Shown piece by piece: positions 1-64,000 of a stretch of 64,000 bases of DNA. The position numbers were made by a program, and so were the translations under genes. The notes beneath the pieces are model-generated. The model was not told the DNA's origin. It searched no databases and saw only the letters and a list, made by a program, of their open reading frames with translations. Within the stretch, counting starts at the first letter, position 1. Each line of letters opens with the position of its first letter. The DNA comes from Planctomycetota bacterium (GTDB lineage Bacteria; Planctomycetota; Planctomycetia; Gemmatales; Gemmataceae): assembly GCA_021807595.1 (NCBI GenBank), contig JAKBCS010000003.1, positions 1 to 64,000 of the forward strand, in the 5' to 3' direction.

Positions 1-364
1 CCTGTTCGCGGCGGCGCTGGGCGCGGGCAAGACGCCGACGATATTCGGCGACGGTTTGCAATCGCGCGATTTTACCTTTGTCACCGACGTAGCCGAGGCG
101 CTGATCCGCGCCGCCGATGCGCCGGGCATCTCCGGCCGGGTTTACAACATCGGCACCGGCCGCGGCACGAACTTGCTCGAACTGATTGCGGCGCTCAATC
201 GCCAACTGGGCACCGCGATCGCGCCCGTTCATGCACCCGCGCGGGCCGGCGACGTGCGCCATTCGCGCGCCGATATCTCCCGCGCCCGCCGCGAACTGGG
301 TTACGATCCGAAAGTGGCCTTCGAGGAAGGACTCGCGCAGACGCTCGCCTGGTCTCGCGGGTAG
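1..364 (+). CDS. NAD-dependent epimerase/dehydratase (UDP-glucose 4-epimerase-like), C-terminal fragment, truncated at the window start
   Basis: Frame 2 is open from the left edge (LFAAALGAGKTPTIFGDGLQSRDFTFVTDVAEALIRAADAPG..YNIGTGRGTNLLEL..), typical extended-SDR C-terminus. Confidence 0.85.
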   Translation, partial: LFAAALGAGKTPTIFGDGLQSRDFTFVTDVAEALIRAADAPGISGRVYNIGTGRGTNLLELIAALNRQLGTAIAPVHAPARAGDVRHSRADISRARRELGYDPKVAFEEGLAQTLAWSRG

Positions 365-513
365 AATGCCTCCTCTATCCGGTAGTTTGTGCGTGTACGT
401 CGCCCGCACTTGAGGTGGCAGGCTCGATTGTTCTTCTCCGCCATGCCTCGGATGGATACTATAGAAGATAGCAGTGTCTCGTTCGCCTCTCTCTTTAGGG
501 ACTGCCGTACTCG

Positions 514-2127
514 ATGTCGTCGGAACGTCTCAGTGCTGGAACTCGCCTTGGCAAATACAAGGTGTTGGCCCATGTCGCCACCGGGGGCATGGGAACAGTC
601 TACAAGGCAACCGATACGGAGTTGGGAAGGCTCGTCGCCCTCAAAGTGTTGGACGCTTCGTTGGCGGACAAGCCTAACACGCTAGAACGCTTCCGCCGCG
701 AGGCCCGGCACGCCGCGCGGCTGAGTCATAAGAACATCGTCACGCTGTACGAATACGGTCACGTCAACGGACGGCATTTCTTGGCGTTGGAATTTGTCGA
801 TGGCATCGATTTGTACGATTACATCGAGCGCAAAGGGCGGCTCGAACCGGAAGAGTCGCGCCGCATCCTCATTCAGGCGGTCAAGGCGCTGGATCACGCC
901 TATCAACAGGGCATCACGCACCGCGACATCAAACCGTCGAACTTCTTGCTGACGCGCGATCGGGATCGCATGCGCGTGAAACTGACGGACATGGGCCTGG
1001 CGCGGAAGACCGGCGAGGAAGAGTTTCGCGTCACCCGCGCCGGTAGCACGGTCGGTACCGTCGATTATCTTGCGCCGGAGCAGGCGCGCGACAGTGCCTC
1101 CGCCGATATTCGCAGCGATATTTACTCTCTGGGATGTACGTTTTACCATATGCTGGCCGGTCATCCCCCCTTCCCGGACGGAGGGTTGGGCGAACGCATC
1201 TTGAAACACTTGCAGGAAGATCCGCCCGATATTCGCCAGTTTAACGCGCGTGCCACCGAGGAATTGTGGGAACTGTTGCGGAAGATGTTGGCCAAACGGC
1301 CGGAGGACCGCTTTCAGACGCCGTCGGAGTTGTTGTCGGCATTGAAGGCGCTGCCAGCTCAGACGATGGAGGACGGTCCCATTCACTTGCCGCGCGCGCC
1401 GTTCGCTCGCGCTCGGTCGACTTCGCCCAGCGATTCGTCCACCGCGATGTTTCCCGAAGCGCGACAGGACAAGCCGCCCACGCCCGTGCCTCGCCCCCGT
1501 TCCCGCGTTGCCGAAGACGATCCCTCCCTTCTGAAACTGTCCGCCGGGAGCTTGCAAACGGCGGCGCGACAGTACGAGCGCGCCGAAGAGGCGCGCGGCA
1601 ACGGCAATCTCGAATACGCCATCGAACTCTTGCTGAAATGCACAAAGTTCGATCCGGTTAGTGTCGTTTATCGCCAAGCGCTGCGCGAAGTCAGTCGGTC
1701 GGCGGCCCAGCGGCGAGGACTGAGCCGTTGGATCGCGGCGTCGTTGAGCGCTTTGACCTCGCGGGCGCGCGTCCAATCCGCCAAGCGCTCCGGCCAATTT
1801 CTTAAGGTGTTGGAAGACGGCGAGGAAGTCCTGGTTCGCAACCCCAACGACTTGAAAACGCAGACGATCATGGCCGAGTCCGCCGTCGAACTGGGACTGC
1901 TGCGTTTGGCCTCGTGGATGTTGGAAGAGGTTCGCCGCAACGATCCGAGCCACATCCCAGCCTATCGTGCCTTGGCCAATCTCTACGAAAAACAACGCCA
2001 ATTCGGCGACGCCATCGCCGTTTGGGAAGAGGTGCGCAAGTTGCTCCCCCACGACGGCGAAGCGGCTCGAAAGATCAACGATCTCGCCGCCGCCGACACC
2101 ATCGCGCGCGGCAACTATCGCCGTTGA
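514..2127 (+). CDS. Serine/threonine protein kinase with C-terminal TPR-like region
   Basis: GKYKVLAHVATGGMGTVYKATD (P-loop), ALKVL, HRDIKPSNFLL, TDMGLAR, APEQA motifs; TPR-like helices at the C-terminus. Confidence 0.93.
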   Translation: MSSERLSAGTRLGKYKVLAHVATGGMGTVYKATDTELGRLVALKVLDASLADKPNTLERFRREARHAARLSHKNIVTLYEYGHVNGRHFLALEFVDGIDLYDYIERKGRLEPEESRRILIQAVKALDHAYQQGITHRDIKPSNFLLTRDRDRMRVKLTDMGLARKTGEEEFRVTRAGSTVGTVDYLAPEQARDSASADIRSDIYSLGCTFYHMLAGHPPFPDGGLGERILKHLQEDPPDIRQFNARATEELWELLRKMLAKRPEDRFQTPSELLSALKALPAQTMEDGPIHLPRAPFARARSTSPSDSSTAMFPEARQDKPPTPVPRPRSRVAEDDPSLLKLSAGSLQTAARQYERAEEARGNGNLEYAIELLLKCTKFDPVSVVYRQALREVSRSAAQRRGLSRWIAASLSALTSRARVQSAKRSGQFLKVLEDGEEVLVRNPNDLKTQTIMAESAVELGLLRLASWMLEEVRRNDPSHIPAYRALANLYEKQRQFGDAIAVWEEVRKLLPHDGEAARKINDLAAADTIARGNYRR

Positions 2128-2137
2128 CGACGAACTC

Positions 2138-3433
2138 TTACTCGTCGCGTTCTATTTCTACATCTCGGATCGTGTAAAGAAAATTCTCTGGATCGGTAGC
2201 GTTGAGGCGCAGCTTACCGTGAGCCTTTACCCGTTCGCGCGTGTAGGGATGGGTCTTACCTTCCGGCAGCTCCACCAGCAGAATCGCCGTCGCCTCGGGC
2301 TGCTCGCAATACCAGCAGCCAATCGGATACTCGACGAACAAGAAGGCATTGAAGTCGGCGTCGTCGCCCAACGGTTGCAGATAGCCGCTCAGCGCCACCG
2401 TCTTGCCGTCGAGATCCTTCAAGTACTGGGGAAATGTTGGTCGATAGCGGCGATCCACCGTCGTTTCCGAGACGACGGACCACGGCAACACGTTGACACC
2501 CTTGGGGTCGATGGGCGGCAGCGGCGCGCGATCGAGCTTGCGAGCCAGCGGGCGCGTCGAACGCGGTTGGAACAATCCGGCGTGCCCCTCGTGCTCGGTT
2601 TTGGCGTCGCCGTCCTGTTTGGCGCGATCGGCGGCGATCCGCAGGGCGCGGCGATGCTCGTTCAATTTGGTCGAGCGCATGCCGAATTCGGTGACGCAGC
2701 CTTCGAGAATCGCTGCGGCAAGGGCCGTGTCGCCGTTCGCTCCCGCCAATTCCCCCAACTGCCAGAGCAATCGACCGTCGCTCGGCAACCACAATGCCAA
2801 TTGTTGCAATTGCGCAACGGCATCCGCGGGCAGGGCTTTCCGCTCCACCTCGGTGAGTTTGCCCGGCGTTTGCCAGCGGAGGCCGTACAGATCGTCGAGA
2901 TCCCCGGCCTCCGCAGCTCGCCGAGCGCGAAGACGAACGAGTTTGAGATGAAGCTGCTCCAAAGGTCGCCGTTTGGCGGGAGCGTATTGCACGGCTTGCT
3001 CCAGACACGCCGTCGCCTGCGCCCAATCGCCCTGCATTTGCCAAGCCGTCCCCAGATTGGCGGCGAGCGCGAAGTCCCTCGGATGTTCCCGCTGGGCCGT
3101 GCGCAAAATCTCGATGGCGCGCGCGTTGTCGCCGAGTCGGACGAACAACGCGCCGAGATCGGCGGCTTCCTCGGCCGTCAACTTGCGCTGCCGCGCCAAT
3201 TTCGTCAGCTTCTCCGCTTCGGTTCGATAGTGCTTGCGCGTCGGCGATTCCGACTTCCCGGCAGGTGGCGTCGCGGCGAGGGCGCGTAACGTCCGTTGAT
3301 CGAGCAAAAAACCGCGCCACTGCGACGGTAATCCCGAGTATACCTCTCCGGAATAGTACAAACCGGCGCGCAACAGCGTGGCCTGGCTGAGAAGGAGAGC
3401 GGCGAGTACGAACGCGAAAAGTGTGCGACGCAT
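2138..3433 (-). CDS. TPR-containing secreted protein with C-terminal DUF3299-like domain
   Basis: N-terminal signal-like segment, TPR-like helices, C-terminal 'LSGYLQPLG..FLFVEYPIGCWYCEQPEATAILLVELPEG'. Confidence 0.7.
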   Translation of the reverse strand: MRRTLFAFVLAALLLSQATLLRAGLYYSGEVYSGLPSQWRGFLLDQRTLRALAATPPAGKSESPTRKHYRTEAEKLTKLARQRKLTAEEAADLGALFVRLGDNARAIEILRTAQREHPRDFALAANLGTAWQMQGDWAQATACLEQAVQYAPAKRRPLEQLHLKLVRLRARRAAEAGDLDDLYGLRWQTPGKLTEVERKALPADAVAQLQQLALWLPSDGRLLWQLGELAGANGDTALAAAILEGCVTEFGMRSTKLNEHRRALRIAADRAKQDGDAKTEHEGHAGLFQPRSTRPLARKLDRAPLPPIDPKGVNVLPWSVVSETTVDRRYRPTFPQYLKDLDGKTVALSGYLQPLGDDADFNAFLFVEYPIGCWYCEQPEATAILLVELPEGKTHPYTRERVKAHGKLRLNATDPENFLYTIRDVEIERDE

Positions 3434-3613
3434 AGCGGCCCTTTCCTGAATCGAGGACTCCGATTTAGTTTACCGCGCCGGAATGAGGACGGCCAAGGTC
3501 AAGCGCATTTGCTATAACCCCCGTAATGAGCGGGGGCCGCAAACCCTCCGCCATGCGTCTCGGTCGGAGAGTTTACACCCACCCGCTCTCAGGAAATTAG
3601 AGTCGAGTACAAC

Positions 3614-4867
3614 ATGCGCCGATTGACGATTCTTTTCGCCGTGATTTTTCTCGTCTCCCCGCTCGTCGCCGGTGAGAATTGGCCGCAGTTTCGTGGGCCT
3701 GGCGGCAACAGTCGCGCCGACGACGCCAAATTGCCCACGACATGGAGCGAGACCAAGAACGTCGTTTGGAAGACGCCCATCCACGGCAAGGGCTGGTCGT
3801 CGCCGGTCGTCTGGGGCGAACGGGTCTGGCTGACAACGGCACCGGAAGACGGCAAGAGATTGTTCGCCGTTTGCATCGATCGCAACAATGGCGAGGTGTT
3901 GCACAACCTCAAAGTCTTCGACGTGGAGCAACCGAGCGCTCTGTGGGCCAAGTACAATAGTTTCGCCTCGCCCACCCCGGCTATCGAAGCAGGTCGAGTC
4001 TACGTCCACTTCGGAACCTACGGCACGGCTTGCCTCAACTCCCAGAGCGGCGAAATCCTCTGGCAGCGGCGCGATCTGCACTGCGATCATTATCGCGGTC
4101 CAGCTTCTTCTCCGATCCTTTATGGGGATTTATTGTACCTCACCTTCGATGGGTTCGACCGGCAATACGTCGTCGCGCTCGATAAGAAAAACGGAGAGAC
4201 GGTGTGGAAGAAAGACCGAGACATCCAATACAAGTCGACCAACGGGGATATGAAAAAAGCCTACGGTACGCCGGCGATCCGCACCATCGACGGCAAGCCG
4301 CAGCTCATCAGTTCGGCGGCGACGGCCACCATCGCCTACGATCCGAAGACCGGCGAGGAGTTGTGGAAAGTCTACCACGGCGGCATGAATGTGCCGGCCC
4401 CGCCTCTGCACGGTCTGGGCAGGATATTCCTCTGCACCGGCGACGGGGGGTTGGGGCTGTTGGCCGTGCGCGAGGGCGGGCGCGGCGACGTGACCGCGAC
4501 GCATCTCGATTGGAAGGCGAAGAACAGGGCGGTCGTCCCATCGCGGTCGTCGCCGATTTTGGTGGACGATCTGCTCTACATGGTCAACAACGATGGGACT
4601 GTATCTTGCTTGCAGGCCAAGACGGGTGAGTCGGTGTGGCAAGAACGTCTCGGCGGCAAATTCTGGGCATCGCCGCTCTATGCCGACGATCGGCTCTACC
4701 TCTTCGATGAAGATGGCCGAGGTCATGTCCTGTCCGCCGGCCGCACCTATAAGAAATGGGCGACGAATAAACTCGACGACGGCTGCCGCGCCTCGCCAGC
4801 CGTTTCCGGCAACGCGCTCTTCGTCCGCACCTTCACTCATCTGTATCGGCTTGAGAACAAGAAGTGA
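3614..4867 (+). CDS. PQQ-binding-like beta-propeller repeat protein
   Basis: Signal peptide then NWPQFRGPGGNS..TWSETKNVVWKTPIHGKGWSSPVVWGERVW; repeated propeller blades. Confidence 0.9.
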   Translation: MRRLTILFAVIFLVSPLVAGENWPQFRGPGGNSRADDAKLPTTWSETKNVVWKTPIHGKGWSSPVVWGERVWLTTAPEDGKRLFAVCIDRNNGEVLHNLKVFDVEQPSALWAKYNSFASPTPAIEAGRVYVHFGTYGTACLNSQSGEILWQRRDLHCDHYRGPASSPILYGDLLYLTFDGFDRQYVVALDKKNGETVWKKDRDIQYKSTNGDMKKAYGTPAIRTIDGKPQLISSAATATIAYDPKTGEELWKVYHGGMNVPAPPLHGLGRIFLCTGDGGLGLLAVREGGRGDVTATHLDWKAKNRAVVPSRSSPILVDDLLYMVNNDGTVSCLQAKTGESVWQERLGGKFWASPLYADDRLYLFDEDGRGHVLSAGRTYKKWATNKLDDGCRASPAVSGNALFVRTFTHLYRLENKK

Positions 4868-5776
4868 AGCGAACGAGAAACCGTCACCTCAGTCGTTGCG
4901 GCGTTTTCGCCGCGGCCGTCTTCGGGGGCGAGATCATTCCTGCACGCCGCCGGATTTACCTCTTCGGCAGGTAGCGTTTTCACGCCGGTGACATCCCCGA
5001 GGTAGACGACATTATCCTTACCGCCGGAGGCTAAGGTTTTGCCATCGCGAGCGAAGTCCAAACAGCGTACTTCGTGGCGATGACCGGTGAAGGAGGCGCG
5101 TGTCGTGGCGACGTTCTTACCCATGAGGGGACCGTCGACTTGCGTGAGCAGGGCGTCAGTGAGGCGGAGGCCGCCGAATTGCGGCCCGCTGGGGTATTGC
5201 GGCGGAAGATTGGGATCGACCGGAAATGGATGTTTACAATGACCTCTAAACGCGGCGACGTTGTCCTTGCTTTATTTCCCGACTCCAACCTGCCTACCGC
5301 CTAACCTCGACCTGTCGCCGCAATGCCGCCTTGGCCTCGTGCGTCTTCCGCGCGTCCGCAGCACCCTCGCTCATTGCTTCCAGACCCCGCCGCGCGCTTT
5401 CCACATTGAAGACGGTGACTCCACATCCCCGATCGGAAATGTGGTAGTCGGCGGCGAGTCGTTTGCCGTCGGGACAAAAGGCGAGATTGTGGATGGAGGG
5501 ATGCGGAATACGCAGTTCTCGGCGGCGTTCGCCGGTTTCAGCGTTCCACAAAAAGATCTGCCGAGTGTAGTTGCCCTGGTACGCATAGGAGGAAGAGGCG
5601 ATTCACTTGCCATCGGGCGACAGCGCGGCGCAGGGGATCCTTGGACCATGATCAAAGCGATGGTCGTTGATATGGGCGAGAGCGCGCGGCGGCAGTAGTT
5701 CCGCGCTGGGTGCATGGGACGTTGAGAATCCCAGCGCGGCGGTCGTCAAAAGCAACCGAGAGAGGTGCTTATACAT
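4840..5776 (-). pseudogene. Degraded WD40-repeat secreted protein
   Basis: Start MYKHLSRLLLTTAALGFSTS.. runs to LSPDGK then in-frame TGA (5603-5605), continues in the same frame as IASSSYAYQGNYTRQIFLWNAETGERRRELRIPHPSIHNLAFCPDGKRL; the downstream WD40 piece (TGHRHEVRCLDFARDGKTLASGGKDNVVYLGDV) is in another frame. Confidence 0.75.
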
Positions 5777-5844
5777 TTTGGCTCCTTCCGGGGGAAAAGG
5801 AGACCGCTTCTCCCACGCATCGTACCCCACCGATGCGGTCTCGA

Positions 5845-6471
5845 TCAATCCTCGTCCGGCAATGTCGCTTCCATCAACTCGGCGATGGCCTGGGCGGTTT
5901 CACCCCCGCGGCTTCTCAACGCGCGGATCACCTTGCGCCGCCGCTCGACGGGGTGATTCTGATTCAGTTTCCACTTGCCCTCGATCCGTTCGATGGCGAT
6001 GCGGAAGCCGACAATTTGCGCCAATAGCCTTCTTGCGAACGTACTGGAGTCATCGAACGACCACGGCGGCGATTGCGGTCTCTCGTAGAAACTCACCGCC
6101 TTGCCGACGATATCCAAGAGGGCGGCCTCGTCTTCGACGATCTCGATGCGCCCGTAGACGTGAACCGCTGCGTAGTTCCAGGTCGGCACTACTTGCTCCG
6201 CCTCGTACCAAGTCGGCGAGATGTAGGCGTGCGGCCCCGCGAAGATCGCCAAGGCGGTTTGTCCGCCGGCCTCGCGCCATTGGGGATTGGCTTTTGCCAT
6301 GTGGCCGAACAGGATACCGTGCCGTCCAGCCGTTCGGTCGAGAAGAAAGGGTAGATGGGTGGCGAAGGGCAGCCCTTCGACCTGCGACACGAGGAGTCCA
6401 AAGCTGTTTTGCTCGATGAAAGCATGCAGTTCGCTCGGATCGGTTACGATGAACTCGTCGGGTAGATACAT
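5845..6471 (-). CDS. FMN-binding negative transcriptional regulator, PaiB family
   Basis: MYLPDEFIVTDPSELHAFIEQNSFGLLVS..ATHLPFLLD..FAGPHAYISPTWY..VPTWNYAAVHVYG..KLNQN are PaiB hallmarks. Confidence 0.92.
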   Translation of the reverse strand: MYLPDEFIVTDPSELHAFIEQNSFGLLVSQVEGLPFATHLPFLLDRTAGRHGILFGHMAKANPQWREAGGQTALAIFAGPHAYISPTWYEAEQVVPTWNYAAVHVYGRIEIVEDEAALLDIVGKAVSFYERPQSPPWSFDDSSTFARRLLAQIVGFRIAIERIEGKWKLNQNHPVERRRKVIRALRSRGGETAQAIAELMEATLPDED

Positions 6472-6801
6472 CGGCGTGAGGCTCCTCGGTGGCGGACGGA
6501 ATCCGATCTGTCTCCCATTTTAGGGACCAATGCTGAGTCCGATTCGGAACACGAGCAACCATGTCCATCATTCGAGTGAAATGGATCGGTAAGTTGCTTC
6601 GGGCCGGTTTGCGAGTGTCTGACTCGATGGATTCCAACGGTTGACTCTCGTCGGTTCGGATAGGATGCGTTGGCGTGTCGATGGCACAAGGAGGGACTCA
6701 TTGCGAGGGTGGCCGTGTACATCTCTCGTCGAACGACTGGTAGATCGACAGTCCCCTCTCGCCCCGTATTCCGGGAGCGAGAGGGGAGACGGCCCCGGAG
6801 T

Positions 6802-8406
6802 CTACTTTTCGGCTCGCGGCACTCGCTGCTCCTCTTTCAGTATCGGAACCTCGAAGCAGATGGCTTCCCGGTCGTTGCGAACGAGAAGATACGGCCCCGA
6901 AAGCACGGGATTGTTCCAGGTCATGCTCGTCAAGGCAGGCAATCGCGCGACTTCCTTGAACTCATCGGGATTGGCCTCGACCAGGGCGATGAAGCCGTCT
7001 TCGGCCTGAACGACGATGAGATCGTCGACCAGGAGGATTTGACCGAAATTGTACTTCTTGCCCTTCCACTTGCGCTGGCCGGTCTCCAGGTCGAGGCAAG
7101 CCAGCTCGCGGCAATCGAGTCCGAACGCATAGTCGTGGGCGATGGCGACGTTGGAGAACTGCGTGGACATTTTGTTGCGTCCCACCCACACCGGCTCGGC
7201 GCTCCATTGTCCGTCGGAACCTTGTTTCACCCGAAGGAGAACGGAACCGACGTTGTAGCCGGCGGAGACGAACACCCGATCGCCGGGCAGCGGCACGGGC
7301 TGGGATGCCTTGGCCATCTTCCCCGGCCACGAGAACGTCCAGAGGATCTTGCCGTCTTTGGGATCGTGGCCGGTGACGCTCTGGGCGTTGACGCTGAGGA
7401 TCTGTCGAAGGCCGTCGAGCGTCGCCAGGGCCGGCGAACTGTAGCTGGCGTCGTCGTCGCCCACGCGCCACAACCGTTTGCCGCTAGCGCGGTCGTAGGC
7501 CAAGAGACTGTATTTCTTCCCGCGTCCGCCGGTGACGATCACTTTGTCGTCGAAAACCAGGGGAGAACACGACTTGCCCCAGATGAGGTTCTTCAATTCG
7601 TTCTCGGCCAAGGTATCGACCGACCAGATATTCTTGCCCTCGGCGGCGTCGATGCAGTCGAGAACGCCGGTGCCGCCGACCGTGTAGACGCGGCCCTCCA
7701 CCACGGTCGGTGTGGCGCGCGGGCCGTCGCCACCCTGTGTGTCCACCCAGCGAACGTCGTGTTCGTGCGTCCAGCGCACCTTGCCGGTTTTCAACTCGTA
7801 GCAAACGACCAGTTCCTTGTTCTCACGCTGCTCTTGGGTGAAAGCGTAATCGCCGACGACGGCAAAAGCCGACCATCCCAACCCGATCGGCTGCCGCCAC
7901 AGCTCTTTCGGTGGCCGCGCGTTCCAATCGCGGTCCAGGCGAACGCCGCGCGCCGCGCCGTCGCGTTGACGACCGAGAAATTGGGGATAATCCGTCTCCT
8001 TCAAGGAGTCTATCTTCACTTCGCCGCTGTTTTCGATTCGCAATTCCGCCAGCGATGCCTCCGGGGTGCGCGACTCTTTCAAGCGCAGGCGCGGGATGCC
8101 GGAACCACCGAGCGAGCCATCGAATTTCAAGACGAACGACAGTCCGTAGATGACGGCGACGGTCGCGGTGATACCGGACAGCAAGTACGCAATGCGCTGC
8201 AACCAGTCCAAGCCGCTGAAAAACAACAGCCACAGAATCACTCCCAACGGCGTGGCCGCCATCAGCCCCACGCCGAGGTAGAATTGCGTCATCGGTTCCA
8301 GCGCGTCGGCCAGCACCAAAGCCGTGAAACTACCCGCGCCCAAGAGAATGATCGCGATCGGCATCCACACTCGTTTCAGCCGACGCGGTTCGATAGCCTG
8401 CGACAT
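6802..8406 (-). CDS. Membrane-anchored PQQ-binding-like beta-propeller protein
   Basis: N-terminal transmembrane helices then YPQFLGRQRDG..WRQPIGLGWSAFAVVGDYAFTQEQR.. propeller blades. Confidence 0.88.
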   Translation of the reverse strand: MSQAIEPRRLKRVWMPIAIILLGAGSFTALVLADALEPMTQFYLGVGLMAATPLGVILWLLFFSGLDWLQRIAYLLSGITATVAVIYGLSFVLKFDGSLGGSGIPRLRLKESRTPEASLAELRIENSGEVKIDSLKETDYPQFLGRQRDGAARGVRLDRDWNARPPKELWRQPIGLGWSAFAVVGDYAFTQEQRENKELVVCYELKTGKVRWTHEHDVRWVDTQGGDGPRATPTVVEGRVYTVGGTGVLDCIDAAEGKNIWSVDTLAENELKNLIWGKSCSPLVFDDKVIVTGGRGKKYSLLAYDRASGKRLWRVGDDDASYSSPALATLDGLRQILSVNAQSVTGHDPKDGKILWTFSWPGKMAKASQPVPLPGDRVFVSAGYNVGSVLLRVKQGSDGQWSAEPVWVGRNKMSTQFSNVAIAHDYAFGLDCRELACLDLETGQRKWKGKKYNFGQILLVDDLIVVQAEDGFIALVEANPDEFKEVARLPALTSMTWNNPVLSGPYLLVRNDREAICFEVPILKEEQRVPRAEK

Positions 8407-8474
8407 GCTTTGCTTCCTCCGAATAGATTTGCCTATCTTTCAACCTATGGCGGGAAGCGACGGGCGGCTAGAAA

Positions 8475-8570
8475 GCTGTGCGAGGGGATCTTAAGCCCCT
8501 CGCCCCTGTACTCATGGGAGAGGGGAGTATTTTTCCCCCTCTCCCTCGAAGCGGGGGAGAGGGGAGAGTG
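8475..8570. repeat. GC-rich palindromic element cluster downstream of flgL
   Basis: gaggggatcttaagcccctc, a 'ctgtactca' core, and ccccctctccctcgaagcgggggagagggg hairpins in tandem, abutting the flgL stop codon. Confidence 0.7.
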
Positions 8571-10025
8571 TTAGTGCAAGAAATCCATCAAACTGAGGCT
8601 GAGGATGTGCGAGGCGGAGTACAACGTCGCTTGCAGCAAGTTTTGTTGTTGTTGCAAGCCGAGGACGACTTGCGTGATGTCAGCATTCTGGATATTGCCG
8701 ATCTGTTGATTGGTTTGCAATTTCAGATCTTGAATGTGCTGCGAGAGACCTTGCAGATTCTGCAAGCTGGCCGACTGTTGGCCCACGGTGTTGAGTACGC
8801 CGGTATTGACGCGATCCAACTCTTGCAGCGTTTGGGAGACGGCGGAGGCCTGTTCGCCGGACGGCAGCGTGGTGTTGTTCAACGTGTCGCGCAATGTAGA
8901 GAGGATCTGAAAGACATCGTAAGTGCCCGTGTAGCTGAGTTGATCGGTACCGGTCTGCGCGATGTTGGTGCTGTTGACGTTGGTAACCGCGCCGGTTTGG
9001 CCGTTGGTTACCACCTGATTGCCGCTATAGGTGATGGGCACGCTGCTGAGGCCGCCGTCGGTCGAGAGCGCTCCGTTGGAGGTAATGGCCACCTTGCCGC
9101 TGAACCCCGCCGCGATGGCCGTGGTGTTGAGATAGACGAGTTCGCCGTTCGGTCCCTGAACCTGCAAATTCGTATCTGTATTGGTGAATTGGACGGTGGG
9201 TCCGTTGTCGAGTTGTATGGTCCCAGCGCTGCCGGTGCCACTGGTATCGACGAGGGTAAGGGTGTGCGTTCCGGAGGGTCCGAGGATCGTGTCTCCGGCA
9301 GCGGAATTCGTCCCCGGCTGCACTCCCGAACCGGCGGCGTAGGTGGTGCTTGTGTGGGTCACGAGCAACGTGCCGGAGCCGGTGGCGCTGTCGGTGCCGC
9401 TGCCAGCCGCAGCACCGGTAGTGCCGGCGTAGACGGTCGCGCCGCGCTGTGTCGATTGGAACACCTGATTTCCGGCGTAGAGCGTCTGGACGTTTTGGCC
9501 TTGGCCGATCGGTTCGTTCAACCCTTGCGACGCGCCGTTGTAGGCAACCTGCCCTTGGCCGTTCACGGTGAACGGCGTCGTTTGCGTCGATGCAGTGCCG
9601 CCGTAGAGATATTCGCCGTTCTGCTGCGTATTCGCCAGTTGGATCACTTCGTTCAGGATCGAGTTGACCTGCGATCCCAGCGCCAGATAGGCCGTGGGCG
9701 TGTTGGTGGTGTTACTGCCTTGCAGGGCCAGATCCTTGGCTTGTGTCAGCAAGTTGGACACCTGGTTCAACGTCGAGACGCTACTATTGAGCTTGGCTTG
9801 GGCGTCGGACACGTTCTGCTGATAGGTCGATAGTTGACTGTTCTGCGTCTGGTCGGCCAGCACTTGCATCGCCCCGATCGGATTGTCGGACGGCTGCTGG
9901 ATGGTGATGCCCGTCGAGGCTTCCTGCTGCAAGGTCGCCAACTGATTGGTCTGCTGCTGGGCGTTGTAGACCGCGTTGGAGACGGTGATTTGCGGCGTGA
10001 TGCGAAGTTCCATGGCGTTATCCAA
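8571..10025 (-). CDS. flgL: Flagellar hook-associated protein 3 (flagellin-like)
   Basis: MELRITPQITVSNAVYNAQQQTNQLATLQQEASTGITIQQPSDNPIGAMQVLADQ N-terminus and conserved C-terminus; overlaps flgK by 8 bp. Confidence 0.88.
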   Translation of the reverse strand: MDNAMELRITPQITVSNAVYNAQQQTNQLATLQQEASTGITIQQPSDNPIGAMQVLADQTQNSQLSTYQQNVSDAQAKLNSSVSTLNQVSNLLTQAKDLALQGSNTTNTPTAYLALGSQVNSILNEVIQLANTQQNGEYLYGGTASTQTTPFTVNGQGQVAYNGASQGLNEPIGQGQNVQTLYAGNQVFQSTQRGATVYAGTTGAAAGSGTDSATGSGTLLVTHTSTTYAAGSGVQPGTNSAAGDTILGPSGTHTLTLVDTSGTGSAGTIQLDNGPTVQFTNTDTNLQVQGPNGELVYLNTTAIAAGFSGKVAITSNGALSTDGGLSSVPITYSGNQVVTNGQTGAVTNVNSTNIAQTGTDQLSYTGTYDVFQILSTLRDTLNNTTLPSGEQASAVSQTLQELDRVNTGVLNTVGQQSASLQNLQGLSQHIQDLKLQTNQQIGNIQNADITQVVLGLQQQQNLLQATLYSASHILSLSLMDFLH

Positions 10026-12003
10026 TGCTCGGCTGAATGGTTGCCAATAGCGATTGCAGCGTGGTGTTCACGGTACCGATGTATTCGGAGGCGAGTTGAA
10101 ACGAGCGCTGGAAATTCAAGAGATTAATCAACTCTTGATTGGGATCGACTCCCGAAATGCTCTGCTGCTGAGTTTGCAGTTGTTGTCCGAGCGCTAGCTG
10201 GCTGGTCTGTTGGTCGGTCAAGTTCTGCACCTGTGTGGCCGTGCTACCGACGATGGCGTCGAACCCCTGGATCAGCGATTGCGTGCCGTTGGCCAACACG
10301 GGTTGCGATTGCAGAGCGGCCAGGCGCGTGAGGTTGCTGTTGTCGCCGGCCGCTCCCGTGCGCGAAGCGGCCAGCAAACTCGGATCGTTCATCAAGGCCG
10401 GCTGCACGGCGAGATCGGAGGCGCTGCTGCCGGTGAAGAAGGTGCCCAATCCCAGCGCCGTGAGAACGCCGGAAGTGTCCGGCTGGGCGACAACGGGCAT
10501 CGAGAACGTGTCGCCGTTGTTGGCCGTGCCGGAGGCCAACTGAATTGTGATACCGTTGGCCGCGATCAGCGCTGTACCCGGCGAGTAGCCTTGACCAATG
10601 TTCAGCGAGGCCAGGGTCCCGCCGCTTGAGTTCTTCACCTGCAAGGTCAGGTTCGGCGTCACCCCAACAGTACCGCTTCCAGACACTTGAAATGTATAAG
10701 TATCGTTATTTGTTCCAGTATACTGCCCGCCAATTTGCGGTACGGCCGTGCCGGTGAAGCCGCTCGTGTTAGGCGACGACGGCGGGATGCCGGCGAAATC
10801 AAAAGCGTAGCCTGGTTTGGCCATCACTTGCAGCGTGCCGGATTGCGGATTGGCCAAGGCTTGAAGATTGGGCACGGCGCTCAGAGCCGTCGCCACATTG
10901 TTGAGGCTCTGCGTCGCTGGGTCGATGTTCACCGCCGTCAGCGTCCGCGCCCCGGTAGATAGATTGGTCACGCCGACGTAGAGCGTGCCGGCCTTGGGGG
11001 GAAAGGCGAGTCCGGCCTTGGACAGCGGGGCGTTGGCGTTGTTGACCGCGCGCGTCCCGGACAGCAACGTGGATGGACCGCCCAAGCCGATGCCCGTCGC
11101 CTGGATATTGTCCACCTGTTGAGCCAGCGTACCTGCCAGGGTGTTGAGTTGGGTCTGCACATTGGTCAACGATTGATTGCGAACCGTCAGCAAGCCGCCG
11201 AGCTGTCCTCCCGTCACCGTCAAAGGCGTCGTCGTCCCCGCGGCGGTCAATTGGCCTTGATTGTTGCTATCGACGGAGTATTGCAGGTTCATGCTTTGAT
11301 TGCCGACGACTACCGGCGCGCCACCGGCCAAGACGTTGACTTGGCCGAGACTGGACGGAATGACTTGGACGTTCATCATGCCGGCGAGCTGGTTGACCAG
11401 TTGGTCCCTCTGATCGAGTTGATCGTTCGGCGTAGATCCGTTCGCGGTGGCAATTTGGATTTGGCCGTTGAGTTGGGCAATCTGTTGGGCCAGGGCATTC
11501 ACGTTCGAGACCGAGGAGTTCATCTGCGCGTCGAGTCCCGATTGCACTTGCGTGAGCGAGGAACCGAGCGAGTTGAACTCTTGTGCGAGATTGTTGGCGT
11601 CGTTGAGGAGGATAGTGCGTTGCGTGGCGTCGCCGGGATTGGCGGACAGTTGCGTGACATCGCTGAAAAACTGAGTGAGGTCGGCGTGGACGGAGCCGGA
11701 CGACGGATTGAGGTTGGCTTGCACCTGCTGCATGGTGTTGAGTTGCGCAGTGGTGTCGGCGGTGGCAAACGTCGAGTTCGTGATGGCGGTTTCCAAGAGA
11801 TTGTTCACGATGCGGCGCGTGTCGGCCACTTGCACACCGCTGCCGACGGAAATCGTGCCGATGGGCGTGGGCAACCCCTCGGTCAGATCGGCAACCTGAC
11901 GGTGATAGCCGGGAGTGTTGGCGTTGGCCAGATTGTTGCCGATCAGATTGAGGACGGTTTGGGAGGCATCCAGAGCCGACGCGCCGACCGTGTAAAGCGA
12001 CAT
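10018..12003 (-). CDS. flgK: Flagellar hook-associated protein 1
   Basis: MSLYTVGASALDASQTVLNLIGNNLANANTPGYHRQVADL.. and C-terminal NFQRSFQLASEYIGTVNTTLQSLLA. Confidence 0.93.
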   Translation of the reverse strand: MSLYTVGASALDASQTVLNLIGNNLANANTPGYHRQVADLTEGLPTPIGTISVGSGVQVADTRRIVNNLLETAITNSTFATADTTAQLNTMQQVQANLNPSSGSVHADLTQFFSDVTQLSANPGDATQRTILLNDANNLAQEFNSLGSSLTQVQSGLDAQMNSSVSNVNALAQQIAQLNGQIQIATANGSTPNDQLDQRDQLVNQLAGMMNVQVIPSSLGQVNVLAGGAPVVVGNQSMNLQYSVDSNNQGQLTAAGTTTPLTVTGGQLGGLLTVRNQSLTNVQTQLNTLAGTLAQQVDNIQATGIGLGGPSTLLSGTRAVNNANAPLSKAGLAFPPKAGTLYVGVTNLSTGARTLTAVNIDPATQSLNNVATALSAVPNLQALANPQSGTLQVMAKPGYAFDFAGIPPSSPNTSGFTGTAVPQIGGQYTGTNNDTYTFQVSGSGTVGVTPNLTLQVKNSSGGTLASLNIGQGYSPGTALIAANGITIQLASGTANNGDTFSMPVVAQPDTSGVLTALGLGTFFTGSSASDLAVQPALMNDPSLLAASRTGAAGDNSNLTRLAALQSQPVLANGTQSLIQGFDAIVGSTATQVQNLTDQQTSQLALGQQLQTQQQSISGVDPNQELINLLNFQRSFQLASEYIGTVNTTLQSLLATIQPSIG

Positions 12004-12007
12004 GGCA

Positions 12008-12538
12008 TCATACCCGTGCTTCGAGGAGGGATCCGACTGCGACGCCGCGCCGCTCTCCGTGCGGCCCATACCGTTCACCAACTCCGATGCCGTTGGGACC
12101 GGCAAACAGCGCGACCAGAAAGGCGCGAGCATAGCCGAGCAGCGCTGCACATTGCTGGGCCAATCGATCGACTTTCCGCGCCAGCTCGCAGAGACCGGCG
12201 TGGCGTTGGAGCAACCGACCGCGCGCCGGTTCCTCCAAGGCTAAGGCGGCGGCGCGCAGAGTGGCCTCGCTCGGTGAAATCGCCAAGACGTCGGCCAGCG
12301 ATTCTCGCAACCGCAATCGCGCCGCCGTCAGCGCGACGGCCTCGCGCGCCAATCGCTCTTGATGGCCGTGCAAAGTGGGAAGGACGTTCAGATTGCGCTC
12401 CAGAAAGGCGCTGCGGACGCCGTGCAGCGAGGCCAGCATGTCCGCGAGGAGCGATTCTTCGCGGTTCACATGCGCATCGCAGAGTTCGACGATCCGCAAT
12501 TCAATTGCGCTCGACGGCGGGGGGGTGGGTCGCTCCAT
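12008..12538 (-). CDS. flgN: FlgN-like flagellar export chaperone
   Basis: Small helical protein between flgK and flgJ; position and 'LLADMLASLHGVRSAFLERNLNVLPTLHGHQERLAREA' fit FlgN. Confidence 0.6.
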   Translation of the reverse strand: MERPTPPPSSAIELRIVELCDAHVNREESLLADMLASLHGVRSAFLERNLNVLPTLHGHQERLAREAVALTAARLRLRESLADVLAISPSEATLRAAALALEEPARGRLLQRHAGLCELARKVDRLAQQCAALLGYARAFLVALFAGPNGIGVGERYGPHGERRGVAVGSLLEARV

Positions 12539-12842
12539 GCGTGACTGTCGGCTCCAATTGTTTGATCAGACTCTGCGCCAGTCCCATGCCTCTGCCCTGC
12601 GCCAGGTGTTGCGACATGAACTGATCGAACAATCCGCCGTAAACGTCGCTCTTATCGTCGCCGAACAGAGAACCCGGTTCGAGCGTCTTGCGCATCTCTT
12701 TCAGCAACAGCGACAGCATCACGCTCTCGAAACCCTGTGCGGCATCCTTCAACGACGGCTTGCTCGATCCCTCCAGAGCGGAACCCGGCATTCCAAGGGG
12801 GGCGCTCAATTCTGGACTAGAGGCGAACATCGGTCCAATCAT
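12501..12842 (-). CDS. flgJ: Flagellar rod-binding protein, FlgJ N-terminal domain only
   Basis: LKDAAQGFESVMLSLLLKEMRKTLEPGSLFGDDKSDVYGGLFDQFMSQHLAQGRGMGLAQSLIKQL. Confidence 0.85.
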   Translation of the reverse strand: MIGPMFASSPELSAPLGMPGSALEGSSKPSLKDAAQGFESVMLSLLLKEMRKTLEPGSLFGDDKSDVYGGLFDQFMSQHLAQGRGMGLAQSLIKQLEPTVTHGATHPPAVERN

Positions 12843-12908
12843 TCGTCAATCCCTCCCCAAAATATCCGCCGTAAGTTTCGACAGAGGCGAAAAAGTTTAC
12901 CACCGAGT

Positions 12909-12940
12909 CGGTTCGCCCCGACGCGCGTCGGGGCGAACCG
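12909..12940. repeat. 32-bp perfect palindrome between flgI and flgJ
   Basis: cggttcgccccgacgc|gcgtcggggcgaaccg; the two 16-nt halves are exact reverse complements. Confidence 0.95.
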
Positions 12941-12948
12941 GAAGGGGG

Positions 12949-14055
12949 TTAGATAATCACCAACTCCGCTTGCAGCGCGCCGGCCTGCTTGATCGCCTGG
13001 AAGATTGAGATCAAATCGCGCGGCGACACACCGAGCGCGTTGAGGGCGCGGGCCAAATCGGCGACGGTCACGGTCTGCGGTGCGATGTACAGGTGCGCCG
13101 GTTGCTCCGTGACGCCGACTTGCGTGCGCGGCACCACGACGGTTCGCCCCTGGCTGAAGGCGTTGGGCTGCGAGACTTGCGGCGTTTCGCGGGTGACGAT
13201 GGCTAGGTTGCCGTGCGCGATGGCCACCGTGGCGATTTTGACGTTTTCTCCGGCGACGACCGTGCCGGTGCGCTCGTTGATGACCACGCGCGCCGGAGTG
13301 TCGGTCAGCACTTCGAGATTGCCCATGTCGCTCAGATACGCGACGAGATGCGAACGCATCTCTGGCGGCACCTCTACCTCGACCGTTCCGGCGTCGAGCG
13401 GCAGCGCGTGGCCGGGGGCCCATTGATTGACGACGGCGGCGATGGAGCGTGCCGTGGCATAGTCGGCGTTTTTGAGGAGCAGATGAACGCGGCCTCGATA
13501 CATCACCTCGCCGCGCGCCTCGTGTTCGACCATCGCCCCGCCGGGGATGCGGGCGACGGAGACAAAGTTTTTCTGCGCGCTCGCTGCCGCTCCGCCAAAC
13601 AGAAAACCACCCACCGACAGCGGACCTTGACCCACCGCGTAGACCACGCCGTCCGATCCTTTCAATGGCGTGAACAACAGCGTACCGCCCTGGAGGCTGA
13701 TGGCGTCGTCGAGAACCGAGACGGTGACATCGAGTCGACTGCCGACCCGCGCGAACGGGCCGATCTCCGCCGTCACCATGACCGCCGAGATGTTCGGCGA
13801 CATGAAGGTATTGTCCGTCAGTTGCAGCATGGCGATTTTGCTGTTGACGCACAGCCATTTCATCATGGACACGGCTACCTGCTGCGTGAATCGGCTCTTG
13901 CCGCCCGTGCCGTTGAGGCCGACGACCAGGCCGAATCCGTACAGTTGGTTGCTGCGCGCGCCTTCCAGATCGGTAATATCCTTGATGCGCGCGCCGGCCC
14001 AGGTCTGAGCCGCAAGCGCCAGAACGCACGTCACTGCAATCGTCGCGCGAAACAT
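12949..14055 (-). CDS. flgI: Flagellar P-ring protein
   Basis: ARIKDITDLEGARSNQLYGFGLVVGLNGTGGKSRFTQQVAVSMMKWL..; signal peptide. Confidence 0.95.
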   Translation of the reverse strand: MFRATIAVTCVLALAAQTWAGARIKDITDLEGARSNQLYGFGLVVGLNGTGGKSRFTQQVAVSMMKWLCVNSKIAMLQLTDNTFMSPNISAVMVTAEIGPFARVGSRLDVTVSVLDDAISLQGGTLLFTPLKGSDGVVYAVGQGPLSVGGFLFGGAAASAQKNFVSVARIPGGAMVEHEARGEVMYRGRVHLLLKNADYATARSIAAVVNQWAPGHALPLDAGTVEVEVPPEMRSHLVAYLSDMGNLEVLTDTPARVVINERTGTVVAGENVKIATVAIAHGNLAIVTRETPQVSQPNAFSQGRTVVVPRTQVGVTEQPAHLYIAPQTVTVADLARALNALGVSPRDLISIFQAIKQAGALQAELVII

Positions 14056-14127
14056 AGCGGACCTCGAACCTTTCTTGCACGCGGGGGGACTCGGTGGTTT
14101 ACGCCGCCGGATCGCCGCGAGGACTAA

Positions 14128-14270
14128 GAACCTGTCTCATAAGCTCCCCTCTCCCCTGAGTACAGGGGCGAGGGGCAGGGGTGAGGGGTGAAAACCAGCG
14201 GAATGCCCTTCCCCTCACCCCAAACCCTCTCCCCCTGAGTACAGGAGGAGAGGGGCGTTTGGGACAGACT
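14128..14270. repeat. MITE-like triple-hairpin element flanked by CTAA
   Basis: Three consecutive hairpins (two with TGAGTACAG core, one 11-bp ggggtgagggg/cccctcacccc stem); imperfect terminal inverted repeats (gaacctgtctca / tgggacagact); CTAA at 14124-14127 and 14271-14274. Confidence 0.7.
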
Positions 14271-14897
14271 CTAAAACGGGTACAGGCGGTTCATCATGCG
14301 GCTAAACCAGCCTTGATTCGTAAAGTTCGTCTCGACGCCGCGACCCAGATATTGAATCTGAAGGTTGGCCACGAACGTCGAGGGGATCGTGTTGTCGTAG
14401 TGGATGTCGAGGGGGCGAACGACTCCGCTCACACGCAGGGTGCGCACCTCGCGGGTGACGACGCGCTGGCGGAAGCCTTCGATCGCCAGGTTGCCGTTGG
14501 GCAGCACGGCCACGACGGTGCAAGTAAGGGTATCGGTGAACGTCTGATTGATGTTGTACGCCGATGTGCCGTTAAACGTCCGGGTGGCGTTGACATCGGT
14601 CGTCAGCCCGGCCGTAGCGGTGCGCAACGCACCCTTACTCGTGCCTTCGATGTTCCCCTTGAGACTTAAGCCACCGCCGGAATCGCTTTTTCGATTCAGG
14701 TTGCGTTGATCCTGATTTTGAATGTCGGTGTTTTCGACGATCAGCACAGTGACGTTGTCTCCCGCCCGCCGCGCGCGGTTATCCACATAAAGAAACGAAC
14801 TGTAAAAGTTGTGCCGCTGCCAAATCGAATCGGCATTCGTCAGCGCCGGTGAGACGACACAAACCACCAATACCAATCCGATAATCGACCGTGACAT
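14271..14897 (-). CDS. flgH: Flagellar L-ring protein
   Basis: SIWQRHNFYSSFLYVDNRARRAGDNVTVLIVENTDIQNQDQR..GNLAIEGFRQRVVTREVRTLRVSGVVRPLDI. Confidence 0.93.
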   Translation of the reverse strand: MSRSIIGLVLVVCVVSPALTNADSIWQRHNFYSSFLYVDNRARRAGDNVTVLIVENTDIQNQDQRNLNRKSDSGGGLSLKGNIEGTSKGALRTATAGLTTDVNATRTFNGTSAYNINQTFTDTLTCTVVAVLPNGNLAIEGFRQRVVTREVRTLRVSGVVRPLDIHYDNTIPSTFVANLQIQYLGRGVETNFTNQGWFSRMMNRLYPF

Positions 14898-14958
14898 AAA
14901 AGCTCCTCGCGGCGTGGGCCTTCCCTCACCGAACTCGATCCGAACGCTCAGAGGCGAT

Positions 14959-15015
14959 CCGAGAAGCTCCCTCTCCTCCTGTTCTCAAGGGGAGACGTGA
15001 GCTTTGCGAATCGTC
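14959..15015. repeat. Dispersed hairpin-type repeat, copy 1 (copy 2 at 58396-58453)
   Basis: ccgagaagctccctctcctcctgttctcaaggggagacgtgagctttgcgaatcgtct closely matches the segment after the PAC2 gene. Confidence 0.7.
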
Positions 15016-15017
15016 TC

Positions 15018-16022
15018 TCAATACTCGACCTCCACGGTCGAACCATCGACGATGCGGCCCGTAACCGTGGTCTTCGAATCGAGGTTGCGCACCTGGATCA
15101 TCTGCCCGACGCGGCCGCTTTGCAGCGCTTCGCCGCGCGTTTTCACTTGTAAATGTCCAACTTTAGCGATGAGATGAACCAGGTCGTTATTGTGTACAAC
15201 TGTGACGGTGGAGGCGTCCGACCCCACGTCGTCCGGTTCGATGGGGCGACCCGTAACGATGCAACGACGAGCGTGCCGGCCCATGAGACTCGTCGAATCG
15301 ACGACCTTCAGACCGTTCTCAATGGCGACGCGCTCTGCGCGCACATTGTCGGAGGTAAATGCTTCGCCGACATCAATGCGCCGCACGGCGACTGGGACCG
15401 ATTGCATCCTTTTCACGTCCAGGTAGACCACCACGCCGTTGCGGCGCGCGCCGCGAACGTAGATGCCGATTTCGACGGACACGCGGCAAGGCGGCAGGAT
15501 CGGCGAACGAATCTCGGCTTCGAGGTGGATGTCGCCGCCGTCGGCGTTCAAGGGCGGTAAGCTCACGTTCTGCGCCAACTGAATGGCGACATCTTCGGTC
15601 CGTCCGGACAGTTTCTCTTCCACCGTTTGCTTCGCCAGGGCTGCGATCTTCGCATCGAGTCCCTCGCCGGCCGCTCGGCCGACACGGACGAATCGCGGGC
15701 CTTCCAGCTGAAAGGCGCGCGCGTCGAACCCTGCCAATTGCAGGCGAAAGTTGATCTGCTGCTGCGAAACCAGGATGGGCTGACTCGACAGCGGCAATTC
15801 GGCCAGATCGATCCGCGCCAAACGCTTGCGCTGAACTTCCGAACAACCTTGCAGATCGGCAATATCTTCAATCGTCACTTGCGTCCCCTTCGCCGTCGCC
15901 GTCGCGCGGAGCTTGAGGACGAGAACGCTCGACTGCGCGACTTCGGCCGACGAAGCGGCCGGGCGACCGAACGGCCAAGCGACCAGAAACGCCAGGAAAA
16001 ACGTCCACCGTCTACGATTCAT
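15018..16022 (-). CDS. flgA: Flagellar basal body P-ring formation protein
   Basis: C-terminal SAF-like domain: VAVRRIDVGEAFTSDNVRAERV..LMGRHARRCIVTGRPIEPDDV..GEALQSGRVGQMIQVRNLDSKTTVTGRIVDGSTVEV. Confidence 0.9.
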   Translation of the reverse strand: MNRRRWTFFLAFLVAWPFGRPAASSAEVAQSSVLVLKLRATATAKGTQVTIEDIADLQGCSEVQRKRLARIDLAELPLSSQPILVSQQQINFRLQLAGFDARAFQLEGPRFVRVGRAAGEGLDAKIAALAKQTVEEKLSGRTEDVAIQLAQNVSLPPLNADGGDIHLEAEIRSPILPPCRVSVEIGIYVRGARRNGVVVYLDVKRMQSVPVAVRRIDVGEAFTSDNVRAERVAIENGLKVVDSTSLMGRHARRCIVTGRPIEPDDVGSDASTVTVVHNNDLVHLIAKVGHLQVKTRGEALQSGRVGQMIQVRNLDSKTTVTGRIVDGSTVEVEY

Positions 16023-16061
16023 TGCAATCTCCCCCCGGCAACGGAACCCCGTCCCCCAGCG

Positions 16062-16850
16062 TTAGCGAATAAGGTTCGTGGTGAAGGACAGCATTTGATC
16101 GGCGGTGGTGATGGCCTTGGTGTTGAACTCGTAGGCGCGTTGCGCGACGATGAGGTTGACCATTTCGGCCACCACATCCACGTTGGAACCTTCGAGAAAA
16201 CCTTGGCGAATCAGCCCCGCGCCGTTCTGTCCGGCTTGCGTCTGGATGGGCGAGCCAGAAGCCAGAGTTTGCGAGTAGAGATTGCGTCCCTCGTTGTTCA
16301 AGCCCGCTGGATTTTGAAAGCGGACCAGCGTCAGTTGGCCGATCTGCGTCGGCGAAGTGCCGCCCGGCGTCATCACCGACAGCGTCCCGTCCGTGCCAAT
16401 GGAAACCGAGATGGCGTTTTGCGGGATGTTGAGCTGCGGGTTAATCTGAAACCCGTCCGAGGTCACAATAGTTCCGTTGTTGTTGATGCTGAAATTGCCG
16501 GCGCGCGTGTAGTAAATCAAACCGTTCGGCATGGTCACTTGAAAGAAGCCGTCGCCGTCGATGGCCACGTCGTAGGGGTTCGAGGTATTGTTGAGCGTGC
16601 CGGCTGTGAACACTTTTTGGTTGCCGGAGATGGCCACGCCCGTGCCGACCTGTAGGCCGGTGGGCAGAGGCAGCCCTTGCTGCGCGATCGATCCGGGCTG
16701 GCGATCGGTCAGATAGATCAAGTCTTGAAACTGCGGCTGCATGCGTTTGAAGCCGGTGGTGTTGACGTTGGCCAAATTATTCGACGAGCTATCCACCATT
16801 GTTTGCTGGGCGTTCATGCCGGTGGCGGCAGTGAAGAGGGCACGGATCAT
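16062..16850 (-). CDS. flgG: Flagellar basal-body rod protein FlgG
   Basis: MIRALFTAATGMNAQQTMVDSSSNNLANVNTTGFKRMQPQFQDLIY..LLEGSNVDVV-type EMVNLIVAQRAYEFNTKAITTADQML. Confidence 0.96.
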   Translation of the reverse strand: MIRALFTAATGMNAQQTMVDSSSNNLANVNTTGFKRMQPQFQDLIYLTDRQPGSIAQQGLPLPTGLQVGTGVAISGNQKVFTAGTLNNTSNPYDVAIDGDGFFQVTMPNGLIYYTRAGNFSINNNGTIVTSDGFQINPQLNIPQNAISVSIGTDGTLSVMTPGGTSPTQIGQLTLVRFQNPAGLNNEGRNLYSQTLASGSPIQTQAGQNGAGLIRQGFLEGSNVDVVAEMVNLIVAQRAYEFNTKAITTADQMLSFTTNLIR

Positions 16851-16900
16851 AAGTCGATTCCTCGTCCTTGCGAATCATCCCTTGTTCGCGCTCGAGCAGG

Positions 16901-17620
16901 CTACATCTGAGCGTTGATGCGTTGCTGCATGGCGTCGGAAAGCGAACGCATCGCCTTTCCGGCGGCCTCGTACTGGCGCATGCCGGAAATCATCTGCACC
17001 ATCTCGTGAACCACCTGGACGTTCGATCCCTCTCGATAGCCCTGGCGCAGCGTACCGGTAAAGGCTTGCGTCGTCGTGCCGGGCGGGGCCTGGAACAGCG
17101 TGGTACCGGCCCGGACGAGTTGCTTGGGGTCGTTGAACGCGACAAGCTCCAGCTGACCGACCGAGGTGCTATCTGCCATCACCGTGCCATCTTGGGCGAT
17201 TTGGATTTTAGCGGCGCTTTGTGGGATCGCGCCAACGCCTCGCACCGGGTAACCGCTCTGATTGACCAGCCGACCCCCAGCATTCAGCTGAAACTGGCCG
17301 TTTCGCGTGTACATCGGACCTTTGGGGCCATCGAGAACGAAAAAGCCGTCGCCTTGGAGAGCGCACTCCAGCGGATTGCCGGTTTGTTGGATCGGTCCCG
17401 CGACGAAGGAGGAAGCGTGTTGGGCAATCGCAGCGCCGTGCGGAGCAGGCGCTTTCGATCCGTCGGCGGGGGCGCTGCCCGTAGCGACATACGACGCGAA
17501 CGACAGCCCTTGCCGTCGATAACCCGGAACCGATGCATGCGCCAAGTTCTGAGCCAATACATCTTGATTTTGCAGAGCCGCGCGCATGCCGGAGGCAGCA
17601 CTGTAATAGCCTTGAAGCAT
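16901..17620 (-). CDS. flgF: Flagellar hook-basal body protein, FlgF-like
   Basis: MLQGYYSAASGMRAALQNQDVLAQNLAHASVPGYRRQGLSF..GSNVQVVHEMVQMISGMRQYEAAGKAMRSLSDAM. Confidence 0.85.
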   Translation of the reverse strand: MLQGYYSAASGMRAALQNQDVLAQNLAHASVPGYRRQGLSFASYVATGSAPADGSKAPAPHGAAIAQHASSFVAGPIQQTGNPLECALQGDGFFVLDGPKGPMYTRNGQFQLNAGGRLVNQSGYPVRGVGAIPQSAAKIQIAQDGTVMADSTSVGQLELVAFNDPKQLVRAGTTLFQAPPGTTTQAFTGTLRQGYREGSNVQVVHEMVQMISGMRQYEAAGKAMRSLSDAMQQRINAQM

Positions 17621-17914
17621 CGGTTTCTCACTTTATCCGATCCGTGCCGATTGTAACGCTCGCTCCTGTTATCGGAAGAATACGGCATCGGCGAACAGTG
17701 TCGAAGAGAGTAAATCTTCTGAATGCGCGGTAAACGAGGGGCTTTGTGCGGGGGGCATTCGTGGGCAACGGGTAGGATTTCGCTTCCGCTTCGATCTGAC
17801 GCGCGTGCGGTCATTTACCTCGCTCGATGGTCTCGAGAAGGGCAAAGTAGGCTGAAAATGCGGGCTGGAGAGAAGAAATTACCCAAAAGGTGCGATTTTT
17901 CCCAGAATATTCGA

Positions 17915-17943
17915 TTGACAATCTCGTCCTCCCCTTCTACTCT
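17915..17943 (+). promoter_or_regulatory. Putative sigma-70-type promoter for the HU gene
   Basis: TTGACA (17915-17920), 17-nt spacer, weak TACTCT (17938-17943), about 55 bp upstream of the start codon. Confidence 0.4.
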
Positions 17944-17996
17944 CGCTCATATTGCGTAATGTTTTCCACCCCAACCGAGTATTTGTGAGGAGATCG

Positions 17997-18326
17997 ATGG
18001 CCGACAACAACGCTTCCAAGGCCAAGCCGATTTCGAAATCGGCGATGTATCAGGATCTTGCCAAGGTCACGGGACTGACGCGCAAGCAAGTGACCGAAGT
18101 CTTCGACGCCTTGACGAAACTGGTCGTCCGCGAACTGAGCAAGAAGGGTCCGGGCGTGTTCACCCTGCCGGGCGTCGTCCGCATGAAGCGGAAGAGCAAG
18201 CCGGCCACGAAGTCGCGCAAGGGCAAGAACCCCTTCACCGGCGAAGAGATCACCATCAAAGCCAAGCCGGCGCACAATGTCGTCAAGATGTTTCCGGTCA
18301 AGACGCTCAAGGAATCGATCAAGTAA
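17997..18326 (+). CDS. HU-family DNA-binding protein
   Basis: MADNNASKAKPISKSAMYQDLAKVTGLTRKQVTEVFDALTKLVVRELSKKGPGVFTLPGVVRMKRKSKPATKSRKGKNPFTGEEITIKAKPAHNVVKMFPVKTLK. Confidence 0.9.
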   Translation: MADNNASKAKPISKSAMYQDLAKVTGLTRKQVTEVFDALTKLVVRELSKKGPGVFTLPGVVRMKRKSKPATKSRKGKNPFTGEEITIKAKPAHNVVKMFPVKTLKESIK

Positions 18327-18425
18327 GGTCGTTCCTCCTTCCGCGAACGTCCGCCGTTCGCGGTTTCACTCCCCCAGCGAAACCGCGAACGGCTTTCTTT
18401 CCCTCCCAACCAAGGAATTCTCACC

Positions 18426-19421
18426 ATGCGCAAACTCCTCTCGCTCGCCGTCGTCGCTGCCGCCCTCGTGCCGGCGCTGGCGGCCGACAACACCGACGCC
18501 AAATCGACGGACAAGATTCGCGTGCTGATTCTCGACGGACAAAACAACCACAACTGGCGCGCCACCACGCCGCTGATGAAACAAGAATTGGAAAGCTGCG
18601 GCCGATTCACCGTGGAAGTGGCCACCACTCCCGAAAGGCCGCACGCACCGGCCAAACCGAAGGACGGCCAGGATGAGGCGGCGCAGGCGAAGTACAAAAA
18701 GGCATTGGCCGAATTCAAAGACAAACAAGATAATTATACTAAAAAGATGGCTCAGTTCCATCCCGACCTGAGCAAATATCATGTGGTTCTCAGCAACTAC
18801 AACGGCGACGCCTGGTCGAAAGAGTTTCAAAAGGAACTGGAAGACCGGCTGCGCGAGGGCAAGATCGGTCTGGTCATCGTCCACGCGGCCAACAATTCGT
18901 TCGGCAACTGGACCGAGTACAACCGCATGATCGGCATGGGCTGGCGCGACAACAAATTCGGCAGCCGGCTGACGCTCGACGCCGGCGGCAACGAAGCGCG
19001 CCTTCCCAAAGGCAAGGGACCGGGCGCGGGACATGGGGCGTATCATCCGTTTCCGATTACCCTGCGCGACGCCGAGCATCCCATCACCAAGGGAATGCCG
19101 CGCGAATGGATGCACGCCGGAGACGAGCTGTATCACGGTATGCGCGGTCCCATTGAGAACGTGCATCTGTTGGCCACCGCCTTCGACGAGAAGAAGTTCG
19201 GCGGCACCGGCGAACACGAGCCGATGATGTGGACGGTTTCCTACGGCAAAGGCCGGGTCTTCCACACGCCAATGGGCCACGACGACCGCTCGATGCGCTG
19301 CATCGGTTTCGTCGGCACCCTCCAGCGCGGCACCGAATGGGCCGCTACCGGGCGCGTCACCCTGCCGCTGCCCAAAGACTTCCCGACGGCGGAGAAGACC
19401 AGTTCGCTGCCGACGAAGTGA
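18426..19421 (+). CDS. ThuA-domain protein (secreted)
   Basis: KIRVLILDGQNNHNWRATTPLMKQELESCGRFTVEVATTP..FGTGEHEPMMWTVSYGKGRVFHTPMGHDDRSMRCIGF. Confidence 0.9.
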   Translation: MRKLLSLAVVAAALVPALAADNTDAKSTDKIRVLILDGQNNHNWRATTPLMKQELESCGRFTVEVATTPERPHAPAKPKDGQDEAAQAKYKKALAEFKDKQDNYTKKMAQFHPDLSKYHVVLSNYNGDAWSKEFQKELEDRLREGKIGLVIVHAANNSFGNWTEYNRMIGMGWRDNKFGSRLTLDAGGNEARLPKGKGPGAGHGAYHPFPITLRDAEHPITKGMPREWMHAGDELYHGMRGPIENVHLLATAFDEKKFGGTGEHEPMMWTVSYGKGRVFHTPMGHDDRSMRCIGFVGTLQRGTEWAATGRVTLPLPKDFPTAEKTSSLPTK

Positions 19422-19660
19422 TTCGCACCGAGAGGCCATCAACAGCTTTGCGAGACAAAAAGTCGATGTCGGTTGTGAGGACTCGGACGCTATGAACCTT
19501 CTGTTTCATCTTGCAAAGCTGCTTGATGCCCTCTCTCCCCATTGTTATCGACCGAAAACCTAGCCGTTTCGCCACCGGGAGTGTACAATGATTCAGCACC
19601 TTTCATGTCTGGAATGCGGTGCATGGAGTTTCACTCTCATCTTGGAAAGAAAGGTTTTGG

Positions 19661-20152
19661 ATGAACGGCAACAAAGTCGTCGAAACGGTGTTGGCTTCAA
19701 CCCAACATCTGGTCAATTGGTTCGTCGCCGATCTGTCGGACGCCGATCTCTTGGTGCGACCAATCGATGGTTCCAATCACATCGCCTGGCAGATCGGCCA
19801 TCTGATTGCTTCGGAGGGTCGTTTGGTCAGCCAAGTGCCGGGCATGTCGGCTCCTCAGCTTCCGGCTGGCTTTGAAGAGCAGCACGCGCAAAGCATGGCG
19901 ACGAATCCTTCCACGCAGGGGTTTCTCGGCAAGCAGCAGTATGTGGACTTGTTCAACAAGGTGCGCGAGGCCACCAAGGCCGCCGTGGCCAAGCTCTCCG
20001 ACGCCGATCTGGATAAACCTACCGAGGGGCAGATGGCCGATTTCGCGCCCAAACTCGGCGATCTGTTGATTCTCGTTGCCAATCATACGATGATGCACGC
20101 CGGTCAATTCTCCGTCGTTCGCCGCAAGCTAGGCAAACCCGTATTGTTCTAA
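19661..20152 (+). CDS. DinB-family protein
   Basis: MNGNKVVETVLASTQHLVNWFVADLSDADLLVRPIDGSNHIAWQIGHLIASEG..LLILVANHTMMHAGQFSVVRRKLGKPVLF. Confidence 0.88.
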   Translation: MNGNKVVETVLASTQHLVNWFVADLSDADLLVRPIDGSNHIAWQIGHLIASEGRLVSQVPGMSAPQLPAGFEEQHAQSMATNPSTQGFLGKQQYVDLFNKVREATKAAVAKLSDADLDKPTEGQMADFAPKLGDLLILVANHTMMHAGQFSVVRRKLGKPVLF

Positions 20153-20167
20153 AACAACGGTTCCCCA

Positions 20168-20220
20168 CGATGCGCAGCGGAGCGCGTTGGCACCGCGCCG
20201 ACGCGCTCCGCTGCGCATCG
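20168..20220. repeat. Perfect 20-bp-stem inverted repeat
   Basis: cgatgcgcagcggagcgcgt (20168-20187) and exact reverse complement acgcgctccgctgcgcatcg (20201-20220), 13-nt loop. Confidence 0.97.
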
Positions 20221-20250
20221 CGGATAACAGCAATTCATGCGAGAACAGCG

Positions 20251-21279
20251 ATGAGTGCGACTGACTCCGTTCGAGTCCCCGAGTATAACGTCACCGGCCA
20301 AGATTACGCGAGCCGCCGTCATCTCCGCTACGATGGCCCGCCGATCATCGACATTCATGCGCACGTCATGCGGCCACTCAACTTCGAGAAGCCGGATGAA
20401 GTTGTCGAAGATAATGTGAATCAGCCCCGCGCCATGCTCGATGTCGCTGCGGAGTTCGGCGTCGAACGCACCTATACGATGTGCCCGCCGGAGGACATTC
20501 CAATCCTCCGCGACGCTTTCGGGGATCGCCTCGGTTTCAATGGAATGATCAACAAGAATAAGGACGAACCGGACGACGCGGCCTACCGTCTGCTCGATCG
20601 TTACCTCGAATTGGGCGTCGAGATGATCAAATTCTGGTCCGCTCCGCGTGGACGAGAGCGCGGTCTGTTCGTCGATGCTCCGTGGCGCATCGAAGCGGCG
20701 AAGCGCGCTCGCGCCGCCGGGATCCGCCTCATCATGGTCCATGTCGCCGATCCCGACATTTGGTTCCAAAAAGTCTACACGGATGCCGCGCGCTTCGGCA
20801 CCAAGGACGAGCAATATCCGCCCTTTTACCGCACGATGGAGATGTTCCCAGACTTAATCTGGATCGGTGCGCACATGAGCGGCGATCCCGAACATCCCGA
20901 TCGTCTGCAAGAAATGCTCGAACGCTATCCGAACTTTTACATCGACACCAGCGCGGCCAAATGGCAGATTCGAGAAGTGTCGGCTCACCGCGATGCTATA
21001 CGCGATCTCATTTGTCGCCATCCGACGCGCTTCCTGTTCGGTTCCGATCTGGTGACGCGCCACGCTCTGCACCGCGAACATTATGCCAGCCGCTATTGGT
21101 GCGAGCGAACCCTCTGGGAGAGCGATTGGGAAGGGCCGAGTCCCATTCAAGATCCCGATTTCACGCCGGAGGAAAATGGTCCCGCCACGCCGATGTTGCG
21201 CGGACTGGACCTGCCGCAAGACGTGCTGGAACAGGTGTATCGGACAAATGCCCTGCGTTTGCTAAAAATAAAAGGATGA
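20251..21279 (+). CDS. Amidohydrolase-family (metal-dependent hydrolase) protein
   Basis: DGPPIIDIHAHVMRPLNF..GFNGMINKNKD..YPNFYIDTSAAKW..HPTRFLFGSDLVTRHALHREHY. Confidence 0.85.
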   Translation: MSATDSVRVPEYNVTGQDYASRRHLRYDGPPIIDIHAHVMRPLNFEKPDEVVEDNVNQPRAMLDVAAEFGVERTYTMCPPEDIPILRDAFGDRLGFNGMINKNKDEPDDAAYRLLDRYLELGVEMIKFWSAPRGRERGLFVDAPWRIEAAKRARAAGIRLIMVHVADPDIWFQKVYTDAARFGTKDEQYPPFYRTMEMFPDLIWIGAHMSGDPEHPDRLQEMLERYPNFYIDTSAAKWQIREVSAHRDAIRDLICRHPTRFLFGSDLVTRHALHREHYASRYWCERTLWESDWEGPSPIQDPDFTPEENGPATPMLRGLDLPQDVLEQVYRTNALRLLKIKG

Positions 21280-21361
21280 ATGTTAATCGGTTCGCCGCGC
21301 GTGGGCAAGGATCACTCTTGCGCGTGCCGCGGGCCGGTAGGACTCTCGATTGAGGTATTCC

Positions 21362-22681
21362 ATGCCGTCCGAATCGTTGCCAACCATGCCCGCCGATCCG
21401 GGTTTGCCGACCGTCACACCGCCGTCGGGCAGTATGTTCTTTCGTCTGTTCGGCGTGCCGGCGATGATCGTCGGCGGTGTCGTTCTCTTGTTAATCGTCG
21501 GTCAACCCCTCCTGAACAAAGCGGGCAAGTTCTTTCTCGGCCGCGCGTGGGGAAGTGCCTCGCCGCAACAGTTTTTGCGCGATCTCGACGACTCCAACGA
21601 GGAAGTCCGCTGGCGCGCCGCCAACGATCTGGCCCAAGTGCTGCTGCGCGACGACGATCTCGCTTCCAACAGCGATTTCGCTCTCCAATTGACGCACCGC
21701 TTACGCCACGCGATCGACCGCATCGCTCCCTTCGAGAAAAACCACGCCGAACTCTTTGCCAAGCTGTCACCGTCGGAGGAGGCGAACGAACTGAAAAAGC
21801 TCGATTCGGATCGCAATTATATTCTTTTGCTGACGCAGTGCCTCGGTCACTTCATGATCCCCACTGGCACGCCGGTACTGGAAGAGTTAGCCGTTCAGCA
21901 GAGCGGATTAGACCCGCGCGCCCTGAACGCTCGACGCAGGCAAGCTCTCTGGGCGTTGGCCAATCTCGGTGAGAACCTCAAGCGTTTCGACAAACTACCG
22001 AACGAGCGGCAAACGGCGGTCTTGGCACAATTGCAATCGACCGAAACCGAGGCCGAACGAACGAAAGAAAACAAAAGCACTCTCGATTATCTTAAACAAA
22101 GGCAAGCGGGCGAGCAGCGCGCGCTGGGCTTCGATCGCGTCCTGGAGAAATGCGCCGATGCCGAGGATCCGTCGCTCCGCGGCTGGGCGGCGTTCGCCGC
22201 CAACTTCTGGAGCGGCACGACGGCGGAGAACGAACGCATCGAAAAAACCTTGCGCCGCCTGTGCGACGACTCGGGACGGGGCGAAGAAGACCTGGCCAAG
22301 CTGGAAGGAGAGAACGCCGAGCGCGAGACGGGCAGCACCGTCAAGAAGCCCGGTTTCCGCGTGCAGGCCAACGCCGCCATCGCGCTGGCGCGCCACGGCT
22401 GGAAGGTTCGCATTCCCCTGCTGCAAACTCTGCTCGATGAAGACGAGTTACAGACTATCTTTGTCGTCACATCGAAAAAAGGAACGACGGAGCAGCCCGA
22501 TCGCGGAGTGATTCTTGAGACGATGCTCAATGCCTTGAAGGCCGTCGCCGAGCTACACCGCCAAAATCCGCAACTCGATTTGTCCGCTCTACAACCGTAT
22601 CTCGACAAACTCGCTCACCATCCCAACCCGGCCGTGCAAACGGAAGCCGGTCGCGCCGTTCGGGCACTCAGCAATCCGTAA
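21362..22681 (+). CDS. Membrane-anchored HEAT-repeat-like hypothetical protein
   Basis: N-terminal TM segment (IVGGVVLLLIVGQPLL) then repeated alpha-helical 'FLRDLDDSNEEVRWRAANDLAQVL'. Confidence 0.65.
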   Translation: MPSESLPTMPADPGLPTVTPPSGSMFFRLFGVPAMIVGGVVLLLIVGQPLLNKAGKFFLGRAWGSASPQQFLRDLDDSNEEVRWRAANDLAQVLLRDDDLASNSDFALQLTHRLRHAIDRIAPFEKNHAELFAKLSPSEEANELKKLDSDRNYILLLTQCLGHFMIPTGTPVLEELAVQQSGLDPRALNARRRQALWALANLGENLKRFDKLPNERQTAVLAQLQSTETEAERTKENKSTLDYLKQRQAGEQRALGFDRVLEKCADAEDPSLRGWAAFAANFWSGTTAENERIEKTLRRLCDDSGRGEEDLAKLEGENAERETGSTVKKPGFRVQANAAIALARHGWKVRIPLLQTLLDEDELQTIFVVTSKKGTTEQPDRGVILETMLNALKAVAELHRQNPQLDLSALQPYLDKLAHHPNPAVQTEAGRAVRALSNP

Positions 22682-22803
22682 CCACTCGGCGAGTCGCTCG
22701 TGTGACGAGGTGCTTCAGATCGTGGCTCGTTTACCGGGTTCTCCTCCGCACTCAGGCGAGAGCGAGTAAGGATCTGGTCGAAATAACTTCCCGCATAAGG
22801 AGT

Positions 22804-22877
22804 CCGGTAGGGTGGGTCGATGCGGAGCGAGACCCATCATGCTCTCTCGTTCCCACGCTCCTTCGTGGGAACGAGGA
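22804..22877. repeat. Intergenic hairpin pair (GATGCGGAGCG element plus a 12-bp stem)
   Basis: tgggtcgatgcggagcgagaccca followed by ctcgttcccacg-ctcctt-cgtgggaacgag (perfect 12-bp stem). Confidence 0.85.
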
Positions 22878-22955
22878 GATAATTCCCAACGGTGAATACG
22901 GAACGTCATTACGAACCATGTCCTTACTTGGCGTCCCTGAATGCGGCCTCTCGAG

Positions 22956-25900
22956 TCACGGTGTTTTTTCCTTTATCAACATCTCGGCCTCGCGGTGCAG
23001 GGTTTGATAGGCGAAGCGGTCTTCCCACGATTCGTTGGGGCCGTTCTCCTTGGTACGGGTCTCCTCCGACTTGGCGAGAGCCGGTTTCGCTTCATCGGGA
23101 CGACCGAGGCGCTGGGCGGCTAATGCCGCGAGCAGCCAATCGCGGGCTTGTGGTGCGGGTTCGGAGACAGCGGTCAACTTCCGCGCGAGACTTAACGATT
23201 TCTCGAATTGTCCCGCGCGATACAATAAGAGGGTTAGGAGTCGCACCCGTTCGGTCGATTGCGGCCGCTCCATCGCCGAACGCTCGGCGCGCACCACAAG
23301 CGATTTCCAATCGCGCACCGCCCCCTCAGCCAGGGCACAAGTCCAGACAACGTGTTGAATCGTGTTCTCGTCCTTGCTTTCACCGAAGCGTTGGACGAGC
23401 CGTGCGCACCAACGGCGATAGTTGGCGTCGTCGCCGCTGGCCAACAGAGTTCGCGCGTAGTGACACCAAGCGACGGGGTCCTCTTCGCCTAGATGAATGG
23501 CTTTGGCGAAATCGGCGGCGGCTTTGGTCCACGCGCCGCGCCGGGCCTCGATTCGACCGCGCGCCGTCCACAGCGCGGCCCGATCGCCCTTGCGCTCGAT
23601 GGCCTTGGTGTATCCGGCAATTGCGTCGTCCCATTTCCCCATTGCCGCTTCGACTTCGGCTTGCCCGGCCCAAAGATCCCAGCGAGCCGCATCGCTCGCC
23701 AATGCCTTTTGAAAATCGGCTCGCGCCGCCTCCCAGTGCCGCGACGCGGCGTTGGCGCGAGCGCGACGGGCATACAAATCGGGCGTGGGTTGGGCACTTA
23801 TCAGATAATGGAGATGGAGTAACGATCCGATCCATAGACTTCGCTTTTCGCACTCCGCCGCGCCGCCAGCGTGCCACGATTTTTCGCGCTCCACGGAGGG
23901 TGAAAAATCCTTAACGTGCTTCGTTCGCGCCTCTTGCCATTCCTTGGCGAGTTCGGCACGATCGAGCGGCGCGACGGAGCCATCGTCTGCCATTCGCACG
24001 GCGGTTAACACCTCGGCGATCCGTTTAAGCTCTGGAATGGATCGCTCATCGGGTTTGAGATAGAGATGCAAGGATGTCGCCGGGTCGCCGTTTGCTCCTA
24101 CCGACGCGATCAAGTGGCCGTCCCGACTGAGCGAGACGGAGCGAATCGCCTCTTGTTCCGCATCGAGCCTCACGAGAGGGCCGATAGGCTCGCCGCTGGC
24201 CGCGTCCCAAACGCGCAAACCGTCGGCGGCAACCGTGACGATTCGCTTGCCGTCGTCGCTAAAGGCGGCGAGGGAGAGGGCGGCGCGATGTCGGATTGGC
24301 GAGCCAATCGGCTTGCCGTTGCTCGCGTCCCACACGCGCGCGCGCCGGCCGTCGTCCACGGTTACGATGCGCGTGGCGTCGGGGCTGAAGGCGGCGTTCA
24401 AAACGGCAACGCCGGGGACGATTGCAGCCGCGATCTCTCGCCCAGCATTCGCCTCCCACAAGCGGGCCGCGCCGTCCTCGCCGGAGGTAACAAGAAGCCG
24501 ACCGTTGGGGCTGAATCCGAGGTGGCGGATCGGCTTGCCGTGCCCCCAAATGGGACCAATCGCCTCCGCGCTGTTCGCGTCCCACAAGCGCAGCCCGCCC
24601 TCCACATCCAGAGTCAGCATACGTTTGCCATCGGACAGAAAGAGCGCGCGGAGCAGATCGCTTTTATGCCCCATAGGCTCTCCCACAAGCGCACTTTTCT
24701 CCACGTCCCATAAGCGTGCCTTGCCGTCTTGGCACGCCGTCAGCACGCGGCGGCCGTCGGGGCTGAAGCTGGCTTCCAGAACCGAGCGCGCATGGATCAG
24801 GGGCTGGCCGAGAAGCTCGCCCGTCGCGGCCTGCCAAACGCGAACGTGCCCCTCCAACTCGTCGCCGTTGCGAATGTGGCCGACCGTCAACACGCGCTTG
24901 CCGTCGCCGCTAAAGGCGGCAGCAGTCACGAGATTCGGATGCGGCAGTGTGCCTCCCACCGTTTCGTTCGTCGCCGTATCGTAGATGCGCACCGACGTCT
25001 CGGTCGCCCGTAGCGCGCGCTTGTGGTCGGGGCTGAGTACGACCAAACCGGCCGATGTCGAATGAGACGATCTCGGATTCGCCGAGAGAGCTTCGCTGCG
25101 ACTCAGATCCCACCAACGGACGGCGCGACCGTCGAACGTCAATAAGCGATCTCCCATCGGCGCAAACGCGGCATACCGAATCGAGTCGCCGTGCCACAGG
25201 GGAGCGAGAGCTTCTCGCCCGGATCGATAATCCCACCCCCGCGCCGCGCCATCGGCACCGAGCGTCATTACCTGGCGTCCATCCGGACTGAAAATCGCAT
25301 CGTCTATCGTTTCGTCGAGGCGCAGGCGCGGTCCCACTGGCACCCCGTTTCGAGTATCCCACACGCGCGCCGATGCGTCGCCGAAGGTCACCAGCAATCG
25401 CCCGTCGGGGCCGAACGAGGCTCCGCGCAGCTTGGAACCGTGCGGGAACGGCGGCGACAGCGACTCGCCGGTCTTCGCGTTCCACACTCGCCCCGTTCCA
25501 TCCGCTCCAGCAGTCGCCACTTTTTCGCCGTCGGGACTGAATCTCGCTTGTACGACTTCCGAGTCGTGGACGAGCGAAACGCCGATCTGTTTGCCACTGG
25601 CGATGTCCCAAATGCGTGCGCTACGATCTTGACAGACCGTCAAGATCGACTTCCCATCGGGACTAAATGCGGCGGGAATGGGACGGAGATCGCTGCCGAG
25701 CGGCTCCGCGCGAGTTGGCTCGGCCGTCGCCGTGTCGTAGGTACGCAATTCGACCTCGGTAGCTCCCATCGCTCCCAGAGGAGCTTTATCGGTGACGACG
25801 AGAAAGCGTTTGCCGTCCGGACTGAAGGCCAAGCCGACAACCGGCCCCATCAACTGCACGGCGTCCGCCAATTCCTTCCTCGATTCGACATCCCAAACTT

Positions 25901-26852
25901 GGAGCATTCCGTCCTCGCTCGCCGTTGCAACATGCTTGCCGTCGGGGGCAATCGCGGCGTGCGCAATGGCCTCCGCATGGGCCATCGCTTCGCCGATACG
26001 TTTGCCGGTTTGTGTGTCCCATAGCTCCGCCGCGCCGTTTACTCCGGCCGTTAACGCACGCTTCCCATCGCGGCTGAGCTGCACGACCTTCCACGGCTTC
26101 TCGTTCGTCCACAACTGTACGGGACGCGGACAGGAAGCGAGCACCGCCGACAGACGCAGCCGATGAGCCGCTGTCGGCAAGCCGTGCCTGTCGGCCAAGC
26201 GCAAGGCCGATACGAACGACGGCAGCGAACCCGATAAATCGCCCGAATCCATGCGCCGCACCCCGTTGGCGATGTGCATCTCGATCAAATGCCCCGCCGT
26301 CTCTTTGAGTTGTCTGTGCGACGCCTTGCTCTCGCCTTCCGCCGCTTGCCGTAGTTCCTCGGCGAGGTTTCGGGCCTGGAACTGCTTGTCGCGCTCGGTC
26401 TTGGCGGCGAGCGCGGCTTGCTCGGCTTCTCGAAGACGCGCCTGAAACTCCTTCTCTCGATTCGACCATTTTAGCTCTTGAATATCGTTGTCTCGCCTGC
26501 GCTGTCGCTCTTCCTCGGTTTCCTTGGCGCGTAGGGTCGATTGAAGTTTCGCCGCCGCCTGTTCTGCCTTAAACTCCGATTTCTCCGCTTCCAAACGGGC
26601 CGCTTCCATCCGGCTCCGCGTGTGAAGGAAGGTCGCGCTGCCGGCACTTGCGAGAAGTAAACAGAGAACGGACAAGCCGGCCGCGAGACGATTCGCTCGT
26701 CCCCATCGCATTAGCCGCGTCAAGAGCCTGCGCGCACTCATCGTTTCCTCCTCCCCGCAGATGGGACAATGAGGCGTCGCGGTGGCGGGCAGACCTTCGA
26801 AGACGGAAGGATCCCAGATGTGGCCGCGCGGGCAGATGGCTTTTTGCGACAT
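22956..26852 (-). CDS. Large WD40-repeat/TPR protein with N-terminal zinc-ribbon-like motif, TM helix and coiled coil
   Basis: MSQKAICPRGHIWDPSVF..PHCPICGEEE, TM LAAGLSVLCLLLASAGSATF, E/K-rich coiled coil, many SPDGKRVLT..WD-type repeats, C-terminal TPRs. Confidence 0.9.
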   Translation of the reverse strand: MSQKAICPRGHIWDPSVFEGLPATATPHCPICGEEETMSARRLLTRLMRWGRANRLAAGLSVLCLLLASAGSATFLHTRSRMEAARLEAEKSEFKAEQAAAKLQSTLRAKETEEERQRRRDNDIQELKWSNREKEFQARLREAEQAALAAKTERDKQFQARNLAEELRQAAEGESKASHRQLKETAGHLIEMHIANGVRRMDSGDLSGSLPSFVSALRLADRHGLPTAAHRLRLSAVLASCPRPVQLWTNEKPWKVVQLSRDGKRALTAGVNGAAELWDTQTGKRIGEAMAHAEAIAHAAIAPDGKHVATASEDGMLQVWDVESRKELADAVQLMGPVVGLAFSPDGKRFLVVTDKAPLGAMGATEVELRTYDTATAEPTRAEPLGSDLRPIPAAFSPDGKSILTVCQDRSARIWDIASGKQIGVSLVHDSEVVQARFSPDGEKVATAGADGTGRVWNAKTGESLSPPFPHGSKLRGASFGPDGRLLVTFGDASARVWDTRNGVPVGPRLRLDETIDDAIFSPDGRQVMTLGADGAARGWDYRSGREALAPLWHGDSIRYAAFAPMGDRLLTFDGRAVRWWDLSRSEALSANPRSSHSTSAGLVVLSPDHKRALRATETSVRIYDTATNETVGGTLPHPNLVTAAAFSGDGKRVLTVGHIRNGDELEGHVRVWQAATGELLGQPLIHARSVLEASFSPDGRRVLTACQDGKARLWDVEKSALVGEPMGHKSDLLRALFLSDGKRMLTLDVEGGLRLWDANSAEAIGPIWGHGKPIRHLGFSPNGRLLVTSGEDGAARLWEANAGREIAAAIVPGVAVLNAAFSPDATRIVTVDDGRRARVWDASNGKPIGSPIRHRAALSLAAFSDDGKRIVTVAADGLRVWDAASGEPIGPLVRLDAEQEAIRSVSLSRDGHLIASVGANGDPATSLHLYLKPDERSIPELKRIAEVLTAVRMADDGSVAPLDRAELAKEWQEARTKHVKDFSPSVEREKSWHAGGAAECEKRSLWIGSLLHLHYLISAQPTPDLYARRARANAASRHWEAARADFQKALASDAARWDLWAGQAEVEAAMGKWDDAIAGYTKAIERKGDRAALWTARGRIEARRGAWTKAAADFAKAIHLGEEDPVAWCHYARTLLASGDDANYRRWCARLVQRFGESKDENTIQHVVWTCALAEGAVRDWKSLVVRAERSAMERPQSTERVRLLTLLLYRAGQFEKSLSLARKLTAVSEPAPQARDWLLAALAAQRLGRPDEAKPALAKSEETRTKENGPNESWEDRFAYQTLHREAEMLIKEKTP

Positions 26853-27211
26853 GACGCTGCTCCATGAATTTGAGGAAGAGTGCCGCTTGCGCGATTATCG
26901 CAGAGCGAGATCGCCAGTCAAGAACTTGTTGGATGAATTCGCCTCGCAGCAACGAGGGCCTTTCGTCGTACCGTTGAATTTCGTTTCACCCCGGTCGTCA
27001 CCGCTGAATCGATGGGAAATCCGTTCTTCAAACATCGGGAAAGCGCGGTCGAGTAACCTCGTTGGCCCCGATTCGGTGGGATGCGCGGTGAACTCCTTCG
27101 GTGTCCGTTCGTGAGGATTGCTTGCCGAGAAGGCTCAACTTTGCAAGAATGCCGATACAATCAGAGCTTGAGGTCTAGCGGCGGTGTGTCGCCGAATCGA
27201 GAGGAATTGCG

Positions 27212-27958
27212 ATGAAGTTTTATGAAATGACCTACCCGCAACTACGCGACCTGCCGCGCGCTCGAATCGTCGTGGTTGCGCCGATTGCCGCCTGCGAACA
27301 GCACAGCCATCACTTGCCGACCATCACCGATACGGTCCTCGTCACCGGCGTCGCCGAGGGCGTCGAGCGCACCCTGCCGGAGCAAGTGTTGTTGCTGCCG
27401 ACCTTGTGGCTCGGCGCGTCGGCACATCACCTGCGCTTTGGAGCCACGCTGTCGGCGGAAGTCGATACACACGTCGATATGCTGTGCGACTTGCTGACAC
27501 CGCTGCTTGAGGACGGATACGAACGGCTGTTGCTCCTCAACGGACACGGCGGCAACATTGATACGATGCAGATGGCACTGCGTCATCTCCAACCGTTCTT
27601 CCGCGGCCACATCCTTTGCGCGGCCTCGTATTGGGACCTGGCCGAGAAGGAGCTGGCTGCCTTGGCCGAGGGACCGCGGAAAAAGATGGGGCACGCCTGC
27701 GAGTTCGAAACCTCAATGATGCTGGCTTTAAGGCCCGACTTGGTGCGTCGAGAGGTTATCCACGACGATCCGCCGCGCGAGAATCCGATCCTGCGCGGCC
27801 TCTTTCTTGCCGACGATATGATGCAAAAGACGGATCACGGCTGCGTCGGCTACCCGGAGCTTGCCAGCGCCGACAAGGGGCGAGCCTTCCTCCTCGCGGC
27901 GATCGACCGCGCGGTGGAAGTGATACAGGCGCTCCTAGCGCGTCCGTTGCCGACCTGA
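27212..27958 (+). CDS. Creatininase-family protein
   Basis: MKFYEMTYPQLRDLPRARIVVVAPIAACEQHSHHLPTITDT..LLLLNGHGGNIDTMQMAL..GHACEFETSMML. Confidence 0.93.
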   Translation: MKFYEMTYPQLRDLPRARIVVVAPIAACEQHSHHLPTITDTVLVTGVAEGVERTLPEQVLLLPTLWLGASAHHLRFGATLSAEVDTHVDMLCDLLTPLLEDGYERLLLLNGHGGNIDTMQMALRHLQPFFRGHILCAASYWDLAEKELAALAEGPRKKMGHACEFETSMMLALRPDLVRREVIHDDPPRENPILRGLFLADDMMQKTDHGCVGYPELASADKGRAFLLAAIDRAVEVIQALLARPLPT

Positions 27959-28011
27959 CGGCTCGTTTCAACCCGCAAGTGTGAGGCGACTCGAACCGCG
28001 CGAGTAATCGG

Positions 28012-29769
28012 ATGAAGCGACTATTAGAATGGGATATAAAGAGTTTTCGCCGCGATCTCTTTGCCGCGCTGACGGTGTCCGCCGTCGCCGTCCCGCAAGA
28101 GATGGCCTACGCTCAGATTGCCGGTCTGCCACCGAAGTACGGACTGTACACCGGCTTCGTAGTCACCGCGTTGGCATCCCTATTCGGTTCGTCCGCTCAC
28201 CTCATCAGCGGACCCACCAACGCGCTCTCTCTGGTTCTGTTCGGAGCGCTGGCCTCGCTTCCTCTCGTCGCCGACGTGCCCGTTTCCACGCAGTTGCTTC
28301 AAGGGATGTATCTGCTCGTCTTTCTCGTGGGATCGATTCAACTGCTCATCGCCCTTTTCAAACTCGGCGATCTGACGTGCTACGTCTCCGAGTCGGTGCT
28401 GCTCGGTTTCATGGCGGGAGCGGGAATCCTCATCGCGTTGGGGCAAATCCCCAACGTCTTGGGCCTCCATGCACCGGGCGATGCGTCGCCGTCCCTGCTT
28501 CATCGCCTGTGGTCGTCGCTGCGCGAGGGTGGGGCAATCGACCGTCCCTCCGCCTTCCTCGGCGTGGGGACGCTGTTGGTACTCCTGCCGTTGCGCCGTT
28601 TCAAGCGCTGGCTCGGCGCGCCGTTTCCCGATCTGTTGGTGGCATTAATTCTGGCAATGGCGGCCGCGCCGTTTATCGGCTGGCATCCCAGCGACGCGCC
28701 GCTTCATGTAGAACCTGGATTACCCGCGCCAGTGCTTCCACCGGTCTGGCGGCTCGATTGGATACGTTCGCTCGGCGGCAGCGCGATGACGATTGCCGTC
28801 CTCGGCTTGCTCGAAGCGGTAGCCGTCGCCAAGTCAATCTCCGCGCGCACGCGCCAACCGCTCGACTTCAACCGCGAGTGCCTGGCCCAAGGGATCGCCA
28901 ATCTGACCGGTGCTTTCTTTCAGTGCATGCCCGGCTCCGGCTCGTTGACGCGCTCGAATCTCAACTATCAGGCCGGGGCCGTGAGTCGATGGGCCGGCGT
29001 CATGGCCGCTCTCGTCGTCGCCGCCGCGCTGCTCGTGTTGGCTCCGCTCGCCCGCCATGTGCCCAAACCCGCTTTAGCCGCCCTCCTCATCGTCACCGGC
29101 TATCGCCTCATCGACCGCTCGCGGTTTCTCTATTGCCTCCGCGCCACGCGCTTCGACGCTATCATCGCCCTCGGCACCGCCGCCGCTGCCGTGTTCCTTA
29201 GCATCGAATTGTCGATCTTAATTGGCGTATGTATCTCCTTCCTGCTCTTCGTTCCGCGGGCCGCGCGCTTGCAGGTTACCGAGTTGGTCGTCGCCGCCGA
29301 GCGCGTGGTACGCGAACGGCAACCCAACGATCCCGAATGCAAGCGCTTGGCGATCTTTGGCTTGGAAGGCGAGTTGTTCTTCGGTGCCTCGCCCCTCTTG
29401 GCCGACTTTCTCGACACGCTGCGGCGGCGCGTCAAAGGCGGAGCGCGCATCCTGATACTCCGCCTCAAGCGCACGCGCAATCCGGACATGGTGTGTCTGG
29501 AAATGTTGCAACAATTCCTCGAAGAAATGCAGGATCGCCGCGTACCCGTCCTCTTATGCGGCATCCGTCCCGATTTCGAGCAAGCGCTGCGCAACTTGCG
29601 CTTCCACCATTGGCTGCCGCGCGAATCGGTCTTCCTCGAAGACGCCGCGGCAGGCTCCTCGACCCTCCGAGCCGTTCGCCGCGCCTACGAAATCCTGGGT
29701 AGCGATCGATGCGACACCTGCCCACGCCTCAAGGAAGAACACAAACAGGATTGGTATTATATGATTTAA
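28012..29769 (+). CDS. SulP-family anion transporter with STAS-like C-terminus
   Basis: AVAVPQEMAYAQIAGLPPKYGLYTGFVVTALASLFGSSAHLISGPTNALSLVLF..GSGSLTRSNLNYQAGA. Confidence 0.95.
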   Translation: MKRLLEWDIKSFRRDLFAALTVSAVAVPQEMAYAQIAGLPPKYGLYTGFVVTALASLFGSSAHLISGPTNALSLVLFGALASLPLVADVPVSTQLLQGMYLLVFLVGSIQLLIALFKLGDLTCYVSESVLLGFMAGAGILIALGQIPNVLGLHAPGDASPSLLHRLWSSLREGGAIDRPSAFLGVGTLLVLLPLRRFKRWLGAPFPDLLVALILAMAAAPFIGWHPSDAPLHVEPGLPAPVLPPVWRLDWIRSLGGSAMTIAVLGLLEAVAVAKSISARTRQPLDFNRECLAQGIANLTGAFFQCMPGSGSLTRSNLNYQAGAVSRWAGVMAALVVAAALLVLAPLARHVPKPALAALLIVTGYRLIDRSRFLYCLRATRFDAIIALGTAAAAVFLSIELSILIGVCISFLLFVPRAARLQVTELVVAAERVVRERQPNDPECKRLAIFGLEGELFFGASPLLADFLDTLRRRVKGGARILILRLKRTRNPDMVCLEMLQQFLEEMQDRRVPVLLCGIRPDFEQALRNLRFHHWLPRESVFLEDAAAGSSTLRAVRRAYEILGSDRCDTCPRLKEEHKQDWYYMI

Positions 29770-29944
29770 GATGCGTCCAGACACTTGCTCGAAACCTGCG
29801 AACCGAAGAATCATACCGCAAATCCGCCGTCGTTTCTTGGCCGCAATTGGAATCGGATGCCTCATTTCGCCCCCGTTTCCGAACGATCGCGGTGCCGATA
29901 ATCGCCCATGAGGGACAGGCTCGGAACTTTCCGAAAGGGTACAG

Positions 29945-29990
29945 ACGAAAGCAGCCGATTCGCCCGCAAGCGCGAATCGGCTGCTTTCGT
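29945..29990 (+). terminator. Terminator-like hairpin between convergent genes
   Basis: Perfect 19-bp stem acgaaagcagccgattcgc / gcgaatcggctgctttcgt, 8-nt loop, followed by ttt on the + strand. Confidence 0.75.
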
Positions 29991-30023
29991 TTTCAGTTGA
30001 ATTGCTCGGCTTCCAAGAGACGG

Positions 30024-30557
30024 TTAGTTCCCCCAGTACGACGGTGCGGCCATCATTTGCGGCTGCATGCGAACTGGAGCGGGGGTGTTGGCAGCGGGGG
30101 TGTAGCCGACCGAACGGAACGTCGCATTTTGAATGTTCCGATTGCCGACCGCCTTTGAGGTCGGGATGGCCGGCATCGGTTCGGGGGAGACGATCGGGTT
30201 GGCGTTGGTTGTGGCCGGAGCGTTCGGAGCCGGCTCGCTCGGCGGCAACGAGCCGAGGCAAGAGCCGTCCCCACAACCGAGATTACCCATGAACGGCACG
30301 CCGCACGCGCCGTTGGCGCAGCCGCCGTTGCCGCCGTAGCCGCATCCACTCGGCCCGAACGGGCAACAGCCATCGCAGAAGACGGTTCCGGAGCAAACCG
30401 GGCTGAAGGCGTTGTATTGGCGGACGCAGAACTTCGCGCCGCAGTTGCAACAGCCGTGATGATAGAAGAGGCCGAAGGTGTGTCCGGCAAACGACGTTGC
30501 CGAGACGAAGGCGGAGACGACCAAGGCCAAAGCGGCGGACGGAAGCAATTTTTTCAT
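30024..30557 (-). CDS. Secreted Cys/Gly-rich small protein with proline-rich tail
   Basis: Signal peptide MKKLLPSAALALVVSAFVSATSFA, then HHGCCNCGAKFC..CSGTVFCDGCCPFGPSGCGYGGNGGCANGACG. Confidence 0.7.
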   Translation of the reverse strand: MKKLLPSAALALVVSAFVSATSFAGHTFGLFYHHGCCNCGAKFCVRQYNAFSPVCSGTVFCDGCCPFGPSGCGYGGNGGCANGACGVPFMGNLGCGDGSCLGSLPPSEPAPNAPATTNANPIVSPEPMPAIPTSKAVGNRNIQNATFRSVGYTPAANTPAPVRMQPQMMAAPSYWGN

Positions 30558-30795
30558 GGTGGTGGGTCCGTGAGTGTGCCACGGGAGGAGCCGGACAACA
30601 TCCCTGATGGAGGGCATCCTCCCTGATTCCGCCCAAATATAGCCGCGCCGGAGCGGCCGCGCCGGAAATGCAAGGCTTTTTTGCACTCCATCCCGTGAGC
30701 CGTTCGCCGCGCCACGGGCACATCGCAAGCAATCGCCACGATCCGCCCAATCGTGGGGTGGAATCGCTCAAAGCGCGAAATTCGGCGAGAAAAAC

Positions 30796-31824
30796 TCAAG
30801 TTGCCGGTGAGGGGGTCCACGACGGGACGGCGTCGAGAGCGAGTGAGGCCCATTCGTTCCGCCGCCATTTCTCCACAGCGACGGCAGCCATCGCCGCATT
30901 GTCGGTGCAGAGCGACAGCGGCGGGATGAATAGTTCGGCTCCTTCGTCGCGCGCCATCGCCTCGAGCGCGCTGCGCAAGCAACCGTTGGCGGCTACCCCG
31001 CCACCGACGGCGAGTCGCTTCAGTCCCGTTCGCCGTAACGCCTGGCTCGATTTGGCGACGAGAACATCGACGACGGCTTTTTGAAAACTGGCGGCCAGAT
31101 CGGCGCGTCGCTGACTTGGAGGCGGCGGTTCGGGGCGCGGCTGGCTCTGTCCCGCCAGGGCATACAGCACCGCCGTCTTCAACCCGCTGAAACTGAAATC
31201 GAGCCGTTCGTCGTGCAAGAAAGAGCGCGGCAGCTTCACGGCATCCGCCTGGCCGCCCGCCGCCTCACGCTCCACGGCTGGCCCGCCCGGAAAACCCAGA
31301 CCGAGCAGACTGGCCACTTTATCGAACGCCTCACCGGCCGCATCGTCGAGCGTCCCGCCGAGGAGGTCAAACCGCAACGCGTCGCGGCAATGAAACAGAA
31401 CCGTATGGCCCCCGCTGACCACCAGGCCGACACACGGGAAAATGTCGCGCTCCGCCGCCAGCCGCGCCGCATAGATGTGGCTCTCGATGTGATTGACCGC
31501 GATCAGCGGCACATCCAGCACCAGCGCCAGCACCTTGGCCGCGCTGACGCCGACCAACAATGCTCCCACCAAACCCGGTGTGTTGTGTACGGCGATGCAG
31601 CCAATGTCTTCGAGCCGGAGATTCGCTCGCGCCAACGCCTCGTCCACGATGGGCAAGAGTCGTTGCAAATGGGCGCGCGCGGCCACCTCCGGCACCACTC
31701 CTCCGAAGCGCGCGTGCAACTCGGTCTGCGAGGCGACGACGTTGGAAAGAATCCTCGGCTCGTCCGTGAAAACGGCGGCCGCGGTCTCATCGCAAGAAGT
31801 TTCGATAGCGAGAATATTCGGCAC
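30796..31824 (-). CDS. tsaD: tRNA N6-adenosine threonylcarbamoyltransferase
   Basis: MPNILAIETSCDETAAAVF..VPEVAARAHLQRLLPIVDEAL..VNHIESHIYAARL..LVVSGGHTVLF..GEAFDKVASLLGLGFPGGP. Confidence 0.97.
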   Translation of the reverse strand: MPNILAIETSCDETAAAVFTDEPRILSNVVASQTELHARFGGVVPEVAARAHLQRLLPIVDEALARANLRLEDIGCIAVHNTPGLVGALLVGVSAAKVLALVLDVPLIAVNHIESHIYAARLAAERDIFPCVGLVVSGGHTVLFHCRDALRFDLLGGTLDDAAGEAFDKVASLLGLGFPGGPAVEREAAGGQADAVKLPRSFLHDERLDFSFSGLKTAVLYALAGQSQPRPEPPPPSQRRADLAASFQKAVVDVLVAKSSQALRRTGLKRLAVGGGVAANGCLRSALEAMARDEGAELFIPPLSLCTDNAAMAAVAVEKWRRNEWASLALDAVPSWTPSPAT

Positions 31825-32266
31825 GAAGAGTATCCCATCGACTCGAGGCCGCTACTTTCGAGCGCGGCGAAACAAACAATTCAATTTACGACAGGGTGGT
31901 TATGTGAAAACGTCGCGCGGTGCCACGGTCGATTCTCCCGCATTCGGCGGACTTGATTTCGAGCTTCCAGGGCTTGTCGGCTTTATTCGATCTGCTTTGG
32001 GATCAATGTCGCCGTTGCTCTCAGCGGGAAGGGAGAGCAAATCGACTGGCTTTGCTCCGTTTCCGCTTCGAGTCTGGGCCAAGCACCACAGTATCCAATC
32101 TCTTTTTGCGTTCCTCGATCGCTACTTCCAAGGTCAACTCATCTCCCCACTCGACTGGATGGTCGGTTGAGGCGAGGCCAAGGACGGTTGGGGAGGAGAA
32201 GTCATTCGAGGAATCTACTCTCCGAGAAGCCTACACTAACAAGGATAACAAACGAATGCCGAACCC

Positions 32267-33202
32267 TCAATTCGTAATTCCCTTCGTAATTCCCATGAAC
32301 ACGTCCTCGAGATCGATCTCCTCTTCCTTGAACATCTTCAATCGCAAGCCATTTTGCAGCAGCAATTCCGGAATAAAACTGCCGTCGTGTACGCTGTCGC
32401 TGAGCGTGACGCGCAGGCATTCCTCTTCCTCGCGCGCCTCGACCTTGAGGATGTCGAGATGGGCTTCGAGAAGTTCTCGGGCGGCGGCGTTCTTGCCTTC
32501 GCCGACCGTCACGAGATAAACCGTGTGCTGACGCACCTTACGGATGGCCGTCTGTACGTCGCCATCGAACTCCAGTTTGCCGCGCTCGATGATGCCGATT
32601 TTGTTGCAGATGTCGGCCAACTCCGGCAGGATGTGGCTGGAGACGAGGATCGTTTTGCCCATGTTGCGCAGCTCTTTGAGCAGGCCGCGCATCTCGATGC
32701 GGGCGCGCGGATCGAGACCGCTGGCCGGTTCGTCGAGCAACAACACCTGCGGTTCGTGCAACAGCACGCGGGCCAACCCGAGTCGTTGCGTCATGCCGCG
32801 CGAGAGACTCGTCACAAGGGCGTCGCGCTTGTAGCCGAGATCGACCAGATCTAACACCTGATCGACCTTGCGCCGTCGCTCAGGTCCTTGAATGCGATAG
32901 GCGGCGGCGAAAAACTCGAGATATTCCGTCACCTTCATGTCGTCGTAGACGCCGAAGAAGTCGGGCATGTAACCCATGAGGCGGCGGATTTCTTGGGCGT
33001 TGTTGTAAATCGAGTAGCCGCACACCGTCGCCTCGCCCCAGGTGGGGTTCAGCAACGTGGCCAGGATGCGCATGGTCGTCGTCTTGCCCGCCCCGTTGGG
33101 ACCGATGAAGCCGTACACGTCGCCTCTTTCCAGCTTCAAAGTCAGCCGATTGAGGGCGTACAGATCGCCATACATTTTCGTGAGATCGCGAGTTTCAATC
33201 AT
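32267..33202 (-). CDS. ABC transporter ATP-binding protein
   Basis: MIETRDLTKMYGDLYALNRLTLKLERGDVYGFIGPNGAGKTTTMRIL..LSRGMTQRLGLARVLLHEPQVLLLDEPASGLDPRAR. Confidence 0.95.
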   Translation of the reverse strand: MIETRDLTKMYGDLYALNRLTLKLERGDVYGFIGPNGAGKTTTMRILATLLNPTWGEATVCGYSIYNNAQEIRRLMGYMPDFFGVYDDMKVTEYLEFFAAAYRIQGPERRRKVDQVLDLVDLGYKRDALVTSLSRGMTQRLGLARVLLHEPQVLLLDEPASGLDPRARIEMRGLLKELRNMGKTILVSSHILPELADICNKIGIIERGKLEFDGDVQTAIRKVRQHTVYLVTVGEGKNAAARELLEAHLDILKVEAREEEECLRVTLSDSVHDGSFIPELLLQNGLRLKMFKEEEIDLEDVFMGITKGITN

Positions 33203-33246
33203 AGTAGTCAGTAGTCGGTAGTCAGTAGTCGGTAGTCGGTAGTCAG
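33203..33246. repeat. Heptanucleotide tandem array (TAGTCRG)
   Basis: agtagtcagtagtcggtagtcagtagtcggtagtcggtagtcag: about 6 heptads immediately 5' of the ABC ATPase start codon. Confidence 0.95.
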
Positions 33247-33298
33247 AATGCTGAAGGAAGTAGCAAGGAGCTAAATCATACATTTTCTCCGTTGATTT

Positions 33299-35752
33299 CT
33301 ACTGGCTACTGACTACTGGAATATAAATCCGCACATAGGTTTCTTGTTGCACATAGCCCGATAACGGCGGGCGCTGAGTTTGCGTTTCGGGCAGTTCGTC
33401 GAGCCAGAGTCGCGTTGGGCTGACGCCGTCTTGGGAGATCGTCTCGGCGCGGTCGTGGCGCGGCGGGGTGCGAGCGACCAGAATCGCCTCGGCCCGGTAG
33501 CGCCGCTGCGGTCCTTCGCCGTGGGCTTGGATGCGCCAGCCGGCATCGAGAAAGCGTAATCCAAAGTTTGATCGCTGTCCTCCTCCGGCGACGCCATGAA
33601 ACAGAGCGGCACGCATGGTTTCGTGAGAAGCCAGCGACGGAGACGCGCCGCCCGACGCCGAGGGTATCTTGGCCGCGCGCGGCTGCCATATTTTCGAGGC
33701 GAACCAGTCGGCCAGCAAGTTCGGCTTCACGTCGCGCTCAAACAACGGCCCTACCTCGCGCGTCTCGCCGGGCGCGAGATCGCCGACGGCGTACCACTGT
33801 CCCTGAAAGAACAGAGCCGTTCCATGCAGTTCGCAGGGCAGCTGGTTTACCAGCGCGCCGCTCAGCGCCTTGCCGTCGCGGCTGAGGCGCAACTCCGCTT
33901 GGAAGGGCGCAGGGCGATCCTTCGATTTCCGATCCTTGAATGGGGCGCGCCACGAGGATGCGAACGCGCGCGTCGCCCATATGGGAATGGGCAACCGACG
34001 AAGTCCCCCCGCATCGGCGGTGTAATCGTAGGGCTGGCGAAAGAGGCTCTGCGACACGCTGCCAAGACTCGCTTCGGGACCGTCTGACGCGGCCAACTCC
34101 ACCGGCGGTATCGGCGCGTCGGGATCGCCCACTTCCCAAGGGCCGCCCCACTCCGGCGCGACCGGCTCCAGCCCGATCGTGTAGTTCTCGATGCGCGGGC
34201 TAAACAGCGTGAACCAGGTCCGCCCGTATATTTGCCCCGACGCGCGCGCTTCGTTTTCTGCTAAATCGATCTTGTTTATAGGCAATTCGATTTCTACTAG
34301 GTCGATCTTATTTATGCGCAATTCGTCGCCCTTAACCGAATAGGCCGTCGCATAAGCGGCCACGCTGACAATCACCACCAGTGCGGGAAAGGTGATCCAC
34401 GTCCATTCCAACCGCTTGAACACTTTTTTGAGCAACAGGTAGTCGAGCGGGCCTACAAGAACGATGTAAAACAGGACGAACAGCGCGACCCAGCCGAACG
34501 AGATGACCGGCACTTCGGGAAATGTCTCCAAGTTGCGCTTCAGATCGCCGGCCAATCCGCCTCCCGGCTCGTCGATGGGATTGGGATTGGGATTGGCGAG
34601 CGGCGCGCGGGGAGCGATCTCCTCGTGCAGTTTCTTCCAAAACGCGCTCTGGCCGTCCCAGTCGGAGAATGGCGGTGCATCCAGATCGAAGGGAACGAGT
34701 ACCACGCGCCCCAGGCCGCAACTCGATTGCAGCACGACGGGCCTGATCTCACGATCGTTGTCGGTTGGATCTTCGTGGACTAGACCGAGCATTTTCGGGC
34801 CGGATTGCACGGCAACGAGGTCGATCGCGCCAATCGGCTTCCGGCGGGGATCGGCTCCGATCCACTGTTGTAAACTCGGCAGCGCGGGGCGAGTGACTTT
34901 GCTTTCCAGCACGCCGTCCACCAAAGGTACTCGTTCCAGAAACTTGGCCGCGCTCGCTTGGTTCCGCCCCACCGAAAAGACCAATCGGCCTCCGCGGCGC
35001 ACCCAATCGAACAGGGCATCTCGCCGCGCCTGATCCATGTCGAGCAGACCTTGGGCGAACGCATCGCCGCTCGTGGTCAGTACGAGAACGTCCACCGCTT
35101 CGTAGCCGAACCAGCGATCCGGTAGGTCGGCGATTTTCTGAATCGATGCGAAGCCGGGAATTGGCTCGTTGTCGTCTTCCTCCGGGTTCTCCTTCTTGGC
35201 CGGTTCGGGTTTGACGGCGGCCTTCAGGCGAGGAAGCGGCGAACCCACGGTCAAGTACAACAACTCGCGCGGTTCGAGTATTTCTTGGTTCGCGGGATTG
35301 CGCGTCAGTTGGGAGATGGTCTGGGCGACGGAGCCGTCCGTCGTTTGTAAGGTCAGAGTGAACGTCGCTCCCGCGCTGCCGGGCCGGACGTAGGCGAAGA
35401 TCACCCGTTCGCCGTTGGCCGCCATCGCCGGCACGGGCACGCGATAGCGATACGGCGTCGCTTCGCCGTCGAGGGATTCGACGACGACGAGATAGCGCTC
35501 GCCCAGTATATCGTCGGCCCCAGCCTTGAGTGGAATTTTTACCGGCGTCCACACGCCGTCGCGCGACCGTGCGACATTCGGACCATCGGGCAGTCCGATG
35601 CGCACTCCCTCTCGGTCGATGTGCGGCGGAGCGGAGGATAGTGCGATTGAGGGCAATAATCCCATCAGCAGAAGATAACCGAACGGACGAGCGGAGGGCG
35701 CAAACTCCCCGATACGTTTTCCTTTGGTGGGTTGAAACTCACCCCTCGCCAT
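33299..35752 (-). CDS. Large membrane protein, glutamine-amidotransferase-like/planctomycete type, upstream of the ABC ATPase
   Basis: Signal/TM at N-terminus, 'LFDWVRRGGRLVFSVGRN' GATase-like core, TM 'FGWVALFVLFYIVLVGPLDYLLLKKVFKRLEWTWITFPALVVI'. Confidence 0.75.
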   Translation of the reverse strand: MARGEFQPTKGKRIGEFAPSARPFGYLLLMGLLPSIALSSAPPHIDREGVRIGLPDGPNVARSRDGVWTPVKIPLKAGADDILGERYLVVVESLDGEATPYRYRVPVPAMAANGERVIFAYVRPGSAGATFTLTLQTTDGSVAQTISQLTRNPANQEILEPRELLYLTVGSPLPRLKAAVKPEPAKKENPEEDDNEPIPGFASIQKIADLPDRWFGYEAVDVLVLTTSGDAFAQGLLDMDQARRDALFDWVRRGGRLVFSVGRNQASAAKFLERVPLVDGVLESKVTRPALPSLQQWIGADPRRKPIGAIDLVAVQSGPKMLGLVHEDPTDNDREIRPVVLQSSCGLGRVVLVPFDLDAPPFSDWDGQSAFWKKLHEEIAPRAPLANPNPNPIDEPGGGLAGDLKRNLETFPEVPVISFGWVALFVLFYIVLVGPLDYLLLKKVFKRLEWTWITFPALVVIVSVAAYATAYSVKGDELRINKIDLVEIELPINKIDLAENEARASGQIYGRTWFTLFSPRIENYTIGLEPVAPEWGGPWEVGDPDAPIPPVELAASDGPEASLGSVSQSLFRQPYDYTADAGGLRRLPIPIWATRAFASSWRAPFKDRKSKDRPAPFQAELRLSRDGKALSGALVNQLPCELHGTALFFQGQWYAVGDLAPGETREVGPLFERDVKPNLLADWFASKIWQPRAAKIPSASGGASPSLASHETMRAALFHGVAGGGQRSNFGLRFLDAGWRIQAHGEGPQRRYRAEAILVARTPPRHDRAETISQDGVSPTRLWLDELPETQTQRPPLSGYVQQETYVRIYIPVVSSQ
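34255..34326. repeat. In-frame 36-bp tandem duplication
   Basis: tttctgctaaatcgatcttgtttataggcaattcga / tttctactaggtcgatcttatttatgcgcaattcgt, encoding INKIDLVEIELPINKIDLAENEA. Confidence 0.9.
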
Positions 35753-35769
35753 TGTCCCATCGGTTGCCT

Positions 35770-36069
35770 TCACGGTTTCTCCATCCGATCGCAGGCACAG
35801 GGACTGTGACGGCATCCGGGGCAGCCCTCCCCGTACTTCGCCTGCACCGCTGACGCAAGATCGACACCGGCGATATTGGCCAACGTGGCCAGCCAAGCCA
35901 ACACATCGGCGAATTCGGCGGCACGCTCCTCGTCGCTGCCACTCCGCAACGCCGCCGACAACTCGCCCACTTCCTCCATGAACCACATGAACGTACCCTC
36001 GACGCCGCGCCGGCGATCCTTGGCGTCATAGGTATTACGGATGATGTCCTGCAATTGTTGGATGTTCAC
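35770..36069 (-). CDS. MazG-like nucleotide pyrophosphohydrolase
   Basis: VNIQQLQDIIRNTYDAKDRRRGVEGTFMWFMEEVGELSAALRSGSDEERAAEFADVLAWLATLANIAGVDL; GTG start assumed. Confidence 0.85.
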   Translation of the reverse strand: MNIQQLQDIIRNTYDAKDRRRGVEGTFMWFMEEVGELSAALRSGSDEERAAEFADVLAWLATLANIAGVDLASAVQAKYGEGCPGCRHSPCACDRMEKP

Positions 36070-36469
36070 GATTTTTTTGCTGGATTCGAGGAGTGGGAAT
36101 CCCGAGCCGCCGTGTTCAGTGTAGGACACGAGCGCCGCGCTCGACAAGAGGAGGCCGACTCACAAAGTTGCAATAAGGGCTTGGCACGGATCGACTTTCC
36201 GAATGCGGAGTCTGGAGCGAGGCCCTCCACGGCGGGCCTGCGAAGTATCCGAAGAACCCATTGCAATTCTTATCCAGGGCGTCGAGGAAGCGGTACGTGC
36301 TTTCGCCGTTCGAGTGTAGCCTGCTGGGATTGAACGCGATCGAGCGATCCTCGACGGGGCGAGTATCGATCGGTCCCTGATCGATGCGGAGGCGGGCGAA
36401 TAGATTAGCTTGAGGTTTCAGGGTGCCATCGGAGTACCCGCAATATCCCAACTTTGCCAAGAGGTCTTC

Positions 36470-37555
36470 ATGTATAAGCGAATCACCTTCCTTCTGATCG
36501 CGGCTCTCACAGGCTCCGTCTTGTTGGCCGCTCCAGTGCGCAAGTACGACGACAAAGGAACCCCACCCTTCAAAGTACTGAAAGAGGGTGAGCATCCACC
36601 GCTGGATGCCTACGACAATTTCGTCATCGGGCCGAAGTATGTGCCTGCGCCGGAGCGCAAAGTGGTCGAGGACGTTCCTAAAGGGAAGGTGGAGCAGTTC
36701 ACCATCGACTCGAAGGAAACCAAGCTCTTCAATCCCGGCATTGCTCGCAAGCAGTTCGGCAAGGTGGACCCGGACAACCCGAAGACGCTGATCGTCGAGA
36801 CCCACAAGATCGACTACAAGCGCAGGGTCGGAGTGTACATTCCCGCGCAATACAAGGAAGGTACCGAAGCGCCGTTCATGGTGGTCCACGACGGCCCCGG
36901 CTTGGGGATGAAGACCATCCTCGACAACCTGATCGCCCAGAAGCGGATTCCTCCCCTCATCGTCATTTCCATTGCCAACGGCGGCGGCGACGCCCAGGGG
37001 CACGAGCGCGGCAAAGAATACGACAACATGAACGGCGACTACGCCGAGTACATCGAAACGGAAGTGTTGCCGCGCGTGGAGAAAAACTACAAGGTGAAGC
37101 TGACGAAAGACCCCGATGGCCGCGCGGCGATGGGCATCAGTTCCGGCGGTTCGGCGGCGCTCATCATGGCCTGGTTTCGCAACGATCTCTATCACCGCGT
37201 GCTGACCATATCGGGCACATTCGTGAATCAAGCGTGGCCGTTCGATCCGAAGTATCCCGACGGCGCATGGGGCTTCCACGAAACGCTCATTCCCAACAAC
37301 CCGAAGAAGCCTCTCCGCATTTTCCTCTCCGTGGGCGATTCGGACTTGCTCAACCCCAACGTCATGCGCGACGGCATGCACGACTGGGTGGAGGCCAATC
37401 ATCGCATGGCCAAGGTGCTGAAGGCCAAAGGTTACGAATATCAGTATCTGTTTTGTCGCGGTGCCGGTCACGGCGTCGGCAACGCCCAGTCGCAGTTTCT
37501 CCCGCACGCCATCGAATGGGTCTGGAAAGGCTACACGGCGAAGGAAGGCAAGTAG
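36470..37555 (+). CDS. Secreted alpha/beta-hydrolase esterase (enterochelin esterase/esterase D-like)
   Basis: Signal peptide MYKRITFLLIAALTGSVLLAA; RRVGVYIPAQY..VVHDGPG..GRAAMGISSGGSAALIMAWFRND..RGAGHGVGNAQ. Confidence 0.88.
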   Translation: MYKRITFLLIAALTGSVLLAAPVRKYDDKGTPPFKVLKEGEHPPLDAYDNFVIGPKYVPAPERKVVEDVPKGKVEQFTIDSKETKLFNPGIARKQFGKVDPDNPKTLIVETHKIDYKRRVGVYIPAQYKEGTEAPFMVVHDGPGLGMKTILDNLIAQKRIPPLIVISIANGGGDAQGHERGKEYDNMNGDYAEYIETEVLPRVEKNYKVKLTKDPDGRAAMGISSGGSAALIMAWFRNDLYHRVLTISGTFVNQAWPFDPKYPDGAWGFHETLIPNNPKKPLRIFLSVGDSDLLNPNVMRDGMHDWVEANHRMAKVLKAKGYEYQYLFCRGAGHGVGNAQSQFLPHAIEWVWKGYTAKEGK

Positions 37556-37621
37556 CCTTCAGCGGCTCGGTTCCACGCTCGCCCACCTTCTCGCCCCCTG
37601 GCCGAACCCTCGCGGTTGGAG

Positions 37622-39505
37622 TCAGTGTTCTTGGGAGACGATTTGTCGCAATTCGATCTGATAGCAACTCGTCGTGCCGTTGCCGGTGAAGAGCGAGCGC
37701 GAGTCGGGGGCGAAGGATAGTGCCTTGATTTGCGTGTCCAGTTCCATCCAGCCGCGCGAATCGCCGGTGTAGGCATCCCACAGACGCAGGGCGCGGTCGT
37801 CGCCGCCGGAAGCGAGCCAGCGTCCGTCGGGACTGTAGGCGACACAGGTAACGGCGTCGAGAGGTCCGGTCAGCTCAGCCGCCTGTTGCTGAGAGTCCAC
37901 GTCCCAAACGATGACGCTTTGCGTCAGAGTGGCCGCGGCGAGGTGTTGGCCGGACGGATGGAACGAGAGGCTGCTCGTTCCGCCGGGAAGAATGGCGAGC
38001 GGCTGGCGTGCATGGAGATCCCAGAGGACGACGCGGCCTTCGGGACCGCGCGGAGCCAGCCAGTTGATGCCGCCGATAGCCAACAACCGCCCTTGGGGGT
38101 GAAAGGCCAACGCCTCGACGCTGCACCCGGAAACGGCGTCGGGAATCAAAAACGGTTCGCCGTCCGGCACGGTCCACAACCAGACATCGCTGCAGCGCAC
38201 TCCCGCCGAGGCCAAGAGATTGGAATCCGGATGAAACGCCAGAACAGTGATCGGCGCGGCTTGGCCGACGAAGCAGCGTTCGCGTCGTCCGTCGTCAGCT
38301 TGCCACAGCCATAGTGTCTCGCGGTCGGCCTCCGGGCCTTCCGGCGATGCCAGGCTCCCAGCGTACCAGCGTCCGTCCGCGCTCGCGGTGAAGGCGCGCA
38401 ACGGCTCGTTGCCTTCCAACTCGATGATCTGCTCGGTTGTGGCCGTACTCCAAACCCGCAACGGCGAACCGGCGGCAAGACCCGCCAACCGTTTGCCGTC
38501 ACCACTCACCGTAACGCAGGTTCGCGCCAACAGCGGATCGATGGCCGGGGGGAGCAGCGTATCGCTGGCGGAATCCCAAACGTGGATGACGCATCCCGCA
38601 CCGGCCGAGGCCAACGATTGACCGTCGAGGCTAAACGCCAGGCAGCGAATCTCACGAGCATGATCGCGGCGCACGGTAAGGGTTTGATAGCTTTGCGTAT
38701 CCCACAGATGAACGCTGGGGGAGGAATCGGCGCAGGCGAGTAGGCGTCCGTGCGACGCGAAGGCCAGCGCCTGTAGCTGTCCTTCGTGGCTGTTGAGCAA
38801 AATGAGAGGTACGGCGGCCTGCGTATCCCACACGCGGGCGGTGGCGTCCCATCCTGCGGAAACGAGGCGTCGTCCGTCGGGATGCCAGGCCATCGCCGGG
38901 ATGCGGTCGGTATGTCCGAGCAGGCAGCCGAGCATCTCGCTCGTGACGACATCCCACAGGTAGATGCTGCGATCCTCGGTGGCGACGGCAATTTTTCTGC
39001 CGTCCAGGCTGAAGGCCAGTGCGCTGACGGCCGATGGAGGAGCGGCGTTCGAGGGAGAGATTGGTCCGTGCAGTTCGTAGGCCAAGCGTCCGCCGACGTA
39101 ATCCCACAAACGGACGATGCCGTCGTCGTGACCACTGGCCAAAAGCAAGCCGCTCGACTGAAACGCCAATGCCGTCACCCACGAGCGTTGCGGCCAACAC
39201 GCCGTCAGTTCGCCGTTGTGCGTCTCCCAAAGGCAAACCTCATCGCTGCCGGCGGCGAGATAGTGGGCCGAACTGCTGAAGCACCATACCGAGGCCGGGT
39301 CGGCCAACTCGTGCCAGCCGATCTGTCGCCGAGTGTCCAAATCCCAATGCCGCAGCACGCCCGGTTCCTCGACCGACCACAAACTGCCGTCCGGCGCGAA
39401 GCGCAGCGCCAACAGTTCGCCGTCGGTATGGAACGGACGCGCGCCGAAGATACGATGAGGTAAGGAGGAACCCAACGGAGCGGAAGAATCGGTCAACGCA
39501 ATCAT
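37622..39505 (-). CDS. WD40-repeat protein
   Basis: Repeated blades e.g. 'VSALAFSLDGRKIAVATEDRSIYLWDVVTSEMLGCLLGHTDRIPAMAWHPDGRRLVSAGWDATARVWD'. Confidence 0.92.
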   Translation of the reverse strand: MIALTDSSAPLGSSLPHRIFGARPFHTDGELLALRFAPDGSLWSVEEPGVLRHWDLDTRRQIGWHELADPASVWCFSSSAHYLAAGSDEVCLWETHNGELTACWPQRSWVTALAFQSSGLLLASGHDDGIVRLWDYVGGRLAYELHGPISPSNAAPPSAVSALAFSLDGRKIAVATEDRSIYLWDVVTSEMLGCLLGHTDRIPAMAWHPDGRRLVSAGWDATARVWDTQAAVPLILLNSHEGQLQALAFASHGRLLACADSSPSVHLWDTQSYQTLTVRRDHAREIRCLAFSLDGQSLASAGAGCVIHVWDSASDTLLPPAIDPLLARTCVTVSGDGKRLAGLAAGSPLRVWSTATTEQIIELEGNEPLRAFTASADGRWYAGSLASPEGPEADRETLWLWQADDGRRERCFVGQAAPITVLAFHPDSNLLASAGVRCSDVWLWTVPDGEPFLIPDAVSGCSVEALAFHPQGRLLAIGGINWLAPRGPEGRVVLWDLHARQPLAILPGGTSSLSFHPSGQHLAAATLTQSVIVWDVDSQQQAAELTGPLDAVTCVAYSPDGRWLASGGDDRALRLWDAYTGDSRGWMELDTQIKALSFAPDSRSLFTGNGTTSCYQIELRQIVSQEH

Positions 39506-39641
39506 GTCCTAACTTTACACCAAATTTTACTGGCGTGTCGTACAAAGTACGAAGTACAAATGAAGGAACGCCCCAACGGACAAGGATGACGGCCATCCTT
39601 AAGCCGCTGCGCGTTTATTTCTTCGGGATGGAACGATAGGG

Positions 39642-40577
39642 ATGGGCGAATTCGCCTTTATCGACTGGCTGCGCCAACGAACGCCTTCCGCCGAGCGCGT
39701 TCTGTTGGGGCCGGGGGACGACACCGCCGTCTTACGCTGGCCGAGCGGAGCGGATTGTCTGGTCACGACGGATATGCTGCTGGAAGGCAGTTGTTTTCGG
39801 CTCGCCGAGACGCATCCCGGTTCCGCGGGAGCGGGTACGGCCCGGCAGATCGGGCGCAAAGCGCTAGCTGTCAATCTGAGCGACATCGCCGCCATGGCTG
39901 GCATTCCGCGAGCCGCCGTCGTCAGCGTCGGTCTGCCGCGCCGAGGCGGACGATCGTTGGCCGAACAGCTATACTTAGGGATGCGCGAGATGGCCGATGC
40001 CTACGACACGGCCATTGTGGGCGGCGATACCAACAGTTGGGATGGCCCCCTCGTCATCAACGTCGCGCTCCTGGGCGAGACGACGCCCCGAGGCGCGGTC
40101 AGTCGCAAGGGCGCGCGGCCCGGCGACGCACTGATTGTGACGGGGCCGTTGGGCGGGAGCATCCTGGGTAAGCACTTAGACTTCACGCCGCGCGTCCAAG
40201 AAGCGTTGGCTCTGCACGCCGCCGTCGATTTGCACGCCGCCATCGACATCAGCGATGGTCTCGCCGCCGATGTCGCCCACCTGTGCCAAGAGAGCGGCTG
40301 CGGCATCGCCCTCCGCGCCGAATCCATCCCCATCGCCGACGCCGCTCGTGCGATGCCGGATAAACGCACGGCTTTGGAACACGCTCTTGGCGATGGCGAA
40401 GACTTTGAGCTGGTCTTCGCTGTTTCACCCGCCGACGCCGCAACGCTGTTACGCTCTCCACCGATTCCTGGATTGACCGTCATCGGAGAGTGCCTCGCCG
40501 AACCGGGGCTATGGCTGGAAAAGGACGGCCAACGCCTACCCCTGCCTACGCTGGGATATGTACACGAGCTGGAATAA
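39642..40577 (+). CDS. thiL: Thiamine-monophosphate kinase
   Basis: MGEFAFIDWLRQRTPSAERVLLGPGDDTAVLRWPSGADCLVTTDMLLEGSCF..RQIGRKALAVNLSDIAAMAG..AIDISDGLAAD..GEDFELVF. Confidence 0.95.
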   Translation: MGEFAFIDWLRQRTPSAERVLLGPGDDTAVLRWPSGADCLVTTDMLLEGSCFRLAETHPGSAGAGTARQIGRKALAVNLSDIAAMAGIPRAAVVSVGLPRRGGRSLAEQLYLGMREMADAYDTAIVGGDTNSWDGPLVINVALLGETTPRGAVSRKGARPGDALIVTGPLGGSILGKHLDFTPRVQEALALHAAVDLHAAIDISDGLAADVAHLCQESGCGIALRAESIPIADAARAMPDKRTALEHALGDGEDFELVFAVSPADAATLLRSPPIPGLTVIGECLAEPGLWLEKDGQRLPLPTLGYVHELE

Positions 40578-40653
40578 ATTGGGTTAGCCTCGAGGCGGAC
40601 GGTTCGCGCTCCGCTTCGCGTCGCGGCTAATCGCACCCATGTTGCTACCCAAT
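40578..40653. repeat. Nested inverted repeat upstream of PQQ-like gene
   Basis: Outer attgggt/acccaat and inner ttagcc/ggctaa arms enclosing gcggttcgcgctccgcttcgcg-type sequence. Confidence 0.5.
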
Positions 40654-40669
40654 CTTAGGAGTGAATCGA

Positions 40670-41929
40670 ATGCGTCTTCCAATTCTCACGTTGACTGCTC
40701 TCGCATGGTTTGGCGGCCTCGTTCGTGCCGATAACTGGCCCGGCTGGCGCGGACCAAACGGGGATGGTCTCTCCCACGAGAAGAACCTCCCGCGAACGTG
40801 GAGCGAGAAAGAGAACGTCCGTTGGAAGACGCCCATTCCCGGCAAGGGACATTCCTCGCCCATCGTGTGGGGAGATCGAGTCTTTGTGACCACCTGCCTC
40901 GAAGAGAAGGGCGAGCGCGTGCTGATCTGTCTCGATCGCCGCGATGGTTCCATTGTCTGGCAGCGCGTCGTGCTGACCGCCAAACTCGAAAAGAAGCATC
41001 CGCTCAACAGCTTCGCCAGCGCCACGCCCGTCACCGACGGCGAACACGTCTGGGCCGCCTTCCTCGCTTATCCCGAAATGCAGGTGGCCTGCTACGACTT
41101 CAAGGGCAATAAAGTCTGGGCACGCTCGCCCGGCAAACTACTCTCAGTCCACGGCTTTTGTAGTTCGCCGATCTTGCACAAAGGTCTCGTCATCCTCAAT
41201 GGCGATCAAGACGCCAAGGCGTATCTGGTCGCATTAGACAAAAAAACCGGCGAAGAACGCTGGCGCGTCGACCGGCCCAATCGCACGCGCTCCTACTGCA
41301 CGCCCATCCTCATCCACGCCAAGAAGAGACCGGAGGTGACGCAACTCGTTCTCAGCGGCAGCAAATCGGTCACCGCCTACGACGCCGACAACGGTAAGCC
41401 GCTGTGGATTCTCGACGGTCCCACGGAACAGTATGTGGCGAGTCTGGTGTATCTCGACGACATTCTTTTCCTGACGACGGGCTTTCCCGAATACCACCTG
41501 ATGGGTCTCAGCCCCGAAGGCGAGGGGAACATCACGAAAAGCAGATACGTCCGCTGGCACATTCCACACAAGATCAATGGCCGCGACGGTGCGTCCTACG
41601 TCCCTTCACCGATTGCCGCCGGAGGCCATTTCTACGTCGCCTCGGATACCGGGTTTCTGAGTTGTTTGGAGCCACAGAATGGGAACCGGCTGTGGAAAAA
41701 GAAACTGGCGCGGCACATCAGCGCCTCGCCCGTGTTGGCGGATGGATACCTTTATTTTGTGGACGACGACGGTATCGCTTACGTTCTGAAGGCGAACGCC
41801 GAGTTCGACGTGATTCACAAAAATAAGCTGAACGACGAGTGCTACGCCTCCCCTGCCATCTCGGAGGGACAGATTTTCCTTCGCGGTTTACACAATCTGT
41901 ATTGCATCGGCGCGCATTCGGGCAAATGA
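40670..41929 (+). CDS. PQQ-binding-like beta-propeller repeat protein
   Basis: NWPGWRGPNGDGLSHEKNLPRTWSEKENVRWKTPIPGKGHSSPIVWGDRVFVTT; clear paralogue of the 3614-4867 product. Confidence 0.9.
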   Translation: MRLPILTLTALAWFGGLVRADNWPGWRGPNGDGLSHEKNLPRTWSEKENVRWKTPIPGKGHSSPIVWGDRVFVTTCLEEKGERVLICLDRRDGSIVWQRVVLTAKLEKKHPLNSFASATPVTDGEHVWAAFLAYPEMQVACYDFKGNKVWARSPGKLLSVHGFCSSPILHKGLVILNGDQDAKAYLVALDKKTGEERWRVDRPNRTRSYCTPILIHAKKRPEVTQLVLSGSKSVTAYDADNGKPLWILDGPTEQYVASLVYLDDILFLTTGFPEYHLMGLSPEGEGNITKSRYVRWHIPHKINGRDGASYVPSPIAAGGHFYVASDTGFLSCLEPQNGNRLWKKKLARHISASPVLADGYLYFVDDDGIAYVLKANAEFDVIHKNKLNDECYASPAISEGQIFLRGLHNLYCIGAHSGK

Positions 41930-41997
41930 ACCTCCTGCGCTCTCGATCCGCATTTCCTTCCCTCTCGGCGATTCGCCCTCGTCGCCTGGACGGTTCG

Positions 41998-42022
41998 TCT
42001 CGCATGGCGTGGCCATGCGAGA
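41998..42022. repeat. 11-bp-stem hairpin between convergent genes
   Basis: tctcgcatggc-gtg-gccatgcgaga. Confidence 0.85.
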
Positions 42023-42037
42023 CCGTTGGATGAGAGA

Positions 42038-43249
42038 TTACCTCAACCAGCGCCAGAGTCGAACGGTGCCGTCTTTTCCCGCGGTCAAACACTGCCGGCC
42101 ATCGGGAAGCACTACGACATTCAGCAATCCCCCGTCCGCTCGTTCGGACACGCCCAGCAATTTGCCGGACGACACATCCCAAAGATGGACGTGGGGATCG
42201 GTCTCATCGCCGCAGGCCACGATGCGCCGGCCGTCGGGAGTGAAGGCCGCACACTCGACGCGATTCATCGACCCTTGAAAGCGCTTCACCTCTTTGCCAT
42301 CGGCCACGTTCCACAAACGCACCGTCTTGTCGAAACTGCTGGAGAGCAGCGTTTTCCCATCTTTGGAAAAGGAAAGATTCGTCACCTCCATATTGTGCCC
42401 CGGCAAAGAGCGAATCTCCGTTCCTTTGTCCACGTCCCAAATCCGTATCGTTCCCGGAGTCGCCTCCGCCGTGAAGTGACCGGCCGCCAGTAACTTGCCG
42501 TCCGGCGACACGGCCAAGCAGCGCACCATTCCACGCACGTTCTTGAAGGATCGCATTGATTTTCCGGTCGCTGTATCCCAAACACGGATCGACTGATCCC
42601 AGGCTCCGCTGATCGCGCGTTTGCCGTCCGCCATCAAGAGCGTTCCCCATACCGTCTGCTCGTGCCCCGTCATGGCGTGGACGATATTGCCCGTCTTCAA
42701 GTCGAAGAGATAGACTTTATCCCCGCCTGCAATCACCTGCCGCCCGTCCGCGGAGAAGGCCAGCGACCAGTAGCCATTGTGATGTTCTCCGAACAAGCGA
42801 ATCTGTTTTCCAGCGGCTAGATCCCAATACCGAATGCCGTCTCCACCGGCCGTAATGGCACATTTACCGTCGGGAGACAAGGCGACGCGCCGCACCCATC
42901 GCATACTCGGCTCGTTGTTGAGGTTCGTATGCTCGCCCAGAACGCGGACCATCTCGATATTGACGGCAGAAATAGCGTAGGAAGCCCGCGCTGCGCGCAG
43001 CCGCACATCGGGATCGACGGTCAAGTCGGACGCCGTTCTCTCTAACGTCGTACTCGCCACGGAACCCAGAGCCACGAGGCGTCGCACGGCCTCCTCGCGC
43101 TCCTGAAAGGTTTTTCCATCTAGCTGAGCGATGAGCTTTTCGAGCGCCTTGCTCTCGGTCGAGGATTGGTCCTTTTCCGACTTCGCCTCTCTACCCAACG
43201 CGGTCGAGAGAATACTGGCAATGAGGATGGGACACAGAACGAATCGCAT
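42038..43249 (-). CDS. Secreted WD40-repeat protein
   Basis: MRFVLCPILIASILSTALG signal; WVRRVALSPDGKCAITAGGDGIRYWDLAAGKQIRLF.. blades. Confidence 0.92.
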   Translation of the reverse strand: MRFVLCPILIASILSTALGREAKSEKDQSSTESKALEKLIAQLDGKTFQEREEAVRRLVALGSVASTTLERTASDLTVDPDVRLRAARASYAISAVNIEMVRVLGEHTNLNNEPSMRWVRRVALSPDGKCAITAGGDGIRYWDLAAGKQIRLFGEHHNGYWSLAFSADGRQVIAGGDKVYLFDLKTGNIVHAMTGHEQTVWGTLLMADGKRAISGAWDQSIRVWDTATGKSMRSFKNVRGMVRCLAVSPDGKLLAAGHFTAEATPGTIRIWDVDKGTEIRSLPGHNMEVTNLSFSKDGKTLLSSSFDKTVRLWNVADGKEVKRFQGSMNRVECAAFTPDGRRIVACGDETDPHVHLWDVSSGKLLGVSERADGGLLNVVVLPDGRQCLTAGKDGTVRLWRWLR

Positions 43250-43417
43250 GACTTGAACGCCTCTCGGTTTCTGGGGCAAACGGAGTTCGCTTCAAATAGT
43301 ATATGCGCGTTGGCTCGTTGGACACAGTGTCGCCCCTCAATTCTGGCCGAACGATGACCCGTCCGTCGGATTCCGCAAAACGGAGCGCCTCGAGCTTGCC
43401 GCGCGGATACATTAACC

Positions 43418-44941
43418 GTGCCGCGCGACTCTCGGAAAGCGGAGCGGCGGAAGTCGTGGTTCGCCAGCCGAGTCTCCCCTCCTGCCCGTGTGAGTGCGGA
43501 AATGCTTACGGTTCATGTCCGCGTTGTGGATGCCGTGGGAAAGCCGACCCCGGTGCGTCTGCGGTTGACCGACGCCGCCGGCGTCGGTCACATGCCGTTT
43601 GGACGAACGGCGACGACGGCCCTCGATTCCAAGGCAAGGGTAGGGGGACAAGTGCGCCTTGGCGATGTCGATTACGCCCATATCGACGGCACCTGCGAAG
43701 TGCAACTTCCGCCCGGCCCCATTCGCATGGAAGCCCATAAGGGACCGGAATATGAGGTAATCCTTCGCGAGGTACTCCTGGGGCCGGGGAAAATCGCTCT
43801 GAGATCGACCATCGAACGCGCGTTCGATTGGCGTTCGCGCGGCTGGTACTCGGGAGACGGCCGAGCGCACGAACTGTCGCCGCACGCGGCTCGCTTGGAG
43901 GGTGCGGCCGAGGGATTAGACGTCGTGAATCTGTTGGCTACCGATTACGTCGCGCTGTTGGCATTCAGCGGATCACAACCGGCGCTGGAAGGGGTGCCTT
44001 ATGTTGTCGTCAATACGATGAATAGCCACCCCACATTGGGGACCGTGGCGCTGTTGAATTGTCACCGCGCGGTCTATCCGCTACGTTTCGGGACGCCGGA
44101 TGCGCGCGACGATTGGTCCGTCGTCGATTGGTGCGATCAATGCCATCGCAAGAAAGGTCTCGTTGTGTCGCCGGATCTGCCGCGTTGGACGCAAGAGCAT
44201 CCGCAGGGAGAAGCATTGGCGGCTCTATTGCTCGGTAAGATCGACGCCTTCGAGATTTGCCATTTAGGCGATCCACAAGGGGAGAAAAGCCTCGCCGACT
44301 GGTATCGACTGCTCGCCTGTGGGGTTCGGAAGCCGTTGATGGGTTCCAGCGGCAAGATGAGTAATGCCACAGTCCTCGGAGCGGTTCGTACCTACGCTCG
44401 TCTGGAACCGGGATGTGATTTCAGGTACGGTTCCTGGATCGAGGCGGTGCGCGCCGGCCGAACCTTCATCACCGAGGGACCATTGTTGTCCCTGACGGTG
44501 AACGGGCTTGAACCCGGCGCGTTCGTGTCGCCACCCGACGACAAGCAACTGGCGCGCGTGGCAATCGAGGCGTGCAGCGTGACGCCGTTCGATCGTTTGG
44601 AATTGTTGTATAACGGCGAAGTCGTGGCACGATGCGAGGCGAGCGCGGATAAACGCCTGGAAAAACTGGAAGTCGAAGTGCCTCTCGGCGCGAGTGGCTG
44701 GCTGGCGGCGCGCTGTCTGAAAGGCGAAACCGTCCGCGCTCACACCTCACCGGTCTATGTGCGGATCGAGGGCCGCCCCGTGTCCGCGCATGCGGATACC
44801 CTCGCTCCGTTCCTTGCCGTGCTGGAGCGCACACTGGCATGGGTGCGAAACGAGGCGCGATGCGACAAGAAAAGCCGGCGCGAACAACTGGTGCAGACGT
44901 TGGAATCCGCACGGCAGGTGTTGACTCGCCGTACTTCTTGA
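43418..44941 (+). CDS. CehA/McbA-family metallohydrolase-like protein
   Basis: RGWYSGDGRAHELSPHAARLEGAAEGLDVVNLLA.., KIDAFEICHLG.., SWIEAVRAGRTFITEGPLLSLTVNG. Confidence 0.75.
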   Translation: MPRDSRKAERRKSWFASRVSPPARVSAEMLTVHVRVVDAVGKPTPVRLRLTDAAGVGHMPFGRTATTALDSKARVGGQVRLGDVDYAHIDGTCEVQLPPGPIRMEAHKGPEYEVILREVLLGPGKIALRSTIERAFDWRSRGWYSGDGRAHELSPHAARLEGAAEGLDVVNLLATDYVALLAFSGSQPALEGVPYVVVNTMNSHPTLGTVALLNCHRAVYPLRFGTPDARDDWSVVDWCDQCHRKKGLVVSPDLPRWTQEHPQGEALAALLLGKIDAFEICHLGDPQGEKSLADWYRLLACGVRKPLMGSSGKMSNATVLGAVRTYARLEPGCDFRYGSWIEAVRAGRTFITEGPLLSLTVNGLEPGAFVSPPDDKQLARVAIEACSVTPFDRLELLYNGEVVARCEASADKRLEKLEVEVPLGASGWLAARCLKGETVRAHTSPVYVRIEGRPVSAHADTLAPFLAVLERTLAWVRNEARCDKKSRREQLVQTLESARQVLTRRTS

Positions 44942-45014
44942 CGGTCCAGCGCTCCTCGACTCCGCCCTCTACTCGGAGGCGAGGGGAGGAGCGAACTCAC
45001 GGGAGAGTAAAACG

Positions 45015-46013
45015 GTGCCGCGCCGATACCTCGTATTGCTACTCATTCCCGTCGTCCTCATCTTGGCCGGCACGTTGGGCTACTACTTGATTGAGCCGAG
45101 CTATTCGCTGTTCGACGCCCTGTACATGACCGTCATTACCCTGACGACGGTGGGGTACGAGGAAGTACATCATCCGTTGTCGCGGCACGGTCGCGTGTTC
45201 ACGATGGCACTTCTGCTCATCGGCGTATTCGTGTTCTTCTACACCATCACCGAGCTATTGCGCTCGGTCGTAAGCGGCGAAGTAAGGCAATTGTTGGGGA
45301 GGCAGCGCATGGAGCGGAGTTTGGCGGGACTTAAGAACCATATGATAATCTGCGGCTATGGGCGCATGGGTCGGCGCGTCTGCGAAGAGTTCTCGCGCCA
45401 GGGGCTGCCGTTCGTTCTCATCGACCGGCGCGCCGAGCTGTTGCAAGATTTCGAGGTGCCTCACGGCATCGCGCTGCCCGGCGATGCCACCTCGGACGAG
45501 GTACTCAAACATGCCGGAGTCGAGCGTGCCCGCGCCCTGGTGACGGTCGCCGCTTCCGACGCCGACAATCTGTTCATCACCCTTAGCGCGCGATTGCTCA
45601 ACGACAAGCTGTTCATCGTGGCGCGCGCCGAAGGCGAGTTGGCCGAGGAAAAACTGCTCCGCGCAGGAGCCAATCGGGTGGTTGCGCCCTATGTCATCGG
45701 CGGCACCAAGGTAGCGATGGCGGTGCTGCGTCCCGCCGTGGTCGATTTCATCGAATTGGCCACGCGCACGGAGCATCTCGATCTGCAGATCGAAGAGACG
45801 TTGATCCAATCCGGCAGCAAGTTGGACGGTGCCACCCTGCACTCCAGCGGCTTACGGCAAGAGCTTGGAGTTATCGTCGTGGCCATCAAAAAGGCCGACG
45901 GGCATCTCGTTGCCAACCCTCCCGGCGACGCAAGAATGGTGCCCGGCGACACGCTGATCGCCCTCGGACCTCGCAAGGGGTTGGATCGCGTCGATGTCTT
46001 GGCGAGCAAGTAG
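45015..46013 (+). CDS. Potassium channel family protein with TrkA-N/TrkA-C domains
   Basis: Ion-channel pore 'TVITLTTVGYEEVHH', NAD-binding 'MIICGYGRMGRRVCEEFSRQGLPFVLIDRR', C-terminal TrkA-C. Confidence 0.93.
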   Translation: MPRRYLVLLLIPVVLILAGTLGYYLIEPSYSLFDALYMTVITLTTVGYEEVHHPLSRHGRVFTMALLLIGVFVFFYTITELLRSVVSGEVRQLLGRQRMERSLAGLKNHMIICGYGRMGRRVCEEFSRQGLPFVLIDRRAELLQDFEVPHGIALPGDATSDEVLKHAGVERARALVTVAASDADNLFITLSARLLNDKLFIVARAEGELAEEKLLRAGANRVVAPYVIGGTKVAMAVLRPAVVDFIELATRTEHLDLQIEETLIQSGSKLDGATLHSSGLRQELGVIVVAIKKADGHLVANPPGDARMVPGDTLIALGPRKGLDRVDVLASK

Positions 46014-46053
46014 CAAATCGGCGACTCGACTCGACCGAATTGTGAAGATGCTC

Positions 46054-46082
46054 TTGACAGCGAGCAACACCTTTTGTATTAG
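46054..46082 (+). promoter_or_regulatory. Putative sigma-70-type promoter
   Basis: TTGACA (46054-46059), 17-nt spacer, TATTAG (46077-46082), pointing toward the sigma factor gene. Confidence 0.45.
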
Positions 46083-46793
46083 CCCCACCCTCGCACTTAA
46101 CGCATGGACTTGTCTGGGCGACGCCGATCTCGGCCAAGCGTCTTTCCCTTTTGGGGACGATCGCTTGCCGAGGAAGGATACCGTCGTCAATCGTGGGGCG
46201 ATCCGCGCGAAGGGGTTCGCGCGGAGTTCGTGCAAATGCGAGACGTGGCCGTTGGGTGGCACGGGGGGCGAACGCGCAATCCGCGCGCACGGAGCGCTCG
46301 CGCCGAACGGCAACGACGAAGGGATCGACGTACAAAAACGTGATTTTCTCTTCAGGGAACCACGGCGAGTCGTCGATAGAGGATTAGCTAACGGCCCCTT
46401 TTGGGCCGTCACGGACGGGGGTTTGGCAAGAGGGGGTTCGGTGCCCGCGAGGGCGAGCAGAGAATGCGACGAGCCGCAAACCGCTCCGACGACGGGGGAG
46501 TCGCGGAGTGGACCACGATACGGCTTCGCAAGCTCCAGAACGACTGTGAAACCAGGGGACGCCGGCTCGGCGTTGCCAACCGATTGAGGCGAAACGCGGC
46601 GGTTGGAATAACGGAAGACGCATCGCGAGCAACCGGCTCGCAACGAACGCTTCCCAGGTATCGACAGTCCGACTTTCTTTCCCAATTGTCTCCGCTCGGA
46701 GTGCGAGCGTCGAAAGCGACGCCGTCCGCTCTGCGCACGGGGAACGATTGGGTGGGACCGAATGACCACTTGCCTTACAGCAGGGAGGAGTCC

Positions 46794-47570
46794 ATGGCGA
46801 CACATGTGGACGTGGATATTCAGCAAGTTTGGCGCGAGTATCGAGCGCATCCGAGCATCGAGTTGCGCAATCAACTCGTCGAACGCTATTTGCCGCTCGT
46901 CAAATACAATGCCGAGCGTATTTGGGCGCGATTACCCGATGGCGTCGATCTCGACGACCTCATCAGCGCGGGAGTCTTTGGCCTGATGGATGCCATCGAC
47001 GCCTTCGATCTCGAACGCGGCGTGAAGTTCGAGACCTATTGCGTGCCGCGTATCCGAGGTGCCATGCTCGACGAGCTACGCACCATGGATTGGGTGCCGC
47101 GGCTGGTTCGCAGCAAGGCGACGAAGATGGAAGAAGCGCGCAAAACGCTCGAAGCCGCGCTCGGTCGCCCGCCGCGCCCCGATGAAATGGCCCTACGACT
47201 CGATGTCAGCATCGACGAGTACAACAAAATGGTCGGCGATGCCACTGCCGTTAGCCAAGTCAGTCTCAACAAAAAATGGTACGAGACCGACAGCTACAAA
47301 GACGTGCGCGAGATCGACATTCTCGAAGACAAGAAGGCCGAAGATCCCACGCACCGTCTGCAAAACCGCGATCTGATGCGGCTCGTCACACGCGGCCTAA
47401 ACCGCAACGAGCGGCTCATCATCATTCTTTACTATTACGAAGACATGACGATGAAAGAGATTGGCGCGACGCTCGATCTCAGCGAGTCTCGCGTCAGTCA
47501 GATGCATTCGAGCATCGTTGCCCGTTTGCAAACGCAGCTGGCGCAGCGGCGTCCCGAGTTCAGCAATTAA
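46794..47570 (+). CDS. fliA: RNA polymerase sigma factor, FliA/WhiG (sigma-28) type
   Basis: VWREYRAHPSIELRNQLVERYLPLVKYNAERIWARLPDGVDLDDLISAGVFGLMDAIDAFDLERGVKFETYCVPRIRGAMLDELRTMDWVPRLVR..ESRVSQMHSSIVARLQTQL. Confidence 0.93.
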   Translation: MATHVDVDIQQVWREYRAHPSIELRNQLVERYLPLVKYNAERIWARLPDGVDLDDLISAGVFGLMDAIDAFDLERGVKFETYCVPRIRGAMLDELRTMDWVPRLVRSKATKMEEARKTLEAALGRPPRPDEMALRLDVSIDEYNKMVGDATAVSQVSLNKKWYETDSYKDVREIDILEDKKAEDPTHRLQNRDLMRLVTRGLNRNERLIIILYYYEDMTMKEIGATLDLSESRVSQMHSSIVARLQTQLAQRRPEFSN

Positions 47571-47628
47571 ACGCTCGATACCAAGGTCGGTGCCAGAGTT
47601 GCCGGGTGGATACATCACCGCCCGGCAA

Positions 47629-48045
47629 CTAGCGCTGCCGGTTCGCCGAGCAGAAGGGCATCGCCTCGCGGATCAATTCGCGCAAACCGGCGTCGTCGAT
47701 ACGTTGGATGGCTTCCTCGGGGACGAGCCAACAGCGTTGGCGAAGGTCGCGTTCCGGCCAGCGTTCGGCCACGTCCGTCACATTCATTACGAAAATCGTG
47801 ACGTGACAAGTAAAGCCCGACTTCTCGTAGAGATAAGTGCCGATGGGATCGGACTGTAGCACGCCGACCAAGCCGGCCTCCTCCCATGCCTCTTGCAAGG
47901 CGATCTCCGCGGACGACTTACCCGGTTCCAAACAGCCCTTGGGCACTACCCAGCGTTTGCCGCCGCGCGAAGACACGACACAAATACGATCGCCATCGAT
48001 CGGAATGACGCCGGCTTGACGAATCACACTTGAAGAGCTTGGCAT
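47629..48045 (-). CDS. NUDIX hydrolase
   Basis: GKRWVVPKGCLEPGKSSAEIALQEAWEEAGLVG fits the Nudix box. Confidence 0.95.
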   Translation of the reverse strand: MPSSSSVIRQAGVIPIDGDRICVVSSRGGKRWVVPKGCLEPGKSSAEIALQEAWEEAGLVGVLQSDPIGTYLYEKSGFTCHVTIFVMNVTDVAERWPERDLRQRCWLVPEEAIQRIDDAGLRELIREAMPFCSANRQR

Positions 48046-48189
48046 GTCGATCCCCGCGCAACCAAGAAATCTCGCCTCTGTATAAAATGTCCTAAAAGGC
48101 ACTGCCGGGTCAAGAAGGGTTCGCGCATTTTCGCGCAATCTACTTGTCTTTCTGAAGAAATGGGATGTGTGCCAAGATGTATCGCCCGA

Positions 48190-48852
48190 TCATTGCGGCG
48201 CGCCCTCGCGGAATGTGTCGGGAGGAGGTTGCCGATCGTCTTCGGGACGAATGCGGTCGTCTTCGGATGTCGGCCGCTGGCTTGGGGTGTGGCGGGAGTC
48301 GTTCCAGCTCTCGCGCGCCAAGTCGTCGAGCCGTTCCGGCGCGACGTGCCATTCGTCCTGATAGGCGTTCACAAACTCTTGAGCCACCCCGACGAGCGTC
48401 ATGTCCCGATCGGTGATCTCCCTGGCCCGAATGGAGTTGAACTGCACCACGACGGCGAGAATCACCCAAAGGATTAACATCACCACGGAGCCGACGCACA
48501 AGAGTCCTCCCAAATCGTCGCCCCTGGCATTGTTGTCGAGCGACACGGCCCAAGTGACTCCGCCAAGCAAAAGGATGCCGAACAGGCTGCCGACCACCAA
48601 AAGCTGTCGTGCGAGCCAATGGTTTTTATGCGCCTCGCACAGCGGGGCCTCGACCGTTCGCCGTTTGGTAGTGACGGCCGCGACGATCGCGAAGGGGACC
48701 AGCCCGCAGACAAAGAGTAGAATCCACACCCAAGATGGAAACCAAGAGAATCGCTTGCGCTTAAAAAGCGCCGCGGGTTCGCCGCATTGCATGCACAGAT
48801 CCGGCAACGCGGTCACTCGCTCGTCGCCAGAGTACAATCGTAGATCTGCCAT
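48190..48852 (-). CDS. Hypothetical membrane protein
   Basis: N-terminal CxxC (DLCMQCGEPA), several TM helices, acidic/polar C-terminal tail. Confidence 0.6.
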   Translation of the reverse strand: MADLRLYSGDERVTALPDLCMQCGEPAALFKRKRFSWFPSWVWILLFVCGLVPFAIVAAVTTKRRTVEAPLCEAHKNHWLARQLLVVGSLFGILLLGGVTWAVSLDNNARGDDLGGLLCVGSVVMLILWVILAVVVQFNSIRAREITDRDMTLVGVAQEFVNAYQDEWHVAPERLDDLARESWNDSRHTPSQRPTSEDDRIRPEDDRQPPPDTFREGAPQ

Positions 48853-48943
48853 AACCAGTTCTCCGAGGTTGCCCAACGCGGTTGGTAAAGCGATAGTAGG
48901 CGGTTGCATTTATTTGGTCAAGTAACGTAGCGAGACATTTTCC

Positions 48944-50020
48944 ATGAGCGCATCGATCTTCGATCCTTTGACCCTGCCGCCCTTGTGGACGGCGGATCTG
49001 CCCGGCATCGGCGGACGTATCAAGGTGCGACTCGACGATTTCGAGGTCGAAGAGATTCCGGCCTATCCACCCTCTGGCGCGGGCGATTATTTGTACCTCT
49101 GGATCGAAAAGCGCGACATGGGGGCCGAGTTTTTCGCGCGGCAAGTGGCGCGTCGATTGGGCGTGGATGCGGCGGAGGTCGGCACTGCGGGGTTAAAGGA
49201 TCGCCGCGCGGTGACACGGCAAATGGTATCGGTGCCCGCCGTCGTCGAACCGCGCCTGAACGAGTTGGAAGGGGACGGCATACGTCTGTTGAGCGTCAAC
49301 CGCCATACCAACAAGTTGAAGCCGGGCCATCTGCACGGCAATCGATTCCGCATCGTGGTGCGCGAAGCCCACGCCGATGCCGTTCGCCGGTTGCCGCCTT
49401 TGTTGGAGCGCGTGCGCCGCGATGGCTTGGCCAATTTCTACGGCGAACAACGCTTCGGACGCGAAGGCGAAACGGTCCTCCTCGGCTTATCGATGTTGCG
49501 GAGAGAGCCGCCGCCGGAGGGGGCGGGCGCGAGCATCCGTAAGCCATTTCTACGCAAGTTAGCGCTGTCGGCGGCGCAATCGGCCCTGTTCAATCACTAT
49601 CTGGCCGCACGCATGAAAGAGGGGCTTCTGCGAACCGTGCTTCGCGGTGATGCCATGGCGCGTTGGCCCTTCGGTGGGATGTTCGTGGCCGAAAATGTCG
49701 TGCGCGAACAAGAACGCTTGGAGGCGCGCGAGATCGTCGGTGCAGGACCAATGTTTGGACGGAAGATGTTTCGGGCCGCCGAAACTGCCGCCGAGCGCGA
49801 GGCAACGACACTGGCCGATTCCGGATTGACACCGATGGCCTTCCACGACTTCGGCAAACTTCTCTCCGGCACGCGGCGGCACAATCTCGTTTATGTGGAT
49901 GATCTTCAGGCCGAAGTGGAAGCGGAAGGCGTTCGATTGTCCTTCAGCCTCCCAGCGGGCAGCTACGCCACCGTCCTGTTGCGCGAACTCACCAAGAGCG
50001 ACCTGTCCAGCAACGATTAG
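48944..50020 (+). CDS. truD: tRNA pseudouridine(13) synthase
   Basis: IKVRLDDFEVEEIPAYPPSGAGDYLYLWIEKRDMGAEFFARQVARRLGVDAAEVGTAGLKDRRAVTRQMVSVP..FYGEQRFGR. Confidence 0.95.
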   Translation: MSASIFDPLTLPPLWTADLPGIGGRIKVRLDDFEVEEIPAYPPSGAGDYLYLWIEKRDMGAEFFARQVARRLGVDAAEVGTAGLKDRRAVTRQMVSVPAVVEPRLNELEGDGIRLLSVNRHTNKLKPGHLHGNRFRIVVREAHADAVRRLPPLLERVRRDGLANFYGEQRFGREGETVLLGLSMLRREPPPEGAGASIRKPFLRKLALSAAQSALFNHYLAARMKEGLLRTVLRGDAMARWPFGGMFVAENVVREQERLEAREIVGAGPMFGRKMFRAAETAAEREATTLADSGLTPMAFHDFGKLLSGTRRHNLVYVDDLQAEVEAEGVRLSFSLPAGSYATVLLRELTKSDLSSND

Positions 50021-50034
50021 CCTCGACGAAGACA

Positions 50035-50072
50035 AGCCGGAGGGGAAGGGCAACCAACGCCTCCCTCCGGCT
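50035..50072. terminator. Hairpin between convergent genes (possible terminator)
   Basis: agccggaggg (50035-50044) and ccctccggct (50063-50072), a 10-bp perfect stem between truD and the 50106-50576 gene; no clear U-tract. Confidence 0.5.
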
Positions 50073-50105
50073 CGCGAAATCGAGCGATGTTCGTTCTCCG
50101 TCGGG

Positions 50106-50576
50106 TCAACGCAGGCCGAACCCGAAAGCGGAGAAATAGGGATTGTAGGTAACGATATTGTAAGGGTTGTAGTTGTACGGATTGTAGTAGGGTATGCCCG
50201 TCGTCACATACGGATTGTACGTTGGATAAAAATAGGGGTTAAAGGGGTTGTAGAGGGCATTGTACAGCTGTGTCTGAATCCGCAAGGTGTTCAGAGCCGC
50301 GACTTGGTTGAGGTTCAAACCCAGCGGCGTGTAAGTGAACGAGTTGGCATAGGGTATGATGGGCGGCGGGGTGGCCACGAACGCGCGCGGCGGGATGTAC
50401 GGAACCACCGGCGGAACGTAAGGCCGAACCATGGGAACGAAGGGCCGAACCGGAGCATAGGGCCGGATCGGTCCATAGGGTGGACGAAACTGAGCCTGGA
50501 TCGAAGCCTGCGACAACGCGAGGCCGACTAGTCCCAGCAGCGATACCAAACCGAAGAAACGCCAAGAACGGTTCAT
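50106..50576 (-). CDS. Secreted Pro/Tyr/Asn-rich low-complexity protein
   Basis: Signal peptide MNRSWRFFGLVSLLGLVGLALSQASIQA; RPYAPVRPFVP.. and YNPFNPYFYPTYNPYVTTGIPYYNPYNYNPYNIVTYNPYF. Confidence 0.7.
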   Translation of the reverse strand: MNRSWRFFGLVSLLGLVGLALSQASIQAQFRPPYGPIRPYAPVRPFVPMVRPYVPPVVPYIPPRAFVATPPPIIPYANSFTYTPLGLNLNQVAALNTLRIQTQLYNALYNPFNPYFYPTYNPYVTTGIPYYNPYNYNPYNIVTYNPYFSAFGFGLR

Positions 50577-50868
50577 GGGAGATTCCTCTCTGCGATTAGG
50601 GCCGGCAAATGCACCACCGTCTGCCCACTCGACTCTTCCGCATAGTCTCATTATGAGCGATTGTCGTACCGAACACGAGCCTTTTTTTGACATTGGCACG
50701 ACGTTGGACATAACCGTATTCAAATCATTAGGTTGCATCAAATGCCCTCGCTCGGTATTTGCCGACGAATCTCTAAGTGTCGCGGAAAGACACAACGGAA
50801 TGTGTCAAGATGACACGGTTTATCCAAGCGAGGACATGCGGAGCGCGTCCAAATCGGATCGTGCCTTC

Positions 50869-51930
50869 TCACTTCAAAATGGGCAGGTCTATCGTGCGTT
50901 TCGCTTGCAAGGCCGGGTCGAACAGTTGGCGCGTGGCTTCGGAGTCAAGGTTGTCTTTGGTGACAACGTATTCGCCGGTACCGAGATTCATGCCTCCGCC
51001 GGAGACATCGACGCCTTCGAGATGCTTCACCAGCGTCCATACGCCGAGGTAGCCCATGCGATAGGGATCTTGCACGATCGTGCCGTCGATGTCGCCTTCG
51101 CGGATCGCCTGTAACAGGGGTTCAGAGGAATCGAAGGCCACGAATCGTACTTTGCCGTTAAGCCCCTGACTGCGCAGCGCGTTGAGCATTCCGGAGGAAC
51201 TGGACTCGTTCACCACGAATAAGCCATCCAGTTGGTCCCTGAATCGCAGCAGCAGCGGCCCGGCGTTTTTCTCGGCCTCGTTCACGGTCGCGCCGGCATA
51301 CTGATCGGACGACAGCAAGGTAAACGACTTTCCGGATTTCTTTTGTTCGTCAAGATAGTCGAGGAATCCCTGCTCGCGCTGTTCGGTGCTTTCGGAGCCT
51401 ACGGCGTAGCGAAGCAGGGCGATGTGGGGATTGCTTTTGCCGTCTTTGTCCAGCACTTCGAGAAGGCGTTTCGCGGCCAGACGGCCACCGTTGTGGTTGT
51501 CGGTGGCGACGTACTTGACGATCAGATTGGGGCGATCCTTCAATCGTTCCGCGTCGAGCCCCGAGTCGATGATGACAACGGGAACGCCCTTTTCCACCAC
51601 ATCGGCGACACAATCGAACGTGCGTTTGCTGTCCTGCGGCGCGAGTACCAGGCCATTAATTCCCGAACCGACCTTGAGATTGACGAGATTGATTTGCTCG
51701 CGTCCCTCGTTCTCCTTTTGCGGCCCGTCCCAATCGATGGCCACGGAAACGCCTTGGGCGCTGAGGTCGGACGCCGCCCGCTCCGCGCCGCGATGGATCG
51801 ACTGCCAGAATTCGTGCGTCAATCCTTTCGGAATCACGGCGATGCGGTATTTGACATCGGCGCGGGGCGGGCCGCACCCGGAGAGCAGCGCCGCAACGGC
51901 GGCCACGAACAAATAAGCCTTTCGAGGCAT
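50869..51930 (-). CDS. Sugar-type ABC transporter substrate-binding lipoprotein
   Basis: Lipobox VAALLSGCGPP; YRIAVIPKGLTHEFWQSIHRGAERAASDL..GINGLVLAPQDS..VVIIDSGLDA..QDPYRMGYLGVWTLVKHLEG. Confidence 0.9.
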   Translation of the reverse strand: MPRKAYLFVAAVAALLSGCGPPRADVKYRIAVIPKGLTHEFWQSIHRGAERAASDLSAQGVSVAIDWDGPQKENEGREQINLVNLKVGSGINGLVLAPQDSKRTFDCVADVVEKGVPVVIIDSGLDAERLKDRPNLIVKYVATDNHNGGRLAAKRLLEVLDKDGKSNPHIALLRYAVGSESTEQREQGFLDYLDEQKKSGKSFTLLSSDQYAGATVNEAEKNAGPLLLRFRDQLDGLFVVNESSSSGMLNALRSQGLNGKVRFVAFDSSEPLLQAIREGDIDGTIVQDPYRMGYLGVWTLVKHLEGVDVSGGGMNLGTGEYVVTKDNLDSEATRQLFDPALQAKRTIDLPILK

Positions 51931-52153
51931 GGTTTCCCCTTCCTCACGATGCGGCACGGTATTTCGGCGGTGTCTTTAAGGTAGTGGCTGTGTCCAAAGG
52001 GGTCAAGCCGATGGTGGGAAAGGATCGCCGCGATGCACGGAGGAGGTTGAGGGGCAAGCCATATGTGTAGCTCTTCTTGCCCAGAGTGCCGAGGGAAACA
52101 GGCTTTCACAAGGGTTCTTTACCCGTTGCCGCGTCCTCGAATGAGTCTCCTCG

Positions 52154-52183
52154 TTGACGAGGCCGTGTCCATGAGGCTATAAT
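52154..52183 (+). promoter_or_regulatory. Putative sigma-70-type promoter of the kinase gene
   Basis: TTGACG (52154-52159), 18-nt spacer, perfect TATAAT (52178-52183). Confidence 0.6.
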
Positions 52184-52208
52184 TGGGAGAATTTGTATTC
52201 GGCCCATA

Positions 52209-55200
52209 ATGCCTCGACGGCAAAGTTTCGTTTCGCGGAACTCTTTTCTTGGGAGTGCCATGTCCTCGGAATCCGCCGCAAAAGGGCCGCGCCGGAACAT
52301 CCGGATCGGCAAATATGAAGTCCTCTCGCACATCGCCACGGGGGGCATGGGAGCCGTCTACAAAGCGCGCGATACCGAGAGCGGCGAAGACGTTGCCTTG
52401 AAGGTGTTGTCGCCGGAGATGGCGGCCAAACCGGTGATGGTCGAACGCTTTCGCCGCGAGGCCAAACACGCCGCCAAACTGCGCCACGAAAATATTGTCA
52501 CCCTCCACGAGTTCGGCGAAGCCAATCGAACTTACTATCTCGTCATGGAGTTCGTGGACGGGATCGATCTGCACGAGTTCAGCAATAAGCAAGGCCCGCT
52601 CGACCCCAAGGAGGCACTGGAGATCGTTCTACAAGCGTGCCGCGCGCTCGATCACGCCTATCGCCAAAACGTCGTGCATCGAGACATTAAACCGTCGAAT
52701 TTTCTGTTGACGGAGCAAAACGGCAAGCGCGTGGTCAAACTGACCGATCTCGGTCTGGCGCGCGAGGCGAATAACGAAGAGTTTCGCGTTACCCGCGCCG
52801 GCACGACCGTCGGCACGCTGGACTATATGTCGCCGGAACAGGCGCGCGACAGCGGTTTGGCCGACATTCGCAGCGATCTCTATTCCCTCGGCGGCACTTG
52901 GTATCATTTGCTGTCCGGGCACGCGCCGTTCCCCAAGGGCGGACTCGGCGAGCGTCTACACCGCATTCTCAACGAGATTCCGCTGGACATCCGCGCCTGT
53001 AATCCCCACGTCTCCGAAGACATGGCCGCCGTCGTGCATCGCCTATTGGCCAAGCGCCCTTCGCAGCGCTATCAAACGCCTGCGGAGTTGCTGCGCGATT
53101 TGGAAGCCTTGCAACGCGGCGAAGTACTGTTGTCCCCGCGCCAAGCCTTAGAACACCTCGCGCAACAGGAAGAAACCCCGCCCAAACCGCCGAAGAATAA
53201 GAAGGCTTCTCGCTCCGCCGACGGTCGCCGTACTCCGCGCTCCGTGTCCAATCGCGTCCGCGTCGATGGCAAATCCAGTAAATCGACGATGGAAGTTCCC
53301 ATTCCCGAGGACGAAAGGACGAAGTCGCCCTATCTCTGGTATGGTATCGGTGGTGCCGCTGCGATTGTTGCGCTGGTGGCTGGGATACTCGTCCTTTCGC
53401 TGCGACACGGACGTGAGGACGAGCTTCGAGTCGAGCAGACGCCGAATTTCGAACCGGTGCCGCAACCGCCGAGCCAGGTTCCAGTGTTCGTGCCGCCCAA
53501 TCCCAAGCCCGATCTGGTTCCGGGGACCGTCCTCAAGACGGGCGAGAATCCTCCGGTTGCGGCTCCGCCGAAGAAATCGACTTGGCCGTCTCTCTATCGA
53601 CGAACGGAGAAGATCGATGTCGCAGCCCTACGAAAGGAGATCGAAGCGCCGTGGACCGCGCCGACGGTGAGCGGACCATCGGTACGGCTTGTGGTCGGTC
53701 GATTGCCTTCCGATCCCTCCGGTAAGACGTTCATTTCGCTCGCCGCCGCTTGCAAGGAAATCCCCCCCGGCGCGACGGGGATTGTCGAATTGCGAGACAA
53801 TGGCCCTTTCTACGACCTTCCGGCCGCGCTGGACGGTCGCAGTCTGGTGATTCGCGCGGCCAAGGGGTATCATCCGTTGTTGGTGTGGGATGTGCCGCGC
53901 ATGTTGGACGAACAACGCCTCGCCCGACGCAAGCCGGAGGAAACCTTTCCTTCGCCGGTGTTTCTCGACATCAGCCGAGGCGACCTTACGCTACAGGGCA
54001 TTCAGCTGGCGTTCCAATGGCCCGATTCCCCCTCTCAAGGCGCGACTGTGTTGCGCGTGCGGGACGGCGATTTGAACCTCGAAGACTGTACGTTTTCCGT
54101 GGGCGGCAAGCCGCGCGACGGAGCGACCATCGCCCAATTCCTGGAATCGCCCGATCCCGCGACGCCTCCGGCGAAGAGAAACGATATTCACGCTCGCAAA
54201 TGTCGCTTTAGCCGTTGCTATCTCCGCGGTGCGAGGATGTCAGTTCTCGATGTGAAGGCTCCCGGCTCCCACATTCTGTTCGACCATTGCTTGCTCGTCG
54301 GCGACGAAATGCCGCTACTGCGCATCGGAGCGGCGCACAACCGCGCCGTTCATCTGCACGCCGCCCGCTCGACCATGATTTGCGGCAAGACGTTCCTCGA
54401 ACTGCACCCAGTAGACATGCTGGATCGCACGCCGGCCCTCGATTGGCTGGGCTGGGATCTGTTACTGACGCGCAAGAATCCCGAAGTCGGCGGCGAATTG
54501 GTGCGCCTGAGTGACGGCATCGAAACGAGCCGCATGACTTGGCGCGCCGTCAACTGCTTGTATGGAGGTTGGAGCTATCTGTTGGCAGGTAGCACCACCG
54601 TGGCGGCGACGGACCTATCGGGCTGGCATCGACTGTGGAACCAAGGCGAAGGCGATGCCGTGCAGAGCGATCGTTGGCCGACCGCCGTTTTTCCCGAACT
54701 CGCCGAGGTTCCAGCCAATACTTATCGCAACGCCGACACTCCGGTCGCCTTCGCCGCCAGTACCAGCGACGAACAACTGCTCGGCTGCGACCTGTCGCGT
54801 TTGCCGCCAGCCCGCGACAATTGGCTCTCTCTCACCTTCGACCGCTATCCGTTTCTCGTTCCCGAAGCGCCCGAAGAATCTGCGCCGCCCGAGATTCTTC
54901 CGAACGGCGATGGCATGTATCACGGCGAGCGTTTGATACTCGACGATAAATCGGATCTCGGTGTCTATCTGGCCAAGATGCGAACCTCCGCGCGCTTCGC
55001 ACCGGAAATTGTCCTCCATCTGGGCGGCAGCGGGAACATCCTGACGACACCCATTCGGCTCAAAGGCTGCCATCTTACCCTCTATTTCGAGCCGCCCGAA
55101 GGCAAGAAGGAGCCGCTCGCACTCGTACCCGCCGGTCGTGCCGTCGCCGAGGGGCTATTTGACGTGGAAGATGGGAATCTCACCATCATCAATGGCAACC

Positions 55201-56030
55201 TTCGTTTCACCAACGCGGCGGAGGCGCGCGTGGTACCGTGGCTGATTCACATGCGCGGCGGCGATCTTCGACTGTTCCGAACGCACTTGTTGGTACCGCC
55301 GCTCGAAAGCGGAGCAGCGTTCCGCGGCCTCATCGCCATCGACGGCTCCGGCGATGCCGAACGCGCGCGCTCCTGTTTGGTCAACGAAAGTTTACTGCTC
55401 TCGGCTGCCGACGCCGTCTCGGTCGAGGGCATCGGCGCGCGCGTCCTGTTCAAACAGACGTTGTGCATCGCAAAAGGCAGCGCGCTGCGCTTGAAGCTCG
55501 ATCCCGGTTTCTCCCGTTTGGCGAAAGATTTGCCGTTCGGCGGCAAGGCAAACGTCCAATGCCTCTTCGATCGCTCCACCGTTTCGGCCAACGGCTCGGT
55601 GTTGAATCTGTCCGACGTGGCCGCGCTAGGCCCGCCCGCCGATCCGATCGTTTTCCATTCTCACGATAGCGGCTTCGTCAATCTATTCGGAAATACGTCG
55701 CGTCCTTGTATGATACGCTACGATGGCGAAGCGTTGGCGCGAGGATTGCTTCTGTGGCAGAGCGAGAATGATGCCTTCGATCGCCGGCTTTGGTTTGGAG
55801 GCTCGGGAGGCACGAACGAATTGCCCAAGAGCGCTCAACCGCGCGCATCCTGGACCGCTTTCTTGGGATCGCCGGTGATGCGCCAAGCCAAGGATATCGT
55901 CGTGCCCGTCGGCCACCATTTGGACGGCGATCGCTGGTCGTTGGACCGCCTTCTTGGTTGGAAAGCTCCTGGGGCCAATTTAGAGAAATTGCGGCTGCCG
56001 GAGAAAGCGCCGATCAAGCTGCCTCGCTGA
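52209..56030 (+). CDS. Receptor-like Ser/Thr protein kinase with TM helix and beta-helix-like C-terminal region (start may be 52261)
   Basis: GKYEVLSHIATGGMGAVYKARD, HRDIKPSNFLL, TDLGLAR, SPEQA; TM LWYGIGGAAAIVALVAGILVLSL; C-terminal repeats 'GDLTLQGIQLAF..DGDLNLEDCTF..DGNLTIINGNLRF'. Confidence 0.92.
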   Translation: MPRRQSFVSRNSFLGSAMSSESAAKGPRRNIRIGKYEVLSHIATGGMGAVYKARDTESGEDVALKVLSPEMAAKPVMVERFRREAKHAAKLRHENIVTLHEFGEANRTYYLVMEFVDGIDLHEFSNKQGPLDPKEALEIVLQACRALDHAYRQNVVHRDIKPSNFLLTEQNGKRVVKLTDLGLAREANNEEFRVTRAGTTVGTLDYMSPEQARDSGLADIRSDLYSLGGTWYHLLSGHAPFPKGGLGERLHRILNEIPLDIRACNPHVSEDMAAVVHRLLAKRPSQRYQTPAELLRDLEALQRGEVLLSPRQALEHLAQQEETPPKPPKNKKASRSADGRRTPRSVSNRVRVDGKSSKSTMEVPIPEDERTKSPYLWYGIGGAAAIVALVAGILVLSLRHGREDELRVEQTPNFEPVPQPPSQVPVFVPPNPKPDLVPGTVLKTGENPPVAAPPKKSTWPSLYRRTEKIDVAALRKEIEAPWTAPTVSGPSVRLVVGRLPSDPSGKTFISLAAACKEIPPGATGIVELRDNGPFYDLPAALDGRSLVIRAAKGYHPLLVWDVPRMLDEQRLARRKPEETFPSPVFLDISRGDLTLQGIQLAFQWPDSPSQGATVLRVRDGDLNLEDCTFSVGGKPRDGATIAQFLESPDPATPPAKRNDIHARKCRFSRCYLRGARMSVLDVKAPGSHILFDHCLLVGDEMPLLRIGAAHNRAVHLHAARSTMICGKTFLELHPVDMLDRTPALDWLGWDLLLTRKNPEVGGELVRLSDGIETSRMTWRAVNCLYGGWSYLLAGSTTVAATDLSGWHRLWNQGEGDAVQSDRWPTAVFPELAEVPANTYRNADTPVAFAASTSDEQLLGCDLSRLPPARDNWLSLTFDRYPFLVPEAPEESAPPEILPNGDGMYHGERLILDDKSDLGVYLAKMRTSARFAPEIVLHLGGSGNILTTPIRLKGCHLTLYFEPPEGKKEPLALVPAGRAVAEGLFDVEDGNLTIINGNLRFTNAAEARVVPWLIHMRGGDLRLFRTHLLVPPLESGAAFRGLIAIDGSGDAERARSCLVNESLLLSAADAVSVEGIGARVLFKQTLCIAKGSALRLKLDPGFSRLAKDLPFGGKANVQCLFDRSTVSANGSVLNLSDVAALGPPADPIVFHSHDSGFVNLFGNTSRPCMIRYDGEALARGLLLWQSENDAFDRRLWFGGSGGTNELPKSAQPRASWTAFLGSPVMRQAKDIVVPVGHHLDGDRWSLDRLLGWKAPGANLEKLRLPEKAPIKLPR

Positions 56031-56181
56031 GCGCCGGAGGATCTACCCCGGAAGGGTAGTTCTGTCAGAGCTGCGACAGTGTTGGGGCGGTTTTTCGAGC
56101 CGGTTCGTCTCCGCTCCCTGGCGGTCGCGGCTCGGATATTACCCTTTCGGTTTGCATATTGCCTAGTGATCGGATGTGAGC

Positions 56182-57369
56182 ATGCGTTTCGCGCTTCTGG
56201 GAGATCATCCCGATGGAATCGACATGGCCCTCGCCTTGGCGCAAACCGGACGACATCAAATCCTTGCCTTTACGACGACGCTTTCCGACGAAGTCCAACG
56301 CGGTCTCGGCTCGACAGCGCGGCGAATCGGCGATGTGGAGGAAGTGTTAGCGGATCCGGCCGTTGAGGCCGTCCTCGTCGCATCGCGGGCCGACCAACGC
56401 CCGGCGCACCTCCGCCGCGCCCTACAATCCGAGCGACACGTTCTCTGCGTTCATCCCCCCGATCAATCGCCGGAGGTGGCCTACGAGGCGGCCATGCTCC
56501 GCAACGATACCGGCTGCGTCCTCTTGCCGCTGCTGCCCGAAGCGACCCATCCCGCTATCCGCCGCTTGGCCGAGTTCGTCCGCCGCAAAGAAGGCGACCG
56601 TTCGCCCGTCGGCGCGTTCCGTCTGCTCGATATTGAGCGCGGCGTCTCGGAGGAAGTCCTCGACGGCTTTGGGTTGCCCGGCCACAAACCGGCCTTTCCG
56701 GGTTGGGACATCCTCCGCACGATCGGCGGAGAGATTCAAGAGGTATCGGCATTTGCCGAGGCGGAGGAGTTGCGCGAGGGCGAGCCGGTGTTGCTTGCCG
56801 GTCGATTCCAGGAGGGAGGTCTGTTTCAGGTTTCCCTCGTGCCGTGCCAGCAACAGCCGCGATGGCGCTTGAGTGTCCTCGGCAGTATGGGCCGAGTCGA
56901 ATTATGTTTTCCTCAAGGCTGGAACGGCCCGGCCATTCTCGACTGGCGCGACGCCGACGGCGAGCCGCGCGAGGAATACTGGCAACACGGGGATCCGTGG
57001 CCCGTCCTTATCGAGGCGTTCGAGCAGACAGTATCCCCATCGCCTTCCGAAGCGGGGGAGGGCAGCGAGCGGGGAGCCTTTCGCCTTTCTTGGCAAGACG
57101 CCATTCGAGCCTTGGAGTTGGACGACGCGGCCCGGCGGGGCGTCGAGAAACGACGGTCCACGCTCCTCGAATATCCCGAAGCCACCGAGGAGGTCGGTTT
57201 CAAGGGCACGATGACGCTGCTCGGATGTTCGCTGCTGTGGGGTGTCCTTTTACTTCTCATCCTCTCTGTTTGGTGGCCTATATTCGGTTTTCTTATCGTG
57301 CCATTAATCGTGGTATTCCTCGGTTTGCAATTGCTGCGCTACCTCCTGCCGCCCCAGCGCGAGAAGTAA
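56182..57369 (+). CDS. Gfo/Idh/MocA-like oxidoreductase family protein with C-terminal TM helices
   Basis: MRFALLGDHPDGIDMALALAQTGRHQILAFT..VEEVLADPAVEAVLVASRADQRPAHLRRALQSERHVLCVHPPDQSPEVAYEAAML; C-terminal TM pair. Confidence 0.75.
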   Translation: MRFALLGDHPDGIDMALALAQTGRHQILAFTTTLSDEVQRGLGSTARRIGDVEEVLADPAVEAVLVASRADQRPAHLRRALQSERHVLCVHPPDQSPEVAYEAAMLRNDTGCVLLPLLPEATHPAIRRLAEFVRRKEGDRSPVGAFRLLDIERGVSEEVLDGFGLPGHKPAFPGWDILRTIGGEIQEVSAFAEAEELREGEPVLLAGRFQEGGLFQVSLVPCQQQPRWRLSVLGSMGRVELCFPQGWNGPAILDWRDADGEPREEYWQHGDPWPVLIEAFEQTVSPSPSEAGEGSERGAFRLSWQDAIRALELDDAARRGVEKRRSTLLEYPEATEEVGFKGTMTLLGCSLLWGVLLLLILSVWWPIFGFLIVPLIVVFLGLQLLRYLLPPQREK

Positions 57370-57390
57370 TTCCTCTCCCCCCCAGCGAAT

Positions 57391-57461
57391 CCGGTCGTCG
57401 GTTGGCCGCGATGCGGAGCGCGAGGGCCTAGCGCTCCGCATCGCGGCCAACCGACGACCGG
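57391..57461. repeat. Perfect 31-bp-stem inverted repeat
   Basis: ccggtcgtcggttggccgcgatgcggagcgc (57391-57421) and exact reverse complement (57431-57461), 9-nt loop gagggccta. Confidence 0.98.
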
Positions 57462-57546
57462 TGGACATTCTTGTACCCCTCTGGTAGTTTTATCTCGATG
57501 GGCCGATGCGGCTGGGATAACGAGAACCTGGAAAAAAATCTCTCTC

Positions 57547-58395
57547 ATGGCGAACGCAATATCCGACCTGATTCGCTTCCTCCATCGTCCCGCGCTCCGC
57601 GACGCCACGTTGGTGCTTGCCTTCGATGGTTGGATGGACGGTGGCGACGTGTCCACCGGCACGGTCCAGCGTCTGGTCGATCTGTTGCAAGCAAAGCCGG
57701 TCGTGGAGATCGATCCCGATTCGTTCTACATTTACAATTTCCCCGGCACGATGGAATTGGCCGCTCTCTTTCGTCCCAGCATCGAGATCGAAGACGGACT
57801 CATTAAAGCCATCGACCTTCCCACGGCAAAATTCTTTTGTCACGAAACGGCCAATCTCCTGCTCTTTCTCGGCAAAGAACCGAATCTGCGCTGGCCCACC
57901 TTCGCCGAGTGTATGTTGGCCGTCATCGACGTTTTCCAGGTGCGACGCATCCTTTTTGTCGGTTCGTTCGGCGGGACGGTTCCTCACACGCGCGAGCCGC
58001 GCCTGCACGTCACCTGCTCCGACGCGGAGATGCTGCCGGAGATGGAACCGTATGCTTCGCGGCGAACCGCCTACGAAGGACCGGGTTCCTTCGCCAGTTA
58101 TCTGATGACGCGAGTCTGCGAAACCGGCGCGCGCATGGCCACGCTGGCCGCCGAGATACCCGGCTACTTGCAAGGCCCGAATCCCGTGTGCATTGAGGCC
58201 GTCACGCGCCGCCTGGCCAAGATTCTTCAATTGCCGCTCGACCTTGCGCCGCTGCGCGCGGCCAGCACCGAATGGGAACTGGCCGTGACGGCGACTATCG
58301 AGAAGGACGAAGACACGAGCGGCAAAGTGCGCGAGATGGAAGAGGCATACGATAACGAATTGTTGCGTAGCGGCGAAAGTGAAGAAGCCGTTTAG
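57547..58395 (+). CDS. PAC2-family protein
   Basis: LVLAFDGWMDGGDVSTGTVQRLVDLL..DSFYIYNFPGTMELA..RRILFVGSFGGTVPHTREPR. Confidence 0.9.
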   Translation: MANAISDLIRFLHRPALRDATLVLAFDGWMDGGDVSTGTVQRLVDLLQAKPVVEIDPDSFYIYNFPGTMELAALFRPSIEIEDGLIKAIDLPTAKFFCHETANLLLFLGKEPNLRWPTFAECMLAVIDVFQVRRILFVGSFGGTVPHTREPRLHVTCSDAEMLPEMEPYASRRTAYEGPGSFASYLMTRVCETGARMATLAAEIPGYLQGPNPVCIEAVTRRLAKILQLPLDLAPLRAASTEWELAVTATIEKDEDTSGKVREMEEAYDNELLRSGESEEAV

Positions 58396-58453
58396 CCGCA
58401 AACCGAGAAGTATCCCTCTGTTCTCAGGAGGAGAGGGGGGCTTTGCGGATAGT
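58396..58453. repeat. Dispersed hairpin-type repeat, copy 2 (copy 1 at 14959-15015)
   Basis: ccgcaaaccgagaagtatccctctgttctcaggaggagaggggggctttgcggatagtct with ccgcaaa/tttgcgg terminal arms. Confidence 0.75.
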
Positions 58454-58531
58454 CTTTTTGCCGCGAACCGATGGACATTGCAGTGGTCTGCCCTGCCATC
58501 GAATCGCGGCCAGAGGATACGACTTATCGCA

Positions 58532-60658
58532 CTACTTGTTCTCGCCGTTCAACTCGATGCGGCAAGTGTAGCCCAATTGCGGATCGCCTCGTTCGAGCAG
58601 CGATTCGCACAGCGTTCGCAAGCTCGGTTCCACCTTCAGCGACTTTTCCTTACCGTCGAGGAAAACCCGCACCGCTTTGCCGAAGTCGAGGTTCCTGCCA
58701 TCGAGATTAAGACACAATGCGTTTACTTTGTGTGTCTTTAGGTCGATGCGATTGTCTCGAATAACGGCGTCGATGCTGCCTCCCTTGGCCGGATGGGAGA
58801 CCGCCAGCCAATAGAAATGGTCCACGACCGCATCGGTCAAATCCCAGGTGAGATGGCGCGGCGCGGCCTTGCGCGCGAAGGGGTACATCTCTTTGATCTT
58901 GTCGCGGTCGGGCAGTCCGCCGTGGCCAAACCCTTTCTTAAGCTCCATTTCAACGGGATAGTCTCCCTTATTCTCGCCTTTCAATTTCTCGATTTGCTTG
59001 TTGAACGCCTCGCAGCGTTCGCGGCGTCCGTAGGCGTTGTCGTTCTCGCCGATCATAAAGGTGAAGCGTGTATTACGCAGCGTTCGCGGCGAGATAGCCC
59101 CGTCGGTGGGAGCGGCGGCGCTGCTGTGAACGGCGGCAAAGCGATCGGGAATTTTCGGTCCCAGGAAGAACGCGCCGTACCCGCCGTGCGAGTAGCCCAT
59201 GAGGTATACTTTGTCCGCATCCACGTCGCCGAAAAGCAAAAACTGTCGGATCAAGTTGGCGAGCAATGGCGGGACGTAATCGTCGTAGAATCCATTCCAG
59301 GTATCGTTGGGCGCACGCAGCGCGAGATATTGATAGCCGCCGACGCTCGGTTGATCGCGGTAATAATTTTGCATGATACGCCACTGGCTGTCGTTGACTT
59401 GCTTGGGCGCTCCGCCGCCGCCGTGCATGGCGATGAACAAAGGCCAACCGTTGGCCGGTCTTTTGCCCACTTTGCGGATCGTGTAAGCACTGGTGTATTT
59501 GTCGAAACGCACTTGGTTCTGCGCGAAATCATTCTTGACCCTCTCGTGCTGCGGAGCTTCTCGATACGATTTCCAAACCACTCGGCGCACCGCCTCCTCG
59601 TGCCGCGCCAGCAAGCGATCGAACGACACGTCGAAACCCCACTTCCTCCGTTCCTCCGCGCCGGCGGCGAAGTACGCCTTCACTGCTTTTTCGATGCGCT
59701 CGGTCTGCTCTTGCGTTAGCGCCGCCTTGCCTTCCTCCTTGGGCTTAGCGGTTTCGGCGCGGGCATAGCGATCGGTGACGTTCTCGGCAAACACTTCTTT
59801 TTGATCGGGTGCCCACACCAGGGGAAAGAGAACCTCGGTACGCCGAAAACTGGAAGCATAAATGGCATGTCGGGGCGAATCCTTTTGTGCTTTGGCGGCA
59901 ATGCCGGTGAACCAACCGCGATCCAGTCCCTTCGAGTCCGGCTCGGCCGCGCCGGCGAAGTGCCAACCGTCGTCCCAGATTTCGACCCAGGTATGATTGC
60001 CGCTCTTGTCCGCCCACAACGGCGTCCCCGCCAAACGCGCCGGCACGCCCACGCTTCGGCAAGCATCGCTCAACAGGATCGACAAGCCGGTACACGTCGC
60101 CCTGCCCTGGGCAATCGTTTCCTTGGGACTTTGATGCGGCTGCTTGCGTTCGCGGGAATAGCGAACCTTCAGCTTGGGGAAGATCGTCTCGTTGAGCCGT
60201 CGTGCCGCTTGGCCGGAAGTCTTGCAGTCTTTCACGAGCGGCGCGCACAACTCGTACAACTCCTTCCGCCACGAATCGCGCGCCTCATCCACGTTGGCAT
60301 AAGCGAGGACATCGTTGAGGAAAATGTCTTCTGGAATCTTTGCCCCCCAAGGAGACTCCTTGCGTACCTTGTACGCCAACTCGACGTTGGACAGCAAAAA
60401 GTCACAACGGAGAGAACGCAAATCGCGCGGCGGCATGTTGGCAATCAGAAAAGTCATCCCCTTGCTCTGCTCGCCCGGAACCGTCTTCAGCGCTTTCTCC
60501 AACTCGACGCGATTGTCTCCGGCTCGTCGCAGCGCCTTTTCGATTTCTTCCGGCCAACGCTTCGCCTTCTCCTCACCCGCTCGCGGGGGAGACGAAATCG
60601 AAGAGGCAGCCAGCAAAGCCAATCCAAGGGACACTCGAACGATCGCGTTAGTCTTCAT
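58532..60658 (-). CDS. Secreted transglutaminase-like / alpha-beta hydrolase fusion protein
   Basis: QGRATCTGLSILLSDACRSVGVPARLAGTPLW..NHTWVEIWDDGWHFAGAAEPD (TGase C/H/D) and GYSHGGYGAFFLGPKIPDRFAAVHSSAAAPTDG (GxSxG). Confidence 0.85.
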   Translation of the reverse strand: MKTNAIVRVSLGLALLAASSISSPPRAGEEKAKRWPEEIEKALRRAGDNRVELEKALKTVPGEQSKGMTFLIANMPPRDLRSLRCDFLLSNVELAYKVRKESPWGAKIPEDIFLNDVLAYANVDEARDSWRKELYELCAPLVKDCKTSGQAARRLNETIFPKLKVRYSRERKQPHQSPKETIAQGRATCTGLSILLSDACRSVGVPARLAGTPLWADKSGNHTWVEIWDDGWHFAGAAEPDSKGLDRGWFTGIAAKAQKDSPRHAIYASSFRRTEVLFPLVWAPDQKEVFAENVTDRYARAETAKPKEEGKAALTQEQTERIEKAVKAYFAAGAEERRKWGFDVSFDRLLARHEEAVRRVVWKSYREAPQHERVKNDFAQNQVRFDKYTSAYTIRKVGKRPANGWPLFIAMHGGGGAPKQVNDSQWRIMQNYYRDQPSVGGYQYLALRAPNDTWNGFYDDYVPPLLANLIRQFLLFGDVDADKVYLMGYSHGGYGAFFLGPKIPDRFAAVHSSAAAPTDGAISPRTLRNTRFTFMIGENDNAYGRRERCEAFNKQIEKLKGENKGDYPVEMELKKGFGHGGLPDRDKIKEMYPFARKAAPRHLTWDLTDAVVDHFYWLAVSHPAKGGSIDAVIRDNRIDLKTHKVNALCLNLDGRNLDFGKAVRVFLDGKEKSLKVEPSLRTLCESLLERGDPQLGYTCRIELNGENK

Positions 60659-61004
60659 CGCCATCTCCAAGGGAGACCGGAAAGCAGCCCGAAAATACCC
60701 CAGTGCGTTTTACGACTCCAACGCGGTGAAGGCACATCGGTGCGCGAAACACGAACGATTCGAGGTCGTCCTCCGGTTTTCGTTGTGTCTTGTGAAATGT
60801 TGCAATCGAATTCGTTCCGTAGCCAGCGCGTCGAACGGTAAAATAGGAATTGTCATTCCGCCGACGAGTCGATATGAGGATTTGGCGAGAGACTGCGGAA
60901 GGTCTATCGCAAGACGCGGCGGAGAAGCGTAAGATAGAGGTAGAGAAGCGTTTCTCCGGTTCGCACTGGAGCAGCGGGATACTCCTCCGAGGAGGAAACG
61001 AGGT

Positions 61005-62114
61005 ATGCCGACGGAAAATAAAATCTTCGGGAGCGAGGGGGTGGCCCTGCTCGCTCCCGAAGTACGCAGCGGCCGGGAAACACTGCCCGCGGAACGCTGC
61101 TTAGAAATCCACCGGATCATGGTTCGCAGCCGCGTCATGGAAGAGCGGACGATTAAGATGAGCAAGTCGGGACAGGGGTATTTCTGGATCGGTGGGCCGG
61201 GTGAGGAAGCATTCAACACCTGTCTCGGATTGCAAGTCAAAAAAGGCCGCGGCCCCTCCTACGATTATCTCCACCTTCACTATCGCAACAGCGCCACCCT
61301 CGTCGCTCTGGGTATGCCGGTCGCGGACGGCATTCGCCAAATGGCTATGACCGCCACCGACCCGCACTCGATGGGGCGCAATTTCATCGGCCACTTCGCT
61401 TGCCGCGACTGGAATGTCTTGCCGGTCACCTCGGTCATCGAAGTGCAGCACGTCATGGCTCCGGGCACGGCGATGGTGCAGAAACGATTCGGCGGCGATG
61501 GCATCACCATCGTCACCGGCGGTGATGCCGGCAGCGCGGAGGGCGATTTCGCCTCCTGTCTGGTCTGGTGCAGCCGGCCGGGCAAGGAATTGCCGGTGTT
61601 GATTGTCGTCACCAACAACGGTTGGGGCATCTCCACATCGGCGAGCAGTCAGCACGGCGAAAGAAATATCTGCGATCGCGGCAAGGCGTTCGGCATTCGC
61701 GGCGAAGTCGTCGATGGCAACGATGTCGTGGCCAGCTGGCACGCAGTTCGCCGAGGGATGGACTATTGCCGTCGAGAACGACGGCCTTACTTGCTTGAGG
61801 CGAAAGTCTCGCGACTCTACGGGCATTCGTCTTCTAGTGGAGCGCAGCGCGTGGCCCACGAAGACGATCCCATCGAACTATTCGAGCGCAAACTGCTCGA
61901 TACAGGTCTCGTCGATAGTCTAACTCTCGATCAAGCGCACGAGGAAGCCGATGCGGAAGTCGAAGCGGCGGTCGAGCAGGTCTTGAACGAGCCGATGCCC
62001 ACTGCCGCCGATGTGGAGCGATACACCTACGCGCCCAGCACGGTCGATGCGGTTTATCCAGAAGATTACACGGGACTGCCGGGATATGAATTGTCGGTAC
62101 TCCGGAAGCCTTAG
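61005..62114 (+). CDS. 2-oxoacid dehydrogenase E1 component alpha subunit
   Basis: RIMVRSRVMEERTIKMSKSGQGYFWIGGPGEEAFN..TGGDAGSAEGDFASCLVWCSRPGKELPVLIVVTNNGWGIST..GIRGEVVDGNDVV. Confidence 0.93.
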   Translation: MPTENKIFGSEGVALLAPEVRSGRETLPAERCLEIHRIMVRSRVMEERTIKMSKSGQGYFWIGGPGEEAFNTCLGLQVKKGRGPSYDYLHLHYRNSATLVALGMPVADGIRQMAMTATDPHSMGRNFIGHFACRDWNVLPVTSVIEVQHVMAPGTAMVQKRFGGDGITIVTGGDAGSAEGDFASCLVWCSRPGKELPVLIVVTNNGWGISTSASSQHGERNICDRGKAFGIRGEVVDGNDVVASWHAVRRGMDYCRRERRPYLLEAKVSRLYGHSSSSGAQRVAHEDDPIELFERKLLDTGLVDSLTLDQAHEEADAEVEAAVEQVLNEPMPTAADVERYTYAPSTVDAVYPEDYTGLPGYELSVLRKP

Positions 62115-62143
62115 CCGCCGATTCGTCTCCATAGAGGACTTTC

Positions 62144-63202
62144 ATGGCCACGTTGGTACAAGCCGTTCGTTTGGCGCTGCGCTACGGTGAAGAACATCTC
62201 GGCGTCACGGATGTTTTCGGCGAAGATGTCGGGCCGCCTTTGGGCGGGGTGTTCACGGCCACGCAGGGACTGAAAACGGCTTGGAATTCGCCCCTCGATG
62301 AGCGCGGCATCATCGGGGCGGCCATGGGCATCGCCTATGCCGGCGGACGGCCCGTCGCCGAGATCCAATTCTGCGATTATGGCTTTAATACCATCGACCT
62401 GCTCAAGGTGGCGGGCAATCAGCGCTGGGCGGGCGCGGGCAATTACGAGTTGCCGATGGTGGTGATGACGCCCAGCGGTTCCGGCATTCGCGGCAGTCTC
62501 TACCATTCGCATTCCTTCGAGAGTTGGGCGAGTCGATTGGCCGGGTGGAAGATCGTTATGCCCAGCAATCCGCTCGACGCCTACGGCCTGATGCTGTCGG
62601 CCATCGTCGATCCCAATCCGGTGCTGGTGCTGTTGCCCAAGGCGTTGTTGCGAGTGCGCGGCGACAAGAAGATACCCGGTGAACCGGACGGCGAGGACGA
62701 ATTGAAATCGCGCATCGACGCACCCGTAGGGGATCGGGGCAATTGGCAGCCGCGTTGGCCGGAACTGAAGCCGTATTTTGTCCCGCTCGGCTCGGCGTCG
62801 CTAGTCCGCGAAGGCGTCGATGCCACGGTCGTCAGCTATGGCCGAACTCTACCCCTATGCGTGCAGGCGGCGGACAAGTTGGCCGAAGAGACGGGCAAAC
62901 AATGCGACATTCTCGATCTGCGCAGTATTTTCCCCTACGATTGGAAAGCGATCTCCGATAGCGTCCGTAAGACGGGGCGCGTGCTGATCGTCAACGAGGA
63001 TACCGAGGTGACGAACTTTGGCGAACACCTGTTGCGCCGAATCATCGACGAGCATTTCTACGATTTGTTGGTCCGTCCGCGCCTGCTCGCCGGTAAGCAT
63101 GTACCGGGGATCGGCCTCAATCAAGTGTACGAACAAAATACCGTGCCGCAGCTGCCGGGCATCCGCGAAACCCTGCGGTCGGTCCTTACGGAAGAGGCTT
63201 AG
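62144..63202 (+). CDS. 2-oxoacid dehydrogenase E1 component beta subunit
   Basis: VFGEDVGPPLGGVFTATQGLKTAWN..DERGIIGAAMGIAYAGGRPVAEIQFCDYGFNTIDLL..SHSFESWASRLAGWKIVMPSNP. Confidence 0.95.
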   Translation: MATLVQAVRLALRYGEEHLGVTDVFGEDVGPPLGGVFTATQGLKTAWNSPLDERGIIGAAMGIAYAGGRPVAEIQFCDYGFNTIDLLKVAGNQRWAGAGNYELPMVVMTPSGSGIRGSLYHSHSFESWASRLAGWKIVMPSNPLDAYGLMLSAIVDPNPVLVLLPKALLRVRGDKKIPGEPDGEDELKSRIDAPVGDRGNWQPRWPELKPYFVPLGSASLVREGVDATVVSYGRTLPLCVQAADKLAEETGKQCDILDLRSIFPYDWKAISDSVRKTGRVLIVNEDTEVTNFGEHLLRRIIDEHFYDLLVRPRLLAGKHVPGIGLNQVYEQNTVPQLPGIRETLRSVLTEEA

Positions 63203-63251
63203 ACGACTCGGCGTCGGAAGCCGCCGAGTATCAATTTCGGTGAGGATCATC

Positions 63252-64000
63252 ATGGACTTTGCGCTGCCGGAAATCGGCGAGGGCGTCTACGAAGCCGAGT
63301 TGATTCGCTGGCTGATCGAGCCGGGCGCTGCCGTCAAGCGCGGCCAAGCGCTCGCCGAAGTGATGACTGACAAGGCGACCATGGAAGTCCCCGCGCCGTT
63401 TTTGGGTACTGTTGTCGCGCTGCGCGCTCAGCCCGGCCAACCGATCAAAGTTGGTGAGGTTCTGCTCAGCTACGAAGAATTGGGCGAGAAAGGGAGAGGA
63501 GGGAAAGAGGCGAAGCAGCGAGGAGGAGAAACGGAGAACGGAAAGCAGGGAGACGGAGAGATGGATGCGCTGCCGATCCCGAAATCCGCTTCTCCTCTTC
63601 TTTCCTCCCTTTCCGTCAAGGCAGCTCCGTCGGTGCGGCAATTGGCTCGAAAGCTGGGCATCGATCTGCGCACCTTGACGGGAAGCGGTCCAGAGGGGCG
63701 CATTCTGATTGAGGATCTTGCGCCGAGGCTTCAGAAACCGACGGCTCCGATGACGCGCATCGAGGCAGTGCCCGATTATGGGAAACCCGGCACGCGCATC
63801 AAAATGCAAGGATTGCGGCGTACGATTGCCCAACGCATGGTGTTATCCAAGCGGACGATTCCGCATTACAGCTACGTCGATGAATGCGACGTGACCGATC
63901 TCGTTCGTCTGCGCGAGCGCTTGCGCGACGTTTATGCCCGCGCCGGCATCAAGTTGACTTACTTGCCATTTTTCGTGAAGGCGGTGGTAGCCGCCCTCAA
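63252..64000 (+). CDS. Dihydrolipoamide acyltransferase E2 (partial, runs off the right edge; absent from the ORF track because it lacks a stop)
   Basis: MDFALPEIGEGVYEAELIRWLIEPGAAVKRGQALAEVMTDKATMEVPAPFLGTV (lipoyl domain), PSVRQLARKLGIDLRTLTGSGPEGRILIEDL (E3-binding), start of the catalytic domain. Confidence 0.95.
   Translation, partial: MDFALPEIGEGVYEAELIRWLIEPGAAVKRGQALAEVMTDKATMEVPAPFLGTVVALRAQPGQPIKVGEVLLSYEELGEKGRGGKEAKQRGGETENGKQGDGEMDALPIPKSASPLLSSLSVKAAPSVRQLARKLGIDLRTLTGSGPEGRILIEDLAPRLQKPTAPMTRIEAVPDYGKPGTRIKMQGLRRTIAQRMVLSKRTIPHYSYVDECDVTDLVRLRERLRDVYARAGIKLTYLPFFVKAVVAAL

What the first reader, a model, noticed from the sequence alone, without database searches (positions are those of the whole stretch)
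14124..14274. MITE-like 143-bp triple-hairpin element with CTAA flanks, between flgH and flgI
Seen: three back-to-back hairpins (cccctctcccctgagtacaggggcgagggg; ggggtgagggg...cccctcacccc; ccctctccccctgagtacaggaggagagggg), imperfect terminal inverted repeats (gaacctgtctca / tgggacagact), and CTAA on both sides. The right CTAA overlaps the flgH stop codon. Established: IS5-subgroup elements typically duplicate a YTAR tetranucleotide target. Inference: non-autonomous element mobilised by an IS5-like transposase.
Basis: partly seen in the sequence, partly recalled or inferred. Interest (0 to 1): 0.6.

Follow-up and report, generated by a model that had tools for sequence, protein, structure and literature searches.

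The report
Hairpin mini-transposon at flagellar stop codon
This is a real 144-bp hitch-hiking mini-transposon of a Planctomycetota bacterium, most likely moved by IS5/IS1031-type transposases, that often sits exactly on gene stop codons; its hairpin interior also occurs inside mini-transposons of an unrelated transposase family (IS701), so ends and cargo look interchangeable.

Summary
The element is real: 144 bp (14128-14271), ends GAACCTGTCTCA/GAGTCTGTCCCA, three hairpins (DNA fold z = -5.9), between flgH and flgI. It is one of many copies in a Planctomycetota MAG. The target duplication is 3 bp (TNA; here TAA), not CTAA/YTAR: 16 of 34 two-ended copies have identical triplets (6.3 in shuffles), and a sister species keeps empty sites, including at this junction. 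No intact partner was found in this assembly, but 887-915-bp insertion sequences in relatives have matching ends, TNA duplications and an IS5-family transposase: IS1031-type, not the YTAR-type proposed.

Two things go beyond the finding. (1) The duplicated triplet often is a gene's stop codon (9/23 at ORFs of at least 150 codons, one of them an antisense shadow; baseline 6.7%); a one-hairpin copy in the window duplicates the flgA stop. (2) The hairpin cargo is separable from the ends: in the same two genomes it also sits in elements with ends CNGTACAGCGCT and 4-bp YTAR duplications, the ends of an IS701-family element; in other genomes GAGTCTGTYCCA ends hold unrelated palindromes. How cargo passes between systems is not known.

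The parts
14128..14271 (.). Whole MITE, three-hairpin form, family A
   Evidence: Ends, hairpins and flanks read directly; empty orthologous site in G003, G001, G002
14125..14127 (.). Left copy of the 3-bp target duplication, TAA
   Evidence: family rule TNA
14272..14274 (.). Right copy of the 3-bp target duplication, TAA; overlaps the flgH stop codon (TAG on the minus strand, 14271-14273)
14128..14139 (+). Left terminal inverted repeat GAACCTGTCTCA
14260..14271 (-). Right terminal inverted repeat GAGTCTGTCCCA
14146..14175 (.). Hairpin 1 (loop TGAGTACA, the reverse complement of the loop in most copies)
14178..14221 (.). Central stem GGGGTGAGGGG / CCCCTCACCCC with a variable loop
14225..14254 (.). 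Hairpin 3 (loop TGAGTACA)
14951..15017 (.). Second copy in the window, one-hairpin form (67 bp), ends GAGGCGATCCGAGAAGC / GAGACGATTCGCAAAGC, with TCA on both sides (14948-14950 and 15018-15020); the right TCA is the flgA TGA stop codon
   Evidence: G003 has a single TGA at this place

Best explanation
[quoted passage not shown] The transposase recognises ends of the type GARYCTGTYYCA (inferred) and inserts at TNA, duplicating those three bases (shown by sequence comparison). The interior is not a transposase remnant but a hairpin module (CCCCTCTCCCC-TGTACTCA-GGGGAGAGGGG units; one or three per element, sometimes tandem). Every TNA is a stop codon (TAA, TGA) on one strand or the other, so an insertion exactly on a stop codon duplicates the stop and leaves the protein intact; such insertions are retained (inferred), which explains the places against flgH and flgA. 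The same cargo is also carried by MITEs with the ends of an IS701-type system, so the hairpin module is separable from the ends that move it. No regulatory function is claimed.
For: Repeated element with conserved ends. TNA in 53 of 68 flanks; 16 of 34 triplet pairs identical against 6.25 in shuffles. Empty sites in the sister species at flgH-flgI, at flgA-flgH and for L019, L107 and L138, less exactly L118 and L122. Autonomous elements of 887-915 bp with the same ends and TNA duplications, transposases with DUF4096 + DDE_Tnp_1, L181 an IS5-family transposase NF033580; in G004 such elements and 79-bp MITEs share 16-bp ends. IS1031 group: TNA, 3-bp repeats only, ISLrh end GAACCTGTCT... (PMC12016507). 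Stop codons: 9 of 23 against a 6.7% baseline (five of the genes plus L27 supported by Pfam). Cargo in two kinds of ends.
Against: No intact partner transposase is held in this genome, only degenerate pieces, though multi-copy insertion sequences are often lost from MAGs. 18 of 34 triplet pairs are not identical (one changed base in many). Movement was not observed. The stop-codon test is crude: simple ORFs as baseline, some end pairs chosen by eye, and one of the nine is an antisense shadow. Recognition of the ends by one particular transposase is inferred from end sequence alone.
Confidence: 0.9

Rival explanations
1. MITE of the YTAR-type IS5 subgroup, with a 4-bp CTAA target duplication.
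For: CTAA stands on both sides of this copy, and a C before TNA is common among copies. YTAR elements with the same hairpins exist in the genome.
Against: With the 12-bp ends aligned, the right C belongs to the element. Many copies have T, A or G before the left triplet (L122, L138, L107, L111, L011). The YTAR family has different ends. Autonomous elements with these ends show 3-bp duplications.
Confidence: 0.04
2. REP/BIME-like palindromic repeat, spread by a RAYT (Y1) transposase or by recombination, whose ends are incidental.
For: The hairpin core also occurs without these ends in G014, G023 and G281 and folds strongly.
Against: In G000 and G003 copies are bounded by terminal inverted repeats and target duplications, with empty sites. 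It remains possible for the bare cores of G014 and G023.
Confidence: 0.03
3. A conserved flg-operon feature, such as a terminator, attenuator or mRNA-stabilising structure, selected at the flgH-flgI junction.
For: The RNA fold on the flg strand is strong (-111.5 kcal/mol, z = -4.0). Copies are frequent at gene ends.
Against: Absent from the orthologous junction in three congeners. No terminator-like site. No Rfam family near its gathering score. A secondary effect on the transcript is not excluded.
Confidence: 0.03

Closest known systems
IS5 family, IS1031 group (e.g. ISLrh, 857 bp, PMC12016507)
   Same: Ends (ISLrh GAACCTGTCT..., the first ten bases of the window's left end), 3-bp TNA duplication, element size and transposase type of the autonomous relatives found here
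   Different: The window element has no transposase; its interior is a hairpin module that none of the autonomous elements read here carries
Bacterial MITEs with IS5-type ends and repeat cargo, e.g. BrickBuilt of Porphyromonas gingivalis (PMC4596501)
   Same: Non-autonomous, IS5-family-like ends around a repeated interior not derived from the transposase
   Different: BrickBuilt carries a 23-nt minisatellite and has inconsistent duplications; here the cargo is hairpins, the duplication is regular TNA, and the cargo is shared with an IS701-type family
IS701-type MITE family B of the same genomes
   Same: Same hairpin cargo (42 of 44 bases of the first unit alike, loop TGTACTCA), same two genomes
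   Different: Ends CNGTACAGCGCT, 4-bp YTAR duplication, autonomous 1370-bp element with an IS701 transposase
REP / BIME palindromes (PMC3733652, PMC2817692)
   Same: Short, abundant, intergenic GC-rich palindromes
   Different: REPs are linked to Y1 transposases and carry GTAG or CGTC tags; here there are DDE-type ends and target duplications

Membership tests
MITE (non-autonomous, transposed in trans) | Short, no transposase gene, terminal inverted repeats | tested here: met
   144 bp, TIRs 14128-14139 and 14260-14271; only spurious ORFs overlap it
MITE (non-autonomous, transposed in trans) | Multiple dispersed copies with target duplications and empty sites | tested here: met
MITE (non-autonomous, transposed in trans) | An autonomous element with matching ends | tested here: met
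   In other genomes of the family and class; not in this assembly
MITE (non-autonomous, transposed in trans) | Mobilised by that transposase | not testable with these tools
   Needs a transposition assay
IS5 family, IS1031 group | 3-bp TNA target duplication | tested here: met
   53 of 68 flanks TNA, 16 of 34 pairs identical; single TNA in empty sites; rule from PMC12016507
IS5 family, IS1031 group | Ends of the group | tested here: met
   GAACCTGTCT shared with ISLrh, one published member
IS5 family, IS1031 group | IS5-family DDE transposase in the autonomous partner | tested here: met
   DUF4096 + DDE_Tnp_1, NF033580; assignment to the IS1031 group by sequence was not tested against ISfinder
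IS5 subgroup (YTAR) | 4-bp YTAR duplication | tested here: not met
   The fourth base varies between copies
REP / RAYT system | GTAG or CGTC tag and a linked Y1 transposase | not tested
   No scan for the tags and no search for RAYT genes was made; target duplications argue against it
Intrinsic terminator | Stem followed by a T-run | tested here: not met
   0 sites in 13900-14400

The most novel reading that the evidence does not exclude
In these Planctomycetota the palindromic cargo and the transposon ends are independent modules: one hairpin cassette moves under at least two unrelated transposase systems (IS5/IS1031-type and IS701), and one set of ends carries a different palindrome in each lineage. 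MITE families would then arise by ends capturing, or exchanging interiors with, resident palindromic repeats and not by internal deletion of an insertion sequence, and they settle on stop codons because the target triplet is one.
Probability: 0.5. Interest if true: 0.65.

Novelty: new variant of a known kind. Interest (0 to 1): 0.5.

Why it matters
MITEs are often described as shrunken insertion sequences, and the origin of interiors unrelated to any transposase is a gap. Here the same interior lies inside the ends of two unrelated transposase families in one genome, which makes cargo capture or exchange directly testable. The identity of TNA with stop codons gives a simple reason why such elements collect harmlessly at gene ends, and knowing the repeat helps annotation, since it creates spurious ORFs such as window 14181-14669.

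Tried and rejected
Rfam: 30 matches in 1.2 kb, nearly all on the element, all far below their gathering scores, taken as chance hits of GC-rich hairpins. A literature search by hairpin sequence gave no bacterial repeat among the papers listed. Searches for a resident partner (DUF4096, DDE_Tnp_1, the L181 protein) gave nothing or degenerate pieces. G003 transposase loci L057 and L063 have other ends (GAGCGTGTTTGCAA; GTGGCTGTTT) and were rejected as partners, though L063 shows TTA/TTA. G001 ends GAGACTGTTTCA seem to follow a TA or YTAR rule and were set aside. Inversion of the hairpin loop was seen in few copies, the window's included (2 of 22 triple elements read TGAGTACA in both hairpins), and not pursued. 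The left TAA also ends a 306-codon ORF; that is an antisense shadow of flgI, not a gene.

Full report
WHAT IS THERE. The element runs from 14128 to 14271 (144 bp) between flgH and flgI (Pfam), which are read on the minus strand. The ends GAACCTGTCTCA and GAGTCTGTCCCA (minus strand) match the family pattern without mismatch. Three hairpins lie inside; the DNA fold is -44.1 kcal/mol against -26.9 +/- 2.9 for shuffles. CTAA stands on both sides, as reported, but aligning the ends gives TAA as the duplicated target: the right C is the element's last base and supplies the G of the flgH TAG stop.

COPIES. The genome (G000, 5.67 Mb, 282 contigs) gave 116 BLAST matches with 40 of 280 candidates scored. 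Strands and partial copies are counted repeatedly, and L006 and L007 are one insertion on overlapping contig ends, so this is not a copy number. The pattern GAGWCTGTYYCA occurs 50 times in G000, 0 times reversed; the hairpin pattern 167 times. Elements come with one hairpin (about 64 bp, e.g. L115, L122), three (about 144 bp) or tandem expansions.

TARGET DUPLICATION. In 34 elements with both ends (G000, G003, G020; end pairs picked by similarity and partly by eye), 53 of 68 flanking triplets are TNA and 16 pairs are identical, against 6.25 when right triplets are shuffled. TTA, TAA, TGA and TCA all occur and the base before is free, so a 4-bp YTAR rule does not fit.

EMPTY SITES. G003 (MAG BP6.bin110 by its FlgH contig; same genus, FlgH 96% identical) has no element at flgH-flgI, nor have G001 and G002. 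Joined flanks of twelve other copies were searched against G003 and G001. L019, L107 and L138 align without a gap across the junction with a single TGA, TAA and TAA; L118 and L122 are contiguous with small differences at the site. L002 and its G003 counterpart L031 share flanks and are an inherited insertion. The family was thus active both before and after these species split.

THE MOVING ENZYME. G000 shows no DUF4096 match, one weak DDE_Tnp_1 match and two short degenerate stretches. Scanning 298 genomes of the class for GAGWCTGTYYCANAAG found 53 with matches. Paired ends about 900 bp apart are insertion sequences: L181 (915 bp, TTA/TTA), L187 (909 bp, TCA/TCA), L189 (887 bp, TCA/TCA). Their proteins are DUF4096 + DDE_Tnp_1; L181 is IS5-family NF033580. 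In the complete genome G004, 915-bp elements and 79-bp MITEs share 16-bp ends. PMC12016507 states that the IS1031 group prefers TNA and makes only 3-bp repeats, and gives the ISLrh end as GAACCTGTCTAGTATCT, whose first ten bases are the window's left end. Cut-and-paste in trans by such an enzyme is inferred, not observed.

STOP CODONS. TNA is TAA or TGA on one strand. Of 23 elements with a usable flank, 9 have the triplet as stop of an open frame of at least 150 codons, against 118 of 1758 TAA/TGA sites in the window (6.7%; binomial 9e-6). One of the nine, the window element, is an antisense shadow of flgI; the baseline is crude. Pfam supports the genes at L012 (sigma-70 region 2), L138 (HAD hydrolase), L142 (SpoU methylase), L111 (glycosyltransferase 2), L115 (deiodinase-like) and the shorter one at L118 (ribosomal protein L27); L124 has no match, and L098 and L107 were not scanned. 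In the window a second copy at 14951-15017 has TCA/TCA, the right one being the flgA TGA stop, and G003 has a single TGA there. Retention of harmless insertions is the simplest reading; a preference for gene ends is not excluded.

CARGO AND ENDS ARE SEPARABLE. (a) Same cargo, other ends: in G000 and G003 the hairpins also sit between ends CNGTACAGCGCT (27 and 29 hits of TACAGCGCTACTC, at most 1 in the control). Of 13 such elements 9 have identical 4-bp flanks of the YTAR type (3.5 in shuffles, p = 0.0009). The same ends bound a 1370-bp element in G261, where the end pattern occurs 41 times on each strand, with an IS701-family transposase (NF033540, 284 bits, cut-off 150; Pfam DDE_5). A congener, G002, has such an end at C88:1226-1240, beside a transposase ORF of similar sequence (L072). 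The first 44 bases of the hairpin unit differ at 2 positions between a family-A and a family-B copy. (b) Same cargo, neither end: G014 copies have recurring TCCGGTC...AGCA-like borders and no such TIR; G023 has 198 hairpins and no family-A end. (c) Same ends, other cargo: G048, G253, G270, G138, G186, G120 and G004 hold other sequences, mostly palindromes, between GAGTCTGTYCCA ends, mostly with TNA flanks. How cargo passes between systems is not shown; recombination or template switching at GC-rich palindromes, or capture by flanking ends, are candidates.

VERDICT. A MITE; IS5-family mobilisation is supported by ends, target rule and autonomous relatives, with the subgroup corrected to IS1031-type. 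The element alone is a new member of a known kind. Exchangeable cargo under two transposase families is a variant that I did not find in the open-access library searched, which lacks most subscription papers.

Noticed in passing
window 8472-8570: A further hairpin element right after flgL, with CTAG on the left and TTAG on the right, the right TTA being the flgL TAA stop; no clear terminal repeats, so its family is open.
   Followed up: partly
window 12906-12945, flgI-flgJ junction: A perfect GC-rich palindrome (GGTTCGCCCCGACGCGCGTCGGGGCGAACC) just after the flgI stop, where sister genome G003 instead has a family-B MITE starting at the flgI stop (L248).
   Followed up: partly
L001-L030 and others (G000 contig ends): Many contigs of this MAG begin or end inside copies of the repeat, and some ends overlap (L006/L007), so the repeat fragments the assembly.
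   Followed up: no
L032, L040, L048, L055, L204-L213 (G014): Bare triple-hairpin cores with recurring TCCGGTC...AGCA-like borders and no terminal inverted repeat; what spreads them is unknown.
   Followed up: partly
L180, L251, L252 (G048); L174, L253 (G253); L190, L257 (G138); L218 (G270): MITEs with the same GAGTCTGTYCCA ends but lineage-specific palindromic interiors.
   Followed up: partly
window 14146-14175: Hairpin 1 of the window copy has loop TGAGTACA where most copies have the reverse complement TGTACTCA, as if the loop had flipped between the palindromic arms.
   Followed up: partly
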